64,000 nt of DNA, from the NCBI RefSeq assembly GCF_024266585.1, contig NZ_CP100647.1, positions 248,001-312,000 of the forward strand, read 5' to 3'. Made by a program: the position numbers and the translations under genes. The notes under the pieces were generated by a model, which did not search any database, was not told where the DNA came from, and saw nothing but the letters and a program-made list of their open reading frames with translations. The stretch's first letter is position 1. Each line of letters starts with the position of its first letter. Below, piece after piece: positions 1 through 64,000 of the stretch. This DNA comes from Xanthomonas sacchari (lineage in GTDB: Bacteria; Pseudomonadota; Gammaproteobacteria; Xanthomonadales; Xanthomonadaceae).

Positions 1-2
1 CG

Positions 3-413
3 CTGGCCACGCGCCTGGGCGCGACGGTGACGGTGAATGCGCGCACCACCGACCCGGTGGCGTACCTGAAGAAGGAAATCGGCGGTGCGCACGGCGCGCT
101 GGTCACCGCGGTCTCGCCGAAGGCGTTCGAGCAGGCCATCGGCATGGTCCGCCGCGGCGGCACCGTCTCGCTCAACGGCCTGCCGCCGGGCCAGTTCCCG
201 CTGGACATCTTCGGCATGGTGCTCAACGGCGTGACCGTGCGCGGCTCCATCGTCGGCACCCGCCTGGACCTGCAGGAGTCGCTGGAGTTCGCCGAGCAGG
301 GCAAGGTCGCCGCGACGGTGGCCACCGACACCCTGGACAACATCAACGATGTGTTCGCGCGCATGCATGCCGGCAAGATCGAAGGCCGCATCGTGCTGGA
401 CATGGCCGCCTGA
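3..413 (+). CDS. adhP: Zinc-dependent alcohol dehydrogenase, AdhP type (3' part only)
   Basis: The reading frame is already open at the window edge, so only the C-terminal ~136 residues are present. They cover the second half of the Rossmann cofactor domain and the return to the catalytic domain (KAFEQAIGMVRRGGTVSLNG, then GSIVGTRLDLQE), typical of AdhP/propanol-preferring NAD-dependent alcohol dehydrogenases of the MDR superfamily. The zinc-ligand N-terminal half lies outside the window. The stop codon overlaps the start of the DUF779 gene (TGATG), so the two are probably co-translated. The family oxidises short primary alcohols or reduces aldehydes; the substrate here is not determinable. 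Confidence 0.85.
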   Translation: MATRLGATVTVNARTTDPVAYLKKEIGGAHGALVTAVSPKAFEQAIGMVRRGGTVSLNGLPPGQFPLDIFGMVLNGVTVRGSIVGTRLDLQESLEFAEQGKVAATVATDTLDNINDVFARMHAGKIEGRIVLDMAA

Positions 414-802
414 TGGACGCGCCCGCTGCCGCGCCGCCGCCGCAGGTGCTGGCGACGTTGCCGGCGCTGCAGCTGATCGCGCGGCTGCGGGCGCGGCACG
501 GCCCGCTGCTGTTCCATCAGTCCGGCGGCTGCTGCGACGGCTCCTCGCCGATGTGCTACCCGCAGGACGACTTCATCGTCGGCGACCGCGACGTGCTGCT
601 GGGCGAGATCGGCGAAGCGCCGTTCTACATCAGCCCGTCGCAGTTCGCCTACTGGAAGCACACCCAGCTGATCATCGACGTCGTCCCAGGCCGTGGCGGC
701 ATGTTCTCGCTGGAGAACGGCGAGGGCGTGCGCTTCCTGGTGCGTTCGCGGTTGTTCGAGGATAGCGAGTACGCCGCGCTGGAGGCGGCGGGGAAGGTGT
801 AG
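413..802 (+). CDS. DUF779 domain protein
   Basis: A 129-residue protein with the hallmark Gly/Cys-rich segment of DUF779 (FHQSGGCCDGSSPMCYP, about residues 33-49), followed by FYISPSQFAYWKHTQLIIDV. DUF779 genes usually sit next to acetaldehyde or alcohol dehydrogenase genes, as here, and the cysteine-rich motif suggests metal or cofactor binding, but no reaction is established. The start overlaps the adhP stop (TGATG), indicating translational coupling. Length matches the family (~115-130 residues). Confidence 0.85.
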   Translation: MDAPAAAPPPQVLATLPALQLIARLRARHGPLLFHQSGGCCDGSSPMCYPQDDFIVGDRDVLLGEIGEAPFYISPSQFAYWKHTQLIIDVVPGRGGMFSLENGEGVRFLVRSRLFEDSEYAALEAAGKV

Positions 803-835
803 TCGCGGACGCAGGTGGCTGCATGCAGCCGCAGC

Positions 836-897
836 AGCGGCTTCAGCCGCGACGGGTGGCCCCGCTGGCGACGCGGTCGCGGCTGAAGCCGCTCCTA
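836..897. repeat. Inverted pair of REP-like hairpin elements
   Basis: Two copies of the dispersed palindrome (core GGCTTCAGCC followed by GCGAC) in opposite orientation, at 836-853 and 876-897. They lie between the convergent DUF779 gene and the small minus-strand gene. The same element recurs at least ten times in this window, always intergenic except at 14.7 kb. Confidence 0.85.
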
Positions 898-937
898 GGG
901 CAGGGGAGGTGTTTCGCGCAGCGGCGATAGCGTCGCC

Positions 938-1333
<396 letters not shown>

Positions 1334-1395
1334 CTAACGGCCCCGGCGCTACTGCTGCCGATCCCCCCGCCGCCGTTGCCGCCCGGAGCCTTGCC

Positions 1396-1791
1396 ATGCG
1401 CCCCAGCGACCGCCCCGACCCGCTGCTGTTCAACGCCCATCTGGATCCGTTGCCTAGCGTCCCGCCGCCTCATCGCCGCGGCGCCGCGCCGCGCCCGCAC
1501 GATGCGCCGGACTACCGCCGCTACAGCCTGGCCGACTACCGCCAGCGCCGTGCCCGCCATCGCACGCCGTGGCGCGACCTGTGCCCGGCCTACGCCTTCG
1601 CCCTGCAGACCCATGCCAGCGGCTGGCCGCGCGGGCCGCAGGCCGAGACCGATGGCGAGCTGGCCGCGCACTGGGACCTGGTGCGCGGCGACTCGCGGCT
1701 GGACTGGGATCAGGCGCGGCAGGTGGTCGAGGACGCCTGGCAGGCACTGGACCACTTGCCGGCGCAGGCGACCGGCGCGGAGCCGCACTGA
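1396..1791 (+). CDS. Conserved hypothetical protein coupled to ku
   Basis: A 131-residue soluble protein with a GGAG ribosome site 9 bases before its ATG. Its stop overlaps the ku start (TGATG). The N-terminus is Pro/Arg/His-rich. Residues ~60-120 read PAYAFALQ, a run of small residues, then WDLVRGDSRLDWDQAR and EDAWQAL. This resembles a widespread small family with a PAYRYG...RG-S-x-L-x-W...DAW pattern and no assigned function. The tight coupling suggests expression with Ku, but a role in end joining is only an inference. Confidence 0.65.
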   Translation: MRPSDRPDPLLFNAHLDPLPSVPPPHRRGAAPRPHDAPDYRRYSLADYRQRRARHRTPWRDLCPAYAFALQTHASGWPRGPQAETDGELAAHWDLVRGDSRLDWDQARQVVEDAWQALDHLPAQATGAEPH

Positions 1792-2768
1792 TGCCGCGCC
1801 CGATCTGGACCGGCACGCTGTCCTTCGGCCTGCTCAACGTGCCGGTGTCGCTGATGTCCGGCGAACGCCGGATCGACCTGCACTTCCGCATGCTCGACGC
1901 GCGCGACAAGCGCCCGATCCGCTTCGAGCGGGTCAATGCCGACACCGGCGAGGAAGTGCCGTGGAAGGACATCGTCAAGGCCTACGAATACAGCAAGGGC
2001 AACTACGTGGTGGTCGAGCAGCAGGACATCGCCTCGGCCGCGCCGGAAAGCCACGAGACGGTGGAAGTGGAGGCTTTCGTCGACGCCGCCGAGATCGACC
2101 TGCGCTACTTCGAGAAGCCCTACGTGCTGGTGCCGGGCAAGAAGGCCGAGAAGGGCTACGTGCTGCTGCGCGAAACCCTGCGCAACACCGGCAAGGTCGG
2201 CATCGCGCGGGTGGTGATCCGCACCCGCGAGTATCTGTCCGCGGTGATGCCGCTGCAGGACGCGCTGGTGCTGATCCTGCTGCGCTATCCGCAGGAACTG
2301 GTGGAGCTGGACGACTACACGCTGCCCAGCGGCAAGGCCACCGATTATCGGATCAGCGCCAAGGAAACCGAGATGGCGGCGCAGCTGATCGACTCGATGT
2401 CCGGGCGCTGGGATCCCGGTGCCTACCACGACGAGTTCCGCGAGCGCCTGCATGCGGTGATCCAGAAGCGGATCGAGGCGCAGGAGGGCACCACCCAGGT
2501 CGACGAGGACGCCGAGGCGCCGCAGCGCGAGGACGCCGCCACCAACGTGGTCGACTTCATGTCGCTGTTGCAGAAGAGCCTGGATGCCAAGAAGCGCACG
2601 CCGGCCAGGCAGGACGCCAGCGTGCCGGTGCGCAAGACCGCGAAGAAGGCGTCCAAGCCGGCCAAGCCGGCGGCCGGCAAGGCGAAGAAGGCCACGCGCG
2701 CGAAGCCGGCGGCGACCAAGGCCAAGCCGGCCGCGCGCAAGGCGCCGGCGCGGCGCAAGGCGGGGTAG
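1791..2768 (+). CDS. ku: Non-homologous end-joining protein Ku
   Basis: A 325-residue bacterial Ku. It starts with the family signature RPIWTGTLSFGLLNVPV, continues through the Ku core (about residues 10-195, including YFEKPYVLVPGKKAEKGYVL and a KVGIARVVIRTREYL strand), then a helical arm. It ends in a lysine/alanine/proline tail from ~residue 275. Ku homodimers ring double-strand ends and recruit LigD; no ligD lies in the window. The basic tail is known in some Ku proteins to bind DNA. The gene overlaps its upstream partner by one base. Confidence 0.95.
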   Translation: MPRPIWTGTLSFGLLNVPVSLMSGERRIDLHFRMLDARDKRPIRFERVNADTGEEVPWKDIVKAYEYSKGNYVVVEQQDIASAAPESHETVEVEAFVDAAEIDLRYFEKPYVLVPGKKAEKGYVLLRETLRNTGKVGIARVVIRTREYLSAVMPLQDALVLILLRYPQELVELDDYTLPSGKATDYRISAKETEMAAQLIDSMSGRWDPGAYHDEFRERLHAVIQKRIEAQEGTTQVDEDAEAPQREDAATNVVDFMSLLQKSLDAKKRTPARQDASVPVRKTAKKASKPAKPAAGKAKKATRAKPAATKAKPAARKAPARRKAG

Positions 2769-3064
2769 GGCAGGCGGGTCACGGCGGCGCCCGGGTGCGT
2801 CGTCTTGTCCCAGGCAGCCGTGTCGTGTTCGCCCGCCGCGCCGCTGCCGTGGCGTTGCGCGGCGCCTGACGCGACGTCGGGGCCACGCCGTGCGGCATCG
2901 GCGGTGAATGGGCCGATGCCAATCCCGGGAGCCATGGTTGCGCGCCTATGGCCCCGTCTTCGACACCGTCGCGTCACAGCCAGGGCGTGGATGGTCGCCT
3001 ACTTCCTTGCGCGCGCTTGCCACCCGCACACGCCAGCGCCGCGCCGCTCAGGAAGAGCGGCGGC
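2769..3064. other. Convergent spacer between ku and lldD
   Basis: About 300 GC-rich bases between the 3' ends of ku and the lactate dehydrogenase gene. No convincing gene, REP element or strong terminator hairpin with a T-run is seen. Confidence 0.4.
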
Positions 3065-4228
3065 CTACGCCGAGAGCATCGCCTCGCGCGTCACCTGCGC
3101 CAGCGAATCGCGCGAGATCGCCGCGATCGACTTGGCGCCGGTCAGGGTCATGGCCACCTGCATCTCCTTCTCGATCAGGGTCAGCAGATGCTCCACCCCG
3201 GCCTGGCCGGCCGCGGCCAGCGCGTAGACGAAGGCGCGGCCGAGCAGCACCGCGTCGGCGCCCAGCGCCAGCATGCGCACCACGTCCAGGCCGTTGCGCA
3301 CGCCGGAGTCGGCCAGGATCTTCAGCTCGCCCTTCACCGCATCGGCGATCGCCGGCAGCGCCCGCGCGCTGGACAGCACGCCGTCGAGCTGGCGCCCGCC
3401 GTGGTTGGAAACGACGATGCCGTCGGCGCCGAAGCGCACCGCATCGCGCGCGTCGGCCGGGTCGAGGATGCCCTTGATCACCATCGGCCCGGACCAGAAT
3501 TCGCGGATCCATTCCAGGTCCTTCCAGGTGATCGACGGGTCGAAGTTGGCGCCGAGCCAGCCGATGTAGTCGGCCAGTCCGGTGGGATGGCCGCGGTAGG
3601 TGGAGATGTTGCCCAGGTCGTGCGGGCGCCCGCGCAGGCCCACGTCCCAGGCCCAGCGCGGGTGGGTGACGGCCTGCAGCATGCGCCGCAGCGGCGCATT
3701 GGGGCCGCTCATGCCCGAGTGCGCGTCGCGGTAGCGCGCGCCGGGCACCGGCATGTCCACGGTGAACACCAGGGTGGTGACGCCGGCCGCCTTGGCCCGC
3801 TCCAGTGCATTGCGCATGAAGCCGCGGTCGCGCAGCACATAGAGCTGGAACCACATCGGCCGGTCGATCGCCGGCGCCACTTCCTCGATCGGGCACACCG
3901 ACACCGTGGACAGGGTGAACGGCACGCCCTTGGCCGCCGCCGCCTTCGCCGCCTGCACCTCGCCGCGGCGCGCGTACATGCCGGTCAGGCCCACCGGCCC
4001 CAGCGCCACCGGCAACGCCAGGGGTTCGCCGAACAGCTCGGTGCGCAGGTCCAGCGCCGACATGTCGTCGCGCAGCACGCGTTGGCGCAGGGCGATGTCG
4101 CTCAGGTCGGACACGTTGTGGCGCAGGGTGTGCTCGGCATAGGCGCCGCCGTCGATGTAGTGGAACAGGAACGGCGGCAGCCGGCGCTGCGCGGCGGCAC
4201 GGTAGTCGGTGGAAGCGGAAATGATCAT
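3065..4228 (-). CDS. lldD: FMN-dependent L-lactate dehydrogenase
   Basis: A 387-residue member of the FMN-dependent alpha-hydroxyacid dehydrogenases. It begins [20 protein letters not shown], the usual LldD start, and carries the FMN/active-site segment [10 protein letters not shown] (~residues 275-284) plus the [19 protein letters not shown] barrel strands. It oxidises L-lactate to pyruvate and feeds electrons to the respiratory chain at the inner membrane. It lies 14 bases downstream of a GntR-type gene on the same strand, so the pair forms an operon behind the operators at 5036-5146. Length matches the family. Confidence 0.95.
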
Positions 4229-4242
4229 GCGGGGCAGGCCGG

Positions 4243-5043
4243 TCAGGGAGAGGAGGGCAGGCGCGAGGCGCGGGCGCGGCGCGCATCGTCCTCGTCGAGG
4301 GTGCGCAGCGCGCTGTGCACGAATTCCAGGTGGGCGTGCGCGGCGGCGCGGGCGCGCTCGGGGTCGCCGGCCAGGATCGCGTCGCGCAGCGCGCGGTGCT
4401 GGGCGTGCAGGGCGGCGAAGATGCGCGGCGAGGCGAACAGCTGCTGCCGGCTCTGCGAGATGTTGGCCTGCAGCAGGTCGAACAGGCCGCGCATCACCTG
4501 CAGCAGCACGCGGTTGTGGGTGGCTTCGGCGATCGCCAGGTGGAAATCGGCGTCGGCGTGCGCCTGGGCCGCCGCATCGGCCTGCGCATGGGTCTGCAGC
4601 AGCGCCTCGAATGCCGCGTCGATGCGCGCGCGGTCCTCGTCGGTGGCGCGCAGCGCCGCGTGCCAGGCGGTGGCGCCTTCCAGGGCGTGGCGGGCCTCCA
4701 GCACGTCGAAGCGGTATTCCGGGTCGGCGTGCAGCAGCGGCAGGAACGGCTGCAGCGGCGCCACCACCTGGTCCTCCGGGGTCGGTGGCCGTTGCACGTA
4801 GGTGCCGCCGCCCGCGCGCGCGCGCAGCAGCCCCTGGCTGGCGAGTTGGGCGATGGCTTCGCGCAGCACCGGGCGGGAGACACCCAGTTCCGCGGCCAGG
4901 GTGCGCTCGGCGGGCAGGCGCGCGTCGACCGCCAGGCCGCGTTGCGCGATCAGCGTGCGCAGTTGGGCGGCGACCCGGTCGCTGAGCCGGGCAGGGGGCT
5001 CGGCGGCCGCCGGCGCGCTGGCGGCGATGGAACGTTTGGTCAT
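4243..5043 (-). CDS. lldR: GntR/FadR-family regulator of lactate use
   Basis: A 266-residue protein with a winged helix at ~residues 20-85 ([22 protein letters not shown] is the recognition region) and an all-helical FCD ligand domain from ~110 to 245. The ATG at 5043 was chosen over an in-frame ATG at 5106 because homologues begin close to the helix-turn-helix. The start codon sits inside a perfect TTGGT-CAT-ACCAA palindrome. That site and a second one 97 bases upstream match the PdhR/LldR operator class, so autoregulation and lactate-responsive control of lldD are likely. Confidence 0.85.
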
Positions 5044-5048
5044 ACCAA
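5036..5048. promoter_or_regulatory. LldR/PdhR-type operator over the lldR start codon
   Basis: TTGGT-CAT-ACCAA is a perfect inverted repeat whose three central bases are the lldR start codon (read on the minus strand as ATG). A regulator bound here would block translation-proximal transcription directly. Confidence 0.7.
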
Positions 5049-5131
5049 TTTCGCGGAGAGGGAAGCGATGCAGCGGCATTAGGCGCCTGAACTCGGGCGA
5101 CGTCAATCACTGCAATGCGATGCTTGCGATT

Positions 5132-5146
5132 ATTGGTAATACCAAT
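5132..5146. promoter_or_regulatory. LldR/PdhR-type operator upstream of lldR
   Basis: ATTGGTAATACCAAT is a near-perfect palindrome (arms ATTGGT/ACCAAT, 3-base centre), 97 bases centre-to-centre from the second site. Two spaced sites allow looping, as described for E. coli LldR; the looping itself is inference. Confidence 0.75.
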
Positions 5147-5171
5147 AAAGGTAGGCGGCAGCAGCGCGGAC

Positions 5172-5753
5172 TCACCACACCCACGGCAACAGCCGCCAGC
5201 TGTGCGCGGCGTAGTCCGGGTACTCCTCGGGGAAGGCCTGGGTCAGCATCGCCTCCTCGACGCGGATGCGGCGCAGGAACGCCCAGGTCACCGGCAGCAC
5301 GATCACCAGCAGCGACAGCACGTTGCCCATGCCCAGCGCCAGCCCGTAGAACGCCAGCAGCGCGCCGGTGTAGGAGGGGTGCCGCAGATAGCGGTACGGC
5401 CCGTGGCGGACCAGGCGGTGGCCTTCCTGGATGGTCACGTCAACGGTGAACCAGCGCGCCAGCACGCGGATCGACCACAGCCGTAGCGCCAGCCCGCCGG
5501 CCAGCAGTGCACAGGCGAGCCAGCGCAGCGGTTCGCGCAGGTGCGGCGCATAGCGCCACACGCCGAGCATCGACAGCAGCACGCCCAGCGCCACCGCGGC
5601 GTACAGCACGCGCCACAGCAGGCGCAGCGTGCCCTGGTCGCGGGCGCCGCCGTCGGCGGCGCGGCGGCGGTGGCTGAGTAACAGTTCGTAGGCGCCCCAG
5701 CCCAGGCCGAGCAGCAGGAACAGCAGATCCGGATGGTGCAGGGTCAGGGGCAT
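5172..5753 (-). CDS. Isoprenylcysteine carboxyl methyltransferase-like membrane protein
   Basis: A 193-residue protein with about four to five membrane helices and the ICMT/PEMT signature [17 protein letters not shown] near residue 130, where SAM binds in the family. It ends with the usual [19 protein letters not shown]. Bacterial members methylate unknown small molecules or lipids. The start at 5753 has GAGGA upstream. It is divergent from the two-component genes at 5977. Confidence 0.8.
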
Positions 5754-5976
5754 GGCGACGTCCTCGTGGCGGCATGTACGCCGCATTGCGTGGCAGGGCG
5801 GATGAACCGGGCCCATCCTGCGCGCCGATCGGCGGTGACGCAGCAGGGCATGGACGCAGTGTGCCGCCATCGTGGTGGCGCGGCAGTGGCCGCTGGTCAC
5901 CGCGTCGGCCTGCCGGAAGTCACTTTCTTTGCCCGCCCCATTGCCGCGGGGTTGGCCGGCGGTCAGCATCGGCCGC

Positions 5977-7074
5977 ATGAACCGATTCCTGCGCGACCTG
6001 ATCGAGCCCAAGCGCCTGGCCGGGCTGCTGACCGTGGCCACGGTGCTGTGGTCGTTCCAGTTCGCGCCGCATGCCCAGGCGGCTTGGCGCTGGATCGCGG
6101 CGACGCTGTTCCTGCTGCCGCTGCTAGGCGCGCACTATCTGCCCGCGCGCTGGCGCGATGCCGCGCTGTGGCTCGAAGCCGTCGCGGCGATGGCCCTGGT
6201 CTGGCTGGAGCCGCAGGTCGGCACCGCGCCGGTGTTGCTGGTGGTGGTGGTCGCGCAGGTGGCGCTGCAATGGCCGCCGCGGCAGGTGCTGCTGTTGGCC
6301 GTGCTGGCCAACCTGGGCACGTTCCTGGCGCTGTCCGCCGCCGGGATCCGGCACCCGCTGCTGACCACGCTGATCTACGCCGGCTTCCATGCCTTCGCCG
6401 GCCTGAGCGCGCACTACGCGCGCACCGCCGAGCTGGCGCGCGAGGCGCTGGCGCGGGTCAACGCCGACCTGCTGGCCACCCGCGCGCTGCTCGCCGACAG
6501 CACCCGCGATGCCGAGCGCCTGCGCCTGGCGCGCGAACTGCACGACGTGGCCGGGCACAAGCTCACCGCCATGCGCATCCAGTTGCGCCTGCTGCTGGCC
6601 GATCCGGCGCTGGCGCCACGCGCCGAGGTGGCGACGGTGGAGCGGCTGTCCGGCGAGCTGCTGGCCGACATCCGCGCGGTGGTGCAGTCGCTGCGCGACG
6701 AACGTGGCGTGGACCTGGAGACGGCGCTGTGCGCCCTGGCCGCGCCGTTCCCGCGGCCGCAGTTGCAGGTGCAGATCGACCCGGCGCTGCGCATCACCGA
6801 TCCGCACCTGGCCGAGACCCTGCTGCGGCTGGTGCAGGAAGCGCTGACCAACGCCGCGCGGCATGCCGATGCCGCGCACGTGCGGGTACGCCTGGGCCAG
6901 GACCGGCAGCAGCTGTGCCTGGATATCGAGGACGACGGCCACCGCGCCGAGCGCATCCGCGAAGGCAATGGCATCGCCGGCATGCGCGAACGCCTGGCGG
7001 CGCTGCACGGGCGCCTGGAACTGGGCCGCACGCCGCACGGCGGGATGCAGCTGAGCGCGAGGCTGCCGCTGTGA
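5977..7074 (+). CDS. Sensor histidine kinase, NarL/DesK type
   Basis: A 365-residue kinase. Residues ~12-140 form five or six membrane helices with little periplasmic sequence, resembling DesK-type membrane sensors. The HisKA_3 motif ARELHDVAGHKLTAMR contains the phospho-acceptor His189. The ATPase domain has the N box VQEALTNAARHA (~residue 286) and the G box GNGIAGMRERL (~residue 330). It overlaps the response regulator by four bases (GTGA). The signal is unknown; membrane state is a guess from topology. Confidence 0.9.
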   Translation: MNRFLRDLIEPKRLAGLLTVATVLWSFQFAPHAQAAWRWIAATLFLLPLLGAHYLPARWRDAALWLEAVAAMALVWLEPQVGTAPVLLVVVVAQVALQWPPRQVLLLAVLANLGTFLALSAAGIRHPLLTTLIYAGFHAFAGLSAHYARTAELAREALARVNADLLATRALLADSTRDAERLRLARELHDVAGHKLTAMRIQLRLLLADPALAPRAEVATVERLSGELLADIRAVVQSLRDERGVDLETALCALAAPFPRPQLQVQIDPALRITDPHLAETLLRLVQEALTNAARHADAAHVRVRLGQDRQQLCLDIEDDGHRAERIREGNGIAGMRERLAALHGRLELGRTPHGGMQLSARLPL

Positions 7075-7703
7075 GCGCGCTGCGGATCGCCCTGGCCGAC
7101 GACCAGGTGTTGGTGCGTGCCGGCCTGCGCGCGCTGCTGCAGACCCAGGGCATCGCCGTCGCCTGCGAGGCCGACGACGGCCAGGCCTTGCTCGACGCGG
7201 TGGCGGCGACGCCGGTGGACGTGGTGCTCAGCGACATCCGCATGCCGGGCATGGACGGCATCCAGGCGTTGCAGCAGCTGCGCGCGCGCGGCGACCGCAC
7301 GCCGGTGCTGCTGCTCACCACCTTCGACGAGTCCGACCTGCTGCTGCGCGCCACCGCCGCCGGCGCGCAGGGCTTCCTGCTGAAGGACGCCGCGCCGGAG
7401 GACCTGCGCGAAGCGATCGCGCGCGTGGCCGCCGGCGAGACCCTGCTGCAGCCGGTCAGCACCGACCCGGTGCGCGCGCGCTACCGCTACCGCGACGAGG
7501 ACGCCCCGCGCGACACCTTCAACGAACGCGAAGTAGCGATCCTGCGCCTGCTCGCCGGCGGCTACTCCAACAAGGAGATCGCGCGCAGCGTGTTCCTGGC
7601 CGAGGGCACGGTGAAGAACTACGTCTCCACCATCCTCGACAAGCTCGGCACCCGCGACCGCACCCGCGCCGTGCTCAAGGCGATCACCTTGCGCATCATC
7701 TGA
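7071..7703 (+). CDS. LuxR/NarL-family response regulator
   Basis: A 210-residue regulator starting at a GTG that overlaps the kinase stop. The receiver domain has acidic pocket residues in LADDQ, phospho-acceptor Asp55 ([13 protein letters not shown]), then LLLTTFDE and the switch lysine in FLLKD. The LuxR helix-turn-helix occupies ~residues 145-205 ([20 protein letters not shown], then [15 protein letters not shown]). Overlap with the kinase indicates a cognate pair. Target genes are unknown. Confidence 0.92.
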
Positions 7704-7740
7704 TGCGCCCGCAGGCGATCTCGCTGAGACATCCACCGTC

Positions 7741-8268
7741 AGCGCGTCGGGACTGAAGTCCCTCCCACACTGTCTCCATCCGACATGGCGGCACCGTCCT
7801 ACCGGCGGCACCGTCCCATATCGTAGGAGCGGCTTCAGCCGCGACAGCCGACGTCGCGGTACACGGCTCGCCGATCAGCGCTCTTCCCTCTCCCGCCAGC
7901 ACAGCATCCGCCACCGCGATGCCGCCTTTTGTGGGAGCGACTTCAGTCGCGACGCGACACCCCCGAACGCGCGCGCTTACCCCCACACCACGCTCCATCA
8001 CCGACAGCGCGTCGGGACTGAAGTCCCTCCCACACTGCCTCCATCCGACATGGCGGCACCGTCTTACCGGCGGCACCGTCCCCATACCGTAGGAGCGGCT
8101 TCAGCCGCGACAACCGACGTCGCGGTACACGGCTCGCCGATCAGCGCTCTTCCCCCTCCCGCCAGCACAGCATCCGCCACCGCGACGCCGCCCTTTGTGG
8201 GAGCGACTTCAGTCGCGACGCGACGCCACCCCAACGCGCGCGCTTACCCCCAAAACACGCTCCATACC
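7741..8268. repeat. Tandem duplication of a ~265-bp repeat-rich spacer
   Basis: Bases 7741-8005 and 8006-8268 are two direct copies differing at only a handful of positions. Each copy contains three REP-like hairpins: a GGGACT/AGTCCC type, a CGGCT/AGCCG type and a GCGACT/AGTCGC type. The whole 7704-8352 spacer between the response regulator and fabV holds nothing else that I can support apart from the fabV ribosome site. Confidence 0.9.
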
Positions 8269-8352
8269 CTGCCGTGTGCTGCCGCCGGGACTTCTGCATG
8301 CCCGCCGCAGACATTAAGATGCCGCGGGCATTGTGCCGACGAGGAATTCACG

Positions 8353-9558
8353 TTGATCATCCATCCGAAAGTCCGCGGTTTCATCTGCACCACCACGCAC
8401 CCGCTCGGCTGCGAGCGCAACGTGCTCGAGCAGATCGCCGCCACGCGCGCGCGCGGCGTGCGCCACGATGGCCCGAAGAATGTGCTGGTGATCGGCGCGT
8501 CCAGCGGCTACGGCCTGGCCTCGCGCATCACCGCCGCGTTCGGCTTCGGCGCCGCCACCCTCGGCGTGTTCTTCGAAAAGCCCGGCAGCGACAAGAAGGC
8601 CGGCACCGCCGGTTGGTACAACGCCGCCGCCTTCGACAAGCAGGCCAAGGCTGCCGGCCTGTACAGCAAGTCGATCAACGGCGACGCGTTCTCCGACCAG
8701 GCGCGCGAGAAGGTGATCGAGCTGATCAAGCAGGACATGGGCGGCCAGGTCGACCTGGTGGTGTATTCGCTGGCCTCGCCGGTGCGCAAGCTGCCGAGCA
8801 CCGGCGAAGTGAAGCGTTCGGCGCTCAAGCCGATCGGCCAGACCTACACCGCCACCGCGATCGACACCAACAAGGACACCATCATCGAAGCCTCGATCGA
8901 GCCGGCCACCGAGCAGGAGATCGCCGACACCGTCACCGTGATGGGCGGGCAGGACTGGGAGCTGTGGATCGATGCGCTGGACGCCGCCGGCGTGCTCGCC
9001 CCGGGCGCGCGCACCGTCGCCTTCAGCTACATCGGCACCGAGATCACCTGGCCGATCTACTGGCACGGCGCGCTGGGCAAGGCCAAGGTCGACCTCGACC
9101 AGACCGCGCAGCGCCTGCACGCGCGCCTGCAGCCGCAGGGCGGCACGGCCAACGTAGCGGTGCTGAAATCGGTGGTGACCCAGGCCAGCGCCGCGATCCC
9201 GGTGATGCCGCTGTACATCTCCATGGTCTACAAGATCATGAAGGAAAAGGGCCTGCACGAAGGCACCATCGAACAGGCCGACCGCCTGTTCCGCGAGCGC
9301 CTGTACCGCGAGGACGGCCAGCCGGCGGCCACCGACGACGAGAACCGCCTGCGCCTGGACGACTGGGAACTGCGCGACGACGTGCAGGACGCCTGCAAGG
9401 CGCTGTGGCCGCAGGTGACCACCGAGAACCTGTTCCAGCTCACCGACTACGCCGGCTACAAGCACGAGTTCCTCAAGCTGTTCGGCTTCGAACGCCAGGA
9501 CGTGGACTACGACGCCGACGTCGATCCGGACGTGACCTTCGATTGCGTGGAGCTCTGA
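8353..9558 (+). CDS. fabV: Trans-2-enoyl-ACP reductase FabV
   Basis: A 401-residue NADH-dependent enoyl-ACP reductase of the FabV type, completing each elongation cycle of fatty acid synthesis; the type is known for triclosan tolerance. The TTG start at 8353 follows GAGGAA and gives the standard N-terminus (L/M)[16 protein letters not shown]. The nucleotide motif is [13 protein letters not shown]. The catalytic Tyr-x8-Lys pair falls at Tyr236 and Lys245 in [20 protein letters not shown], supporting the chosen start. The gene stands alone between repeat arrays. Confidence 0.95.
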
Positions 9559-9601
9559 GGGGCGGGGATTCGGGAGTCGTGTTGATCCCGCACAGAAGAT
9601 G

Positions 9602-9632
9602 CGGCCGGCAGCGATGTCGGCCGTTTTCTTTT
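9602..9632 (+). terminator. Rho-independent terminator after fabV
   Basis: CGGCCG at 9602-9607 pairs with CGGCCG at 9618-9623, followed directly by TTTTCTTTT. It lies 43 bases beyond the fabV stop. Confidence 0.75.
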
Positions 9633-9760
9633 CTGGTGGTGGCCGAAGCGATGGCAGGCGAGGGCTGTGCAGTTGAGGCAGACCAAGGCCGTACAGTGGA
9701 TTAGCGGCGCTACCCGCACCACCGAAGCAGCGGCATGTGTGCCATAGCGCTCGCCTGCCG

Positions 9761-10216
9761 GTCGCGGGTGAAGCCGCTTCTACAGGTGCAGCGCACGCTC
9801 TCGTAGGAGCGGCTTCACCCGCAACAAGCGAAGCGGCGATGCGTGCGTTGGCCGAGACCGCGTCGGGACTGAAGTCCCTCCCACAAAGACCCCAGCCATC
9901 CGTGCGGCGGCTTCCCCTGTAGGCGAGGGCTTCAGCCGCGACAGGCGAAGCGGCAATGCGCGCGTTGACCGAACCGGGTCGGGACTGAAGTCCCTCCCAC
10001 AAGTACCCCAGCCATCCCGCGGCAGCTTTCTCCGTAGGAGCGGCTTTAGCCGTGACAAGCGAAGCAGCGATGCGTGCGTTGACCGAAATCGCGTCGGGAC
10101 TGAAGTCCCTCCCACAGAGAGCCCAGCCATCCGTGCGGCGGCTTCCCATGTAGGAGCGGGCTTCACCCGCGACAAGCGAAGCGGCAATGCGTGCGTTGAC
10201 CAAACCCGCGTCGGGA
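9761..10216. repeat. Array of ~116-bp tandem units built from REP-like hairpins
   Basis: Units begin at 9803, 9919, 10034 and 10150 (spacing 116, 115, 116); the fourth is truncated. Each unit holds one CGGCT/AGCCG-type hairpin, a linker reading roughly AGCGAAGCGGCAATGCGTGC, and one inverted GGGACT/AGTCCC-type hairpin. An inverted single element precedes the array at 9761. The 9559-10315 spacer contains no gene that I can support. Confidence 0.88.
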
Positions 10217-10315
10217 AATGAGTCGGTTCCATATCGCAGCGCTGCCCCGCGCCGCGAAACCCGCAGCGCCAGCGCCTTTACGATTCCCCAATCCCCATTC
10301 CCCAATCCCGGCTTT

Positions 10316-11338
10316 TCACCGCCTCACATCGAACCGCGTCGCCCCCACGCAAGCCTGCACCTCGGCCTCGCTCAGCGCCAGCACGTCGCCGGGCAGCGAG
10401 TGCTTGAGGCAGCCGGCGGCCAGGCCGAAGCGGATCGTGGCGGTGTCGTCCCACCCCTGGCTCAACCCGTGCAGCACGCCGGCGGCGAAGGCGTCGCCGC
10501 CGCCGATGCGGTCGACGATGCCGCTCAGCTCCTCGGCCGGCGCGTGCGCGACGCCGCCGGCGCGGCGCAGCAGCATCGCGCCCAGGCTGTGCCGGTCCAC
10601 GCTGTGCGCCACGCGCTGGGTGCAGGCCATCGCCTGCAGCTGCGGGAAGGCGGCAAAGGCGTCGCGCGCGCCGGCCTCCACCCGCGCCTGCACGCTGTCC
10701 TGCGGATAGCGGTGGCCCAGCACCACCTCCAGGTCGCGGTGGTCGGCGAACAGCACGTCCGCCTGGGCCAGCAGCTGTCGCAGGATGCCCGGCGCGTCGC
10801 CGTGCCAGGCCTCCCACAGCTTGGGACGGTAGTTGCCGTCGAACGACACCCGCACCCCGGCCGCGCGCGCCGCCTGCGCCGCGGCCAGCGCCGCCGCCGC
10901 GCCGGGCTCGCCCAGCGCCGGGGTCACCCCGGACAGGTGCAGCCACTGCGCGCCTTGCAGCAGCGTCGGCCAGTCGTGGCGGTCGCCGGCATCCTGCGCG
11001 AAGGCCGAGCCGGCGCGGTCGTAGGTGACTTCGCTGGGCCGGTGCCCGGCGCCGGTGCTGAGGAAATACAGGCCCATGCGCCCGGGCACGAAGCGGATGC
11101 CGCCGGTGTCCACGCCATGCCGCCGCAGTTCGCCGGCCGCGGCCTGGCCCAGCGGGTTGTCCGGCAGCACGCTGACCACGGAGACGGCATGGCCGAAATG
11201 CGCCAGCGCCACGCCGACGTTGGCCTCGGCGCCGCCCACCTGCACCTCCAGCCGCGGCGTCTGCAGCAGCCGTTCGTGGCCGGGCGCGCCCAGGCGCAGC
11301 AACAGTTCGCCGAAGCAGACGAAGCGGGAAGCGGTCAT
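10316..11338 (-). CDS. kdgK: 2-keto-3-deoxygluconate kinase (PfkB family)
   Basis: A 340-residue ribokinase-family sugar kinase. It has the N-terminal FVCFGELLLRL and GGAEANVGVALAHFG segments and the PfkB signature IGGGDAFAAGVLHG near residue 290, whose Asp is the catalytic base. KdgK phosphorylates 2-keto-3-deoxygluconate to KDPG for the Entner-Doudoroff aldolase. Assignment to KDG rather than another sugar rests on the N-terminal pattern and on the operator shared with the kdu genes at 49-51 kb. It diverges from the TonB receptor at 11636. Confidence 0.8.
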   Translation of the reverse strand: MTASRFVCFGELLLRLGAPGHERLLQTPRLEVQVGGAEANVGVALAHFGHAVSVVSVLPDNPLGQAAAGELRRHGVDTGGIRFVPGRMGLYFLSTGAGHRPSEVTYDRAGSAFAQDAGDRHDWPTLLQGAQWLHLSGVTPALGEPGAAAALAAAQAARAAGVRVSFDGNYRPKLWEAWHGDAPGILRQLLAQADVLFADHRDLEVVLGHRYPQDSVQARVEAGARDAFAAFPQLQAMACTQRVAHSVDRHSLGAMLLRRAGGVAHAPAEELSGIVDRIGGGDAFAAGVLHGLSQGWDDTATIRFGLAAGCLKHSLPGDVLALSEAEVQACVGATRFDVRR

Positions 11339-11407
11339 GGCGGGGCGGGTCCGGGCGGCCGAAGGGACGCCAAGCATGCCGTGAAACGCGCGTGTCGGCC
11401 AGATGAA

Positions 11408-11425
11408 CTGACCATCGGTGTCATT
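11408..11425. promoter_or_regulatory. Putative uronate-regulon operator (kdgK side)
   Basis: Read on the minus strand this is AATGACACCGATGGTCAG; TGAC and GTCA form the palindrome ends of TGACCATCGGTGTCA. Ten bases (AATGACACCG) are identical to the sites at 11566, 43193 and 49124. It lies 70 bases before the kdgK start. Confidence 0.6.
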
Positions 11426-11565
11426 TTTGTGCGCAGCCAGGCCTTTCGCCACTGTCCGCGGTCGCGATCCTGCGCTATGTCATTGACAAAAAAGACCATT
11501 CGGCGAGTGGGTACTCTGTTGCGCTGCAAGATGCCGCGATGTTTCGCAACTGTTAACGTTGTTTT

Positions 11566-11582
11566 TGACTAGCGGTGTCATT
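11566..11582. promoter_or_regulatory. Putative uronate-regulon operator (TonB receptor side)
   Basis: TGACTAGCGGTGTCA followed by TT; on the minus strand it reads AATGACACCGCTAGTCA. It has the same TGAC-N7-GTCA layout as the site at 11408 and lies 54 bases before the receptor start codon, a position suited to repression. Confidence 0.6.
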
Positions 11583-11635
11583 CGCGACAACGCCCGCAGT
11601 TCCACGCCGTCATGTAACCCTTGGGAGGGGAGGAC

Positions 11636-14410
11636 ATGCAATCACGTACCGAACGCCGGAAGACACCGGTTACCTTGCTCGCGCTGTCGATCGGCCTGGC
11701 CCTGCAGGCCGGCGCCCTGCAGGCGCAGGAAGCCCCGGCGCAGGCGCCGGCCACGGCCTCCGCCGATGCCACCACCGAGCTCGATACCGTCGTCGTCACC
11801 GGCTACCGCGCCAGCGTGGAGAAGGCGCTGGACATCAAGCGCGCCGAGAAGGGCATGGTCGACGCCATCGTCGCCGAGGACGTGGGCAAGTTCCCCGACA
11901 CCAACCTGGCCGAGTCGCTGCAGCGCATCCCCGGCGTGGTCATCACCCGCGACGCCGGCGAAGGCCGCAACATCTCCGTGCGCGGCCTCGGCCCGGACTT
12001 CACCCGCGTGCGCATCAACGGCATGGAGGCGCTGACCACGGTCGGCGCCAGCGACCAGAGCGGCGGCACCAACCGCGGCCGCGGCTTCGACTTCAACGTG
12101 TTCGCCTCGGACCTGTTCACCCAGATGGTGGTGCGCAAGACCGCCTCGGCCGACGTCGAGGAAGGCTCGCTGGGCGCCACGGTCGACCTGCGCACCGCGC
12201 GGCCGTTCGACTACGACGGCTTCACCTTCGCCGCCAACGGCCAGGCCACCTACAACGGCATGTCGGAGAAGGCCGATCCGCGCATCGCCGCGCTGGTCGC
12301 CAACACCTGGGCCGACGGCACCTTCGGCGCGCTGATGTCGGTGGCCTATTCCGAGCGCCAGGTGCTGGAAGAGGGCAGCGGCACCACGCGCTGGGCCAAC
12401 GGCCCCAGCAACAACGGCTACAGCCCCACCTCGCCGTTCGCCGCGGCCAACAGCGCCAACGTGTTTAGCCCGCGCATCCCGCGCTACACGCAGATGGAGC
12501 ACAAGCAGAACCGCCTGGGCGTGACCGGCTCGCTGCAGTGGAAGCCCAGCGACAATACCGAGTTCTCGCTGGACGGGCTGTACTCGAAGATCGACGCCAA
12601 GCGCGACGAGCACTACATCGAGGCGATCAGCTTCAGCCGCGGTCGCTCGCAGAACGGCAAGCCGGAGATGATCGTGCGCGACGGCTACGTCGATCCGGCC
12701 TCCGGCGCGCTGCTGTACGGCCGCTTCGACAACGTCGACATCCGCTCGGAGAACCGCCACGACGAGTGGAACACGGTCTTCAAGCAGCTCACCCTGAGCG
12801 GCGAGCACCGTTTCAGCGACACCTTCAAGATCACCGGCGAGATCGGCACCTCCAGTTCCAAGCACCGGAACCCGATCCAGACCACGGTGATCATGGACAA
12901 GAACAACGTCGCCGGCTACAGCTACGACTACCGCAACAGCTACACCTCGCCGGTGTTCAACTACGGCATCGACCCGACCGCCGCCACCGGCTGGACCCTG
13001 GCCGAAGTGCGCATGCGCCCGCAGTCGGCCAACAACGACTTCGACACCGGCTCGCTGAACTTCGAGTGGAACCTGGGCCCGAACTTCACCCTCAAGGGCG
13101 GCGTGCTGGCCAAGAACTACGGCTTCGACACCAAGGAGTTCCGCCGCGCCTCCGAGACCAGCGTGCCGGCCTTCGCCACCGGCAACCGCATCGTGCCCAC
13201 CGACCTGGTCGCGCTGGCCGGGCTGAAGGGCATCGAGGGCACGCCGTCGAACTGGGCCGTGCCCGACCTCAACGGCATTGCCGATGCGCTGGACATCTAC
13301 AGCGGCAACGGCACCTGGGCGTTGGCCGAGCGCGCGGTCAACACCCGCAGCGTGGAAGAGAAGGACCGCGGCGCCTGGTTGATGGGCGACTTCGCCTTCG
13401 ACATCGGCGCGATCCCGTTCTCCGGCAACATCGGCGTGCGCTACGTGAAGACCAACCAGTCCTCCACCGGCTACGCCCTGGTCGGCGCGAACCTGATCAA
13501 CACCACGGTCGAGCGCGACTACAGCGACACCCTGCCGTCGCTGAACCTGGTCGCCGAGATCACCCCGGACTTCCTGATCCGCTTCGGCGCCGCCAAGGTG
13601 ATGACGCGGCCGGGCCTGGGCAGCCTGACCCCGGGCGTGACGGTCGCGGTGGCCGGCGGCGCGCGCACGGTCAGCGGCGGCAACCCGAACCTGGATCCGA
13701 TCCGCGCCAAGACCGCCGACCTCGGCTTCGAGTGGTACCTGCAGGAAGGCGCGATGCTGGGCCTGGCGCTGTTCTACAAGGACATCGACAGCTTCGTGCA
13801 GACCACGCGCACCATCGCCCCGTACTCCAGCAGCGGCCTGCCGGTCAGCCTGCTCGACGGCACCGGCGCGGCGGCCAGCGACGACTTCGTCTTCAGCGTG
13901 CCGCTCAACACGCCGGGCGGCAAGTTGAAGGGCGCCGAGTTCAACTACATCCAGCCCTTCAGCTTCCTGCCGGGCAAGTGGGCCAACTTCGGCACCCAGC
14001 TCAACTACACCTACGTGCAGTCGAAGATCCAGTACGTCACCGGCAGCGGCGCGCTGTCGTTCAACACCGACCTCACCGGCCTGTCGAAGAATGCGTACAA
14101 CGCCACGCTGTTCTACGAAGGCGAGCGCTTCAGCGGCCGCGTGTCGCTGACCCACCGCGACGGCTACCTGACCCAGGTGCCGGCCACCGAGACCGGCTTC
14201 GACATGCACGGCATGCGCGGCACCAATGTCGTCGACGCCAAGCTGACCTACAAGATCGACGAGAAGATCGACATCAGCCTGGAAGGGCAGAACCTGACCA
14301 ACGTGCCGTACTACGAGTGGGTGCAGACCAGCGCGGGCGGCGCGCAACTGCCGCTGACCTACAGCGAGACCGGCCGCCAGTACGCGATCGGGGTGCGCTA
14401 CAAGTTCTGA
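11636..14410 (+). CDS. TonB-dependent receptor (Xanthomonas/Caulobacter type)
   Basis: A 924-residue outer-membrane receptor. The ATG at 11636 follows GGGAGGGGAGGAC. It has a signal peptide (residues ~1-33, ending LQAQ), a TonB box-like DTVVVTGYRAS, then a plug domain with RIPGVVITRDAGEGRNISVRG and a 22-strand barrel ending YAIGVRYKF. The plug motifs match the large receptor subfamily expanded in Xanthomonas and Caulobacter for oligosaccharide uptake. Its position next to kdgK, under a shared operator, points to a uronate-containing oligosaccharide; the exact ligand is unknown. Confidence 0.9.
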   Translation: MQSRTERRKTPVTLLALSIGLALQAGALQAQEAPAQAPATASADATTELDTVVVTGYRASVEKALDIKRAEKGMVDAIVAEDVGKFPDTNLAESLQRIPGVVITRDAGEGRNISVRGLGPDFTRVRINGMEALTTVGASDQSGGTNRGRGFDFNVFASDLFTQMVVRKTASADVEEGSLGATVDLRTARPFDYDGFTFAANGQATYNGMSEKADPRIAALVANTWADGTFGALMSVAYSERQVLEEGSGTTRWANGPSNNGYSPTSPFAAANSANVFSPRIPRYTQMEHKQNRLGVTGSLQWKPSDNTEFSLDGLYSKIDAKRDEHYIEAISFSRGRSQNGKPEMIVRDGYVDPASGALLYGRFDNVDIRSENRHDEWNTVFKQLTLSGEHRFSDTFKITGEIGTSSSKHRNPIQTTVIMDKNNVAGYSYDYRNSYTSPVFNYGIDPTAATGWTLAEVRMRPQSANNDFDTGSLNFEWNLGPNFTLKGGVLAKNYGFDTKEFRRASETSVPAFATGNRIVPTDLVALAGLKGIEGTPSNWAVPDLNGIADALDIYSGNGTWALAERAVNTRSVEEKDRGAWLMGDFAFDIGAIPFSGNIGVRYVKTNQSSTGYALVGANLINTTVERDYSDTLPSLNLVAEITPDFLIRFGAAKVMTRPGLGSLTPGVTVAVAGGARTVSGGNPNLDPIRAKTADLGFEWYLQEGAMLGLALFYKDIDSFVQTTRTIAPYSSSGLPVSLLDGTGAAASDDFVFSVPLNTPGGKLKGAEFNYIQPFSFLPGKWANFGTQLNYTYVQSKIQYVTGSGALSFNTDLTGLSKNAYNATLFYEGERFSGRVSLTHRDGYLTQVPATETGFDMHGMRGTNVVDAKLTYKIDEKIDISLEGQNLTNVPYYEWVQTSAGGAQLPLTYSETGRQYAIGVRYKF

Positions 14411-14530
14411 GGCGTGCGTTCGCCGTTGCCGCGCTGCGGCATCGGCAACCCCGCGCTGCCCGCATACTCGCGGGTCGGGGAGGGAGATCGCCGCGCGCTG
14501 CATGGTGCGCGCCGATCGCAAAGGAGCGAG

Positions 14531-17500
14531 ATGAAACAGGCAATGTGCCGCAGCGCCATGCGCGCTGCGCGTGGTTTGGCCGCAATGGGTGTCTGGGGAT
14601 GGCAGCGCCTGGGGGCACATGCGATGCGATGCCTGACAGCCATCGACTTCGTACGCGCGTCATCGAATGTGCGGGCACCGCGCGTCGCGGCTAAAGCCGG
14701 TCCCACATGTGCGGTACTGCACTGTGGGAGCGGCTTTAGCCGCGACGCGCTGCACCGACACACGTCGACAAGGCAAGGCGTTACTTCATACGCCTCCAAC
14801 ACGCAGTGCACGCGCCGCATTGCACACCGCGTCATCCTGCTGTGCTCCCTCGCCTTGCCAGCGATCGCCACAGCCGCCACCCCCGAACTCCTCTTCCGCG
14901 TCTCCGCCGACAAAGGCCTGGACGCCGACGTCGCCCACGGCGACCCGCAGCCCAACTTCCGCGACAAGATCGCCCTGGTGCCCACCGGCGTGTCCGGGCA
15001 GGCGATCGAATGGGCCGACGACGGCGTGCTGTCCTGGAACGCCCCGGGCAACGTCTACACCCAACGCGGCACACTGTCGTTCTTCTGGCGTTCGCGCACC
15101 CCGGTGGGCGAAGCGCCGTTCGTGATCTTCCGCGTCGGCTACGCCGACCACACCAGCTGGGACATGGCGTGGCTGCGTATCGACTGGAACGGCCACGGCT
15201 TCGATGCCTTCGTCACCGACGCCAACCTGGCGCGCACCCGCGTCTCCTTCACGCTCGACAAGAACCCCGCGCCCAGCGCCTGGACCCACCTGGCCTTCGC
15301 CTGGGACGAGACCCGCGGCGTGCGCCTGTACGTGGACGGCAAGGAAGCCGCACGCGTGGACTGCACGCAGGCCTGCGCCGACGGCGGCTCGCTCGACTTC
15401 GACGCCGCGCTGGACCAGCTCGGCCTGGCCGCACGCGTGCTGGCGCCGCACCAGGTGCAGAGCCGCTACAACTTCCTGCGCGGCAGCGACGTCGACGAGA
15501 TCCGCGTCTACGACCGCATGCTCGATGCCGCCGGCGTCGCCGCGCTGGCCCGGCAACAGGAACCGCGCAGCGCCGAGGCCGTGCCCGACAGCGCCGCGCG
15601 CAACGCCTGGCTGCATCGCTTCGGCTGGGACCACGGCCGCGCCCCGCCGGCGCTGGACGCGCCGTCCACGCGCATCCGCAAGGTCGAGCTCGCCGATGCC
15701 AAGGACCTGAAGGAATGGATGTGGAAGGCGACCGACGGCATCGCCGAGACCACCTGGCCCGGCGTCTACAACCGCTCGCGCCTGCCCGGCCGCAACGACT
15801 ACTTCCAGCTGCCTGACTGGAACGTCTACGTCGAAGGCGGCAAGGCGCTGGACCTGGCCCTGCCCGACGAACCGTTCAACCGCATCGAACTGCGCGGCGC
15901 CGCCTACGGCCAGGCCACCTATGCCGCCGATGGCGCCACGCCTTCGCCGTTGTTCTCCCGCGCCCAGGGCACCGTGCGCAGTGTCGATCAGTTCGAACGC
16001 CGCCGCGGCGGCCACCTGCGTTTCAGCAACGTCGCCCAGGAAACCCCGATCCAGGAGATCTGGGCCTACGACGTCGGCGCCGGCGCCGAGCCGGCCAACC
16101 CAAGCGCCACGCTGCGCTACACCGTGCGCAGCGACATCGCCCCGGACTACGCCAACCTCGCCGCATTGCGCGCCTACATCGCCGGGCGCTACCCGCCGGA
16201 CGAGCGCAGCATCGTGGTCGCGCTGCCGAGCAAGGCGCCGTCGCGCAAGCGTGCCGACGACAAGACCGCGGTGCCGCCGCTGCCCATCGTGCACGTGCTC
16301 ATTCCGTCCAATCTCGGCGATGCGCCGGCCGCGCAGCCGCTGATGCGCAGTTGGTCGTACGGCTGGGAGAACATGCACGACGGCCTGGACGGCATCGCCA
16401 TCGACCTGCCGGCGCTGCAGCTGCCGGCCACGCACAACGGCCTGATCCCGCTCAACATCCGCGTCAAGGACCCCATCTGGCCGGGCCGCGACATGCTCGA
16501 CGTGTCGGTCTCGGTCGTGCCGGGACAGGCACGCACGCTGTGGCTGGACCTGCGCGACCGCATCCTCGGCGACGACAGCCTGATGCTCAGCATCGCCTCG
16601 GCCGCGCCCGGCTTCGACGCGCGCGCGCTGGATGGCGCGCAACTCCGCCTGCTGTTCAAGCCGCGCGAACAGGCCAAGGCCGAACACATCGCCGACCGCT
16701 TCAACCAGGTCAAGGACAACTGGGGCTTCCTGGTCGAGGAACACACCACCTCCAAGCGCCAGCGCCTGTACGCGCGCCTGGATGCCGACATCCACGACCT
16801 GCTGCGGGTGGACCCGGACAACGCGCTGGGCCGCCAATACTGGGCCGACATCAGCTACGGCAACCAGGGCCCGCTGCCGGTGCAACTGCCGCAGCCGCCC
16901 AAGGGCGTGCCGGGCTGGGCGTTCTGGCAGTTGGAAGACCTGAAGGCCACGCGCCGCTACATCAACTGGTGGATCGACGAACGCCAGGTCGACTACGGCG
17001 ATTTCGGCGGCGGCATCTCCGACGATTCCGACCTTACCCAGCAATGGCCCGGCGTCGCCCTGATGGGCGTGGACCCGGACAAGCTCAACGCTTCGCTCAC
17101 CGCCCTGTCCGACGCCAACTACCGCAACGGCATGTTCACCGACGGCCTCTCCACCATCGAGACCGACGAACTGCATTCCTACGAGGAGGGCATCAACATC
17201 AACAGCGCCATGCTCTACCTCAACTGGGGCGACCCGCTGACGGTGGAGCGGCTGATGCCCACGGTGAAGGCGTTCGACCGCATCATCCAGGTCAACCCGC
17301 AGGGCCACCTGCTGTTCGCCAGCAACTGGTTCGGCGGGCGCAAGGTCTACCGCGAACCGAACTGGCAGTGGCAAAAACCCTATTCGTTCCCGATCCTGCA
17401 CCCGGCGCTGCTGCTGGGCGGCTACAACGCCGACCCCAACAGCCGCCGCATCGTCACCGGCCTGGCCGACGGCTACCTGGCCCACGCCTACACCGACGCC

Positions 17501-18643
17501 AAGGGCCAGTGGGCGCTGCCCAACGAGATCAACTGGGCCACCGGCAAGACCCGCGGCGGCAGCCTGTTCGACGGCAGCGGCGGCCCTGACACCCTGCATA
17601 CCTTCTGGGCGGCGTACCGCTGGACCGGCGATGCGCGCTACCTCAAGGCCATCGACTACCGCGTCGCCAAGGCCGGCCCTGGCGGCCTGTCCATGCTCAA
17701 CGAAAACTTCCTCGACGTGCTCGACAAGCGCGACAGCTGGGGCGCCAGCCTGGTCAAGGCGGCAGCCGACGCCGACCCCGACGCCACCCCGGACTTCGCC
17801 CACCACGTCGCCTGGGAACAGACCGGCGACCCGCGCTGGCTGGAAACCCTGTACCGCGCCGAGACCCGCGACAAACTGCAGACCTTCTACATGAACACCG
17901 ATGGCCACTGGTGGAGCGACCGCGTCGAATCGCCCACCGTGAACCTGCAGCGCGCCCGCCTCGGCGGCGTCGCCCTCAAGCGCAACCAGACCTACCCCGG
18001 CCACACCGTCAGCTGGCGCTTCGCCGACCCGGAAGGCGCGGTGCAGGTGGCCCTACTGTTGCCGAAGCCGCGGCAGGATCGCTTTACCGTCATTGGCTAC
18101 AACACCAGCGGCAAGGTGCAGCGGGCGCAGATGACAGGGTGGAATGTCACCGCCGGGCAATGGCGCATGCGTGTGGGCGTGGATCGCGATGGCGATGGGA
18201 AGATCGATGGCAAGGCTGCCACCCGCGAGTTCGCGTTCGAGAAGAGCGGAGCGGTGGAGGTGGAGTTCTCGGCCGGCAAGACGGTGGTGATGGAACTCGA
18301 ACTGGTTGCGCCTGCCGCGGTGCCGGTCGAGCAGCGGCCGGATTTGGGGATCGGGCGTGGGGATGTGCGGGTGATAGGTGATGCCATCGAGGTGACCGTG
18401 CATAGCCTGGGGCACGTGGATGCGCCGGCGGGGTTTGTGGTGTTGGAGGATGCGCGGGGTCGGGAAATGGCGCGGGCGGCGTTTCCTGCGTTGGAGGCGC
18501 CGCGGGATTTGGAGCCGAAGACGGCGCTGGCGCGGCTGGTGGTGGCTGGTGGCGAGAGTGCCAAGGGAGGCCGAGTGCGCATCGTCACCGCGGGCGAAGT
18601 GGCCGAACTGACCCAGCGTAACAACGCGGGGGACGTGCCCTGA
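14531..18643 (+). CDS. Very large LamG-type secreted carbohydrate-active protein (candidate)
   Basis: The only start with a good ribosome site (AAGGAGCGAG) is the ATG at 14531, giving 1370 residues. A standard signal peptide (RRIAHR then VILLCSLALPAIATA) begins only at ~residue 95, and a REP-like repeat is translated as residues ~51-73, so the true start is uncertain. After the signal come a LamG/concanavalin-like domain (~113-340), a central ~600-residue region with DFGGGISDDSD (~824-834) and many Trp/Asp, resembling helical-toroid glycoside hydrolases or lyases, and a CARDB-like C-terminus. Downstream of the uronate-type TonB receptor, it may process a polysaccharide at the surface. No enzymatic activity is proven. 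Confidence 0.75.
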   Translation: MKQAMCRSAMRAARGLAAMGVWGWQRLGAHAMRCLTAIDFVRASSNVRAPRVAAKAGPTCAVLHCGSGFSRDALHRHTSTRQGVTSYASNTQCTRRIAHRVILLCSLALPAIATAATPELLFRVSADKGLDADVAHGDPQPNFRDKIALVPTGVSGQAIEWADDGVLSWNAPGNVYTQRGTLSFFWRSRTPVGEAPFVIFRVGYADHTSWDMAWLRIDWNGHGFDAFVTDANLARTRVSFTLDKNPAPSAWTHLAFAWDETRGVRLYVDGKEAARVDCTQACADGGSLDFDAALDQLGLAARVLAPHQVQSRYNFLRGSDVDEIRVYDRMLDAAGVAALARQQEPRSAEAVPDSAARNAWLHRFGWDHGRAPPALDAPSTRIRKVELADAKDLKEWMWKATDGIAETTWPGVYNRSRLPGRNDYFQLPDWNVYVEGGKALDLALPDEPFNRIELRGAAYGQATYAADGATPSPLFSRAQGTVRSVDQFERRRGGHLRFSNVAQETPIQEIWAYDVGAGAEPANPSATLRYTVRSDIAPDYANLAALRAYIAGRYPPDERSIVVALPSKAPSRKRADDKTAVPPLPIVHVLIPSNLGDAPAAQPLMRSWSYGWENMHDGLDGIAIDLPALQLPATHNGLIPLNIRVKDPIWPGRDMLDVSVSVVPGQARTLWLDLRDRILGDDSLMLSIASAAPGFDARALDGAQLRLLFKPREQAKAEHIADRFNQVKDNWGFLVEEHTTSKRQRLYARLDADIHDLLRVDPDNALGRQYWADISYGNQGPLPVQLPQPPKGVPGWAFWQLEDLKATRRYINWWIDERQVDYGDFGGGISDDSDLTQQWPGVALMGVDPDKLNASLTALSDANYRNGMFTDGLSTIETDELHSYEEGININSAMLYLNWGDPLTVERLMPTVKAFDRIIQVNPQGHLLFASNWFGGRKVYREPNWQWQKPYSFPILHPALLLGGYNADPNSRRIVTGLADGYLAHAYTDAKGQWALPNEINWATGKTRGGSLFDGSGGPDTLHTFWAAYRWTGDARYLKAIDYRVAKAGPGGLSMLNENFLDVLDKRDSWGASLVKAAADADPDATPDFAHHVAWEQTGDPRWLETLYRAETRDKLQTFYMNTDGHWWSDRVESPTVNLQRARLGGVALKRNQTYPGHTVSWRFADPEGAVQVALLLPKPRQDRFTVIGYNTSGKVQRAQMTGWNVTAGQWRMRVGVDRDGDGKIDGKAATREFAFEKSGAVEVEFSAGKTVVMELELVAPAAVPVEQRPDLGIGRGDVRVIGDAIEVTVHSLGHVDAPAGFVVLEDARGREMARAAFPALEAPRDLEPKTALARLVVAGGESAKGGRVRIVTAGEVAELTQRNNAGDVP
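14682..14749. repeat. Inverted pair of REP-like hairpins inside a reading frame
   Basis: Arms GCGTCGCGGCTAAAGCC and its complement around 14727-14749 enclose a short spacer. The core is the CTTTAG variant of the dispersed element. It lies between the ribosome site of the large LamG gene and its signal peptide and keeps the frame open. Confidence 0.85.
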
Positions 18644-18900
18644 GTTGATCGGGACTCACGTCAACGACGCGTCCTTGGGGAGCAGGCGCCTTCGCCTTGG
18701 AATGCTCCTGGCCGACAGCTGCATTTGTCTCCCCATAAAGTGTGACGCCGTGCTAGAACAGGATCGTCTGTGGGGAGAACGGACTTCCATCGGACCTGAT
18801 TGGACGGTTGCGCCTGCGGGGATGCGCGGTGCAGTGCGTCAGTCTGCAATGGGAAAGCTGGGACGCCACACAGGACGCAACATTTTCTAAGGGGAAATCG
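18644..18900. other. Spacer before the small secreted protein
   Basis: About 257 bases without a supportable gene; the G+C content starts to drop here. It presumably contains the promoter of the gene at 18901. Confidence 0.35.
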
Positions 18901-19110
18901 ATGTTTACCAAAGTCTCGATCATCGCGGCGCTGGCCGGCTTTGCCATCTGCCTGGCCGCCACATCTGTGGATGCACGTGTGCGTGCGTCTGGTTCACACC
19001 ACACGACCAGTCATGGCGGGCATTACGCGTCGGGCCATGGTTCTTCGCATAAGGGGGGGAGCTACCGTAGCTCGAGTACCAACAATCAATACCGCCGACA
19101 TAAACCTTGA
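18901..19110 (+). CDS. Small secreted His/Ser/Gly-rich protein
   Basis: A 69-residue protein with AAGGGGAAATCG before its ATG and a clear signal peptide (MFTKVSIIAALAGFAICLAA, cleavage near VDA-RVRA). The mature ~43 residues are rich in His, Ser, Gly and Tyr (SHHTTSHGGHYASGHGSSHK) with a basic end. The composition suggests metal binding or a disordered periplasmic peptide; no known family is recognised. It marks the last gene before the cassette array. Confidence 0.6.
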   Translation: MFTKVSIIAALAGFAICLAATSVDARVRASGSHHTTSHGGHYASGHGSSHKGGSYRSSSTNNQYRRHKP

Positions 19111-19121
19111 TTTCTAATCAA
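19107..19121 (+). terminator. Weak terminator-like hairpin
   Basis: TTGATT-TCT-AATCAA forms a perfect 6-bp stem that includes the stop codon of the small secreted protein. There is no T-run after it, so terminator function is uncertain. Confidence 0.3.
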
Positions 19122-19202
19122 AGAGGTTAATGGCAAAGATATAAGTTGAGTGAAGCCGTCGAAGTTGAATGGTTTATACGCCGTTTTCGCTTTTCTAAAA
19201 AT

Positions 19203-19260
19203 GCACTCTGACCACGATTTTATTTACGCCGCGTTTAGGTGGTCCAAGAGTAGTTAGTGC
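19203..19260 (+). other. Degenerate attC-like recombination site (left edge of cassette array)
   Basis: GCACTCT-GACCAC on the left pairs imperfectly with GTGGTC-CA-AGAG and AGTGC on the right, leaving extrahelical bases as in attC hairpins. The right end AGTAGTTAGTGC resembles the right end of the site at 21481 (AGTAGTTAGAAC). The GTTAGTG core deviates from GTTRRRY. It sits 14 bases before the first cassette gene. Confidence 0.5.
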
Positions 19261-19274
19261 TCAGGAGGAAAGAC

Positions 19275-19655
19275 ATGCGCGACGGAATTCTTGAGCTATT
19301 CGTAAAGTTCTCGGAGTATGATGAGAATCCAATCGAGTCTGCTGTTACGCTCATTGTTGGCGGTTTCTTAGTGTCCGGGCATATCATCAGCAAAGAGAAG
19401 TTCATTGAGATCAATCCTGTGACCGCTTGGATAAAAGAGATCGGAGCCAAGCAGGAGGAAGAGAATGAAGAACCTGACGATGCATCTAAGCCAGACGACG
19501 ACGGAAAGCGCCGATACATCCATCTTCGCGATGCGCAATACTTCTCTCCCGGGCAGCCTCCCATCCCAGGTACCGGTTATGTATCGTGTCGTATCAAGCT
19601 ATCTGATGTTGCCGGTTTCCATTTTGGCTATCTGGCTACGTCGCCAGAGGGCTAA
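19275..19655 (+). CDS. GvpU-like protein in a gene cassette
   Basis: A 126-residue acidic protein with AGGAGGAA before its ATG. The order of motifs follows gas-vesicle accessory protein GvpU: ILELFVKFSEYDE, a beta segment AVTLIVGGFLVSGHIIS, an acidic middle (EEENEEPDD), then YIHLRDAQYF and KLSDVAGFHFGYLATS. No other gas-vesicle gene is present, so its role here is not flotation by itself; GvpU-like genes do occur alone in proteobacteria. Lower G+C than the flanks and a stop codon inside attC mark it as a cassette gene. Confidence 0.65.
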   Translation: MRDGILELFVKFSEYDENPIESAVTLIVGGFLVSGHIISKEKFIEINPVTAWIKEIGAKQEEENEEPDDASKPDDDGKRRYIHLRDAQYFSPGQPPIPGTGYVSCRIKLSDVAGFHFGYLATSPEG

Positions 19656-19709
19656 CAGTTTATTCAAGCCGACGCCGCTTCGCGGTGCGGCTTAATTCAG
19701 GCATTAGGC
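19650..19709 (+). other. attC site 1 (aadA-type)
   Basis: A 60-bp site starting GGCTAAC (containing the stop codon of the GvpU-like gene), with central arms AAGCCGACGCCGC/GCGGTGCGGCTT around TTC, and ending GCATTAGGC. It is very close to the attC of aadA cassettes. The right core has ATTAGGC instead of GTTAGGC, which may weaken recombination. Confidence 0.88.
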
Positions 19710-19738
19710 GGCAACCATACATTCAGTGGAGTTTTGAG

Positions 19739-20383
19739 ATGAAAAAGCGTTTTGCTGCCATAGCAGCTATCTTTGGTGTTGCTGCTCTCGTTGTCGCCTA
19801 CCGGGTCACCAATACAACCACGGCCGGATTCCTGTCAGGACTGGCTGGAAACTTACTATCTTTAGCACTCGGAATATTGATAGTAAATCTCTATCTTGAG
19901 AATAAGTCGAAGAGATCGGCGGTACTCGCCTTACTCAGTGTTACGCAGCACCATGTCGCCGCATTTCACAATCACTGGATCAGCACGTGCTGGGCGCACT
20001 TCGGAAAGGACCGCTTTGGGCAAATCGCGAAAGAATACTTGGGATCGGGCGGCAAACCTATTGCGTTGAGCGAGGCCACGAGGAAAGAGATATACCATCT
20101 CTATAATGGCGACCAAACAATGCAGAAGTACCTACTGAATCTTGATGAATCCCTCACCGAGCTTTCAAGACTTGCGGGCTGGAGCTTAAATCCAGATATT
20201 CTGGAAGCATCTCTAAAAACACGACTTTCAATCTCTCAACTCCGCGAAATCAGCTTGAATGATTCTCCCGATGCGTACACACAAGTGACAGAGCATTTGC
20301 TTGATACAGATATCAGTTGTGGCATTGTTCTAAAGTCGCTGATGGACGTGGCAGGTGTGCAATTCAAAGACATTGCCGCCTAA
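19739..20383 (+). CDS. Two-helix membrane protein in a gene cassette
   Basis: A 214-residue protein with GTGGAG before its ATG. Two N-terminal membrane helices (~residues 5-22 and 30-54) are followed by a ~155-residue helical cytoplasmic domain with no recognised motif. The stop codon is part of the attC at 20378. G+C is well below the chromosomal genes. The topology (paired helices plus soluble domain) is shared by some membrane-anchored effectors of defence systems, but nothing specific supports such a role. Confidence 0.6.
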   Translation: MKKRFAAIAAIFGVAALVVAYRVTNTTTAGFLSGLAGNLLSLALGILIVNLYLENKSKRSAVLALLSVTQHHVAAFHNHWISTCWAHFGKDRFGQIAKEYLGSGGKPIALSEATRKEIYHLYNGDQTMQKYLLNLDESLTELSRLAGWSLNPDILEASLKTRLSISQLREISLNDSPDAYTQVTEHLLDTDISCGIVLKSLMDVAGVQFKDIAA

Positions 20384-20437
20384 CAATACATTCAAGCCGA
20401 CGCCGCTTCGCGGCGCCGCTTAATCCAGGTGTTATCC
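20378..20437 (+). other. attC site 2 (aadA-type)
   Basis: A 60-bp site: GCCTAAC at the left with the gene's TAA inside, arms AAGCCGACGCCGC/GCGGCGCCGCTT around TTC, and GTTATCC at the right end. The left part is nearly identical to site 1. The right core departs from GTTRRRY. Confidence 0.88.
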
Positions 20438-20438
20438 C

Positions 20439-20610
20439 TCACACGGCGCAGTTATGGCACAACGCTTCGTCGGGGGTCTTCCACCCCAGTGTCTGATGCG
20501 GCTTGCCGTTGAGTAGGCGGGCGATGTCGTTGAGCATGGTCTGGCTGACCAATGACAGGTCCGCGCCCTTGGGCAGGAACTTGCGCAGCAGGCGGTTGGC
20601 GGTTTCATTG
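20439..20610 (-). pseudogene. C-terminal remnant of an IS30-family transposase
   Basis: In-frame minus-strand sequence without a start codon, beginning NETANRLLRKFLPKGADLSL and continuing with MLNDIARLLNGKPHQTLGW to a stop at 20439. The motif order (ETANRLLR-x-FLPKG, then LN-x-KP-x-x-TLGWKTP) is the end of the DDE domain of IS30-type transposases. The catalytic core and the inverted repeats are missing. It begins directly at the right end of attC site 2. Confidence 0.75.
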
Positions 20611-20619
20611 CTGGATAAC

Positions 20620-21437
20620 GGAGTTAGGTTGACTTATTCATTGATCGTGGTGGGTTTGCGTGGCCGATGGGCTGGCCTTACACCAGCGAAGCGGCCAGTC
20701 TTGGCCTCGACCATGCCGTGAAACGCATCGTGGCCGAGAGCCCGCTGTTGCTGAAGGTGAATGCGGATGTCGGCAAGCAGTTCGTCGCTTAGGACTTCAT
20801 CAAGCAAGGCGCGATAAGCGCTGGATCGCTCGGCTGAATCATTCCCCAGAGCGGGCCAGGAAGGGTGGGGCGTTAGTGTCGAGTGTTCCCGCTGACCGAG
20901 ATTAGCCGCGCAACTGGACCAGCGATACGTGGTCGGATCGTCTATGAGACGAGCGCGTACCGGGTTGAGTTCGATGTAGCGATAGCAGCGCAACACGTAG
21001 TCGGCACTGTCCACAGGGCATGACGTGTAGCGCCCTTCCCAGAGCGTGCCGGTACGGCCGTGACGTCCATTGAAGATGGCCACATAGTGACGACCGAGTC
21101 GCTGCATTAGCTGTCCGATCCTTCCAGCCTCCGGCGGCGTGGCGAGCAGGTGCACATGGTTGTCCATCAGGACGTAGGCATGTAGCTGGCAGCCGGTGGC
21201 ATGCAGGGCACCACGCAGGAGGTGCAGATAGCGCCTGCGGTCGCCGTCATCCAGAAAACAGGGAAGGCGATTATTGCCGCGCTGTACGATATGCTGTGGT
21301 ATGCCAGGAAGATCAAGGCGAGGAAGGCGAGCCATGCCGACGAGCGTGGTCACCGATCGCGATCACCGACATCGAGCAAGCTCCGTGACTATTGTCAGGC
21401 ATCGAAGTGTCGGCCTGTAGGAAGTGAACCTGACCCC
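20620..21437 (-). mobile_element. RAYT unit with flanking inverted repeats
   Basis: A REP-associated tyrosine transposase gene bounded by GGAGTTAGGTTGACTT (20620-20635) and AAGTGAACCTGACCCC (21422-21437). These form a 16-bp inverted repeat with about three mismatches. The unit lies between attC site 2/IS30 remnant and the next attC-like site, so it interrupts the cassette array. Confidence 0.65.
20634..21335 (-). CDS. REP-associated tyrosine transposase (IS200-like Y1)
   Basis: A 233-residue Y1_Tnp protein starting MARLPRLDLPGIPQHIVQRG. The HUH metal motif is NHVHLL (~residues 60-65), preceded by YVLMD. The GTLWEGRYTSCPV segment and the YVLRCYRYIELNPVRARL helix with the candidate catalytic tyrosine follow. 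Such enzymes nick and join single-stranded DNA at REP hairpins and usually do not form true insertion sequences. The protein appears intact. Homologous activity on the dispersed hairpins of this window is not shown, since its own flanks differ in sequence. Confidence 0.88.
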   Translation of the reverse strand: MARLPRLDLPGIPQHIVQRGNNRLPCFLDDGDRRRYLHLLRGALHATGCQLHAYVLMDNHVHLLATPPEAGRIGQLMQRLGRHYVAIFNGRHGRTGTLWEGRYTSCPVDSADYVLRCYRYIELNPVRARLIDDPTTYRWSSCAANLGQREHSTLTPHPSWPALGNDSAERSSAYRALLDEVLSDELLADIRIHLQQQRALGHDAFHGMVEAKTGRFAGVRPAHRPRKPTTINE

Positions 21438-21480
21438 ATTCTAGGTTGCTGGCAGAAGCAAGGACCCACCGATGTTTTGG

Positions 21481-21554
21481 CCTAATTGACGGCGCTCATT
21501 GATTCAGTGAGGATTGCACTATTCCGCTTTTAGGCGGTGCAATAGTAGTTAGAA
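21481..21554 (+). other. attC-like site (second sequence family)
   Basis: Starts CCTAATTGACGGCGCTC and contains the hairpin ATTGCAC...CCGC/GCGG...GTGCAAT. It ends AATAGTAGTTAGAA with a GTTAGAA core, and closely parallels the site at 24824. It immediately precedes the 384-residue cassette gene. Confidence 0.6.
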
Positions 21555-21577
21555 CTGCGTCATCCAATCGAGGCCTC

Positions 21578-22732
21578 ATGAACGTAGCGTTCCTCTTCAA
21601 TTCAGATCATCCTGACTTGGGAAGCTGCTACGGCGGCCGGGTAATGGACTTGATTTTAGGTTCGAATATCCTACAGGGTGAGTCCCGCCCGATGCGAGTT
21701 TCCGTGGGGGACATCCTCACTTTCAGTCAAAGTAAAGACCGGACTTATGATGCTCTCGAGAAACTATGTCGCAATGTGTATGTACCCATATCATTCGATC
21801 GGCTGAAAAAGCCTCAATTGGAGGTGACATACAATACTGCGACTGTCTACTGCTGGTTGTTTCAGAACATGACGCAGGCAGTAGCGGAAAAGCTCAACCA
21901 TAAGTTGCAAACTAATGAATTTTATTTAGGCTGCATGGATGTGATTTTTTCTAGGCCGCTTCATCTGCAGCTATTCCGAAACAGCTTGATCGAGACGTAC
22001 AGGCTGACGGGCAGAAGGTGCGCCATCTTCTATGATATGGATCATAACGAAGAACCCGATACTTGCTTGAAGAAGTCATTTGAACGAGAGGGATTTGAAG
22101 TTGAGTACGAGGACCAAGGTGCTCGTCGGACAATTTTCGACAATTATGACTCTCTAGAGCATTTCAAGCGGGTAGAGTCATTTAAGTTCTTCTGCTCCAA
22201 GCTACCTGCCCTAAGCGATGATGATGCGTCGGCAATTGCGCATAGCTTGGAGGAGCTTCATCCAAAACTGTTTGACGCATTAGCAGCAGCGGCGCGAACA
22301 CTAGAACGAGCTGAGACTGAAGAAGACTATGCTCAAGCAGCTCTTTCGGGTAGACGGATGCTCGAACGAACAGCAGACGCTCTGTTTCCTCCTCAAGAGG
22401 CTGACTGGAACGGGCGCAAAGTCGGTCCCGCTCAATACAAAAATCGCCTTTGGGCGTACATTGAAAAAGCTATTTCTAGCGTCGACACACCAGCTGATCG
22501 CCTGAAGATACTTGGAAAGGAGGCAGACCGCCTTATCGAGCTTTTCAACTCAGGACTTCATTCCAGCCCAACTCGGGAGAAGGTTGAGCTAGCATTCCGC
22601 GATCTCGTTATCTGGCTTTCTTCTGTTATCGATATAAACCCGGCAATGGCTCGAGACCCATATCAGCCTTACGGGTTAGAAATTGACTCGTTTATGAGGT
22701 CAATCCTCGCCGAGACTGACGGCAAGATCTAA
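21578..22732 (+). CDS. 384-residue cassette protein of unknown function
   Basis: No family is recognised for the N-terminal ~210 residues, which look alpha/beta (MNVAFLFNSDHPDLG, GRRCAIFYDMDHNEEPD). From ~residue 215 the protein is helical: AALSGRRMLERTADALFPP, then LGKEADRLIELFNSGLHSS and FRDLVIWLSSVID, a layout reminiscent of DUF4145/HEPN-like domains, with Asn-x3-His in NSGLH. This likeness is by eye only. The gene is AT-rich, starts 24 bases after one attC-like site and ends inside attC site 3. A defence function is possible but unsupported. Confidence 0.65.
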   Translation: MNVAFLFNSDHPDLGSCYGGRVMDLILGSNILQGESRPMRVSVGDILTFSQSKDRTYDALEKLCRNVYVPISFDRLKKPQLEVTYNTATVYCWLFQNMTQAVAEKLNHKLQTNEFYLGCMDVIFSRPLHLQLFRNSLIETYRLTGRRCAIFYDMDHNEEPDTCLKKSFEREGFEVEYEDQGARRTIFDNYDSLEHFKRVESFKFFCSKLPALSDDDASAIAHSLEELHPKLFDALAAAARTLERAETEEDYAQAALSGRRMLERTADALFPPQEADWNGRKVGPAQYKNRLWAYIEKAISSVDTPADRLKILGKEADRLIELFNSGLHSSPTREKVELAFRDLVIWLSSVIDINPAMARDPYQPYGLEIDSFMRSILAETDGKI

Positions 22733-22785
22733 CGATTCAATCAAGCCGCGCCACTTCGTGGTACGGCCTAGTTCAGGCGTTACCC
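22727..22785 (+). other. attC site 3 (aadA-type)
   Basis: A 59-bp site starting ATCTAAC with the TAA stop of the preceding gene inside. Arms AAGCCGCGCCAC/GTGGTACGGCCT surround TTC, and the right end reads GCGTTACCC. It is the most diverged of the three aadA-type sites but clearly homologous. Confidence 0.82.
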
Positions 22786-22817
22786 TCCAGGAAATCTGAG
22801 CCAATTCCGCCCTTCGC

Positions 22818-22846
22818 AAGAACAGTTTGAGTTAGCTACTGTTCTT
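22818..22846. other. Perfect 9-bp hairpin in spacer
   Basis: AAGAACAGT at 22818-22826 and ACTGTTCTT at 22838-22846 with an 11-base loop. It lies between attC site 3 and the lipoprotein gene, in a 230-base spacer that otherwise shows nothing. It could be a terminator, but no T-run follows. Confidence 0.4.
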
Positions 22847-23012
22847 GGCTTAGACCTCAGTGTCGATACATCTGATGTGGCTGCGACTCGCTTGCCCAGT
22901 TGAGCGGGTGGTGCATCAAGCGAAGTCCTAGCCAGAAAGCACGCTGTTGTGCGCAATGAACCGACAGGTCTACTCTAATCCAGCTGTTTGGTTGATCACA
23001 TTAGGGGGTGTG

Positions 23013-23330
23013 ATGAAGTGTGGAATGCTTTCTTTGGTCCTGCTGGCGGGTCTTGTGGCATGTCAATCCGCACCCTCGCCGCGGCCGGCCGTCGCACATG
23101 GGGACGGCGCGTCGCCGGACCATCCCGTCGATCTGTCCGCGGCGCATAGCGAAGGCGCCGGCATCGCGGCGCAACGCACATGGCTCGATCAGCACTACCC
23201 CGGCGCGCGCATCAAATCGCAGTCCCTGTTGTTCGAGCCATCGGCCATGGACCTCATCACGATCGTGTTGCCCTCCGGCGAGGAGCGCGAGGTCTACTTC
23301 GACATTTCGTCCTACTTTGGGAAGTGGTGA
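23013..23330 (+). CDS. Putative lipoprotein
   Basis: A 105-residue protein with a lipoprotein signal (MKCGMLSLVLLAGLVAC, lipid-modified Cys17 in LVAC) and a short mature domain: TWLDQHYPGARIKSQSLLFE, then ITIVLPSGEEREVYFDIS. G+C returns to near-chromosomal values. The preferred ATG at 23013 follows AGGGGG. The family is not recognised; it is probably a periplasmic lipid-anchored protein. Confidence 0.6.
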   Translation: MKCGMLSLVLLAGLVACQSAPSPRPAVAHGDGASPDHPVDLSAAHSEGAGIAAQRTWLDQHYPGARIKSQSLLFEPSAMDLITIVLPSGEEREVYFDISSYFGKW

Positions 23331-23339
23331 GCGGCGCTA

Positions 23340-23689
23340 ATGGATGTCATGCAGGCATCTGTGATCGGACTCCTTGCGCTGGTTGCGTGCGCCGGCCCTG
23401 CCTTCGTCGTGGCGATTGTCTTCCCTCCCGCCTGGCGTTGTGGCTGTCCCTGTTCACATCGACCACGACCTTTCTCTGTCTGCTTTGCGTCGACTGGTTC
23501 CTGTGGGATGGGTTGGGACCGGACGCGGTCACATCGCATGGGATGGAGGCGGCCTCGCGTGTCGCCGTCAGTGCCTGGTTTCCGGCGTTGTGTTGGGTGC
23601 TCCTCAACGGTTCGGCCTATCTTGTCTATCGATGGAGACGTAGGAAACGTGCCGTAGCCGCCCCGTCATTTGAAATGCGATCCGAATGA
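23340..23689 (+). pseudogene. Frameshifted membrane protein gene
   Basis: The reading frame from 23340 encodes MDVMQASVIGLLALVACAGP and a first membrane helix up to about 23425. The protein then continues sensibly only in the -1 frame (SRLALWLSLFTSTTTFLCLL, SAWFPALCWVLLNG, ending in a basic tail at 23689). A single-base deletion near the CCCTCCCGCC stretch explains this. It lies 9 bases after the lipoprotein gene, so both were probably one operon. A sequencing error cannot be excluded. Confidence 0.6.
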
Positions 23690-23863
23690 AGCAGGGCCGA
23701 TACGTTTTCGAACTAGATAGAGGAAGTAGTGGCGCACCGGAACGAAAGGACTACGCCAGTCCCCCAAGCCCGGCGAAGATGACGGCTGCTCGCGAACGGA
23801 GCTCCTGTGCGATGATGCAACATCACTTCTACCGTATCGCAGAGCGACCTAGGCACCTACGGC

Positions 23864-24259
23864 ATGCTGCGACGTATCCAAACTCTTGGAGCCGCGATCA
23901 TCGTGGCGTGTGTCGTCGGATTCACGCTCCTCGGCTACTCGCCGATGCCGTGCGCCTGCGAGACACCATGGCAGTTGGTGTATGCCGCTTCCGGCTTGCC
24001 GGTCGATCGCCCCTATCGGACCTATGACGCGGCGCAGTTGCAGCATGGCCTTGACCGCCATCTTGCGGGATCGACCGTCGTCGGTTCGAGCGACTACTTC
24101 TTCGACGCCTGCCAGGAAACGGCGCCCCGGCGGTGGCGATGCGTCATCGCCACCGAAGAATCGCTGCTGCGAAAGTCGGGCTACGTGATAGAGATGGACA
24201 CGGACGCGGACGGACGGCTCGAACGCACCCATGTAACGACCTACTCGGCGTGGCGCTAG
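23864..24259 (+). CDS. Hypothetical membrane-anchored or exported protein
   Basis: A 131-residue protein with an N-terminal hydrophobic stretch (residues ~8-27, AAIIVACVVGFTLLGYSPMP) and a soluble domain with several cysteines (CACETPWQ, FFDACQ, WRCVIA), which may form disulfides outside the cytoplasm. It ends in DADGRLERTHVTTYSAWR. No family is recognised. It stands alone in a patchy region of decayed genes. Confidence 0.5.
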   Translation: MLRRIQTLGAAIIVACVVGFTLLGYSPMPCACETPWQLVYAASGLPVDRPYRTYDAAQLQHGLDRHLAGSTVVGSSDYFFDACQETAPRRWRCVIATEESLLRKSGYVIEMDTDADGRLERTHVTTYSAWR

Positions 24260-24531
24260 CCGCCAGTCCCCCAATGTACGCAGCCGGCAGCGCGCTGGAA
24301 GGGCACTCAACCATGGGGTACGGTTAATCCATACCTACCTCGCATCGCACTACAATGTAGCGCAGCGTTTGGATGGACAGGAGCGACATGAGCAAGCTAA
24401 TTGGGGGCAGAGTGCACTTTCTCGTCTGCGAGACCTTTAAAAGATCATTCTGACCAGGTTTTCCCTGACCTTGGTTTTCCGACCGACCCTGGTTTTTCGC
24501 TTCGCCGAATTCAATTAGGACGCCGCCGACC

Positions 24532-24828
24532 ATGTTGTGTATTAAGGCAACCCTTATCGCGGGATCCGCTCACGAGAAATTCCATGCAGGGGAGCATGTA
24601 GGAGCCGTCCTGTTCGCGGCGACGATGTCCCTCGAGCAAGCAGAAGATATGCTTGTGCCTATGTTGGCGGCTCGAGGTTGGGCCACGATGACCATCGAGC
24701 GCTATAAGGAAGTTCACGAGATCGAGGCGGTGAACGACCCGCTGCTGCGCGAAGCATTCCTCGATGCCGAAGCATCAGGAAGCGGCTATGTCATATTCCC
24801 CGAGAAGCCGGGCAGCACATTAGGCTGA
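24532..24828 (+). CDS. Hypothetical cassette protein (98 aa)
   Basis: A small soluble protein (MLCIKATLIAGSAHEKFHAG, then AAARGWATMTIERYKEVHEI). Its TGA stop lies in the attC-like site at 24824, the arrangement expected of an integron cassette gene. No recognised domain. No convincing ribosome site is seen before the ATG, so a different start is possible. Confidence 0.5.
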   Translation: MLCIKATLIAGSAHEKFHAGEHVGAVLFAATMSLEQAEDMLVPMLAARGWATMTIERYKEVHEIEAVNDPLLREAFLDAEASGSGYVIFPEKPGSTLG

Positions 24829-24895
24829 TTGACGGCGCTCGATAGCTCGGCGAGGATCTTCGACCGCCGTATTATCGGTCCAATAGCAGTTGACG
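24824..24895 (+). other. attC-like site (second sequence family)
   Basis: Begins GCTGATTGACGGCGCTC, with a stop codon inside, contains the hairpin GACCG...CGGTC, and ends CCAATAGCAGTTGACG. Position by position it follows the site at 21481 (shared ATTGACGGCGCTC, GAGGAT, CAATAG-AGTT). The core GTTGACG is degenerate. Confidence 0.55.
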
Positions 24896-24898
24896 CCC

Positions 24899-25132
24899 AT
24901 GCCACGACATCTTGCTCTTTTACTGCCTTTGCTCTTTGCGGCATCGAATGTTGCGAACGCCAGGTGTCTACCAGGTCAGCCGGCGACGGCTCGGCTCACT
25001 GGCGTCCTTGAGCGCGTCACGTTCCCAGGAATTTCTGGTAAGCAAAGCTTTTTCCAATTGTGGCATCCGGAGGAAGACGATCCAAAATGGCCATTAATCA
25101 CAACGTTGATGCTGCCAGATGTAGTTGCATGA
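24899..25132 (+). pseudogene. Truncated DUF4431-like secreted protein
   Basis: A 77-residue product with signal peptide MPRHLALLLPLLFAASNVAN and the N-terminal DUF4431 pattern (CLPGQ, then LTGVLERVTFPGISG, then LITTLMLP). Typical DUF4431 proteins are ~130-150 residues and continue with a PxCV motif and a second half; both are missing here. The same reading frame continues past the stop into the HEPN-like gene at 25208, suggesting that two genes were joined and truncated. Confidence 0.5.
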
Positions 25133-25207
25133 ATACATGCCACTTCCTTCTTTAATCAGGCACTAGCAGTTATTCGCATTGAACGCTCCCTTGCGGCGTT
25201 CACTCAC

Positions 25208-25600
25208 ATGGTTCATCTCGGTCCTTACAAAGAAGGTGAAATCCAATTTCGTGCTATGCAGTCTCTGGAGGCATTTTATTGCGATGGCATAGGTGATCTA
25301 CGTAAGCAGCTGGCTGAAAAATCCGCTCTTTGGGTTGGCTGTTGGGAAGAACCAAAGAATATTGTGGGTCACCTGTATGACATGCGATCAAAATTTGTCC
25401 ATGGAGGTGCCAAGCTCCCGCACTGGAAGGATATTCTTGATCCTTGGGAGGAAGATGAGAAGCATATGTGCTCTTTTGAGCGCGCGGTAATACTAGCAAC
25501 GAGATCGGTTGTAGCAACACTTCAGCCTTACATTACCGACAAGGTTTACAATATTGAGCGTTATATGCGCTCAGGACATCTTAAATGTATCTGCCTCTAA
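25208..25600 (+). CDS. Apea-like HEPN domain protein, N-terminally truncated
   Basis: A 130-residue, AT-richer gene. It carries MQSLEAFYCDGIGDLRKQLA and the diagnostic LYDMRSKFVHGGAK, where Arg-x4-His is the HEPN ribonuclease motif; this matches the Apea-like HEPN family of conflict and defence proteins. Full proteins of this kind normally have a longer N-terminus. The frame is open upstream as far as 25133 (FNQALAVIRIERSLAAF), so a start before 25208 was probably lost. Likely a remnant, possibly still expressed. Confidence 0.6.
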   Translation: MVHLGPYKEGEIQFRAMQSLEAFYCDGIGDLRKQLAEKSALWVGCWEEPKNIVGHLYDMRSKFVHGGAKLPHWKDILDPWEEDEKHMCSFERAVILATRSVVATLQPYITDKVYNIERYMRSGHLKCICL

Positions 25601-25607
25601 CGGTCCC

Positions 25608-25872
25608 ATGACCACATTCCAATACCAACCCCGCTGGAAAGAAGAACTCGTCTGCATTGGGCCGGGTGGGCGAGTTCGTGCTGGACTTCCCGATGGGCGT
25701 GCCGACGGTCTACGTGCCCACCGCGCATGCCTGGGCGTAGAGTACACCTGCATGGGCGCGCGATTTGTGGCCGGTGTTCAAGGCCGAGCTGGAAGCCTGG
25801 TGCCAAGCGGCTGACGTGCAGTTCTTTCTGGATGGATCGGCCAGGTGTTACGGAGCCAGCACCAAGGCCTAG
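25608..25872 (+). pseudogene. Decayed conserved gene upstream of the Tdi1-like gene
   Basis: Starts MTTFQYQPRWKEEL in one frame. After a shift near 25660 it continues in another frame as GEFVLDFPMGVPTVYVP and, past an internal TAG, WARDLWPVFKAELEAWCQ to a stop at 25872. One frameshift and one stop disrupt an otherwise coherent protein of ~88 residues. Its neighbour looks like an immunity protein, so this may be a second small immunity-type gene; this is inference. Confidence 0.6.
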
Positions 25873-25942
25873 GTGAACACGGTGACAGCAGGCGGACGCG
25901 CGTGGCTTGGTATCCTGGCGCGCCATTGCAGCAAGGTCTCCA

Positions 25943-26401
25943 ATGAGCCAGAGTGCAGAGCGCGCTGACGCGACTAACGTCCCGCTGTATCACCTGATCA
26001 CGCCGAAATCGCACGAGGTGCTCGGCCCGTGGGCGGACGCGTTCCCGGCGTATACCGTCGTGGTCGGCTACTCGAGTCTCGGCCACTTCTTTCTGCATGA
26101 TCCAACCAGCCAGGATTACGCGGTGCTGCATCCGTTCAAGGCCGCGGGCAAGTTATATGGCGCGCACGCCTCCACTGCGGTGTTCGAGGCGGCCATCCTG
26201 CGCGATGCGGGCTTCGAGGAGTACGTGTTGCGCGGCGACCACGTCCGCGCGATCGCTGCGCGTCTTGGCCCGTTGAAGCCCGGGCAGATCTATATCCCGC
26301 AACCCTATCCGACGCTAGGCGGAACGGAAGCACCCGAGACCTATGACAAGGGCGATGTGTGGGTCTTTGCGGAGCTTGTCGCGCAAAGCGTGGGTCTGTG
26401 A
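25943..26401 (+). CDS. Tdi1/DUF1851-like immunity-type protein
   Basis: A 152-residue soluble protein. Residues ~35-60 (VVVGYSSLGHFFLHDP) and the C-terminal LGPLKPGQIYIPQPYPTLGG with LVAQSVG resemble the C-terminal domain of T6SS immunity protein Tdi1 (DUF1851). Such proteins neutralise toxins of polymorphic or type VI systems. No toxin, VgrG or Rhs gene is nearby, so it would be an orphan. The ATG at 25943 follows AGCAAGG. Confidence 0.6.
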   Translation: MSQSAERADATNVPLYHLITPKSHEVLGPWADAFPAYTVVVGYSSLGHFFLHDPTSQDYAVLHPFKAAGKLYGAHASTAVFEAAILRDAGFEEYVLRGDHVRAIAARLGPLKPGQIYIPQPYPTLGGTEAPETYDKGDVWVFAELVAQSVGL

Positions 26402-26508
26402 CGCAAACTGGAATCACGCCGCGGGACGCGATCTTCTAAGTGAGAACCCGGGCGGCACCACATCGCCGCCCGGATCACACGCAACGCGAGAACCGCAGAG
26501 GCCGCGCC

Positions 26509-27186
26509 TTAGTGCTTCGCCGCATTGCGCCGGTACACGCCATTGAAGCTGACATTGGCGCCGCCGCACTGCAGGTTGTCCGAGACCACCAGCAGGTCGC
26601 CGACCAGCTGCAGGCGGACCTTGCAGTCGTCCTCGCTGAGTTCCAGCCGATTGCCTTCCGGAAAGCCGCGTGCGGTGACGGCGCCGAGGTTCGGGCCGCC
26701 GGGCCTTTCCTCGGGGCTCGGGTTGGCGCTTGGCCAGTAGGCATCGCCGTTGGCAGTGAGGGTGCCGTCGCCGTTGGCGAGCAGCTGAAGCTCGTTGTCG
26801 CCGTCGTGCCAGTGGCCGACCCAGGCCTGCGGCTTCGGTGCGGCGGTCGCCGGCAGTGGCTGCACGCTCGACGCCGCCACCCAGCCGGCGCTGCCGCCGA
26901 CCTTGTTGGGGTAGAACGCGCAAACGAAGCCGCCCTGGCGCTGCGCCAGGATCACTGTGTCGTCCTTGACCACATAGGCGCGCTGCCGGCATGCGGCCTC
27001 GCCCTTGGCCGGGCAGCCGTCGTCGTCGTTGAGCAGGTACAGGCGCGGCACTACGACCTTGGCGAGCGAGAACTTGGCCGTGCTCATGGGGAAGCCGCCA
27101 TTGCGGCACATCGCCGCGTCCTCGTCCGGTGCCGCGTGGGCCAGTGCGGGAATCGCCAGCAAGGCGAGCAGCCAGGTCGTGTGCAT
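26509..27186 (-). CDS. Secreted hypothetical protein with SH3-like segment
   Basis: A 225-residue protein with a clean signal peptide (MHTTWLLALLAIPALAHA) and six or more cysteines in the mature part (AAMCRNGG, DGCPAKGEAACRQ, EDDCKVRLQL, LQCGGANVSF). A segment ending GFVCAFYPNK...GWVAASSVQP looks like a bacterial SH3 repeat. The remainder (WVGHWHDGDNELQLL) is a beta-rich domain found in many periplasmic proteins. Function unknown. The 300 bases downstream of its start (27187-27500) hold only remnants. Confidence 0.6.
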   Translation of the reverse strand: MHTTWLLALLAIPALAHAAPDEDAAMCRNGGFPMSTAKFSLAKVVVPRLYLLNDDDGCPAKGEAACRQRAYVVKDDTVILAQRQGGFVCAFYPNKVGGSAGWVAASSVQPLPATAAPKPQAWVGHWHDGDNELQLLANGDGTLTANGDAYWPSANPSPEERPGGPNLGAVTARGFPEGNRLELSEDDCKVRLQLVGDLLVVSDNLQCGGANVSFNGVYRRNAAKH

Positions 27187-27334
27187 CGGAGTCGCTCCAA
27201 AGGTGGGGCAACAGTGTGGGCCAATGGGGGTGAACCGGTGGCGAGCGAGTTGGTGACCGAGGACGTGTCGGGCCTTATCCGACCTCTACGCTGCGGAGTG
27301 TAGTGTTGGCCTCGCTCGATACTGCTGCTTCTGC

Positions 27335-27451
27335 ATGTTCGAGGCAGTGACCAAGCCGGAGAAAACGATGCGGGTCGTGTTCGAGCTGTTCCGTGGAAAG
27401 GACCCCACTTGGTATCTCAACGACGCGATCTGCGTGCGGTTCTATCCGTGA
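27335..27451 (+). other. Small open frame, probable gene fragment
   Basis: Encodes 38 residues (MFEAVTKPEKTMRVVFELFR, then DPTWYLNDAICVRFYP) that read like part of a larger protein, without a ribosome site. The 27187-27647 stretch contains nothing else that I can support. Confidence 0.25.
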
Positions 27452-27647
27452 TGCGAGCAGCGCCGCCCGATCATCCGTTCGAGCCGAATCTGGAGCCGGA
27501 GCCCGAGCAAACACCATGAGGCTGTGCCGCCGCCGCGTCGCAATGACTGCTTCAGTGCTGCAGCGACGGTCGACCTTCTTGATATCCTCACCGGCCTCCC
27601 GGATCCGTCGAACAGCCGCCCTGCTTGCCGGCGCATGGCGGCGCGTG

Positions 27648-28054
27648 ATGAAGCACCGCGTGCTCGCCCTCGCGGTCACCCCGCTCCCCGCCGGCTGGGT
27701 GCTGCCGCTGTGGTGCGGCGTGGAGACGTGGCTGACGTTCTGGCAACGCCAGGCGGGGCGCTGCTGCAGCATGGTCTTCCCGGCGACTCCTTCCCCTACC
27801 CGACCTTCGATTCGACCTGCTTCAAGGTCGCCAGCGTGTGGCTCGCCGTCGCCGTCAGCCTCTGGGCGTTCTCGGCACGCGTGCCTGTCTACGCCGGAGC
27901 CGACGAGTTGTCATGCACGCGTGCTGCAATCGATCTGGCCCGTTGCGGCGCGGCTGTATCCGGTTCCGGCAGGCTGGCGCTGCGAGCGACGCACGCGCCG
28001 CGTCCGCGTGCCGCAGGCGACTGCGCCGGACGCACCGGGCCGCATGACGTGTGA
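27648..28054 (+). pseudogene. Frameshifted membrane protein remnant
   Basis: MKHRVLALAVTPLPAGWVLP and a first helix (CGVETWLTFWQRQAG) are encoded in one frame to about 27755. The protein then continues in a second frame as GDSFPYPTFDSTCFKV and ASVWLAVAVSLWAF. A frameshift in the GGCGGGGCG run separates them, and the 3' part is also doubtful. It looks like a two-helix membrane protein that has decayed. Confidence 0.45.
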
Positions 28055-28185
28055 CGCCGCTGTCCACCTGGACCGACGTGCGTGCGTTTACCCTCCGGGA
28101 CTGCGCATCCGCGCCTGCATGCCGTCACGCATGCCGCGCCGATGCGCGCGTCCGCCATCCGATCGCTAGAGAGCTAAGCTACCGC

Positions 28186-28578
28186 ATGCATCCTGTCATC
28201 CACTTCCGCTCCCGCCTGCTCGAGGTGAGCGCCGAGCCGGAGAATCCGATCAATCCGATCCACGGCAGCTCGCTGCTGGACTGGCTGCGCGTGCGCGTCG
28301 GCGACGCCATGGTGCTGTCCGAACCGGACCCGGAGGATTGGGGCTGGGCCTCCGAGGCGGAATGCCAGGGGCGCACCTACCTGGTCGGCGCCTATGCCGA
28401 GGAGGAGGTCGACGGCAACCATACCTGGATGCTGCAGATCGAGAAGCAGCGTTCGTTCTGGGAGCGCCTGCTCGGCCGGCATGCGATGCGCGACGACGAT
28501 CCGTGCTTTGTCCGGTTGCATGCGCTGATCGCCGCCGAACCGCGGTTCACCGACCTGGTGGTGGAGCGCGAACGCTGA
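28186..28578 (+). CDS. Conserved hypothetical protein (130 aa)
   Basis: A soluble acidic protein without signal peptide: MHPVIHFRSRLLEVSAEPEN, DPEDWGWASEAECQG, then HTWMLQIEKQRSFWERLLG. The ATG at 28186 begins where coding-like composition begins; no strong ribosome site is visible. Family not recognised, though the composition is that of an intact chromosomal gene. It marks the right edge of the accessory region. Confidence 0.5.
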   Translation: MHPVIHFRSRLLEVSAEPENPINPIHGSSLLDWLRVRVGDAMVLSEPDPEDWGWASEAECQGRTYLVGAYAEEEVDGNHTWMLQIEKQRSFWERLLGRHAMRDDDPCFVRLHALIAAEPRFTDLVVERER

Positions 28579-28689
28579 GGACCGCTGCGGTCTCGTGGCA
28601 ACGCTGAGTGGCGTGCTGTCGCCGACTGCAGCACACGCGTCATCGCACTTGGGTATGCTCGGCGGCCCCTCTCCGTCCGCGTTGCCACG

Positions 28690-29130
28690 ATGCCGATCCG
28701 CTCCCTGTCGCTGTTCCCGTTGCTGCTGATCGGCACTGCGCCCGAGCTGATGGCGGCGCCCAGGCACTGCCTGCCGTATGGGCCGACCCAGGTCACCTTG
28801 TCCGGTACCCTGGCGCCGTCTTCCACTGACACCGCCTCGCCTACTGCGCCGCACTCGCACACGCACGCCGATGCCGGCGCGGCAGCGACCCAGGAAGAGG
28901 TGCTGATCCTGCCGCAGCCGCTATGCGTGGCGGCGTCGGCAGACGGGCAACAGCCGCGGCATGAGCAAGTGCGCCGACTGCGGTTGGCGGTCACCGCGGA
29001 CCAGGCGGCGCATCTGCGGGAGGAAGGCGCCGGCCAGGTGGTGCGGGTCACCGGAACACTGGCGCATGCGCCGACCGGCCCGGATGCACCGCCGCTGCGC
29101 CTGACCGTGCTCGGTGTGGACAGCGATTGA
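28690..29130 (+). CDS. DUF4431-like secreted protein
   Basis: A 146-residue exported protein: signal peptide (residues 1-22, ending LMAA), then HCLPYGPTQVTLSGTLAP, a His/Thr-rich insert (HSHTHADAG), EEVLILPQPLCVAAS, and a C-terminal strand pair GQVVRVTGTLAHAPTG. The order C-L-x-Y...L-x-G-x-L...P-x-CV...V-x-G-T-L is that of DUF4431. A truncated relative lies at 24899. Function unknown; probably periplasmic. Confidence 0.6.
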   Translation: MPIRSLSLFPLLLIGTAPELMAAPRHCLPYGPTQVTLSGTLAPSSTDTASPTAPHSHTHADAGAAATQEEVLILPQPLCVAASADGQQPRHEQVRRLRLAVTADQAAHLREEGAGQVVRVTGTLAHAPTGPDAPPLRLTVLGVDSD

Positions 29131-29185
29131 AGAGCCGGACGGACAGAGGCATTTGCTGCGACTCAATGGCATGTGTCGTCGCTGC

Positions 29186-29251
29186 GTAGGAACGGCTTCA
29201 GCCGCGACGGGTGTTCCCGGTAAAGCCTGTCACGGCCGAAGCCGCTCCTAC
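29186..29251. repeat. Inverted pair of REP-like hairpins
   Basis: One element at 29186-29208 and its inverted, slightly diverged partner at 29229-29251, downstream of the DUF4431-like gene. Confidence 0.8.
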
Positions 29252-29434
29252 GTGGGGGCCTCTTGCCGTGAGGTGGAGGCTCGGTGAGACCGGATGTTTC
29301 TGTTGCCCAGGCCCAGCTGGTTCTGCGCCCACGCTGGCCGCCGGCGCGCTCGGGGAAGCGCTCGCATTGACGGCGCGCAGCGGCTAACCGAGGATCGCCA
29401 TGCCGCGCCTGGCGGCCCAAGGGATCCGCGATCC

Positions 29435-29926
29435 ATGAGGGGAATGCGTTTTCTGTGCGCGGTGGGCCTGTGGCTGGGCGCGTTCGCCGCCGCCGCGGGC
29501 GAGCCGCCGGCACGCACGGTCCAGGCGTTCTATGCGTGGGCGATCGCGCCGGAGCAGGGCAACGGCGACGTTGCGCAGGTGCGGCATCTGCTGGGGCGGG
29601 AATTGTTCGCGGCGCTGGAGGCGCAGCGCGCCTACGAGGCGGCCTGCGCCAGGCTGGTCCCGGCCGACGTCAAGCCGCACATGCTGGACCAGAGCCCCTT
29701 CTTCCTGTGGCCGGACCAGCCCACCGCGTTGGTCTCGACGACCGCACAGGTCGAGGGCGACACCGCGCGGGTGCGCGCCCGCCTGGCCGTCGATGGCCTG
29801 CAGTGGACGGACACGGTGATGCTGGGTCGCCAGGACGATCGCTGGGTGATCCTCGACATCGTCTGGCAGGAAGGCACGCTGACCCAGCGCCTGGCCGCAT
29901 TCGCGGCGCAGCGCTGCACGCCGTGA
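29435..29926 (+). CDS. DUF3828-like exported protein
   Basis: A 163-residue protein with a signal peptide (MRFLCAVGLWLGAFAAAAG) and an NTF2-like DUF3828 pattern: TVQAFYAWAIAPEQGN, then LLGRELFAALEAQRAYEAAC, DQSPFFLWPDQPTALV and DDRWVILDIVWQ. These periplasmic proteins have no known reaction. A second ATG at 29444 is closer to the signal peptide core and may be the real start. Confidence 0.65.
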   Translation: MRGMRFLCAVGLWLGAFAAAAGEPPARTVQAFYAWAIAPEQGNGDVAQVRHLLGRELFAALEAQRAYEAACARLVPADVKPHMLDQSPFFLWPDQPTALVSTTAQVEGDTARVRARLAVDGLQWTDTVMLGRQDDRWVILDIVWQEGTLTQRLAAFAAQRCTP

Positions 29927-30110
29927 GGTCGCCGGCGCAGACGAGAGAACGGATGGCCTACCTGTAGGAACAGCCATCGCGCCGTCATTGCAATGGCGAT
30001 GCAACACGAACGACATATCGTGCCGCGCTGCGCCACAGTCTGGCGCATGCCGTCGCGTGCTGCTGCGCAAGCCGAACGGACTCGATTTCGCGCGCTCACA
30101 AGGACACGAC

Positions 30111-32489
30111 ATGCTGCATTCCCATCTCTCCCCGCGGCCGCTGACCGCGCGCGCCGCGCCGGCCCGTACCCGCCTGGCGCAGGCCTGCGCCGCCCTGCTG
30201 CTGGCCTCGATTGCCGGCGCTGCCGCCGCGCAGGACAGCGCGCCGTCGCTGGCCGGCAGCGCGTCCCGCCCGGCCAACGCCGCGGGTACCGGCGACGCGG
30301 CGACCTCGCTGGACACCATCATCGTCACCGCCGAGCACCGCGAGCAGAACCTGCAGGAGGTGCCGGTGTCGGTGGGCGTGGTGCAGGGCGAGGCGATGCG
30401 CGACTTCACCGCCGGCGGCGACGACACGCTGCTGGCGCTGTCCGGCCGCGTGCCCAGTTTCTATGCCGAAACCACCACCGGCCGCATCTTCCCGCGCTTC
30501 TACATCCGCGGCCTGGGCAACATCGACTTCTACCTCGGCGCCTCGCAGCCGGTGTCGATCATCCAGGACGACGTGGTGCTGGAGCACGTGGTGCTGAAGT
30601 CCAACCCGGTCTATGACCTGGACCAGTTGGAAGTGCTGCGCGGCCCGCAAGGTTCGCTGTTCGGTCGCAACACCACCGCCGGCATCGTCAAGTTCGACAG
30701 CATCAAGCCCAGCGACGACTACACCGGCCGGGTCACCGCCAGCTACGGCAGCGACAACACCGTCTCGGTCGACGGCGGCATCGGCGGCCCAATCAACGAC
30801 GTGCTGTCGTTCCGTGTGTCCACGCTGTACCAGCACCGCGACAACTGGGTGGACAACACGTTCCCGGGGCCCAGCGACGACGGCACGGTTACCCCGAAGA
30901 AGGATGCGATGGGTGGCTACGACGACCGCAACGCGCGCCTGCAGCTGCTGCTGAAGCCGAGCGAGCATTTCTCGCTGCTGGGCGCGTTCCACACCCGCGA
31001 CTACGACGGCACCTCCACCCTGTTCCTGCGCGGCGCGCTGACCAAGGGCTCCAACAAGGTCGACGTGCCGCGCGACCAGGTGGCCTACGACGAGGCCCAC
31101 GACAACCCGCAGGCGTACAGGACCCACGGCGCCTCGCTGAAGGCGATCTACGACTTCGGCGGCGTATCGCTGACCTCGATCAGCGCCTACGAGACCACCT
31201 CCGGCTACAGCCGTGGCGACACCGACGGCGGCGCCGCGGCCAACTTCCCGGTCAACGGCGTGCCCAACGGCTACGGCCAGTCGATGGGCCAGGTGCGCGA
31301 CCTGGACCAGTACACCCAGGAACTGCGCCTGGCCAGCGAAGGCGACGCCCCGCTGCAGTGGCAGGCCGGCGCGTTCTACTTCGACGGCAAGGACACCACC
31401 GATTTCTACCAGCGCGCCTACTTCCTGCAGACCGCCGCGCACAATCCCAACAACTGGGTGCGCCTGCACAACAGCAACACTTCCTGGGCCGGCTTCGGCC
31501 AGCTGACCTACGCGGTTACCGACGCGCTGACCCTGACCGCCGGCGTACGCCAGACCCGCGACAGCAAGGAGACCAGGCTGCTCAAGACCGCCGACACCGC
31601 CGCCGGCGTGGTCACCTACAAGGGCCGCCGCGACGTGCGCTTGGCCGACACCCAGCCGAGCTGGGACCTGAGCGCGATGTATGCGATCAACCCGAACGTC
31701 AACGTCTACGCGAAGGTCGCCCGCGGTTTCCGCGGCCCGACCATCCAGGGCCGTTCGGCGGTGTTCAACTCCGACTTCACCACCGCCGACTCGGAAACCA
31801 TCCTGTCGTGGGAAGCCGGCATCAAGAGCAACCTGTTCGACAACCGCCTGCGCCTGAACGTCACCGGCTTCACCTACACCGTCGACGACATCCAGCTCAA
31901 CGGCAACGACGCCAACGGCAACGGCGTGCTGTTCAACGCCGACAAGGCCAAGGCCTACGGCATGGAGGCGGACCTGGACTGGCGCCCGATCCCCAACCTG
32001 TCGCTGACCGCCGGCCTGAGCCTGCTGCACAGCGAGATCCAGGACAAGCGCGTCTATGCACAGGTGTGCGGCCTGAACGGCGTGGTGGTGTGCACGGTGA
32101 AGGATCCGACGATCCGCATCGGCAACAACACCTTCGCCCAGATCGACGGCAACCCGCTGCCGAACGCGCCCAAGTACAACGTCAACCTGGCCGCGCGCTA
32201 CGACATCCCGGTCAACGATGGTGGCGCGTTCTTCGTCGCCACCGACTGGAACAAGCAGGGCTACACCAGCTTCGTGCTGTACGACTCCACCGAGTTCACC
32301 TCCAACGGCAACTTCGAAGGCGGCCTGAAGCTGGGCTACACCGGCGACTATGGCGCATGGGAAGTGGCCGCATTCGCCCGCAACATCACCAACGAGAAGA
32401 ACCTCAAGGGCGTGATCGAGAACTACATGGCGGCCGTGTACAACGAACCGCGTATCGTCGGCGTCTCGTTCAACCTGCACTGGCACTGA
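30111..32489 (+). CDS. TonB-dependent receptor
   Basis: A 792-residue receptor with AAGGACACGAC before its ATG and a signal peptide ending in AAAAQ near residue 40. A TonB box-like DTIIVTAEHREQNLQEVPVS follows. The plug domain contains FPRFYIRGLGNIDF and LEVLRGPQGSLFGRNTTAG, and the barrel ends RIVGVSFNLHWH. It is of the 'EQNLQEVPVS' type common in sphingomonads and xanthomonads, with broad possible ligands (siderophores, aromatic or plant compounds). It has no operon partner. Confidence 0.88.
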   Translation: MLHSHLSPRPLTARAAPARTRLAQACAALLLASIAGAAAAQDSAPSLAGSASRPANAAGTGDAATSLDTIIVTAEHREQNLQEVPVSVGVVQGEAMRDFTAGGDDTLLALSGRVPSFYAETTTGRIFPRFYIRGLGNIDFYLGASQPVSIIQDDVVLEHVVLKSNPVYDLDQLEVLRGPQGSLFGRNTTAGIVKFDSIKPSDDYTGRVTASYGSDNTVSVDGGIGGPINDVLSFRVSTLYQHRDNWVDNTFPGPSDDGTVTPKKDAMGGYDDRNARLQLLLKPSEHFSLLGAFHTRDYDGTSTLFLRGALTKGSNKVDVPRDQVAYDEAHDNPQAYRTHGASLKAIYDFGGVSLTSISAYETTSGYSRGDTDGGAAANFPVNGVPNGYGQSMGQVRDLDQYTQELRLASEGDAPLQWQAGAFYFDGKDTTDFYQRAYFLQTAAHNPNNWVRLHNSNTSWAGFGQLTYAVTDALTLTAGVRQTRDSKETRLLKTADTAAGVVTYKGRRDVRLADTQPSWDLSAMYAINPNVNVYAKVARGFRGPTIQGRSAVFNSDFTTADSETILSWEAGIKSNLFDNRLRLNVTGFTYTVDDIQLNGNDANGNGVLFNADKAKAYGMEADLDWRPIPNLSLTAGLSLLHSEIQDKRVYAQVCGLNGVVVCTVKDPTIRIGNNTFAQIDGNPLPNAPKYNVNLAARYDIPVNDGGAFFVATDWNKQGYTSFVLYDSTEFTSNGNFEGGLKLGYTGDYGAWEVAAFARNITNEKNLKGVIENYMAAVYNEPRIVGVSFNLHWH

Positions 32490-32699
32490 TCGCAGGCATC
32501 GCAGCACACCGCGCCGGCAGCGCAGGCCGGTGCCAGCAGGCGGGAGGGCGATGGTCCTTCCGCCCGTTTGCGTTTGGTAGGAGCACGTTGCCGTCGCTGT
32601 GACCATAGCCGTTGCCGTTGCCATCGCGGTTATTGCTGTCGCTGTTGCCTTGGCCGTTGCTCTGCTTTGGTTTGGCTGTTGTTTCGGCTTTTGACTTAT

Positions 32700-32945
32700 C
32701 GGGTTCCCTTACGAAGCGGCGGCCAGCTCGGGGAAAAACCCCGAAGGGGCGGCGCACAGGGATGTGCGCCGTCCGCGGCAGGGGCAGGATGCCCCTTCCG
32801 CGGATCCCCGGGCTGGACGCGGACCCGGAGCGCGCAGCGCGGAGGGCGCGAAGGCAGGGTGTGCTTTCTTTTGGTTACTTTTCTTTGCACAAGCAAAGAA
32901 AAGTAACTCGCCCGCAAGGGCGAAAGCCTTTGCTGTTGCTTCAAG
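32700..32945. repeat. Hairpin-rich dispersed element with perfect 15-bp stem
   Basis: Includes GTTACTTTTCTTTGC at 32874-32888 and GCAAAGAAAAGTAAC at 32893-32907 around an ACAA loop. A stretch of several GC hairpins precedes it (AACCCCGAAGGGG, ATGCGCC types), and a degenerate GTTGCC/GTTGCT hexamer run lies at ~32590-32680. No protein-coding signal in 32490-33300. Confidence 0.6.
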
Positions 32946-32969
32946 CATGAGTGCCGGACAAGAAGAACT

Positions 32970-33196
32970 GTAGAAGCGGCTTCAGCCGCGACGCGCGACG
33001 CGCCAGCCTCGCTAGTCCCCTGGGACGATCGCCTCCCGCATTGCGGCAGCCGCCGGTCGCTGCGTCGGGACTGAAGTCCTTCCCACAACACGTGTCTGCG
33101 CGTGACGCATACGTTGGCGCGATGCCCACTCGTAGGAGCGGCTTCAGCCGCGACGGGCTCTACCGGGAATGCCCATCGTGGCTGAAGCCGCCCCTA
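32970..33196. repeat. Cluster of REP-like hairpins
   Basis: Elements at 32970-32992, 33062-33086 (inverted, GGGACT/AGTCC type), 33132-33154, and an inverted partner at 33178-33196. Located in the 864-base spacer before the next TonB receptor. Confidence 0.8.
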
Positions 33197-33353
33197 TGGG
33201 TTCCGGATCCCCGCGCAAACCTGCCGCTCATCCCAAATCCCGTGGCGGCGCCGTTCACGCTCTGCTAAAGTCCGCGCCCAGCGCTGCCGGGTCCGGCAGC
33301 CGGGCACAGCCGCCGCCATGCCTTCATCCGTGAGTCTTTCGGGGGAATGGTGC

Positions 33354-35642
33354 ATGCGCGTCGCGCGATCGATGTTGTCCTTGTCTGTGATGTCCGTGGT
33401 GCTGGGCTGGGCGTCGCCAACGCGCGCAGCCGACGGCGAGGCCGCGCCTCCCCCCGATCCCACCACCCTCGACCAGATCGTCGTCACCGGCGAGAAGAGC
33501 GGCCGCAGCGTGCAGGACACGACCAGCTCGGTCGCCGTCACCACCGAGGCGCGCATCGAGCAGGAGAACCTGCAGAACGCCTACGAGGTGTTCAACCGCA
33601 CCGCCAACATGGCGCAGACCTACGGCGATGCCGGCTTCAGCATCCGCGGCATCCGCAACATCGACGGCGGCAGCGATGCGCCGCTGGCCACCATCTACCT
33701 GGACGGCGCCGCCCTGCCGTGGAAGGCGATCAGCTGGGCGCCGCTGAGCCTGTGGGACCTGCAGCAGGTGGAGGTCCTGCGCGGCCCGCAGTCCACCCTG
33801 CAGGGCGAGAACGCCCTGGCCGGTGCCATCGTCCTGCGCACCGCCGAGCCGACCATGGACTGGCAGGGCAAGCTGCGGGTGCTGGCCTCCGATCCGTCCG
33901 ACCGCAGCCTGGCCGGCGCGGTCGGCGGCCCGATCGTCGCCGACGAACTGGCGTTCCGCGCCTCGGTGGAGCAGCGCAGCTTCGATGGCTACACCTGGAA
34001 CCTCACCCGCCAGGCCGCCGACGACGCGCAGGTCTCGGCGATCTACCGCGGCAAGCTGCTGTGGACGCCATCGGCGATCGCCGGGCTGAAGGTGCAACTG
34101 GGCTACACCCGCTCGCACCGCACCGGCCCGTACATGTACACCTACGTGCGCACCGACCTGCCCGATTACTTCGAACACCGCTACGCCACCAACAACACCC
34201 CGGACCGCACCCGCAGCGACAGCGACATCGTCACCCTGCAGGCCGACTACGCGCTCTCCGATGCCTGGTCGCTGTCCTCGGTCAGCGCCTGGAACAAGGT
34301 CACCTCGTCGAGCATGTGGGACATGGACCATGGCCCGGACAACGCCGGCTACGCGCAGCGCCAGCTCGACGACACCACCGCCTCGCAGGAGCTACGCCTG
34401 CACTACGCCGGCGCCGCGGTGCAGGGCCTGCTCGGCGCGTACTGGGCGCGGCACGTGGAAGACAACGACGCGCAACTGCTGAACAACGTCGCCACGCCGA
34501 CCACGACCATTGCCGGCCTGCTGCGCAGCGCCGGCTTCCCGACCGCCACCGCCACCGCGATCGCCACCCGCTACGCGCAGGTCCTGCCGGTGATTCCGGT
34601 CGACTACGTCAGCGCCAGCCCGACCCGCTCCAGCAACCGCGCGCTGTTCGCCGACGGCCAGTGGCAGGTCGGCCGCGGGTTCTCGCTGCTGGGCGGGCTG
34701 CGCTACGACCGCCAGCGCTACGCGATGGCCTCCGACACCACCGCCGCCTTCGCCGGCCGCTATCCCGACCCGGCCGCCTTCGCCGCCAGCGGCACCGCGC
34801 TGTACCGGGCGATCGCCGCGATCAACCAGGGCGTGGCCGGCATCGTGCGCTCGGCCAACGGCGAGGTGGCCTGGAACACGCGCGACTTCGACGCGCTGCT
34901 GCCCAAGCTCGGCGTGCGCTACGACTGGAACCCGGACCTGTCGAGCAGCCTGGTGGTGCAGCGCGGCTACCGCTCCGGCGGCTCCAGCTTCAACTCGGCG
35001 CGCAGCCAGGCCTTCCCCTACGACCCGGAATACACCTGGAACTACGAGGCCTCGCTGCGCTCGCAGTGGCTGGACCGGCGCCTGACCCTCAACGCCAACG
35101 CCTACTACATCGACTGGAAGGACAAGCAGACCACCGCCTACTTCGGCCTCAACAGCTTCGACTACAACACCGTCAACGCCGGCCGCGCGCATCTGTACGG
35201 GGCCGAGCTGGAGGCCAGCCACCGCCCCAACGAAGCGTTCGACTGGTACGGCTCGCTGGGCTATGCGCGCACCCGCTACGACAGCTTCGCCACCATCGCC
35301 GGCGCCTCGGTCATCGACTACGCCGGCCGCGAGTTCGCCTACGCGCCGCACTGGACCGCGGCGCTGGGCGCCAACTGGCGCTTCGCCGAGGGCTGGCTGG
35401 CCAACCTCAACGCGAGTTTCCGCGACCGCGTGTACACCGACATCGGGGCCGGCGCCGTGCAACTGGCCTCGCGCACCGTGGTCAACGCCAAGTTCGGCTA
35501 CGAAAACCTGGACTGGAGCGCGTGGATCTTCGCCAACAACCTGCTCGACCGGAACTACGTGCAGTATCGCTGGGCCACCGATCCGGTCGCCATCCTGGGC
35601 GCGCCGCGCGTGGTCGGCATCGGCTTCGAGGCGCGCTGGTGA
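33354..35642 (+). CDS. TonB-dependent receptor of an iron-uptake operon
   Basis: A 762-residue receptor. The ATG at 33354 follows GGGGGAA; an upstream ATG at 33318 is possible. It has a signal peptide (ending SPTRAA), then DQIVVTGEKSGRSVQDTTSS, a plug with FSIRGIRNIDGG and VEVLRGPQSTLQGENALAG, and a barrel ending VVGIGFEARW. The next three genes overlap each other and encode DUF3325, DUF3649-like and PepSY proteins, the arrangement seen with ferric-siderophore receptors, so the ligand is probably an iron complex. No clear Fur box was found upstream. Confidence 0.88.
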   Translation: MRVARSMLSLSVMSVVLGWASPTRAADGEAAPPPDPTTLDQIVVTGEKSGRSVQDTTSSVAVTTEARIEQENLQNAYEVFNRTANMAQTYGDAGFSIRGIRNIDGGSDAPLATIYLDGAALPWKAISWAPLSLWDLQQVEVLRGPQSTLQGENALAGAIVLRTAEPTMDWQGKLRVLASDPSDRSLAGAVGGPIVADELAFRASVEQRSFDGYTWNLTRQAADDAQVSAIYRGKLLWTPSAIAGLKVQLGYTRSHRTGPYMYTYVRTDLPDYFEHRYATNNTPDRTRSDSDIVTLQADYALSDAWSLSSVSAWNKVTSSSMWDMDHGPDNAGYAQRQLDDTTASQELRLHYAGAAVQGLLGAYWARHVEDNDAQLLNNVATPTTTIAGLLRSAGFPTATATAIATRYAQVLPVIPVDYVSASPTRSSNRALFADGQWQVGRGFSLLGGLRYDRQRYAMASDTTAAFAGRYPDPAAFAASGTALYRAIAAINQGVAGIVRSANGEVAWNTRDFDALLPKLGVRYDWNPDLSSSLVVQRGYRSGGSSFNSARSQAFPYDPEYTWNYEASLRSQWLDRRLTLNANAYYIDWKDKQTTAYFGLNSFDYNTVNAGRAHLYGAELEASHRPNEAFDWYGSLGYARTRYDSFATIAGASVIDYAGREFAYAPHWTAALGANWRFAEGWLANLNASFRDRVYTDIGAGAVQLASRTVVNAKFGYENLDWSAWIFANNLLDRNYVQYRWATDPVAILGAPRVVGIGFEARW

Positions 35643-35932
35643 TGACCGCCCTCGCCACCGCCGGCTATCTGCTGGCCGCCGCGCTGGCGGCGCTGGCGTT
35701 CTACCTGGCCACCGCGCACCAGCGGCTGCGCCCGGCCTGGCGCCGGCATGCGCGCGCGCTGCGCGTGGCCGGCACGCTGCTGTGCGTGGCGGCGCTGGGC
35801 GCGGCGATCGCCGCGCTGGGCATGTGGGCCGGCGTCTTCACCGCGCTGAGCGCGACGATGCTGGCGGCGGTGGCCTTGCCCTACCTGGATGCCTGGCGGC
35901 AACTGCGCGGAGGCGACGCCGATGTGGGCTAG
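35642..35932 (+). CDS. DUF3325 membrane protein
   Basis: A 96-residue protein with three membrane helices (about residues 5-22, 40-62 and 66-82) and the basic loop HQRLRPAWRRHARALRVAG. Its start overlaps the receptor stop (TGATG). DUF3325 proteins occur almost only in TonB-receptor/PepSY iron operons and are thought to help inner-membrane handling of iron or siderophores. Confidence 0.75.
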   Translation: MTALATAGYLLAAALAALAFYLATAHQRLRPAWRRHARALRVAGTLLCVAALGAAIAALGMWAGVFTALSATMLAAVALPYLDAWRQLRGGDADVG

Positions 35933-36194
35933 GTGGCTGGCGGCGATCGTGCTGGGCCTGCCGCTGGCGGTGGGCGCGATCGGCCTGTGCGTGCTGCTGT
36001 GGCCGGGCGATCTACAGGTGCATACGCTGCCGTGGCTGTTGCTGGTGTTCCCGGCATGGGTCGGCACGATGTCGCTGGCCTTCGTGTTCCGCAGCGGCGC
36101 GCGCGCCTGGCTGTGGCTGGGCGCGGCGACCGCACTGTGCTACGCCGCGCTGTTCCTGCTCAAGGCCGCCCATCTCGTGCAGGTGACGCCATGA
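35922..36194 (+). CDS. Small membrane protein, DUF3649-like
   Basis: A 90-residue protein with three helices (LAAIVLGLPLAVGAIGLCVL, LLLVFPAWVGTMSLAFVF, AATALCYAALFLL). CGGAGGCGAC precedes its ATG, which overlaps the previous gene by 11 bases. The FPAWVGTMSLAFVFRSGARAW segment and its place between receptor and PepSY protein resemble DUF3649. The assignment is by pattern, not certain. Confidence 0.6.
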   Translation: MWARWLAAIVLGLPLAVGAIGLCVLLWPGDLQVHTLPWLLLVFPAWVGTMSLAFVFRSGARAWLWLGAATALCYAALFLLKAAHLVQVTP

Positions 36195-37744
36195 AGGCCG
36201 CCACGCTGCGCCAGTTCCTGTCGGCGCACAGCTGGATGGGCCTGCTCGCCGGCATGGCCTTGTTCATCGCCTTCTACGTCGGGGCGATCAACGTGTTCAC
36301 CCACGACCTGGAGCAGTGGCCGCGGCCGCCGGCGGCGCATGCGCTGGCCCCGACGCTGTCGCCGGAACAGGCCGCGCAGGCACTGGCCGACGTGGTGCTG
36401 GCGCGGCATCCGGCGCTGGCCGAGTCCTACACGCTGATGCTGCCGGGCGAGGGCCGCACGTTGCCGCAGTTCTATGCGTTCGGGCCGGCCGCGCAGCAGG
36501 CCTTCGGCGGCATCGTGCAGTTCCAGCCCGGGGCCGATGGGCAACCGCTGCAACTGCCGCAGCGCAGCGGCTTCGTCGATTTCCTGTACGACCTGCATTT
36601 CACCGCCGGCCTGCCGCGTACCTTCGGCACCTACCTGTTCGGCGTGGTCTGCCTGCTGTACGGGCTGGCGCTGGTCAGCGGCGTGGTGCTGTACGCGCCG
36701 GTGCTGCTCAAGGACCTGTTCGCGCTGCGCCGCGGCCGCAACGTCAAGCGCCTGTGGCAGGACGCGCACAACGCCATCGGCATGCTGTCGCTGCCGTTCC
36801 ACGTGATCTTCGCCTGGTCCGGCGCGGTGCTGACCCTGGGCGTGCTGCTGCTGGCGCCGTTCCAGTACCTGGTGTTCGACGGCAAGCTGATGCAGGTGCT
36901 GCAGCCGGACTTCGAACTGGCCCCGCACGTGCAGCCCGCGCACGTGCCTGCGCCGATGCTGCCGGTGGCGGAGCTGGTGGCGCGGGCGCGCGCGGCCAAC
37001 CCCGGCTTCGTGCCGGAGAGCCTGTCCTTCCACGATGCCGGCGACGCCAACGCGCAGGTGGAGCTGTACGGCCACCAGGACCAGCGGCGGCTCAACACGC
37101 TCGCCGGCGTGGCGCTGCGGGCGGCCGACGGCAAGGTGCTGCGGGTGCTGTCGCCGCAGAGCATGTCGCCGGGCGTGGCCGCGCTGCGCGGCCTGCAGAC
37201 CCTGCACTTCGGCAACTACGGGCGCTGGCCGCTGCAGTGGCTGTACTTCCTGCTCGGGCTCGGCGGCGCCTTCCTGTTCTACAGCGGCAACCTGCTGTGG
37301 GTGGAAGCGCGGCGCAAGCGCCGCCAGCACGCGCAGCCGCGGCGCACCCACGTCATGGCGCGGCTCACCACCGGCGTGTGCCTGGGCTGCGTGGCCGGGG
37401 TGTCGGCGCTGTTCGTGGCCGCGCGGCTGCTGCCGCCGGGCATGGAACGCGGCGCGTACTACGCCGTGTTCGCGCTCGGCGTGGCCTGGGCACTGCTGCG
37501 TCCCACCGCCCGCGGCGCCTACGAGTTGCTGCTGGCCTGCGCGGCGCTGACCGCGCTGGTGCCGCTGGCCGGATTGCGTGGCGCCGCCGGCTGGGTGGCG
37601 CCGTGGAGCAGCGGCACGCTGCTGGCGATCGATGCCTGTGCGCTGGCGCTGGCCTGGGCCTACTGGCAGATGGCGCGCGCCGCCTATCGCCGCGGCCAGG
37701 GTGGCGATCCGCACAGCGTGTGGGCGTTCCCGCCGCCGCGCTGA
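36191..37744 (+). CDS. PepSY-associated membrane protein (siderophore reductase type)
   Basis: A 517-residue protein with the PepSY_TM signature at the N-terminus (LRQFLSAHSWMGLLAGMALFIAFYVGAINVF), a periplasmic PepSY loop (residues ~50-150) and FVDFLYDLHFTAGLPRTFG. Conserved histidines occur in DAHNAIGMLSLPFHVIFAWSG, and a second PepSY segment precedes the C-terminal helices. It has about nine to ten membrane helices. Relatives such as FhuF-independent PepSY reductases are proposed to reduce ferric siderophores. It overlaps the previous stop (ATGA) and closes the operon. Confidence 0.82.
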   Translation: MKAATLRQFLSAHSWMGLLAGMALFIAFYVGAINVFTHDLEQWPRPPAAHALAPTLSPEQAAQALADVVLARHPALAESYTLMLPGEGRTLPQFYAFGPAAQQAFGGIVQFQPGADGQPLQLPQRSGFVDFLYDLHFTAGLPRTFGTYLFGVVCLLYGLALVSGVVLYAPVLLKDLFALRRGRNVKRLWQDAHNAIGMLSLPFHVIFAWSGAVLTLGVLLLAPFQYLVFDGKLMQVLQPDFELAPHVQPAHVPAPMLPVAELVARARAANPGFVPESLSFHDAGDANAQVELYGHQDQRRLNTLAGVALRAADGKVLRVLSPQSMSPGVAALRGLQTLHFGNYGRWPLQWLYFLLGLGGAFLFYSGNLLWVEARRKRRQHAQPRRTHVMARLTTGVCLGCVAGVSALFVAARLLPPGMERGAYYAVFALGVAWALLRPTARGAYELLLACAALTALVPLAGLRGAAGWVAPWSSGTLLAIDACALALAWAYWQMARAAYRRGQGGDPHSVWAFPPPR

Positions 37745-37949
37745 CGCGCGGGAGGCGAGGCCAGGCCGGTGGCGCGTATGGCACCGCTGTCACGCAACCG
37801 GTCATCCCGAAAGTGGACAATCGCGCGCCGGTGCTTTTTCATGGTCTCGACGTAGGCACCGCAGCGTTCGCGCGAAACGGGTTCGAGTGACAGGATGTGA
37901 TGTGACCTGTTACGCGTTTCGCACTGCGCTGCCGTCGACAGGGGACTGC

Positions 37950-39128
37950 ATGCACGAGCGTTACCAGGAGCCACACGACGCGCCGTCGGGCGAGGCTTAC
38001 GCGGCGCAACTGCGCAAGGGGTTCGCCGCGCTGCGGTTCGACCCTCCGCTGGAACGGGCGTACCGCCACTACACCGCCGCCACGCTGGGCTTCGCGCAGC
38101 GCGTGGCGGCCTCGCTGGGCGTATTGATCGCGCTGCTGCTGTTGGGCTGGGACGCGGTGCATTTCGGCTGGCGCGGCGGTGGTGGCCTGCTCGGCTATGC
38201 GGTGGCGGTGCGCGCGGCGACGCTGCTGGCGCTGCTGTGGGTGGCGGCCGCGATCCACCGCGCCGACACGCACGGCCCCGGCCGTGCAGCGCTGCTGCTG
38301 CTGGTCGGCGGCACCGGGCTGGTGCTGTCGAGCATCGGCTATCCGCCACAGGAACTGCGCTACGCCGCCGCGGTGATGACCCTGGTGCTGGTGGCCGGCT
38401 TCTTTCCGCTGGGCCTGGCGCTGTGGCAGAGCGTGGCGGTGGCGCTGCTGCTGTGCGCGATCAGCGCCGCCGCCGGCCACCTGTTGCTGGACGGCGCGGC
38501 GCGGGACGCCTACCTGCGCCTGCAGTGGCTGCTGTGGACGGCGGTACCGGTCGGCGCGGTCGGCGGCTACCTGCGCGAGCACTCGCGCCGCGAAGGCTTC
38601 CTGCAGCGCCGGGTGCGCGACGACGAGGCCTTGCGCGATGCGCTCACCGGGCTGGGCGACCGCCGCCGCTTCGACGAACACCTGGCGGTGGCGCTGGCCG
38701 AGCGCCGGCGCCTGCAGCGCGGCCTGGCGCTGATCCTGGTCGAACTGGACGGCTTCGCCGCGCTGGTGCAGCGCAGCGGCGCCGCTGCCGCCGACCGTGC
38801 GGTGCTGGAGGTGGCCGAGGCCATGCAATGCCTGCTGCGGCCGCTGGACGTGGCCATGCGCATCGGGGCCGATCGTTTCGCGCTGGTGCTGTACGACGCC
38901 AGCGGCGCGCACCTGCGGCAGGTGGCGCCGGCGCTGCGCGACATGGTCGAGGTGATGGCGATCGCGCAGGACGCGGCGGACGCGGCGGCGCTGACGGTCA
39001 GCGTCGGTGCGCTGCTGGCCGCGCCGGAGGACACCCCGGCCACGCTGATGCAGCGCGCCGAGGCGCTGCTGGACTCAGCGCGTGCCGTCGGCAACCGGGT
39101 GGTGCTGGCCGAGGACACCGGCTGGTAG
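37950..39128 (+). CDS. Membrane protein with degenerate GGDEF domain
   Basis: A 392-residue protein with AGGGGACTGC before its ATG. Six membrane helices (~residues 50-200) precede a GGDEF domain (DALTGLGDRRRFDEHLAVAL at ~225). The active loop reads GADRF (306-310) in place of GGDEF, and the metal-binding DxD strand is VELDGF, so diguanylate cyclase activity is improbable. The I-site cannot be recognised. It may act as a binding or regulatory module for another cyclase or be decaying. Confidence 0.78.
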   Translation: MHERYQEPHDAPSGEAYAAQLRKGFAALRFDPPLERAYRHYTAATLGFAQRVAASLGVLIALLLLGWDAVHFGWRGGGGLLGYAVAVRAATLLALLWVAAAIHRADTHGPGRAALLLLVGGTGLVLSSIGYPPQELRYAAAVMTLVLVAGFFPLGLALWQSVAVALLLCAISAAAGHLLLDGAARDAYLRLQWLLWTAVPVGAVGGYLREHSRREGFLQRRVRDDEALRDALTGLGDRRRFDEHLAVALAERRRLQRGLALILVELDGFAALVQRSGAAAADRAVLEVAEAMQCLLRPLDVAMRIGADRFALVLYDASGAHLRQVAPALRDMVEVMAIAQDAADAAALTVSVGALLAAPEDTPATLMQRAEALLDSARAVGNRVVLAEDTGW

Positions 39129-39372
39129 GCATGCGGCGACCGCCATGTACCGGTACGGCCATGGCGGGCGGCGACGATGCCCTGCGCACGTTGCGGGCAG
39201 GGGCGGATGTGCTTGGCCGTTTGGTGCGGCGCAGGCTCGTTACGCCGCGCGCAACGCCGTGCGTTCCGCCGCGCCAGGCAGTGGCGGATCCGTGTGCGTC
39301 GTGCGCAGCGCGCCGCAGTGCAAGTCCCTCTCACCACGGCCCGGCCGACGCCTCGATGCGCGCTCCACGGTT

Positions 39373-39437
39373 GTAGGAGCGGCTTCAGCCGCGACAGGGG
39401 TTACCGGCAATGCGCGTCGCCGCGAAGCCGTTCCCAC
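39373..39437. repeat. Inverted pair of REP-like hairpins
   Basis: A complete element at 39373-39395 and a diverged inverted partner at 39416-39437, between the convergent GGDEF and MEKHLA genes. Nothing else is supportable in 39129-39455. Confidence 0.8.
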
Positions 39438-39455
39438 GAGGCACGTTGCCTGCCG

Positions 39456-39926
39456 CTACGCCAGCACCACCGTATGCCGAGGGCTGGGCCAGAACAGCGC
39501 GGCCTGGCCCCACCCGGCGCTGCTGCCGAAGCCCAACTGCCAGACTTCGCCATCGTGGATCACGAAGCGGTTTCCCTGCTTGTCCACCCGCTGCCCGCTG
39601 TAGCCATCGGCAATGCCGCGCTGGGCGACCGCATCGAGCAGCCGCTGCCGTTCGGCGCGGTTGGCCGGGGCTGCACTCAGCCGCGACGGCAGTGCGAGCA
39701 TCTCGTCCTCGCTGTACTTGAAGCAGCGCAAGGCGCAGCGATTGGCGTAGAAGAACACCGGGTCGGCGCTGGCGTCATGCGCCAGGATGGCGTACGGCGC
39801 CTGCGCATGCAGCCAGTGGTAGCGGTCGGCGACGGCGTCGGGGCAATACAGGCCACGACCGCTGAGCGCGCGGTAGCAGTCGTCGATGCGCGCGAGCAGG
39901 GTCGTCTGCGGTGCGGAAGGCGGCAT
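39456..39926 (-). CDS. MEKHLA (PAS-like) domain protein
   Basis: A 156-residue soluble protein of the MEKHLA family: RIDDCYRALSGRGL, AILAHDASADPVFFYANRCA and FVIHDGEVWQLGFG with AALFWPS. MEKHLA domains are PAS-related and are predicted to bind small ligands or sense redox; no partner domain is fused. The start at 39926 lies where similarity to the family begins. Adjacent to the carboxylesterase but 124 bases apart. Confidence 0.78.
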   Translation of the reverse strand: MPPSAPQTTLLARIDDCYRALSGRGLYCPDAVADRYHWLHAQAPYAILAHDASADPVFFYANRCALRCFKYSEDEMLALPSRLSAAPANRAERQRLLDAVAQRGIADGYSGQRVDKQGNRFVIHDGEVWQLGFGSSAGWGQAALFWPSPRHTVVLA

Positions 39927-40050
39927 GGTGGCGGTCTGGCAGCCTGCGGGAGCCCGCATTGTCGCGGATACGCACGCTCGCGGACGTGACCCCGGCCCTG
40001 GTCTGCGCCTGCGCCACGCCGGTGACGGCGCGGCCCCGTGGCGCAGGCGC

Positions 40051-41706
40051 TCAGAACGTCCCGCGCTGCACGAACGGCACCTGCGCATAGAGCCGGCGTT
40101 CGCCGCCGCGCGGGTCGTGCGCCAGGCGGCTGTCGGTGTCGAACAGCAGGGTCTCGCGTTGGGCCAGCGAATACGGGTCCCAGCGCGGCAGGCCGGCGTG
40201 GTTGGGGTCGCCGTGGCGGGCGAAGGCGAGCAGCGCCGCGCTCATCGCATCGGCCATGCGCTGCGCGTCGGCGCCGTCGCCGGTGCGCGAACCGGGTTGG
40301 CGGATGTTGTCGAACACCAGCGGAATGTCCAGGGTGTGGAAGGCGCCGAACTTGCCGCCGTCCAGCGGCGAGCCCCAGTCGAGCTGGTAGACCCAGGTCG
40401 GCGCGCCCTGCCGCGCCCGCGCCTCGGCTTCCTCCACCGCGCCGCGCCAGGAACGGCCGGCGGTGGTGGCGGCGAAGAACACTTCGCTCGGCGTGTAGTG
40501 CGGATACAGCCGCCGGTACTCGGCGATCACCACCTGCGGCGACAGGTCCACGTACTGTTCCTGCGCCAGCTTGTCCGGCAGGGCGTCCCAGCTCAGCGCG
40601 AAGTTGGCCGGATCGTGGCCGAGGAAGGCACGGGTCTCGTCGCGGGTGTTGCCGATCACCAACGGGATGCGCGCCGACTGCGGCGGCGCGTCCGGCCAGA
40701 ACGGATGCCGGTGCAGCACCTGCGCATCCAGCACCGGGCCCAGGTACAGCGCGGCGGTCTCGGCGCGCGAGGGGTCGGGCGTGCGCGTGGCCTCGAGCAG
40801 GCGCTGCAGCGGCAGCGTGCGCAGCGCGTCCAGTTGCGTTGGTTCCAGCTGCAGGGCCTGCAGCAGCAGCTGCGCACGCTGGCTGGCCGCACGCGGCCCG
40901 GCGGCGGTGACCTGCTGCCCGCTCATGGTCCAGGCGCGGTGGAACAGGCCCTGCGCGGCCGGCATCGCCATCAGCGTGGCGATCTTGGCGCCGCCGCCGG
41001 ATTGGCCGAACACGGTGACGTTGCCGGCATCGCCGCCGAACTCGGCCGCGTGCGCGCGCACCCAGTGCAGCGCCTGCACCAGGTCGAGCTGGCCGACGTT
41101 GCCGGAGGCGGCATAGGCCGGCCCGCCGAACGGCGCCAGGTACAGGTAGCCGAAGGCGTTGAGGCGATGATTGACGCTGACCACCACCACGTCGCCGCGC
41201 TGGCACAGGCGCACGCCGTCGTACAGCGGGTCGCTGCCGGAGCCGTTGTTGTAGGCGCCGCCGTGGATATAGACCAGGATCGGGCGGCGCGCGCCATCGC
41301 GCAGGCCCGGGGTCCAGACGTTGAGGAACAGGCAGTCCTCGCTGACCGGCTCGGCCCCCCGCTGCGGCGCCGACGCGGCGTAGGCGCCGCAGTCGCGCAC
41401 GCCGTGCCAGGGCCGCTCCTGCAGCGCCGGCTGGAAGCGGCGTGGTGCGGTGTCGGCGCCGTAGGGAATGCCCTTGAACGCCAGCACGCCCTGCTCGCGC
41501 ACGCCGCGGATGCGGCCGCTGCGGGTGCGCGCCAGCGGCGCCGTTGGCGTCGGCGCCGCCGCGGTCGCGAACCCGGGCAGCGCGCCGCTCACCGCCAGCG
41601 CGCCGAGCGCGCCGTCGCGCAGGAAGCGGCGCCGGCTGCGGTCGTCGGGAGCGGCCGCGGCGGATACGGCGGTGTGCGAGCCGGGCAGGTGGGGACGGGC
41701 GGTCAT
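40051..41706 (-). CDS. Type B carboxylesterase with Tat signal
   Basis: A 551-residue exported esterase. A twin-arginine signal (DRSRRRFLRDGALG) opens it. Next come the type B motif EDCLFLNVWTPGL, the oxyanion HGGAYNNGSG, the nucleophile GQSGGGAK and an acid/histidine at the usual distances (GNTRDETRAFLG, ARHGDPNHAG). It hydrolyses esters in the periplasm; the substrate is unknown. It follows the alpha/beta hydrolase at 41822 by 115 bases on the same strand, so both may be transcribed from the promoter region that also holds the operator at 43193. Confidence 0.88.
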   Translation of the reverse strand: MTARPHLPGSHTAVSAAAAPDDRSRRRFLRDGALGALAVSGALPGFATAAAPTPTAPLARTRSGRIRGVREQGVLAFKGIPYGADTAPRRFQPALQERPWHGVRDCGAYAASAPQRGAEPVSEDCLFLNVWTPGLRDGARRPILVYIHGGAYNNGSGSDPLYDGVRLCQRGDVVVVSVNHRLNAFGYLYLAPFGGPAYAASGNVGQLDLVQALHWVRAHAAEFGGDAGNVTVFGQSGGGAKIATLMAMPAAQGLFHRAWTMSGQQVTAAGPRAASQRAQLLLQALQLEPTQLDALRTLPLQRLLEATRTPDPSRAETAALYLGPVLDAQVLHRHPFWPDAPPQSARIPLVIGNTRDETRAFLGHDPANFALSWDALPDKLAQEQYVDLSPQVVIAEYRRLYPHYTPSEVFFAATTAGRSWRGAVEEAEARARQGAPTWVYQLDWGSPLDGGKFGAFHTLDIPLVFDNIRQPGSRTGDGADAQRMADAMSAALLAFARHGDPNHAGLPRWDPYSLAQRETLLFDTDSRLAHDPRGGERRLYAQVPFVQRGTF

Positions 41707-41821
41707 GCGTGGACGGACTCCTGACGAGGCGATCGGGGACGCGTGTGCGGCGTGGCGACGCGGCGGCCACCGGCGATGCGATCGCGTGGCGGGGCACGCA
41801 GCGGCGCGCAGGCCACGTGGC

Positions 41822-42928
41822 TCACTTCCCCTCCGCTGGCGGCGGGATCGGCGCGCGGGCGCGCGGATCGTCCTGCACGTTGCGCATCCAGCTCAGCGCC
41901 AGCTGCGGCCAGGCCGCCAACGGCAGGCCGGCGATGCCGCGGACGCCGAAGCCATGGCCGCCGTGCGCGAACAGGTGCAGCTCGGCCGGTATCCCCGCCT
42001 GGCGCAGCGCCTGGTAGAACAGCAGGCTGTTCTCCACCGACACCACCGGGTCGTCCTGCGCCTGCACCAGGAAGGTCGGCGGCATGCCGGCGTGCACGCG
42101 GTTCTGCAGCGAGTAGGCGGCCATGGTCGCCGCATCCGGGTGGCGGCCGAGCAGCCGCAGCCGCGAGCCGGTGTGCGCCGCGGTGCCGCTGCCCATGTCG
42201 ATGACCGGGTACAGCAGCAGCAGGAAGTCCGGCCGCGCGCTGACCCGGTCGACCGCATCGCGGGCCGGATACACCGGGTCGTCGTAGCGGGTGCCGAGGC
42301 TGGCGGCGACGTGGCCGCCGGCGGAGAAGCCGATCGCGCCGATGCGGTGCGGGTCCACGCCGTAGTCGGCGGCATGCGCGCGGATCAGGCGCAGCGCGCG
42401 CTGTGCGTCGGCCAGCGGCTGGTCGCGCGCCGCGGCGTTGCCGTCGGCAGCGGCGTCCGGTAGCCGGTAGCGCAGCAGGAACAGGGTGATACCCCCCTGT
42501 TCGGCGAAGATCGGTTCCAGCGCCGTGCCTTCCTTGTCCAGTACCAGGCGTGCATAGCCGCCGCCGGGCGCCACCAGCAGCGCGCTGCCGTTCGGGTGCT
42601 TCGGCCGGTACACCACCAAGTAGGGCTGGTAGCGGCCGCTGAGCGCACGATCGGGCAGGGCCGGGTCGTCGCTGCGTTCGACCAGATGCGGTTGCTCGGG
42701 GCCGGCCGCCGACCCCGGTGCCGGACCGGACCACAGCGGCAGCCGCGCCGCCAGCTCGGCGGCGCTCTCGCTGGCCGGGCGCTCGGCCGCCGCGGTCGGG
42801 CCGAGGGCACCCAGCAACAGCCCCAGCGCCGCCAGCAAGGCGATGCCAGGCCGGGACCGGCGCCTGCCGCAGGGCGTGGGCAGGGCGCCGGCGGGGCGTA
42901 GGCGGAGGAGATGGTGTTGGGCCGACAT
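41822..42928 (-). CDS. Exported alpha/beta hydrolase, BD-FAE/acetylesterase type
   Basis: A 368-residue esterase with an N-terminal signal region (LLAALGLLLGALGPTAAA after basic residues). The first strand GSALLVAPGGGYARL provides the oxyanion hole, GFSAGGHVA is the serine elbow and HGGHGFGVRG the catalytic histidine region; DDPVVSVENSL holds the acid. Proteins of this type remove acetyl groups from plant polysaccharides. Divergence from the uronate operon suggests a role on pectin or xylan esters; this is inferred from context. Confidence 0.85.
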   Translation of the reverse strand: MSAQHHLLRLRPAGALPTPCGRRRSRPGIALLAALGLLLGALGPTAAAERPASESAAELAARLPLWSGPAPGSAAGPEQPHLVERSDDPALPDRALSGRYQPYLVVYRPKHPNGSALLVAPGGGYARLVLDKEGTALEPIFAEQGGITLFLLRYRLPDAAADGNAAARDQPLADAQRALRLIRAHAADYGVDPHRIGAIGFSAGGHVAASLGTRYDDPVYPARDAVDRVSARPDFLLLLYPVIDMGSGTAAHTGSRLRLLGRHPDAATMAAYSLQNRVHAGMPPTFLVQAQDDPVVSVENSLLFYQALRQAGIPAELHLFAHGGHGFGVRGIAGLPLAAWPQLALSWMRNVQDDPRARAPIPPPAEGK

Positions 42929-43033
42929 CGTCGAGATCTCGTGGTGGGTGGAAGAAGCCCGCGCGGCGCGCATGGCCGGCGCGGCCGGTGGCCTCCAGTG
43001 TGCGCGCGGCCTGCGCCAACGCATGACGCTGTA

Positions 43034-43075
<42 letters not shown>

Positions 43076-43081
43076 CCTCCC

Positions 43082-43165
43082 GATTCCCGATTCCCGATTC
43101 CCGATTCCCGATTCCCGATTCCCGATTCCCGATTCCCGATTCCCGATTCCCGATTCCCGATTCCC
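43082..43165. repeat. Twelve-copy GATTCCC heptamer tandem repeat
   Basis: Twelve uninterrupted perfect copies of GATTCCC. Located between the start of the exported esterase gene and the operator at 43193. Related short stretches (CCCCAATCCC, CCCGAATCCC) occur at 10.28 and 49.08 kb. Confidence 0.97.
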
Positions 43166-43192
43166 AGCCCCAATGCCGCACCGCACATTGCC

Positions 43193-43210
43193 AATGACAC
43201 CGGTTTACCA
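43193..43210. promoter_or_regulatory. Putative uronate-regulon operator (hydratase-TRAP operon)
   Basis: AATGACACCGGTTTACCA, identical over all 18 bases to the site before kduI. Centre ACCGGT with partial dyad TGACACC/GGTTTAC is typical for LacI-family proteins. It lies 69 bases before the hydratase start. Confidence 0.7.
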
Positions 43211-43278
43211 TATACAACGGCGCAGCGCGCTGTCGATGCGCGGCGCAGCAATTCCGATCCTCCACCTTCCTTGCGGAG

Positions 43279-44103
43279 ATGCCCTTGAGCCTTCCTTCCG
43301 GCCCGTCGCAGACGCCACCGCCCGCGTTGGCCGACATCGCGGCCCGTTTCGTCCAGGCCCGCCGCCAGGGGCGCGCACTGCCCGATTTCCCCGGCGTCAT
43401 CCCGGACGATCTGGAGACCGCCTATCGCGTGCAGGACCTGGCGATCGCGCAATGGCCGGACCGCGTGGTCGGCTGGAAGGTCGGCTACATCGCCCCCGAG
43501 CGCCGCGACCATTCCGGGGACGAGCGCCTGCTGGGCCCGATCTTCGCCGCTGCGCTGTGGAATGCCACCGGTGGAACAACGGACATCCCGGTGTTCGACG
43601 GCGGCTTTGGCGCGGTCGAGGCCGAGTACGTGCTGCGCCTGGATGCGGACGCGCCCGCCGACCAGCTGCACTGGACCGCGCAGCAGGCCGCGCAGGTGCC
43701 GGCGACGCTGTTCGTCGGGGTCGAGGTGGCGAGCAGCCCGCTGGCCACGATCAACCAGCTCGGGCCGCGCGTGGTGATCTCCGATTTCGGCAACAACAAC
43801 GGCCTGCTGCTGGGGCCGCAGGTGCCGGACTGGACCGCGCTGGACGAGGCCGCGCTGCGCGCCGAGACCTGGATCGAGGGCCAGTGCGTAGGCACGGGCG
43901 GCGCCACGCTGCTGCCAGGAGGGCTGCGTGCGGCGTTCGCGTTCGCGCTGGCGCGATCGGCCCGGCGCGGGCGCCCGCTGCGCCGCGGCGAGCTGATCGC
44001 CACCGGCAACGCCACCGGCATCCACGACATCGCCATCGGCCAGCAGGCGACGATCCGCTTCGACGGCTACGGCGAACTTCATTGCAGGGCGGTCGCGGCC
44101 TAG
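43279..44103 (+). CDS. 2-keto-4-pentenoate hydratase (MhpD) family protein
   Basis: A 274-residue fumarylacetoacetase-fold hydratase: VVGWKVGYIAPE, FGAVEAEYVLRL (acidic metal ligands E-x-E/Y), FVGVEVASSP, VISDFGNNNGLLLG and GELIATGNATGIHD are family hallmarks. The ATG at 43279 directly follows GCGGAG; a TTG at 43285 has better spacing and may be the true start. It leads the TRAP transporter genes (36-base gap). Classic members act in aromatic ring-cleavage pathways; here, inside a uronate regulon, the substrate is more likely a keto-acid sugar derivative, which is inference. Confidence 0.85.
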   Translation: MPLSLPSGPSQTPPPALADIAARFVQARRQGRALPDFPGVIPDDLETAYRVQDLAIAQWPDRVVGWKVGYIAPERRDHSGDERLLGPIFAAALWNATGGTTDIPVFDGGFGAVEAEYVLRLDADAPADQLHWTAQQAAQVPATLFVGVEVASSPLATINQLGPRVVISDFGNNNGLLLGPQVPDWTALDEAALRAETWIEGQCVGTGGATLLPGGLRAAFAFALARSARRGRPLRRGELIATGNATGIHDIAIGQQATIRFDGYGELHCRAVAA

Positions 44104-44139
44104 GCTGCGCGCTGACCACGACGCGCGGGAGGGCGCAGC

Positions 44140-45135
44140 ATGATCACTCGTAGACGATTCCTCGGTGCCGGCATCACCGCCGCGGCGGCGGCCAGCGTGC
44201 CGCTGGGCGCGCTGGCGCAGCGCGGCGACACCCGCCTGCTCACCGCCACCGACGTGCACGTGGCCGACTATCCCACCGTGGAGGCGGTGCGCTGGTTCGG
44301 GCAGACCCTGGAGCAGCAGACCGGCGGCCGCCTGCGCCTGCGCCAGTACCACTCCGGCCAGCTCGGCCGCGAGGCGGAGGCGATCGACATGGCGCGCTTC
44401 GGCGCCATCGACATCACCCGGGTGTACTCCGGCGCGCTGAACAACACCTTCCCGCTGACCCAGGCGCTGTGCCTGCCGTACGTGTTCGACTCGGTGGCGC
44501 ACCTGCGCCGCGCGATCGACGGCCACGTCGGCGACAGCATCCTGCGCAGCTTCGAACAGCGCGACCTGGTCGGGCTGGCGATCTACGACTCCGGCGCGCG
44601 CTGCTTCTACAACACCAAGCATCCGCTGCGGCAGCCCAAGGACCTGCACGGGCTCAAGCTGCGCGTGGCGTCCTCGGACATCTTCCTCAAGCTGATGCGT
44701 ATGCTCGGCGCCAATCCGACGCCGATGTCGCTGGGCGAGACCTTCTCGGCGATGGAGACGCACATGATCGACGGCGCCGAGAACAACATGCGCAGCTTCC
44801 AGTCCAGCCGCCACTTCGAAGCCGCGCACTACTGGTCGCAGAGCGAGCACTCCTACGCGCCGGACGTGCTGGTGATGTCCAGGCGCAGCTTCGAGACGCT
44901 GGCGCCGGACGAGCGCGCGCTGGTGCTGGAGACCGCACGGCAATCGGTGACGGTGATGCGCCGGCTGTGGGACGCCTCCGAGGCGCAGGCGCGGCAGCAG
45001 GTGATCGACTACGGCGTGGCCGTCAACGAGGTCGACATGCCGGCCTTCCGCAAGGCCGCCGCGCCGCTGCTGGCCGAGTACCGGCAGCAGCCGGACATCG
45101 AAGCCCTCTACCGCCGCATTCGCGATTTCGCCTGA
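44140..45135 (+). CDS. dctP: TRAP transporter solute-binding protein (DctP family)
   Basis: A 331-residue periplasmic binding protein with a twin-arginine-like signal (TRRRFLGAGITAAAAAS). DctP-family segments follow: YPTVEAVRWFGQTLEQQTGG, YHSGQLGREAEAIDMARFGA, the carboxylate-binding arginine region GLKLRVASSD, and MSLGETFSAMETHMIDGAEN. Binding proteins of this subfamily often take up hexuronates or related acids, consistent with the kdu genes downstream. It forms an operon with the two membrane subunits. Confidence 0.9.
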   Translation: MITRRRFLGAGITAAAAASVPLGALAQRGDTRLLTATDVHVADYPTVEAVRWFGQTLEQQTGGRLRLRQYHSGQLGREAEAIDMARFGAIDITRVYSGALNNTFPLTQALCLPYVFDSVAHLRRAIDGHVGDSILRSFEQRDLVGLAIYDSGARCFYNTKHPLRQPKDLHGLKLRVASSDIFLKLMRMLGANPTPMSLGETFSAMETHMIDGAENNMRSFQSSRHFEAAHYWSQSEHSYAPDVLVMSRRSFETLAPDERALVLETARQSVTVMRRLWDASEAQARQQVIDYGVAVNEVDMPAFRKAAAPLLAEYRQQPDIEALYRRIRDFA

Positions 45136-45139
45136 GCCC

Positions 45140-45664
45140 ATGCCGATGACCGACCACGACCTCGCCCCCCCGGTGTCGCCGCTGCAGCGGCTGCTGGACC
45201 GCATCGCCCACCTCGCCATCGGCATCGCCGCCGCGGCCCTGCTCGGGCTGGTGGTGGTGCAGGGCTGGCAGGTGTTCACCCGCTACGTGCTCAACGACTC
45301 GCCGAGCTGGACCGAGCCGGTGACGCTGCTGCTGCTGAGCACGGCGATGAGCCTGGGCGCCGCCGCCGGCGTGCACACCCGCCGCCACTTCGGCTTCTTC
45401 CTGCTGGCCGAGACGCTGCACGCCACCCTGCGCCGGGTCATCGACCTGCTGCGCCCGCTGCTGGTGGCCGCGATCGGTGCGGTGATCGCGTGGTGGGGCG
45501 CGGTGCTGCTGCTGGACGGGCTGGACATCAAGATGGCCGGCGCGCGGATGCCGCAGAGCATCAATTACCTGCCGCTGTCGATCGGCGGCGCGCTGATGAG
45601 CGTGTTCGCGCTGTACCAGGCCTGGCGGGTGCTGCGCCCGGGCACCACCGTGGGGAGGAACTGA
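45140..45664 (+). CDS. dctQ: TRAP transporter small membrane subunit (DctQ family)
   Basis: A 174-residue protein with four membrane helices and the DctQ motif VFTRYVLNDSPSWTEPVT (~residues 45-62). It begins 4 bases after the dctP stop. It is the small subunit that pairs with DctM for sodium-coupled import. Confidence 0.9.
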   Translation: MPMTDHDLAPPVSPLQRLLDRIAHLAIGIAAAALLGLVVVQGWQVFTRYVLNDSPSWTEPVTLLLLSTAMSLGAAAGVHTRRHFGFFLLAETLHATLRRVIDLLRPLLVAAIGAVIAWWGAVLLLDGLDIKMAGARMPQSINYLPLSIGGALMSVFALYQAWRVLRPGTTVGRN

Positions 45665-45666
45665 GC

Positions 45667-46950
45667 ATGGCCATCGCCATCCTGTTGGGATTGTTCGTGG
45701 TGCTGCTGCTGATCGGCGTGCCGGTGGCGTACGCGCTGGGCGCGGCGGCGCTGGCCACGCTGCTGTACCTGGACCTGCCGGCGGTGGTGCTGGTGCAGCA
45801 GATCTCCGCCGGCAGCGGCTCGGCGTCGCTGATCGCGATCCCGTTGTTCATCTTCGCCGGCGAACTGATGCTGCGCGGCGGCATCTCCGACCGCCTGATC
45901 GCGCTGGCGTCGTCGCTGGTCGGGCGCATGCGCGGCGGCCTGGGCCAGGTCAGCGTGCTGTCCTCGCTGTTCTTCGGCGGCGTGTCCGGCTCGGCCATCG
46001 CCGACGTCTCGGCAGTCGGCGGCACCATGATTCCGCAGATGATCAACCGCGGCTACGACCGCGACTACGCGGTCAACGTCAGCATGACCGCGGCGCTGGT
46101 GGCGCTGCTGGTGCCGCCCTCGCACAACCTGATCCTGTTCTCGGCCGCGGCCGGCGGTGGCCTGTCGATCGCCGACCTGTTCGCCGCCGGCATCGTCCCG
46201 GCGCTGCTGATGACCGCGGCGATGATGCTCACCGGCTACGCGGTGGCGCGCTCGCGCGGCTACGGCACCGAGGCGTTCCCGGGCTGGCGCGCGGTGGCGC
46301 TGCGGCTGGTCGGGGCGTTGCCGGGCCTGGGCCTGGTCGCGCTGATCTTCGTCGGCATCCGCGCCGGCATCTTCACCGCGGTGGAGAGCGCGGCGATCGC
46401 GGTGGTGTACGCGCTGCTGGTCACCGCGTTGCTGTACCGGCAACTGCGCTGGGCCGAGTTCTTCGCCGCGGTCACGCATGCCGCGCGCACCACCGGGGTG
46501 ATCCTGTTCGTGATCGCCACCGCGGCGGTGTTCGGCTGGCTGCTGGCCTACCTGCAGGTGCCGGCGGCGGCGGTGCACTTCCTGCAGTCCATCGCCCACA
46601 GCCAGCACACGGTGTTGCTGATGATCGTGGTGATGCTGCTGTTGCTGGGCATGTTCTTGGACCTGGCGCCGAAGATCCTGATCTGCACGCCGATCTTCCT
46701 GCCGGTGGCCAAGGCCTACGGCATCGACCCGATCCATTTCGGCCTGGTGATGGTGCTGGCCGGCGGCATCGGCCTGATCACTCCGCCGGTGGGCTCGGTG
46801 CTGTTCATCGGTACCTCGATCGGGCAGATCACCGTCGCCCAGAGCATGCGCACCATCTGGCCGTTCTGGCTGGCGGCGCTGTGCGTGCTGCTGATCGTGG
46901 CGTTCTTCCCGGAACTGTCGCTGTGGCTGCCGCGCGCGCTGCGCGCGTGA
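45667..46950 (+). CDS. dctM: TRAP transporter large permease (DctM family)
   Basis: A 427-residue permease with about twelve helices. It starts at the ATG after GGGAGGAA, two bases beyond the dctQ stop. Typical segments: AIPLFIFAGELMLRGGISDR, FFGGVSGSAIADVSAVGGTM, LVPPSHNLILFS and GLITPPVGSVLFIGTSIG. It forms the ion-coupled transport channel for the DctP-bound substrate. Confidence 0.92.
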   Translation: MAIAILLGLFVVLLLIGVPVAYALGAAALATLLYLDLPAVVLVQQISAGSGSASLIAIPLFIFAGELMLRGGISDRLIALASSLVGRMRGGLGQVSVLSSLFFGGVSGSAIADVSAVGGTMIPQMINRGYDRDYAVNVSMTAALVALLVPPSHNLILFSAAAGGGLSIADLFAAGIVPALLMTAAMMLTGYAVARSRGYGTEAFPGWRAVALRLVGALPGLGLVALIFVGIRAGIFTAVESAAIAVVYALLVTALLYRQLRWAEFFAAVTHAARTTGVILFVIATAAVFGWLLAYLQVPAAAVHFLQSIAHSQHTVLLMIVVMLLLLGMFLDLAPKILICTPIFLPVAKAYGIDPIHFGLVMVLAGGIGLITPPVGSVLFIGTSIGQITVAQSMRTIWPFWLAALCVLLIVAFFPELSLWLPRALRA

Positions 46951-47085
46951 GCCGGCCCGGCGGCGTGCGACAGGCCGCAACCGCGGGCCGTCCACGCAGA
47001 TCGCCGCTGCCGGCGTCGGTGGCCCAGCGGCCCGCGCCGGGGCGGTGCGTCTACACCGCTTGCGTGACCGTGCGCGGGAGCCAAC

Positions 47086-48189
47086 ATGACACCCAGTAGA
47101 ATCTCCTCTCTTTCGCCCGGTTTTCCGTCCATGGCGCCGAACAAGCCCCGTCCCGCCGATGCTCCCGCCTCCGCCCACGGCAAGGCCGCGACGATCAACG
47201 ACATCGCGCGCCTGTCCGGGGTGTCGAAGAAGACCGTGTCGCGGATCATCAACAACTCGCCGCTGGTGCGCAAAGACACCCGCGAGAAGGTCGAGGCGCT
47301 GATGCGCGAGGTCGGCTACGCGCCGGACCCGCTGGCGCGCGGGCTGGCGTTCCGCCGCTCGTTCCTGATCGGCATGGTCTACGACAACCCCACCGCGCAG
47401 TACATCGTGGACATGCAGTACGGCGCGCTGGACGCGCTGCGCGGCTCCAGCTTCGAACTGGTGGTGCATCCCTGCGACAGCCGCAGCCCCGGCTACATCG
47501 AGGGCGTGCGCCGTTTCGTGCAGCAGCAGAAGCTGCATGGGGTGATCCTGGTGCCACGCGCCTCCGAGGACCAGGCGCTGGCGGACATGCTCGCCGGCAT
47601 CGGCGTGCGCTACACCCGCATCGCCTCGCTGCCGCTGGATAGCACCTCGCAGATGGTGGTCACCCACGACCGCGACGGCGCCGCCGAGGCCGCCGACTAC
47701 CTGCTGTCGCTGGGCCACCGCGACATCGCCCTGATCACCGGCCCCAGCGCCTACCGCTCCGCGCACGAGCGCACCGCCGGCTTCATCGACGCGCTGACCC
47801 GGCGCGGCATCGAACTGCCGCCGGCGCGCATCGTCGAGGCCGGCTACACCTTCGAATCGGGCGTGGCCGCGGCGGAAAAGCTGCTGCTGGGCAAGCAACG
47901 GCCCAGCGCGATCTTCACCGGCAACGACGAAATGGCCGCCGGCGTGTACAAGGTCGCGCTGCGCGCCAACATCAACATCCCGCGCCAGCTCTCGATCATC
48001 GGTTACGACGACAGCCCGCTGGCCTCGCGGCTGTGGCCGTCGCTGACCTCGGTGCGCCGGCATACCCGCGACACCGGCCGCACCGCCGCGGCGATGCTGA
48101 TCCAGCCCGAGGGCACGCCGTCGCTGGCGGTGGCCAGCGTGCGCCCGCACCTGATCGTGCGCGACTCCTGCCAGCCGCCGGAAGACTGA
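47086..48189 (+). CDS. LacI-family transcriptional regulator of the uronate genes
   Basis: A 367-residue repressor. The ATG at 47086 follows GGGAG; an ATG at 47131 is an alternative. The LacI helix-turn-helix is ATINDIARLSGVSKKTVSRI (~35-54), followed by the hinge EVGYAPDPLARGLAFRRS and a periplasmic-binding-like effector domain (~80-360) with FTGNDEMAAGVYKVA. It lies between the TRAP operon and kduI, whose promoters share an identical 18-bp site, making it the best candidate for binding those sites. The effector is probably a keto-deoxy uronate. Confidence 0.88.
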   Translation: MTPSRISSLSPGFPSMAPNKPRPADAPASAHGKAATINDIARLSGVSKKTVSRIINNSPLVRKDTREKVEALMREVGYAPDPLARGLAFRRSFLIGMVYDNPTAQYIVDMQYGALDALRGSSFELVVHPCDSRSPGYIEGVRRFVQQQKLHGVILVPRASEDQALADMLAGIGVRYTRIASLPLDSTSQMVVTHDRDGAAEAADYLLSLGHRDIALITGPSAYRSAHERTAGFIDALTRRGIELPPARIVEAGYTFESGVAAAEKLLLGKQRPSAIFTGNDEMAAGVYKVALRANINIPRQLSIIGYDDSPLASRLWPSLTSVRRHTRDTGRTAAAMLIQPEGTPSLAVASVRPHLIVRDSCQPPED

Positions 48190-48654
48190 GCGCGGCGGCG
48201 CGGCCGGCGACCGGCGCGCGCGCGACGTGTCGGGGCGAGCGGCGCTTGCGGCCTGCCATGCGCTTGCGAAGCAACGGCGCGATCCGTCGGTCGAGATTCG
48301 CCGCTGCCGAAGCGGCTTCAGCGCATCTCCAATCCAGGTGTGGGGCGCATTTGCGGGAGGGGCTTCAGCCCCGACGCGCACGAACGGAACTGCCGTGGCG
48401 GCGGATCCTCCAGGGACCGGGAACGCTCCGCGCCGCAACGCGGCGCCCGCTTGGCCGTGGGACCTGCCCGTTCCGATGCCATCCATGCATTGCGCCCGCA
48501 CGGTACGTGTCCTGCCACCGCACCCCTCCCGGCCCGCCGCAAACCCTCTACACTGCGTCAGACCGTGCGGACACCGCTCCGCCCATCGAAGGCCCGCTCC
48601 GTTCCGGCACCGCCCGGGCGGACCCACGCGGCCTTCCCGCGAGGAGCCTTCGCC
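48190..48654. other. Spacer with diverged REP-like element
   Basis: Contains a GGGGCT/AGCCCC-type hairpin at 48353-48379 and a partial element near 48310. No supportable gene. Confidence 0.5.
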
Positions 48655-49044
48655 ATGTCGTCCCCTGTCCCTGCCGCCACCGCGGTCCGTTTCGGCCGCC
48701 TGGCGCCGACCGTGCCCGTCGCCGACATCGCCCGCGCCGTCGCCTTCTACACCGAACGCCTGGGCTTCCGCAGCGTGTTCCAGAACGGCAGCCCGGTCGG
48801 CTTCGTGATCCTGAAGAAGGACGCCGCCGAACTGCACCTGACCCTGCGCCCGGGCCACCGCGGCAGCACCAGCAACGTCGCCCACCTGCTGGTCGACGAC
48901 GCGGCGGCGCTGCACGACGGCCTGCAGGCGCAGGGCGTGCGCATCGTCAAGGCGATCCGCGACGCGGACTTCGGCCTGCGCTGCTTCGTCTTCGCCGACC
49001 CCGACGGCAACCGCATCGACGTCGGCCAGCCGTTGCCGCGCTGA
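48655..49044 (+). CDS. VOC/glyoxalase-fold protein
   Basis: A 129-residue protein with GAGGAG before its ATG. It shows the vicinal-oxygen-chelate pattern TVPVADIARAVAFYTERLGF, then ELHLTL, VAHLLVDDAAAL and CFVFADPDGNRIDV. The motif resembles bleomycin-resistance/glyoxalase relatives; metal ligands are incompletely conserved by eye. It sits between the LacI gene and kduI, but the operator lies after it, so it may not belong to the regulon. Confidence 0.8.
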   Translation: MSSPVPAATAVRFGRLAPTVPVADIARAVAFYTERLGFRSVFQNGSPVGFVILKKDAAELHLTLRPGHRGSTSNVAHLLVDDAAALHDGLQAQGVRIVKAIRDADFGLRCFVFADPDGNRIDVGQPLPR

Positions 49045-49123
49045 GCCGCTGCGCTGCCCCCGCGGCGCAGCGCCTTTCATCCCCAATCCCGAATCCCCAA
49101 TCCCCGCCGTTCGTGCACTGCGG

Positions 49124-50058
<935 letters not shown>

Positions 50059-50116
50059 GCGCCGTCCGCGCCGTGCCCCGTCCCCGCCGTCCGCATCCCT
50101 TCTAGGAGCCCCCGCA

Positions 50117-50872
50117 ATGCCCCATCCGTTCAGTCTCGAAGGCAAGGTCGCCCTGGTCACCGGCGCCAACACCGGCCTCGGCCAAGGCATCGCCGTGGCG
50201 CTGGCGCAGGCCGGCGCCGACATCGCCGCCGCCGGCATCCAGGCGCCGACCGAGACCGAAGCCAAGGTCACCGCGCTGGGCCGGCGCTTCATCGCCATCG
50301 AGGCCAACCTGATCAGCATCGAGCCGGTGCAGCGCATCCTCGACCAGACCCTGGCCGGCCTCGGCCGCCTGGACATCCTGGTCAACAACGCCGGGCTGAT
50401 CCGCCGCGCCGACGCGGTGGACTTCAGCGAGCAGGACTGGGACGACGTCATGAACGTCAACATCAAGTCCGCGTTCTTCATGTGCCAGGCCGCCGGCCGC
50501 CACTTCATCGCCCAGGGCAGCGGCAAGATCATCAACATCGCCTCGATGCTGTCGTTCCAGGGCGGCATCCGCGTGCCCTCGTACACCGCCAGCAAGTCCG
50601 GCATCGCCGGCATCACCCGCCTGCTCGCCAACGAGTGGGGCGCCAAGGGCGTCAACATCAACGCCATCGCCCCGGGCTACATGGCCACCGACAACACCGC
50701 GCAGCTGCGCGCCGACCCCGCGCGCAACCAGGCGATCCTGGAGCGCATCCCGGCCGGCCGCTGGGGCGTGCCGGAGGACCTGGGCGGCACCGCGGTGTTC
50801 CTGGCCAGCAGCGCCTCGGACTACGTCAACGGCACCGTGATCCCGGTCGACGGCGGCTGGCTCGCGCGCTAA
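50117..50872 (+). CDS. kduD: 2-dehydro-3-deoxy-D-gluconate 5-dehydrogenase
   Basis: A 251-residue short-chain dehydrogenase. Cofactor motif TGANTGLGQGIAVALAQAG (residues ~15-33), NNAGLIRR, active serine in IASMLSFQGG and catalytic SYTASKSG (Tyr-x3-Lys). It reduces the KduI product to 2-keto-3-deoxygluconate with NADH. It follows kduI by 58 bases, with AGGAGCC before the ATG. Its product is the substrate of KdgK (10316). Confidence 0.93.
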   Translation: MPHPFSLEGKVALVTGANTGLGQGIAVALAQAGADIAAAGIQAPTETEAKVTALGRRFIAIEANLISIEPVQRILDQTLAGLGRLDILVNNAGLIRRADAVDFSEQDWDDVMNVNIKSAFFMCQAAGRHFIAQGSGKIINIASMLSFQGGIRVPSYTASKSGIAGITRLLANEWGAKGVNINAIAPGYMATDNTAQLRADPARNQAILERIPAGRWGVPEDLGGTAVFLASSASDYVNGTVIPVDGGWLAR

Positions 50873-50880
50873 CAGCCGTC

Positions 50881-50901
50881 CCTTCTCCCCCCGGGAGAAG
50901 G
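50881..50901. repeat. Hairpin CCTTCTCCC/GGGAGAAGG
   Basis: A 9-bp perfect stem just after kduD, part of a short dispersed sequence continuing to ~50926. It could attenuate transcription into the downstream isomerase gene. Confidence 0.6.
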
Positions 50902-50989
50902 TGCCCGCAGGGCGGATGAGGGTACGCCCACCGCCGACCCATCCCAGCCAAACCCTTCCATCACCCAATCCCCCACCAAAGGACCCCCC

Positions 50990-51646
50990 ATGAAAATCGC
51001 CCTAATGAACGAGTTCAGCCAGGCCGCCAAGAACCCGGTGATCCTGCAGCAGCTCAACGACGTCGCCGCCGCCCAGGGCCACAGCGTGTTCAACGTCGGC
51101 ATGGACGGCGACGCCGACCACCGCCTGACCTACATCCACCTGGGCATCTGCGCCGGCCTGCTGCTCAATGCCGGCGCGGTGGATTTCGTGGTCGCCGGCT
51201 GCGGCACCGGCCAGGGCGCGATGATGTCGCTCAACGCCCACCCGGGCGTGTTCTGCGGCTACTGCATCGAGCCGACCGACGCCTACCTGTTCGCCCAGGT
51301 CAACAACGGCAACGCGCTGGCGCTGGCCTTCGCCAAGGGCTACGGCTGGGGCGCGGAGATCAACGTGCGCTACATCTTCGAGAAGGCCTTCGGCGGCGAG
51401 CGCGGCATGGGCTACCCGGCCGAGCGCCGAGAATCGCAGCAGGCCAACGCCGGCATCCTGACCCAGGTCAAGCAGGCCCTGGCCAAGTCCTACCTGGACG
51501 GCCTGCGCGCGCTGGATCCGGAACTGGTCAAGCAGGCCGTGGGCGGCCCGCGCTTCCAGCAGTGCTTCTTCGACAACGCCCAGGACGCCGAGCTGCGCGC
51601 CTTCGTCGCCGGGGTGCTGGGCAAGGCCGAGGCGGCTGCGGCCTGA
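50990..51646 (+). CDS. RpiB/LacA/LacB-family sugar isomerase
   Basis: A 218-residue isomerase. Residues 1-145 are RpiB-like: MKIALMNEFSQAAKNPVILQ and VAGCGTGQGAMMSLNAHPGV (the catalytic Cys of the CGTGxG motif). The C-terminal extension of ~70 residues (YPAERRESQQANAGIL) is typical of relatives found in uronate clusters. A family member, DhuI, isomerises unsaturated uronates in glycosaminoglycan clusters, so this enzyme may double or complement KduI. Spaced 117 bases from kduD. Confidence 0.82.
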   Translation: MKIALMNEFSQAAKNPVILQQLNDVAAAQGHSVFNVGMDGDADHRLTYIHLGICAGLLLNAGAVDFVVAGCGTGQGAMMSLNAHPGVFCGYCIEPTDAYLFAQVNNGNALALAFAKGYGWGAEINVRYIFEKAFGGERGMGYPAERRESQQANAGILTQVKQALAKSYLDGLRALDPELVKQAVGGPRFQQCFFDNAQDAELRAFVAGVLGKAEAAAA

Positions 51647-51667
51647 TCGCATAGTGCTCCGCTCGAG

Positions 51668-51688
51668 CCCCTCTCCGGTGGAGAGGGG
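51668..51688. terminator. Hairpin CCCCTCTCC/GGAGAGGGG after the kdu operon
   Basis: A 9-bp stem with a 3-base loop, 22 bases after the isomerase stop. No T-run, but the position suits a terminator; similar hairpins recur at 56.13 and 57.35 kb. Confidence 0.45.
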
Positions 51689-51782
51689 GTAGGGCGAGCG
51701 CCGAAGGAAGCGACCAGAGCGCATCACGCTTCCGCGCGCGCCGCTCCTGTGGCGTCGCGCTGCAGCGGCTTCGGTCCGAAAT

Positions 51783-52079
51783 GCAAAAGGCCCAGCCGCC
51801 CAGATCGTCCGGTCGCACATCTGGGACCTCGAATTCGAGGTCCAGAACGCCGGGGGGCGGCCCACCGTCGCGAACATGCGCAACCACATCCTCGGCTGCG
51901 TGCCGGCGCGCAGCGTCGTCGGCACCCGGCTGCCTGCGGGTCCGCAGGGGCCGTTCAAGCTGACCACGCCGCAGATTCGCGGGAGCGAGGTCGGCGGCAG
52001 CGCCCTCTACAACTACTTGAACGGCTGCAACCTGAAACCGGCCAGCGTGACCGGCATCGCTGTCATGGGCGATGACTGA
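51783..52079 (+). pseudogene. Gene remnant without start codon
   Basis: The frame is open from about 51783 and reads AKGPAAQIVRSHIWDLEFEV, then VANMRNHILGCVPARSVVGT and YNYLNGCNLKPASVTGIAV to a stop at 52079, coherent protein-like sequence. The first ATG in frame is at 51876 without a ribosome site, so the 5' part was probably lost. Family not recognised. Confidence 0.4.
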
Positions 52080-52142
52080 GCGCGCGGTGCGGCCAGGCGA
52101 CGGTCGCGTGCGGGCACGCCCGCCGCGGCCGTCGTGGGGACC

Positions 52143-53033
52143 TCACACGTCCCCGCCGTCCGCCCAGCCTTCGCCGCTGCCGGCATGGAACACGCGGTCC
52201 TGCGCCTGTACCTGGCCGGCCGGCAGGTGCGCCTGGTCGGCCAGCGCCGCGTAGAGCGGAGTGAAGTCTGGCGAGGTCGCCTGCATCAGCTGTTCGAAGC
52301 TATCGATGACGAAGTAGGTCTTCTGGTAGGTGTCGATGCGGTAGCGGGTGCGCATGATCCGCTGCAGGTCGAAGCCGATGCGGTTGGGCGCGTCAGACTC
52401 CAGCGAATACAGCGACTCGCCCTTGGAGGAGACGATGCCGGCGCCGTAGATGCGCAGGCCGTCGGCGGTGTCGATCAGGCCGAACTCCACCGTGTACCAG
52501 TACAGCCGGGTCAGGTTCTGCAGCGCCTCCGGGCCGATCGCGTGCGCCTTCACTCCGCCGCGGCCGTAGGCCTGCATGTAGTCGGCGAACAGCGGGTTCA
52601 TCAGCAGCGGCACGTGGCCGAACAGGTCGTGGAACAGGTCCGGCTCGGCGATGTAGTCGATCTGCTCGGGCCGGCGGATCCACCAGGTCACCGGGAAGCG
52701 GCGGTTGGCCAGGTGATCGAAGAAGTCCAGTTCCGGCAGCAGTCCCTCGACACCGACCAGGGTCCAGCCGGTGGCCGCCTGCAGCACCGCGTTGAGCTGG
52801 TCGAAGCGCGGGATCGCCTGCGGACTCATGCCCATCGCGTCCTGCGCCTGCAGGAACTCGTCGCACGCCCGGCCGACCAGCAGGTCGCGCTGGCGCTTGT
52901 ACAGCGTGCCCCAGGTGGCATGGTCGTCGGCGCTGTAGCTGTCCCACGGCTGGGCCACCACGGCGGTGGTGTAGACCGGCACGTAGCCCTTGTCGGTCTG
53001 CTGGTGTTCGACGCGGCGCGGTGCGGTGTCCAT
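52143..53033 (-). CDS. phhA: Phenylalanine-4-hydroxylase
   Basis: A 296-residue biopterin-dependent aromatic amino acid hydroxylase of the short bacterial type. The iron ligands are in FHDLFGHVPLL (two His, ~residues 134-139) and YWYTVEFGLI (Glu, ~180). It converts phenylalanine to tyrosine. A C-terminal extension (DQAHLPAGQVQAQDR onward) is slightly longer than usual. It diverges from an Lrp-type regulator, and the shared spacer has a palindromic site, so phenylalanine-responsive control is likely. Confidence 0.95.
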   Translation of the reverse strand: MDTAPRRVEHQQTDKGYVPVYTTAVVAQPWDSYSADDHATWGTLYKRQRDLLVGRACDEFLQAQDAMGMSPQAIPRFDQLNAVLQAATGWTLVGVEGLLPELDFFDHLANRRFPVTWWIRRPEQIDYIAEPDLFHDLFGHVPLLMNPLFADYMQAYGRGGVKAHAIGPEALQNLTRLYWYTVEFGLIDTADGLRIYGAGIVSSKGESLYSLESDAPNRIGFDLQRIMRTRYRIDTYQKTYFVIDSFEQLMQATSPDFTPLYAALADQAHLPAGQVQAQDRVFHAGSGEGWADGGDV

Positions 53034-53119
53034 GGTCGACGCTCCGGGAAGGGATGCCACGATGGTAGGCGTGCCGGCGCGCAATGGGCTTGCGAAGTTG
53101 CGCGGATCCGCGCGCTGTG

Positions 53120-53134
53120 CGCAACATTGTTGCG
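53120..53134. promoter_or_regulatory. Lrp/AsnC-type palindromic operator
   Basis: CGCAACA-T-TGTTGCG is a perfect inverted repeat in the 126-base spacer between phhA and the regulator. Further half-site-like GTTGC/GCAA sequences flank it, as expected for cooperatively binding Lrp octamers. Confidence 0.65.
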
Positions 53135-53159
53135 TCAAACGCATGTTGCAGAGCAATAA

Positions 53160-53639
53160 ATGACCGGATCGCCGACCTTCGACCGCACCGACCTGCGCCT
53201 GCTCGCCCTGCTGCAGCGGCAGGGCCGGGCCAGCAACGCCGAACTGGCGGCGCAGGTGAACCTGTCGCCCTCGGCCTGCCTGCGCCGGGTGCAGCGGCTG
53301 GAAGCCGAGGGCGTGGTCGCCGGCTACGCCGCGCGGCTGGTGCCGGCGGCGCTGGGCCTGGGCCTGCAGGCCTTCGTCCGCGTGCAGTTGGAGAAGCACG
53401 GCCAGAGCGGCATCGCCCATTTCGCCGAGAGCGTGCAGGGCTGGGACGAGGTGGTCGCCTGCCATGCGCTGACCGGCGACATGGACTACCTGCTGCACGT
53501 CTACGTCCGCGATCTGGCGCACTTCTCCGCGTTCCTGCTGGACAAGCTGCTCAACGCCGCCGGCGTCGCCGACGTCAATTCCAGCTTCGTGCTGCGCACC
53601 GTCAAGGACTTCGCCGGCCTGCCGCTGCCGCGCGGCTAG
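53160..53639 (+). CDS. Lrp/AsnC-family regulator
   Basis: A 159-residue regulator: N-terminal helix-turn-helix (DLRLLALLQRQGRASNAELA, then LSPSACLRRVQRLE) and a RAM ligand domain (FVRVQLEKHG, VVACHALTGDMDYLLHVYV). It is divergent from phhA and probably activates it in response to an aromatic amino acid while repressing itself. The RAM signature GDMDYLL is intact. Confidence 0.9.
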   Translation: MTGSPTFDRTDLRLLALLQRQGRASNAELAAQVNLSPSACLRRVQRLEAEGVVAGYAARLVPAALGLGLQAFVRVQLEKHGQSGIAHFAESVQGWDEVVACHALTGDMDYLLHVYVRDLAHFSAFLLDKLLNAAGVADVNSSFVLRTVKDFAGLPLPRG

Positions 53640-53694
53640 CGGCCCGACGCGGATGTGTCGCCGCGTGTCGGTGTGTGACAACCCTTGTTAAGTT

Positions 53695-53720
53695 GTTGCT
53701 AACGATTTACATTTGCATTC
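53695..53720 (+). promoter_or_regulatory. Fur-box-like sequence
   Basis: GATTTACATTTGCATTC carries the right half CATTTGCATT common in xanthomonad Fur sites; the left half is weak. It is ~140 bases before the siderophore-type receptor. Confidence 0.4.
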
Positions 53721-53860
53721 TGCGACGGCCATCCACGGCCACAACCCCTCCGCCAGCACGATAGGCGAGCCGCGCCGGATCCCGGCCGTGGGGGCTGGCT
53801 GCGCCTGTCGCTTTCTTCCACCGCGTCGCCGCCGCCGCGCCACCCCCGCGAGATCACTCC

Positions 53861-56059
53861 ATGCGTCCTTCCGTTTCCCACCGTCTGCTCTACCTCGCCC
53901 TGCTGTCCGCGCTCTCCGGCGCGCCGGCGCCGTTGCTGGCCGCCGAGGTGGCCGACGCGGCCGATCAACCGACCACGCTGGACAAGGTGGAGGTCAGCGG
54001 CAGCCCGAGCCGCGCGCAGCCGTCCACCACCACCCGCCTGCCGCTGACGCTGCAGGAAACGCCGCAATCGGTGAGCGTGCTGGGCCAGCAGCGCCTGGAA
54101 GAGGAATCGCTGTTCAGCATCAACGACGTGATGCGCAACGTCACCGGCGTCAACGTGTCCTTCTACGACACCCAGCGGCCGCTGTACTTCGCGCGCGGCT
54201 TCCAGATCACCGACTTCCAGGTCGACGGCCTGCCCACCTACAGCGGCTCCACCAATCAGGAATACGACATGGTCTTCTACGACCGCGTCGAGGTGATCCG
54301 TGGCGCCAACGGCCTGCTCAGCGGCGCCGGCATCCCCTCGGCCACGGTCAACCTGCTGCGCAAGCGTCCCGGCAAGACCTTCGATGCGTCGTTCGCGGCC
54401 TCGCTTGGCAGCTGGGACTTCCGCCGTACCCAGGCCGACGTCACCGCGCCGCTGAGCGCCGACGGCCGCTTCCGCAGCCGCTTCGTCGCCGCCTGGCAGG
54501 ACCGCGGCTACTACTACGACCACTACAGCGACCAGAAGATGTCCGGCATGGCGGTGCTGGAAGGCGACCTGACCGAGGCCACCACGGTCACCGTCGGCTA
54601 CCAGCGCCAGGACAACGACCCGGTCGGCGCGACCTGGGGCACGGTGCCGTACTTCTTCGCCGACGGCGCGTTCGCCGACCTGCCCACGTCCACCAACCTG
54701 GCGCCGAAGTGGACGCGCTGGCAGCGCAACACCCACACCACCTTCGCCAACCTGGAACAGCGCTTCGGCGAGAACTGGCTGCTGAAGGTCAACCTGGCGC
54801 GCACCGAAGGCGCGGTCGACAACCTGCGCGTCTATGGCAGCGGCTATCCCAAGCGCGACGGCAGCGGCCTCTACCTGCGCGCCGCCGCCGGGCAGACCAG
54901 CGACACCCGCGACGGCCTGGACGTGTACCTGTCCGGTTCGTTCCCGCTGTTCGGCCGCGACCACGACCTGGTGCTGGGCGGCAGCTGGCAGGACCTGCAG
55001 TCGACCACGCAGACCCTGGTGCTGCGCTATCCGGGCGACTGGGCCAGCTGCGGCCGCGAGCGCTGCTACTACATCCCCAACGTCTACGACTGGCACGGCG
55101 ACGTGTCGCAGATCAGCGCCGCCCGCACCGGTGCGCGGCGCGAGGCGCGCACCACCCAGCGCGGCGTGTACGCCTCCACCCGGCTGCGCCTGGCCGAGCC
55201 GCTGTCGCTGATCGCCGGCGCGCGGCTGAGTTCCTGGCAGACCCGCACGCAGGCCTTCGCCGCCAACGGCGCCTACACCGGCACCAGCGGCCGCTACCGG
55301 GTCAGCGACGAGGTCACGCCCTACGTCGGCCTGGTCTACGCCATCACCCCGGACATCTCCACCTACGCCAGCTACACCGAGATCTTCAATCCGCAGAACT
55401 ACAAGGACAAGGACAACAACCTGCTGGCGCCGGTGCAGGGCTCCAACCTGGAAGCGGGCGTCAAGGCGCAGCTGGCCGACGGCCGCGGGCTGCTCAGCGC
55501 GGCGGTGTTCGAGGCCAAGCAGGACAACTACGCGGTGCGCGATATGACCCAGCCCGAAGCCTCGCTGCCCGACGGCAGCTCGGCCTACATCGGCGTCAAC
55601 GGCACCAAGAGCCGCGGCTGGGAACTGGAGTACAACGGCGAACTGCGCCCGGGCTGGACGCTCAACGCCGGCTACACCCGCGCCAAGGTCACCCGCGCGC
55701 CGACCGATGCGATCTACGCCAACCTGCCGGAGGACTATCTGCAGCTGTCCACCCAGGTGCGCCTGCCCGGCGCCTGGCAGCGGCTGAGCCTGGGCGGCGG
55801 CGTGAGCTGGCAGAGCGCGGTGCGCGGCTACAACATCCAGCGCCCGCTCGGCGACGGCAGCGCCGCCACGCGCCCGGTCACCGTGGTGCAGGACCCGTAC
55901 GCGCTGGTGCACTTCAACGCCAACTACCAGCTCAGCACGCAATGGACCGCGACGCTGGCGGTGACCAATGCGCTGAACAAGAAATACTGGGCGAACCTGG
56001 ATTACCAGAACTACGGCGAACCGCGCTTCGTCAGCTTCACCCTGCGCTGGCGGTACTGA
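53861..56059 (+). CDS. TonB-dependent siderophore receptor
   Basis: A 732-residue receptor of the FhuE/FpvA class (TonB-siderophore type). Signal peptide ending PLLAAE (~residue 29), TonB box TLDKVEVSG, plug with PQSVSVLGQQRLEEE and DRVEVIRGANGLLSGAG, and a barrel ending RFVSFTLRWRY. The PQSVSV motif and length are diagnostic of ferric hydroxamate or mixed siderophore receptors. A Fur-box-like sequence lies upstream. It has no biosynthesis genes beside it, so it may use foreign siderophores. Confidence 0.92.
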   Translation: MRPSVSHRLLYLALLSALSGAPAPLLAAEVADAADQPTTLDKVEVSGSPSRAQPSTTTRLPLTLQETPQSVSVLGQQRLEEESLFSINDVMRNVTGVNVSFYDTQRPLYFARGFQITDFQVDGLPTYSGSTNQEYDMVFYDRVEVIRGANGLLSGAGIPSATVNLLRKRPGKTFDASFAASLGSWDFRRTQADVTAPLSADGRFRSRFVAAWQDRGYYYDHYSDQKMSGMAVLEGDLTEATTVTVGYQRQDNDPVGATWGTVPYFFADGAFADLPTSTNLAPKWTRWQRNTHTTFANLEQRFGENWLLKVNLARTEGAVDNLRVYGSGYPKRDGSGLYLRAAAGQTSDTRDGLDVYLSGSFPLFGRDHDLVLGGSWQDLQSTTQTLVLRYPGDWASCGRERCYYIPNVYDWHGDVSQISAARTGARREARTTQRGVYASTRLRLAEPLSLIAGARLSSWQTRTQAFAANGAYTGTSGRYRVSDEVTPYVGLVYAITPDISTYASYTEIFNPQNYKDKDNNLLAPVQGSNLEAGVKAQLADGRGLLSAAVFEAKQDNYAVRDMTQPEASLPDGSSAYIGVNGTKSRGWELEYNGELRPGWTLNAGYTRAKVTRAPTDAIYANLPEDYLQLSTQVRLPGAWQRLSLGGGVSWQSAVRGYNIQRPLGDGSAATRPVTVVQDPYALVHFNANYQLSTQWTATLAVTNALNKKYWANLDYQNYGEPRFVSFTLRWRY

Positions 56060-56129
56060 GTTGCGGTGTGGTGCCGGTGGGGTTGCGCCTAGCAGGAATG
56101 CGCGCTGGCGGTCGGACCCTCACCCCCGG

Positions 56130-56152
56130 CCCCTCTCCCGGTGGGAGAGGGG
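56130..56152. terminator. Bidirectional hairpin between convergent genes
   Basis: CCCCTCTCCC and GGGAGAGGGG pair around a 3-base loop, between the receptor end (56059) and the patatin gene end (56162). It belongs to a short dispersed family also seen at 51668 and 57354. Confidence 0.6.
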
Positions 56153-56161
56153 AGGGAAGCC

Positions 56162-57190
56162 TCAGTCCTTCGGCTTGCAGGGATCGTCGCGGCGCAGCAG
56201 GCGGCTCAGCCGCGATGGCGGTTCGCACGGCGGCCGCGCCGGTTGCGCCGCCTTCGCGGCGGCCGCCGCGGCCTCCGCGCGCTGCTGCTGCAGTTGCGCC
56301 AGCTTGGCCTTGATCTGCGGCATCGCCGCCAGCGCGGCCTTTTCGCCTTCCAGGATCGCGGCGTTGCGCTGGGCGAAGTCTGCCGCGCCGATATCGTTGA
56401 CCTTGGGCCGGATCACGATGTCGGCCCGGCCCAGTTCCTGTTGGCCCAGGCGCTGGCCCATGATCGCGATCGACTGGTTGACGGTGCCGAGCATGCTGCC
56501 CGGGTTCTTGCCGCTGGCCTTGCTGGAGATGTCCACGGCGATGACGAAGTCGGCGCCGAGCTGGCGCGCGGCGTCCACCGGCACCGGGCTGACCACGCCG
56601 CCGTCGACGTAGTGGAACTTGCCGATGGCGACCGGCTCGAACACGCCGGGGATGCTGCTGGACGCGCGCACCGCCTGGCCGGCGTTGCCGCGTACGAACA
56701 CGGTGCGCTCGCCGTCTTCCAGCCGGGTGGCGACCGCGGCGAACGGCTTGGCCAGCTTCTCGATCGGCTTGCCCTTGAGCTGGGCGTTGACGTAGTCCTG
56801 CAGCGCCTGGCCCTGCACCAGGCCGCCGGAGAACAGGCGCATGTCGCGGATGCTGCTCTCGTCCAGCGCCACCGCCGCCTGCTGCATCTGGAACGCGTCC
56901 ATGCCGCTGGCGTACAGCGCGCCGACCACGCTGCCGGCGCTGGTGCCGGACACCACCGTCGGCTCCAGGCCGTTGGCCTGCAGCATCTTGATCACGCCGA
57001 TGTGGGCGAAGCCCTTGGCCGCGCCGCCGCCCAGGGCGATGCCGATGCGCAGCGGCTTGGCGGCCGGCGTCGGGGCCGGTCCGTTCACCACCGGGGCCGG
57101 CGGCGCCGGCTTGGGTTCGCCGCCGCAGGCGGCAAGCAGGCCGAACAGGGACAGGGACAGCAGCAGGCGCGGGGAGCGGAACACGGTCAT
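56162..57190 (-). CDS. Patatin-like phospholipase lipoprotein
   Basis: A 342-residue lipoprotein (lipobox LLAAC, Cys22) followed by a Pro/Ala linker and a patatin domain (~residues 45-260). It has the oxyanion loop LGGGAAKGFAHIGVI, nucleophile GTSAGSVVG and the Asp of the dyad in YVDGGVVSPV. The C-terminus is a coiled-coil-like Gln/Ala stretch and a basic end. The protein resembles NTE/RssA-type lysophospholipases and would act on membrane lipids from the periplasmic face. The start at 57190 is supported by the lipobox position. Confidence 0.9.
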   Translation of the reverse strand: MTVFRSPRLLLSLSLFGLLAACGGEPKPAPPAPVVNGPAPTPAAKPLRIGIALGGGAAKGFAHIGVIKMLQANGLEPTVVSGTSAGSVVGALYASGMDAFQMQQAAVALDESSIRDMRLFSGGLVQGQALQDYVNAQLKGKPIEKLAKPFAAVATRLEDGERTVFVRGNAGQAVRASSSIPGVFEPVAIGKFHYVDGGVVSPVPVDAARQLGADFVIAVDISSKASGKNPGSMLGTVNQSIAIMGQRLGQQELGRADIVIRPKVNDIGAADFAQRNAAILEGEKAALAAMPQIKAKLAQLQQQRAEAAAAAAKAAQPARPPCEPPSRLSRLLRRDDPCKPKD

Positions 57191-57353
57191 GGCAGCGTCG
57201 CGGAAAGGTGGAAGGAGCCGGCGCGAGCATAGCCGCATCCTCCTGCACCGCCCACGACCGGAGGTCATGCCGTGGGTGGTCCGGGCGCTTCAGCGGAGGC
57301 CCCGCTTGGGCGCCTGCTTCTGTGAGGCGCTGCGCGCCGTACCCTCACCCCAA

Positions 57354-57376
57354 CCCCTCTCCCGATGGGAGAGGGG
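57354..57376. repeat. Hairpin CCCCTCTCCC/GGGAGAGGGG
   Basis: A 10-bp perfect stem near the end of the AIM24-family gene, the same family as the hairpin at 56130. Possibly a terminator for the minus-strand gene. Confidence 0.55.
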
Positions 57377-57391
57377 CGAAAGCACGCGGCC

Positions 57392-58405
57392 TCAGAAGTT
57401 GTTGTCGCCGTCCAGGATCCGGCCGAAGCCGCCGAGCACCGAGCCTTCGCCGCGGTTCTGCCCGCCGCCCTGCGGCGCGGCGGCGAACATGCGCCCGGCC
57501 AGGCGCGAGAACGGCAGCGACTGCAGCCACACCTTGCCCGGGCCGGTGAGGGTGGCCAGGAACATGCCCTCGCCGCCGAAGAACATGCTCTTGATGCCGC
57601 TGACTGGGCGCACGTCCATGTCCACCGAGGCGTGGAACGCGACCACGCAGCCGGTGTCCACGTCCAGCCGCTCGCCGGCGGCCAGTTCGCGCTCGACCAC
57701 GCAGCCGCCGGCGTGCACAAACACCCAGCCGTCGCCCTCGAGCTTCTGCATGATGAAGCCTTCGCCGCCGAACAGGCCGGTCATGATCTTGCGCTGGAAG
57801 TGGATGCCCAGCGACACCCCGCGCGCGCCGGCCAGGAAGCTGTCCTTCTGGCAGATCAGGCGGCCGCCGTGCTGGTCCAGCTTCATCGCCAGCACGGTGC
57901 CGGGGTAGGGCGCGGCGAAGGCGACCTTGGCCTTGCCCTGGCCCTGGTGGGTGAACACGGTGGTGAACAGGCTCTCGCCGGTGACCAGGCGCTTGCCGGC
58001 CGACAGCAGCTTGCCCATCAGGCCGCTCTGGTTGCCGCCGGAGCCGTCGCCGAACACGGTGTCCATCTGCACCGCCGCGTCCTTGAACATCAGCGCGCCG
58101 GCCTCGGCCACCGCGCTCTCGCCCGGGTCCAGTTCGATCTCCACGAATTGCATCTCGTGGCCGACGATGCGGTAGTCGATCTCGTCGGCGCGGCCGCCGG
58201 CAGCGGGCGGCGGCGGCAGGCCCGGCGGCAGGAAGGACGCGCCGCCCTGCAGGGCGGCGATCTGCGCCACCGGAAGCCAGCCGCTCTGGCCCTGGCACCA
58301 GGCCAGCGCGGTGGGGTTGTTGCGGGCGAAGGCGACCGCGTCGGCATCGTCGAACGGGCCGGAGCGGGTCTGTTCGCTGCCGGTCAGGAAATACCACTGG
58401 CTCAT
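57392..58405 (-). CDS. GYF_2-AIM24 (TIGR00266) family protein
   Basis: A 337-residue protein. Residues 1-50 form a GYF_2 domain (QWYFLTGSEQTRSGPFDDAD). Residues ~75-320 are an AIM24/TIGR00266 beta-sandwich with repeated glycine-rich turns (GLMGKLLSAGKRLVTGE, GGEGFIMQKLEGDG, KSMFFGGEGMFLATLTGPG). It is soluble, without signal peptide; bacterial members lack a defined function. The very C-terminus GGFGRILDGDNNF is conserved in relatives. Apparently monocistronic. Confidence 0.85.
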   Translation of the reverse strand: MSQWYFLTGSEQTRSGPFDDADAVAFARNNPTALAWCQGQSGWLPVAQIAALQGGASFLPPGLPPPPAAGGRADEIDYRIVGHEMQFVEIELDPGESAVAEAGALMFKDAAVQMDTVFGDGSGGNQSGLMGKLLSAGKRLVTGESLFTTVFTHQGQGKAKVAFAAPYPGTVLAMKLDQHGGRLICQKDSFLAGARGVSLGIHFQRKIMTGLFGGEGFIMQKLEGDGWVFVHAGGCVVERELAAGERLDVDTGCVVAFHASVDMDVRPVSGIKSMFFGGEGMFLATLTGPGKVWLQSLPFSRLAGRMFAAAPQGGGQNRGEGSVLGGFGRILDGDNNF

Positions 58406-58686
58406 GGGTGCGGGTCCTTGGCGGGAAGTCGCGGCGAGTCTAACGGTCCGCCGCAACGGCAGACACCTGCCCATCGGCAGGGGGCGGCCGGCGCGGCCGT
58501 TGCCGTCGAGGCCGGGGCGCGGGACGGCGTTTTGCAAACCGTTCGTCGCAAAAAACATGACGGTGCTCAAGAATGCAGGCGCATCGCCGCTACTCAGCTC
58601 ACTGCCGCCACGGCCGTGTCCTTCGGGAAGGGATGCGGGGCCGGGCAGTCATCATCGCCAGCCCGCAATAGATTTGGGGAAATTCA

Positions 58687-59856
58687 ATGAAATTCAATGT
58701 TTTACTGTTGAGCGGCGCGCTCGCGCTCGCGTGTTCCGGCCGCGTGCAAGCCCAGGACGGCCCCGAGCTGTCCTTCAGCGGCTTCGGCACCCTGGGACTG
58801 GTGCACTCCACCGAGGACCGCGCCGACTTCACGCCGGACCTGCAGACCACCGAAGGCGCCGGCGCCAGCCAGCGCACCTCGCCGCGCCCGGACTCGCGCA
58901 TCGCCGGCCAGGTCAACGCCACCTTTACCGACAAGTTCAGCGGCGTGCTGCAGGTCACCAGCGAGTACGCCGAGCGCGCCTCGTACACGCCCAAGGTCAC
59001 CCTGGCCCACGTCAAGTACCAGTTCGCCCCGGACTTCGCGGTCCGCCTCGGCCGCATCACCGCGCCGCTGTACATGCTCTCGGAGTACCAGCGCGTCGGC
59101 TACGCCACGCCGTGGGTGCGTCCGCCCTACGAGGTCTACAACTACCTGATGGCGATGGACGGCGTGGAAGGCGTGTACACGCGCAACGTCGGCCAGAGCG
59201 TGCTCAGCGTGCAGGGCTTCTACGGCCGCATCGATTCCAAGAAGGCCGAAGTGCACGCGATGCGCGGCCTGTCGCTGGTGCTGGACCAGGGCGCCTCCAC
59301 CTACCGCGTGGCCTACATCAAGGGCAATGCCGACTACCGCACCGCCGACCTGGACCGGCTGTTCGGCCTCTACCGCCGGATCAACCCGGCCCTGGCCGAG
59401 CGCCTGGACACGGTCGGCGTCGCCGGCAGCTTCGCCAGCGTCGGCTACAGCTACGATCCGGGTCCGTGGTTCGCGCGCGCCGAAGTCATCCGCGCCGACT
59501 ACTCGCCCTCGCTCAACGGCAAGAACACCGCCGGCTACGTGAGCGCCGGCGCCCGCTTCGGCGCGCTGACCCCGTCGTTGACCTACGCCAACGTCGACAA
59601 GAAGGCGCCGGTGATCGCGCCGGGCGCCGATCCGCTGGGGTTGATGACCCGCGCCGTCGCGCTCGCCGAGAACGGCCGCCACAGCTATACCGCCTCGCTG
59701 CGCTGGGACGTGTACGAGAACGTGGCCTTCAAGTTCCAGGCCAGCCACATCGTCAACAACGCCGGCTCGTACGGCAGCCTCGGCAACATCCAGCCGGGTT
59801 TCCGTCCTGGCGGCAGCTACAACCTGCTGTCGGCCTCCTTCGATTTCGTGTTCTGA
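58687..59856 (+). CDS. Outer-membrane porin of a porin-binding protein-chemoreceptor operon
   Basis: A 389-residue porin with a signal peptide (ending RVQAQ, ~residue 22) and alternating beta strands: ELSFSGFGTLGLVHSTED, FAVRLGRITAPLYMLSEYQR, and the terminal Phe in SASFDFVF. It is ten bases upstream of a phosphate-binding-like gene, which is 19 bases upstream of a chemoreceptor, forming an operon. The ligand is unknown. Confidence 0.82.
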   Translation: MKFNVLLLSGALALACSGRVQAQDGPELSFSGFGTLGLVHSTEDRADFTPDLQTTEGAGASQRTSPRPDSRIAGQVNATFTDKFSGVLQVTSEYAERASYTPKVTLAHVKYQFAPDFAVRLGRITAPLYMLSEYQRVGYATPWVRPPYEVYNYLMAMDGVEGVYTRNVGQSVLSVQGFYGRIDSKKAEVHAMRGLSLVLDQGASTYRVAYIKGNADYRTADLDRLFGLYRRINPALAERLDTVGVAGSFASVGYSYDPGPWFARAEVIRADYSPSLNGKNTAGYVSAGARFGALTPSLTYANVDKKAPVIAPGADPLGLMTRAVALAENGRHSYTASLRWDVYENVAFKFQASHIVNNAGSYGSLGNIQPGFRPGGSYNLLSASFDFVF

Positions 59857-59866
59857 GGACGACGCC

Positions 59867-60289
59867 ATGAATGCTTACAAGATTGCCGGTGCTGCGGCGC
59901 TGGCCCTGCTGTTCTCCACCGCCGCGCAGGCCGAGGTGGTGGTGGTGATGTCGTCCAAGAGCCCGGTGGACAGCCTGAGCAAGGATCAGGTGGCGCAGAT
60001 CTTCCTGGCCAAGTCCAACGCCTTGCCGGGCGGCGCGCAGGCCACGCCGATCGACCAGGAAGAGGGCGCCAAGGCGCGCGAGGAGTTCTACAAGAAGGTC
60101 ACCGGCCGCGACGCGGCGCAGCTCAAGTCGTACTGGTCGCAGCTGATGTTCACCGGCAAGGCGCAGCGTCCCAAGCACGTGGCCGGCGACGATGCGGTCA
60201 AGAAGGCGGTCGCGGCGTCGCCTGGCGCGATCGGCTACATCGATGCCGGCACGCAGGACGCGAGCGTCAAGGTCGTCTTCAAGCCCTGA
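59867..60289 (+). CDS. Short PstS-like periplasmic binding protein
   Basis: A 140-residue protein with a signal peptide (residues 1-22, AAQA). The mature part shows one lobe of a PBP-like domain: [32 protein letters not shown], then [20 protein letters not shown] and [11 protein letters not shown]. It is half the length of a true PstS, and the family is annotated as phosphate ABC transporter substrate-binding-like. Together with the porin and the chemoreceptor it could form a ligand-sensing module. Confidence 0.82.
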
Positions 60290-60308
60290 CCGCCACCGGA
60301 GAGCCTCC

Positions 60309-62492
60309 ATGATGAGACGTCTGCTTTCTCTGCCGTTGTTCTGGAAGATCCTGCTGCCGGCGGCGGTGTCGATCCTGTGCCTGCTGGGCTACATCGGCTT
60401 CAGCACCGTGGTGTTCCAGCGCAACAACGGACATCTGGAGGCGATCCGCGACGTGCACTTCCCGGTGCTGGACACCATGACGCGCAATGTCGCCGCGCTG
60501 GACAAGATCATCAACGGACTGAACGGCGCGGCGGCCGCCGGCGACATGGACATGCTCAACGCGACCCGTCCGATCGCCGAGCAGATCCACGCGTCCTACC
60601 TGAAGCTGCAGAAGACCGACCCGGGCAATGCCCCGGAGCTGGCGCGCCTGGGCAAGGAGTTCGACGCGTACTACGCGCACGCCTCGGCCGTGGCCGCGGC
60701 GTTCGCGCAGCAGCGCGAACCCGACGCGGCGGAACTGGAGGCGATGGCGCCGTCGCTGGAGCGCTACCGCACCCACCTCAACGCCATGCACCACAGCGCC
60801 GACGCGCGCTTCCGCGCCACGGTGCAGAACGCGGTGGACAGCTCGATCGCCGCCAGCGTCGGCGGTCTTGTGGTGGGCGTGCTCGGCGCGTTGGCCTGCA
60901 TCGCCTTCGGCTGGATCGTCGCGCGCGCCATCACCCGTCCGCTGCGCCGCGCCATCCGCACCGCGCATGCGGTGTCGCAGGGCAAGCTGGACAACCCGAT
61001 CGCGATCGACAGCGTCGACGAGGTCGGGCAGCTGCTGCAGGCCATGGACAGCATGCAGCGCCAGCTGCGCCGGGTGATCCAGGCGCAGACCGAGATGGGG
61101 GCGCAGCACGAGGCCGGCGTCACCAGCCACCGCATCGCCGCCGGTGACTTCCCCGGCGAGTTCGGCAGCATGGTCCAGGCCAGCAACGCCCTGGTCGAGG
61201 GGCACATCGCGGTGACCCTGCGCGTGGTCGAGCTGATCAAGCGCTATGCGCGCGGCGACCTGTCGCAGGAACTGGAAACCTTGCCGGGCGAACGCGCGGT
61301 GATCACCCAGTCGCTCAACGACGTGCGCCGCAACCTGCTGCGCATCAACGGCGAGATCCAGCGGATGGCCGCGGCCGCGGCGGCCGGCGACTTCACCGCG
61401 CGCAGCGACGAGGCCGCCTTCGACTTCGACTTCCGGCAGATCCTGGTCGATCTCAACCAACTGATGAGCACGGCCGACCGCAACCTCAACGCGCTGTCCT
61501 CGCTGCTGCAGGCGGTGGCCAGCGGCGACCTGACCGGGCGCATGCACGGCGAGTTCGAGGGCGTGTTCGCGCGGATGCGCGACGACGCCAACGCCACCGT
61601 CGCCCGCCTGACCGAGATCGTCGGCCGCATCCAGCACTCCTCCGCCGCGATCGACGCGGCCGCCGCCGAGATCGCCGCCGGCAACGACGACCTGTCGCGC
61701 CGCACCGAGCAGCAGGCGGCGAGCCTGGAGGAGACCGCCGCGTCGATGGAAGAGCTGACCTCCACGGTCAAGCAGAACGCCGAGTACGCGCAGCAGGCCA
61801 ACCGCCTGGCCGCCGGCGCTGCCGCGGTCGCCATGCAGGGCGGCAACGTGGTCGGTCAGGTGGTGAGCACGATGGAGGGCATCGCCTCCTCGTCCCGGCG
61901 CATCGGCGACATCATCGGCGTGATCGACGGCATCGCCTTCCAGACCAACATCCTGGCGCTCAATGCCGCGGTGGAAGCCGCGCGTGCCGGCGAGCAGGGC
62001 CGCGGCTTCGCGGTGGTCGCCGGCGAGGTGCGCACGCTGGCGCAGCGCTCGGCCAATGCGGCCAAGGAGATCAAGGGCCTGATCGAGGAGTCGGTCGACC
62101 GCGTGGCCGATGGCTCGGCCCTGGTCGGCCAGGCCGGCACCACCATGCAGGAGATCGTGGCCTCGGTGCAGCGCGTCACCGACATCATGGGCGAGATCTC
62201 GGCTGCCTCGCGCGAGCAGTCGGCGGGCATCGAGCAGGTCAACACCACGGTGGCGCAGATGGATCAGGCCACCCAGCAGAACGCGGCGCTGGTCGAAGAG
62301 GCCACGGCCTCGGCGCGGGCGATGGAAGAGGAGGCAGGCCAGCTGAGCCAGTTGGTCGCGCTGTTCCGCCTGGGCGCGCCCGGGTCGGTACAGGCACCGC
62401 CACCGGTGCAGCTGGCGCACGCGGCACCGGTGGCGGAAGAGACCGCGGCGGCGTCGCCGGCCGCGGCCGTGGAGGACGCGCTCGACGCGTGA
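60309..62492 (+). CDS. Methyl-accepting chemotaxis protein with several HAMP domains
   Basis: A 727-residue chemoreceptor: first membrane helix (~11-30), helical periplasmic sensor (~31-180), second helix (~182-205), then repeated HAMP-like units ([28 protein letters not shown] mark the turns) to ~430 and a signalling domain. The hairpin tip reads [21 protein letters not shown] flexible Ala/Pro C-terminus lacks a CheR-binding pentapeptide. It overlaps nothing and closes the operon; the periplasmic partner may be the preceding binding protein. Confidence 0.92.
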
Positions 62493-62544
62493 GCCGCCGG
62501 AACCGCGCCCGTGGCCGCTGGCGCGGCCGCGGGCCGCGCTGGCC

Positions 62545-63378
62545 CTACAGCGCGCTGGCCGGGTGGACCTGCAGCACGTCGGCTTCCGCGGTGCAGTCGC
62601 GACCCGGGATCCGCCCGGCGGCGCGCGCGGCGGCGATCTCGCCGCGTGCCGCGGCCAGGTCGGTGCGGAAGGCCGGATCGTCGTGCAGCCGCGCCACCGT
62701 GGCCGCGCCCATGAAGCGGCCGGCGAGCACGTCGCTTTGCCAGTGCACGTTGCACACCAGCCGGCTCTCGGCGTAGTTGCGGCCGCGCGCGATCAGCGCA
62801 TCGGCGCGTTCGGGCGCGATCTCGCTCAGGATCAGCGCCCAGGCCCAGCCGATGGCGCTGTGTCCTGAGGGATAGGAACCGCTCTGGCGCAGGTCGTCGA
62901 GATCGCCCGGGGTGCAGACCGCCTGCTGGTTGCGCAGGAACGGCCGCGGGCGCTGGTACTGGCGCTTGGCCGCCTTGGTCGCGGCGCTGGCGTCGATGCG
63001 GCTGCGCTCCAGCAAGGTGTACAGGTGCGGGGTGTGCTGCGCGTCGATCGCCACGCCCAGCGCGCAGGCGAACTGGCCGGCGCCGCTCGGGAAGCTCAGG
63101 TCGGCATCGCGCGCGGCCTGCTGCCAGCGCGCGCTGCCGCGCAGGGCCAGCGCCTCGCGGTTGACCGCCAGATCCAGCGCCTCGCCCGGCGAGCCGGCCG
63201 CCGGCGGCGCCGGCAGCAACTGCAGGCTGTCCGGCAGCGCCGCGGCCGGCAGATAGCCCACCGCCTTGGTCGGCGCCGGCGCCGGCGCACGCAGCGCGGG
63301 ACCGCTGCAGGCGGCCAGGGCGAGCGCCAGCGCGGCGGCGGCGGCGGAGCGGGAATGACGGGCGGACAGCACGGACAT
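62545..63378 (-). CDS. Class A nonspecific acid phosphatase (PAP2 family)
   Basis: A 277-residue lipoprotein-like or exported phosphatase (LALALAACSG near residue 25). The three PAP2 motifs are intact: KRQYQRPRPF, YPSGHSAIGW and SRLVCNVHWQSDV, with nucleophilic His in the last. It resembles PhoN/PhoC and would release phosphate from organic esters in the periplasm. Neighbouring the phosphate-binding-like operon (convergent), a link to phosphate acquisition is plausible. Confidence 0.92.
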   Translation of the reverse strand: MSVLSARHSRSAAAAALALALAACSGPALRAPAPAPTKAVGYLPAAALPDSLQLLPAPPAAGSPGEALDLAVNREALALRGSARWQQAARDADLSFPSGAGQFACALGVAIDAQHTPHLYTLLERSRIDASAATKAAKRQYQRPRPFLRNQQAVCTPGDLDDLRQSGSYPSGHSAIGWAWALILSEIAPERADALIARGRNYAESRLVCNVHWQSDVLAGRFMGAATVARLHDDPAFRTDLAAARGEIAAARAAGRIPGRDCTAEADVLQVHPASAL

Positions 63379-63469
63379 GCGAACTCGGACAGCGAGGGTG
63401 GACCGGTCAGTGTACGGCGCGACGCAGCGGCAGGTCGCCCATGGCGGCCTGCCACGGCGCCCGATTGCC

Positions 63470-63537
63470 GTAGGAGCGGCTTCAGCCGCGACGGGCGTTC
63501 TGGCGAAGGCCCGTCGCGGCTGAAGCCGCTCCTGCAG
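63470..63537. repeat. Inverted pair of REP-like hairpins
   Basis: Two near-perfect elements in opposite orientation at 63470-63492 and 63513-63537, between the acid phosphatase start and the rhomboid gene end. Confidence 0.88.
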
Positions 63538-63575
63538 ATGCCGATCGGCGCATTCCGGGCACTGCTCTGCCCGTC

Positions 63576-64000
63576 TCAGCCCCGGTCCTGCTCGTCGCGC
63601 GGCGGGAAGCGCAGCACCACGCCGCGTGAGGCCTGCGGCGGCTGCCATAGCGCCGGCACCTGGGCCGGCGGCGGCGGTTCCAGTTCGTCGTCGGCGACGC
63701 GGATGTCGTCGGCGTCGTCCTCGTCCTCCCAACTGTAGCGCTGCCGCGGCGGCAGCGGATCGCGATGGCGCAGCAGCAGCGCCGCGACCACTCCGCCCAC
63801 CGCGCCGCCCAGGTGCGACTGCCAGGACACCCCGTCCTCGTGCGGCAGCACCGTCACCAGCATGCCGCCGTAGAACAGGAAGGCGATCATGCTGGCGGCG
63901 ATCGCGGCGCGGTCGCGGCGCAGCAAGGCCAGCACGAACACCAGGAACAGCAGGCCGTGGGCGACGCCGCTGGCGCCCAGGTGATGGCTGCCGGGGTCGC
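63576..64000 (-). CDS. Rhomboid-family intramembrane serine protease (C-terminal part)
   Basis: The minus-strand frame is open to the window edge. The visible ~140 residues contain the active-site GASGVAHG, a membrane helix (LLFLVFVLAL), a further helix, and the catalytic histidine helix SWQSHLGGAVGGVVAALLL. A Pro/Asp/Glu-rich cytoplasmic tail follows (WEDEDDADDIRVADDELE). The N-terminal helices lie outside. Catalytic Ser and His are both present, so the protein is likely active. Confidence 0.85.
   Translation of the reverse strand, partial: DPGSHHLGASGVAHGLLFLVFVLALLRRDRAAIAASMIAFLFYGGMLVTVLPHEDGVSWQSHLGGAVGGVVAALLLRHRDPLPPRQRYSWEDEDDADDIRVADDELEPPPPAQVPALWQPPQASRGVVLRFPPRDEQDRG

Follow-up and report, generated by a model that had tools for sequence, protein, structure and literature searches.

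The cassette cluster beside the lamG gene of Xanthomonas sacchari is probably (at about two chances in three, judging from sequence comparison) an old attI docking site without an integrase of its own, which would have been loaded in trans by the integrase of the ilvD integron and would now be a fossil in this genome. attI-like landing sites lie ahead of two of the cassettes, and could be the reason for the repeated capture of cassettes at lamG. The window, i.e. the whole stretch of DNA analysed, spans 64,000 nt (contig NZ_CP100647.1, positions 248,001–312,000, forward strand), and all coordinates are window positions. The locus comprises the following features (R1, attI model; R2, attC model; R3, promoter+attI model):

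14414–18643, + strand: lamG, left conserved flank; 1409-aa ORF (start codon uncertain) with a Laminin_G_3 domain (Pfam PF13385, E 4.2e-9)
18901–19110, +: small gene of 69 aa in the gap between lamG and the array, within a longer ORF; matched at the DNA level by sister genomes at the corresponding locus
19229–19259, +: h1, attI-like core (R1); promoter-like upstream half unrecognisable
19275–19655, +: cassette 1 ORF, 126 aa, weakly GvpU-like (NCBIfam NF041667, 57.5 bits, under its cut-off of 70)
19650–19709, +: attC s1 (R2, 72.7 bits, E 2.9e-19)
19739–20383, +: cassette 2 ORF, 214 aa, without family match (Pfam, NCBIfam)
20378–20437, +: attC s2 (R2, 68.0 bits, E 7.9e-18)
20634–21353, −: REP-associated tyrosine transposase-like gene (Pfam Y1_Tnp, E 3.5e-12; NCBIfam NF047646, 59 bits, under its cut-off of 80)
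21485–21554, +: h2, promoter-like half and attI-like core, with GTTAGAA at its end (R1, 21524–21552; R3, 21485–21552)
21578–22732, +: cassette 3 ORF, 384 aa, without family match (Pfam, NCBIfam)
22727–22785, +: attC s3 (R2, 45.4 bits, E 6.7e-11)
24827–24893, +: h3, element of the h2 family with a decayed attI core (R3, E 4.8e-14)
24890–25132, +: 80-aa ORF, related to a DUF4431 gene but shortened (tblastn)
25907–26401, +: Tdi1-like gene, right conserved flank (Pfam PF08906, E 1.5e-8), kept in sister genomes

Organization of the lamG locus

The attC covariance model R2 rests on 44 sister-genome attC and includes none from the window. It recovered s1, s2 and s3 with strong scores, at exactly the positions where the initial annotation had placed three aadA-type sites, and these are genuine integron attC sites. 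Each overlaps the stop codon of the ORF before it, as had been described, and the enclosed genes are indeed AT-richer, with GC contents of 0.496, 0.476 and 0.481 for cassette ORFs 1–3 versus 0.684 for the whole window. The R' boxes read ATTAGGC (s1), GTTATCC and GTTACCC, and had been considered degenerate. The bases after the G of this box are part of whatever DNA follows the last cassette, and the odd tails of s2 and s3 therefore need not reflect decay; the G-to-A change in s1 is a true departure within the core.

With three attC in 3.2 kb, and no integron integrase either above the TIGR02249 family cut-off in the whole genome or by tblastn in the window, the locus corresponds to a CALIN (at least two neighbouring attC and no integron integrase nearby), which extends to the genome the earlier claim that intI is missing from the window. 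A complete integron has an integrase gene adjoining attI, and the lamG locus has none. The ilvD gene lies about 360 kb away, and its locus retains an integrase relic together with an attI and five attC. The cluster is thus without an ilvD neighbour, as initially annotated; its lamG neighbour is nonetheless the mark of a reported CALIN locus (PMC12444791, in the text available).

The transposase-like gene separates two cassette groups. A suspected IS30 fragment at 20440–20617 is not claimed, since Pfam returned nothing in the one frame examined. Rfam gave no match across the window at gathering scores, and defence-system models matched none of six proteins. The secF gene of this genome, at 3.23 Mb, has no attC match beside it.

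attI-like elements ahead of the cassettes

Three hairpins at 19203, 21481 and 24824 had been taken for diverged attC, a reading that is ruled out, as R2 misses h1, h2 and h3 alike up to E 5. The attI model R1 was derived from 10 attI that sister genomes carry outside lamG: six have both ilvD and integrase sequence as neighbours, and the other four are copies elsewhere. In a search of 343 kb, it identified the 29-base attI core of the sister genomes in h2 (E 1.7e-8) and in h1 (E 2.7e-5, at 19229–19257), and over the whole 4.9 Mb genome its only three matches at E ≤0.1 were the ilvD relic, h2 and h1. Both therefore possess a core homologous to the known attI of the lineage, and neither is an attG, a non-classical site unlike attI and attC. 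In contrast h3 is unmatched by R1 up to E 5, and with its core decayed is unsupported as a working attI. Under R3, h2 matches at E 1.9e-13, while h1 matches at model positions 36–71 alone.

The promoter-like upstream half is common to h2 and h3. h2 displays TTGACG, 17 bases and GAGGAT, with a similar arrangement in relatives; a sigma-70 consensus scan of the region did not call it and gave no promoter on the + strand, its sole call being on the minus strand, across h1. Comparison of 420-base stretches (blastn, E 0.01) showed that lamG-type elements and ilvD-type attI share their last 24–32 bases alone, and the common part is therefore the part that IntI should read.

Core conservation and downstream attC

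Promoter+attI elements were divided by whether the profile of the R1 alignment still recognises their core, and same-strand attC were counted in the 1.5 kb downstream. At an attC threshold of E 0.001, attC follow 10 of the 11 elements with a recognisable core versus 2 of the 12 with a decayed one (one-sided Fisher test, 5.5e-4), with the caveat that these loci are not independent, because they are related and were fetched partly for matching. At E 0.01 the counts are 10/11 and 5/12 (p 0.019). Upstream attC are found for 3/11 and 1/12 elements respectively, and the rate for random positions in the same loci is 0.32.

These counts bear on the idea that the lamG region simply has an ordinary promoter family, whose likeness to attI comes from a common 5'-leader hairpin that has no part in recombination. 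All but three of the full-length matches (E ≤1e-8) do lie within the lamG region, and copies also stand ahead of genes for which no attC was detected, among them most DUF4431 genes; in sister genomes a DUF4431 gene likewise stands behind an h3-type element, and the full-length relative of the 80-aa ORF (L068) carries this domain (E 3.2e-11). I nevertheless regard a promoter family as rather improbable, since core conservation tracks the presence of attC, the core of copies that precede cassettes is 85–97% like ilvD-type attI, cassette boundaries are located at the element GTT, and no match to the element at E 0.1 was obtained in the three genomes that lack attC matches at E 0.01.

Cassette boundaries at the core GTT

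Comparison with Xanthomonas sp. NCPPB 1128 (G013) places the start of cassette 3 in the window at the GTT of h2. In that strain, an attC remnant (E 0.0003) supplies the GTT at which the relative of cassette 3 starts, and the first 12 bases of this relative are identical to the reverse-complemented R'' flank of s3 in the window, as would be expected of one circular cassette. Past the GTT, the cassette 3 start in the window matches the R'' flank at 5 of 11 places, versus 9 for the G013 start.

Across 168 junctions, cassette starts match their own R'' flank at a mean of 5.90 of 8 positions, versus 4.19 of 8 for shuffled pairs. Four attI-like junctions at lamG, those that passed the filter of the script (L060 and L189 are among the lamG elements left out), gave rank p-values of 0.10 for h1, 0.069 for h2, and 0.13 and 0.003 for the others (Fisher, 0.0012); taken singly, the tests of h1 and h2 are weak. 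The first cassette behind an attI starts at the core GTT, and this is the case for h2, and weakly so for h1 (p 0.10).

Probable origin of the lamG locus

The lamG locus would thus be a secondary integron platform lacking its own integrase, with h1, h2 and perhaps once h3 as attI-like docks downstream of lamG. IntI from the then-active ilvD integron of the lineage is predicted to have bound these docks and acted on them in trans, joining circular cassettes at the core GTT in the normal attI x attC reaction, and the promoter-like half of h2-type elements may have expressed the first cassette, as Pc does. The integrase gene would since have been deleted in the window genome, leaving the docks as fossils.

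A different course would be the duplication of integrase, attI and array to lamG as a complete second integron, whose integrase was lost later. The same seems to have occurred elsewhere in the genus: attI copies away from the integrase retain a stub of its first 33–64 residues at L083, L084, L194, L195 and L196, and the similarity of gshA-type copies to the ilvD attI region extends over about 200 bases. In G018, array and attI may have come in together through duplication. I consider a former complete integron at lamG unlikely, as the lamG elements have only the core in common with ilvD-type attI and differ in the upstream half, sit about 100–190 bases past lamG in G018 and G008, and an integrase query found no match (E ≤1) in eight lamG stretches (the window, L060, L063, L069, L070, L184, L189 and L190).

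lamG precedes the array in sister genomes too, and the interval between lamG and the Tdi1-like gene varies among them in size and attC content, which speaks against a fixed gene order. No more than 1.5 kb separates the lamG stop from a P or attI match in 5 of the 15 lamG loci of the genus (the window, L060, L063, L070 and L189), or 6 of 15 when L069, at 1.8 kb, is counted. In a second genus (L184) the element stands directly behind lamG and is followed by five attC, although the core in L184 and L070 is not recognised as attI. This recurrence is difficult to reconcile with a plain CALIN that needed no special dock and arose when cassettes inserted off target (attG-type) or the ilvD array was rearranged. 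Insertion at attG has been described (PMC12444791, PMC12901181), and the available text of PMC12444791 attributes CALINs to ancestral integron activity; the sites ahead of cassettes 1 and 3 match attI, however, and one location serves in different species and also in a second genus, making this origin very unlikely.

Relation to known systems

CALINs occur in roughly half the Xanthomonas genomes of PMC12444791, and since this 2025 study reports CALINs at lamG, the lamG-adjacent class is already known. Its lamG/secF CALINs resemble the window in being attC clusters beside lamG, conserved across species, away from ilvD and with no integrase nearby; new beyond their description in the available text are the attI-like docks, the promoter-like half and the second genus. 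That text contrasts fixed CALIN positions with scattered attG insertions, and mentions attI five times (introduction, methods and the attG contrast), never about a CALIN. Orphan attI docks offer a testable cause for such fixed positions.

The CALIN of the Shewanella prophage M16-3 is likewise an integrase-less array opening with attI (PMC9892861, available part). It concerns one prophage, with the attI type of its complete integron, whereas the window locus is chromosomal, recurs across species and shares the core alone. Displaced attI pieces can recombine, as shown for the delta-attI cassettes of class 1 and 2 integrons (PMC12901181, available part); there the piece takes the place of a cassette's attC within a mobile integron, while in the window it precedes cassettes at a chromosomal site. 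The sedentary chromosomal integron at ilvD has the attC type and attI core of the lamG locus, and differs in the integrase gene beside its attI.

Tentatively, at somewhat under even odds, Xanthomonadaceae integrons may be distributed, with a single ilvD integrase serving several permanent attI docks that have no integrase of their own; selection on the 29-base core by this common integrase would have maintained them over genus-level time. With similar reserve, the docks in question would be at lamG (with a promoter of its own), at gshA (a full-length attI) and near ilvD (a second attI). CALIN positions would then be set by docks instead of chance insertion. The counting of integrons would change, as one integrase may supply several arrays, each with its own promoter, and attI searches restricted to integrase neighbourhoods would overlook such docks.

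As to cassette content, the cassette 3 ORF has relatives in five named records (50–69% identity). Of 66 lamG cassettes compared with the other arrays examined, only 3 had a homolog there. A cassette family found at lamG in G006 recurs in the ilvD array of G000 (78% amino acid identity), and in a second cross-platform pair, L061/L072 (75%), the DNA alignment is confined to attC in the stretches compared.

A known array class with attI-like docks

The array in the window, beside a LamG-domain gene (lamG) on its left, is by class an ordinary CALIN, an attC cluster without integrase, of a kind already known at this place. In one survey (PMC12444791), about half of the Xanthomonas genomes studied have CALINs away from ilvD; in five species these consistently adjoin lamG and/or secF, a pattern taken there as support for ancestral integron activity. 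The window array is of the same class and in the same place; what is additional here, and the new part of the finding, is the presence of integrase-free attI-like sites (hereafter docks). In its text attI is mentioned five times, never of a CALIN, and the words gshA, glutamate and sacchari do not occur. Elsewhere, a single Shewanella prophage is reported to have a CALIN headed by its own attI (PMC9892861), and attI pieces of mobile integrons have been shown to recombine (PMC12901181). Searches of the open-licence literature yielded no description of orphan attI docks for the Xanthomonadaceae.

attC sites and attI-like cores of the window

To score attC, I used a covariance model trained on 44 sites from sister-genome arrays, none from the window, in whose alignment 9 of 20 pairs show changes on both sides (observed values reached by 0 of 500 shuffles). 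The three aadA-type attC claimed in the initial annotation were all recovered (s1–s3), and up to E 5 the only other matches in the window were reverse readings of these. Three more elements (h1–h3) had been described as diverged attC-type hairpins; that description did not hold, as none is matched by the covariance model, and h1 and h2 are instead matches to a sequence model of attI.

Features of the window (attI E values over 343 kb of loci)
19229–19257, attI-like core of h1, attI model E 2.7e-5
19650–19709, + strand, attC s1, covariance model E 2.9e-19
20378–20437, + strand, attC s2, covariance model E 7.9e-18
21524–21552, attI-like core of h2, attI model E 1.7e-8
22727–22785, + strand, attC s3, covariance model E 6.7e-11

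The attI model was made from ten sister-genome sites. Six adjoin ilvD and integrase sequence (genomes G003, G014, G016, G008, G004 and G011). Two have an integrase fragment and lie 5–6 kb beyond ilvD on the opposite side (G002, G018). The remaining two are at 30 kb from ilvD, with a 64-residue integrase stub (locus L084), and at 16 kb, with no integrase family match (L076, 2331). Over the same 343 kb it did not match h3 up to E 5; it found the ilvD relic of this genome, lamG-locus copies in sisters (L063, L069, L060), and full-length attI in two arrays with no integrase match nearby (L081, L083). In the lamG copies the match is limited to model positions 18–48. Upstream of the core lies a different, promoter-like half (in h2, TTGACG, 17 bases, GAGGAT), where a consensus scan called no + strand promoter. 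As attI homologs, the docks are well supported.

The ilvD locus and other attI copies

Genome-wide (4,889,028 bases, one contig, window at 248001–312000), the covariance model gave 11 matches at E ≤1: three in the window, five near ilvD (628–631 kb), two at 1058–1059 kb and one weak. The pair at 1058–1059 kb adjoins two similar small genes, and is possibly a further cassette remnant. The lack of intI noted for the window extends, at the family cut-off, to the whole genome, where the integron integrase family search returned XerC/XerD-level matches alone. The top one scores 74 bits, and the cut-off is 265, a value exceeded in 5 of 20 genus genomes. In this genome ilvD (631997–633763) is adjoined by an attI (E 3.4e-13, genome-wide) and an integrase relic (residues 4–66, E 2.7e-14), with a second, weaker piece (residues 315–335, E 0.13). 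It follows that ilvD was where this lineage had its integron, which has since lost its enzyme.

In G002, G018, G013, G007 and G010 a second attI lies ∼5–6 kb beyond ilvD on the opposite side, and these loci (L075, L080, L194, L195, L196) carry an integrase stub or fragment. Full-length attI also head cassette arrays at L081, L083 and L192, where no integrase match in the vicinity exceeds the cut-off. Those of L081 and L192 are downstream of the glutamate-cysteine ligase gene, gshA (Pfam), and sequence similarity gives L083 that neighbour as well. All three have up to ∼200 bases in common with the ilvD attI region, and L083 retains a 33-residue integrase trace (E 0.003). In contrast to the lamG type, these copies appear to be duplicates of the integron head that were cut short.

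Spread of the promoter and core element

A model built on ten sister copies of the promoter-plus-core element matched h3 (E 4.8e-14) and h2 (E 1.9e-13). It has matches at E ≤0.1 in 17 of 20 genus genomes, a tally that takes in some matches to the ilvD-type attI core alone, and in the three genomes that lack one (G001, G012, G019), and in no others, attC matches at E 0.01 are missing too. Full-length matches at E ≤1e-8 are all at the lamG locus (the G005 copy assigned there via its flank), except one each in G004, G002 and G003, the latter two close to the far end of an integrase-linked array. The genes downstream vary. Against the dock reading, only 5 of 15 genus lamG loci have a promoter-like element or attI match within 1.5 kb of lamG, or 6 with L069 at 1.8 kb. 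Under stricter filters, 26 of 247 family genomes (8 genera) match the attI model and 24 (7 genera) the promoter-plus-core model. In a second genus, one element immediately follows lamG and precedes five attC, its core not recognised by the attI profile (L184); three others have a recognised core and attC downstream (L181, L182, L183).

Promoter-like copies of this family without an attI core precede various genes in the lamG region of sister genomes (e.g., L066 9855, L068 3342) and at window 29366. In many full-length copies TTGAC-N-GTCAA spans the -35 box, and could be an operator. Downstream of the lamG dock of G008 come a RelA/SpoT-domain gene and an attC (L189, 10672–11721).

Docks as probable cassette boundaries

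Counting attC within 1.5 kb on the same strand, one lies downstream of 25 of 26 full-length attI, and of 10/11 promoter-plus-attI elements with a profile-recognised core versus 2/12 with a decayed core (Fisher, 5.5e-4; 10/11 versus 5/12, p 0.019, with attC loosened to E 0.01). Upstream, the counts are 0/26, 3/11 and 1/12, and random positions gave 0.32. Because these loci are mutually related and in part selected by matches, the link between core conservation and downstream attC is an association, and the loci no clean sample.

I also examined closure memory, by which a cassette is expected to begin with the flank of its own R'' in reverse complement. It holds over 168 junctions (mean 5.90 of 8, versus 4.19 for shuffled pairs), and at the s1-to-s2 junction (p 0.009). 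For lamG attI-like junctions filtered to ≤6 mismatches to the core motif, with GTT or GCT kept, in loci up to L084, rank p was 0.10 (h1), 0.069 (h2), 0.13 (L063) and 0.003 (L069), or 0.0012 by Fisher; the expectation was not borne out at two of the full-length attI included (L079, p 0.90; L078, p 1.00). The docks are reasonably supported as cassette boundaries; as recombination sites they are candidates only.

The third cassette and other cassette genes

Cassette 3 (21578–22732, between h2 and s3) has a 69% identical relative in G013 (Xanthomonas sp. NCPPB 1128), likewise at lamG, with an attC remnant in front. The first 12 bases of that relative are GTTAGATCTTGC, whose reverse complement is identical to the window s3 R'' flank; this 12-mer has one further occurrence in the 1.27 Mb compared, overlapping copies excluded, in the L176 gene region. 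The window cassette starts after h2 with GTTAGAACTGCG, and past GTT matches the s3 R'' flank at 5 of 11 places, versus 9 for the G013 start. Left of GTT the two have different sites, and from GTT to the start codon their likeness is only moderate. The 384-residue product has no match in Pfam or NCBIfam; relatives (L174–L178) are 50–69% identical, in Xanthomonas, Paucimonas, Neisseria wadsworthii, a Chlorobiaceae bin and an Anaerolineae bin.

A further point against the dock reading is that, taking a cassette as the longest ORF preceding an attC, only 3 of 66 lamG cassettes have a homolog among the 202 others examined. One of these three, shared by the lamG locus of G006 and the ilvD array of the present genome, aligns through the cassette into the attC on both sides. 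Cassette 1 (19275–19655) has a likeness, under the family cut-off, to GvpU, a gas vesicle accessory protein. Between genes of the locus there is a short recurring repeat (window 24399–24480; L062 4140–4210 and 5780–5940) with AGAGTGCACTTT and TCTGACC arms, which also adjoins decayed sites in G013.
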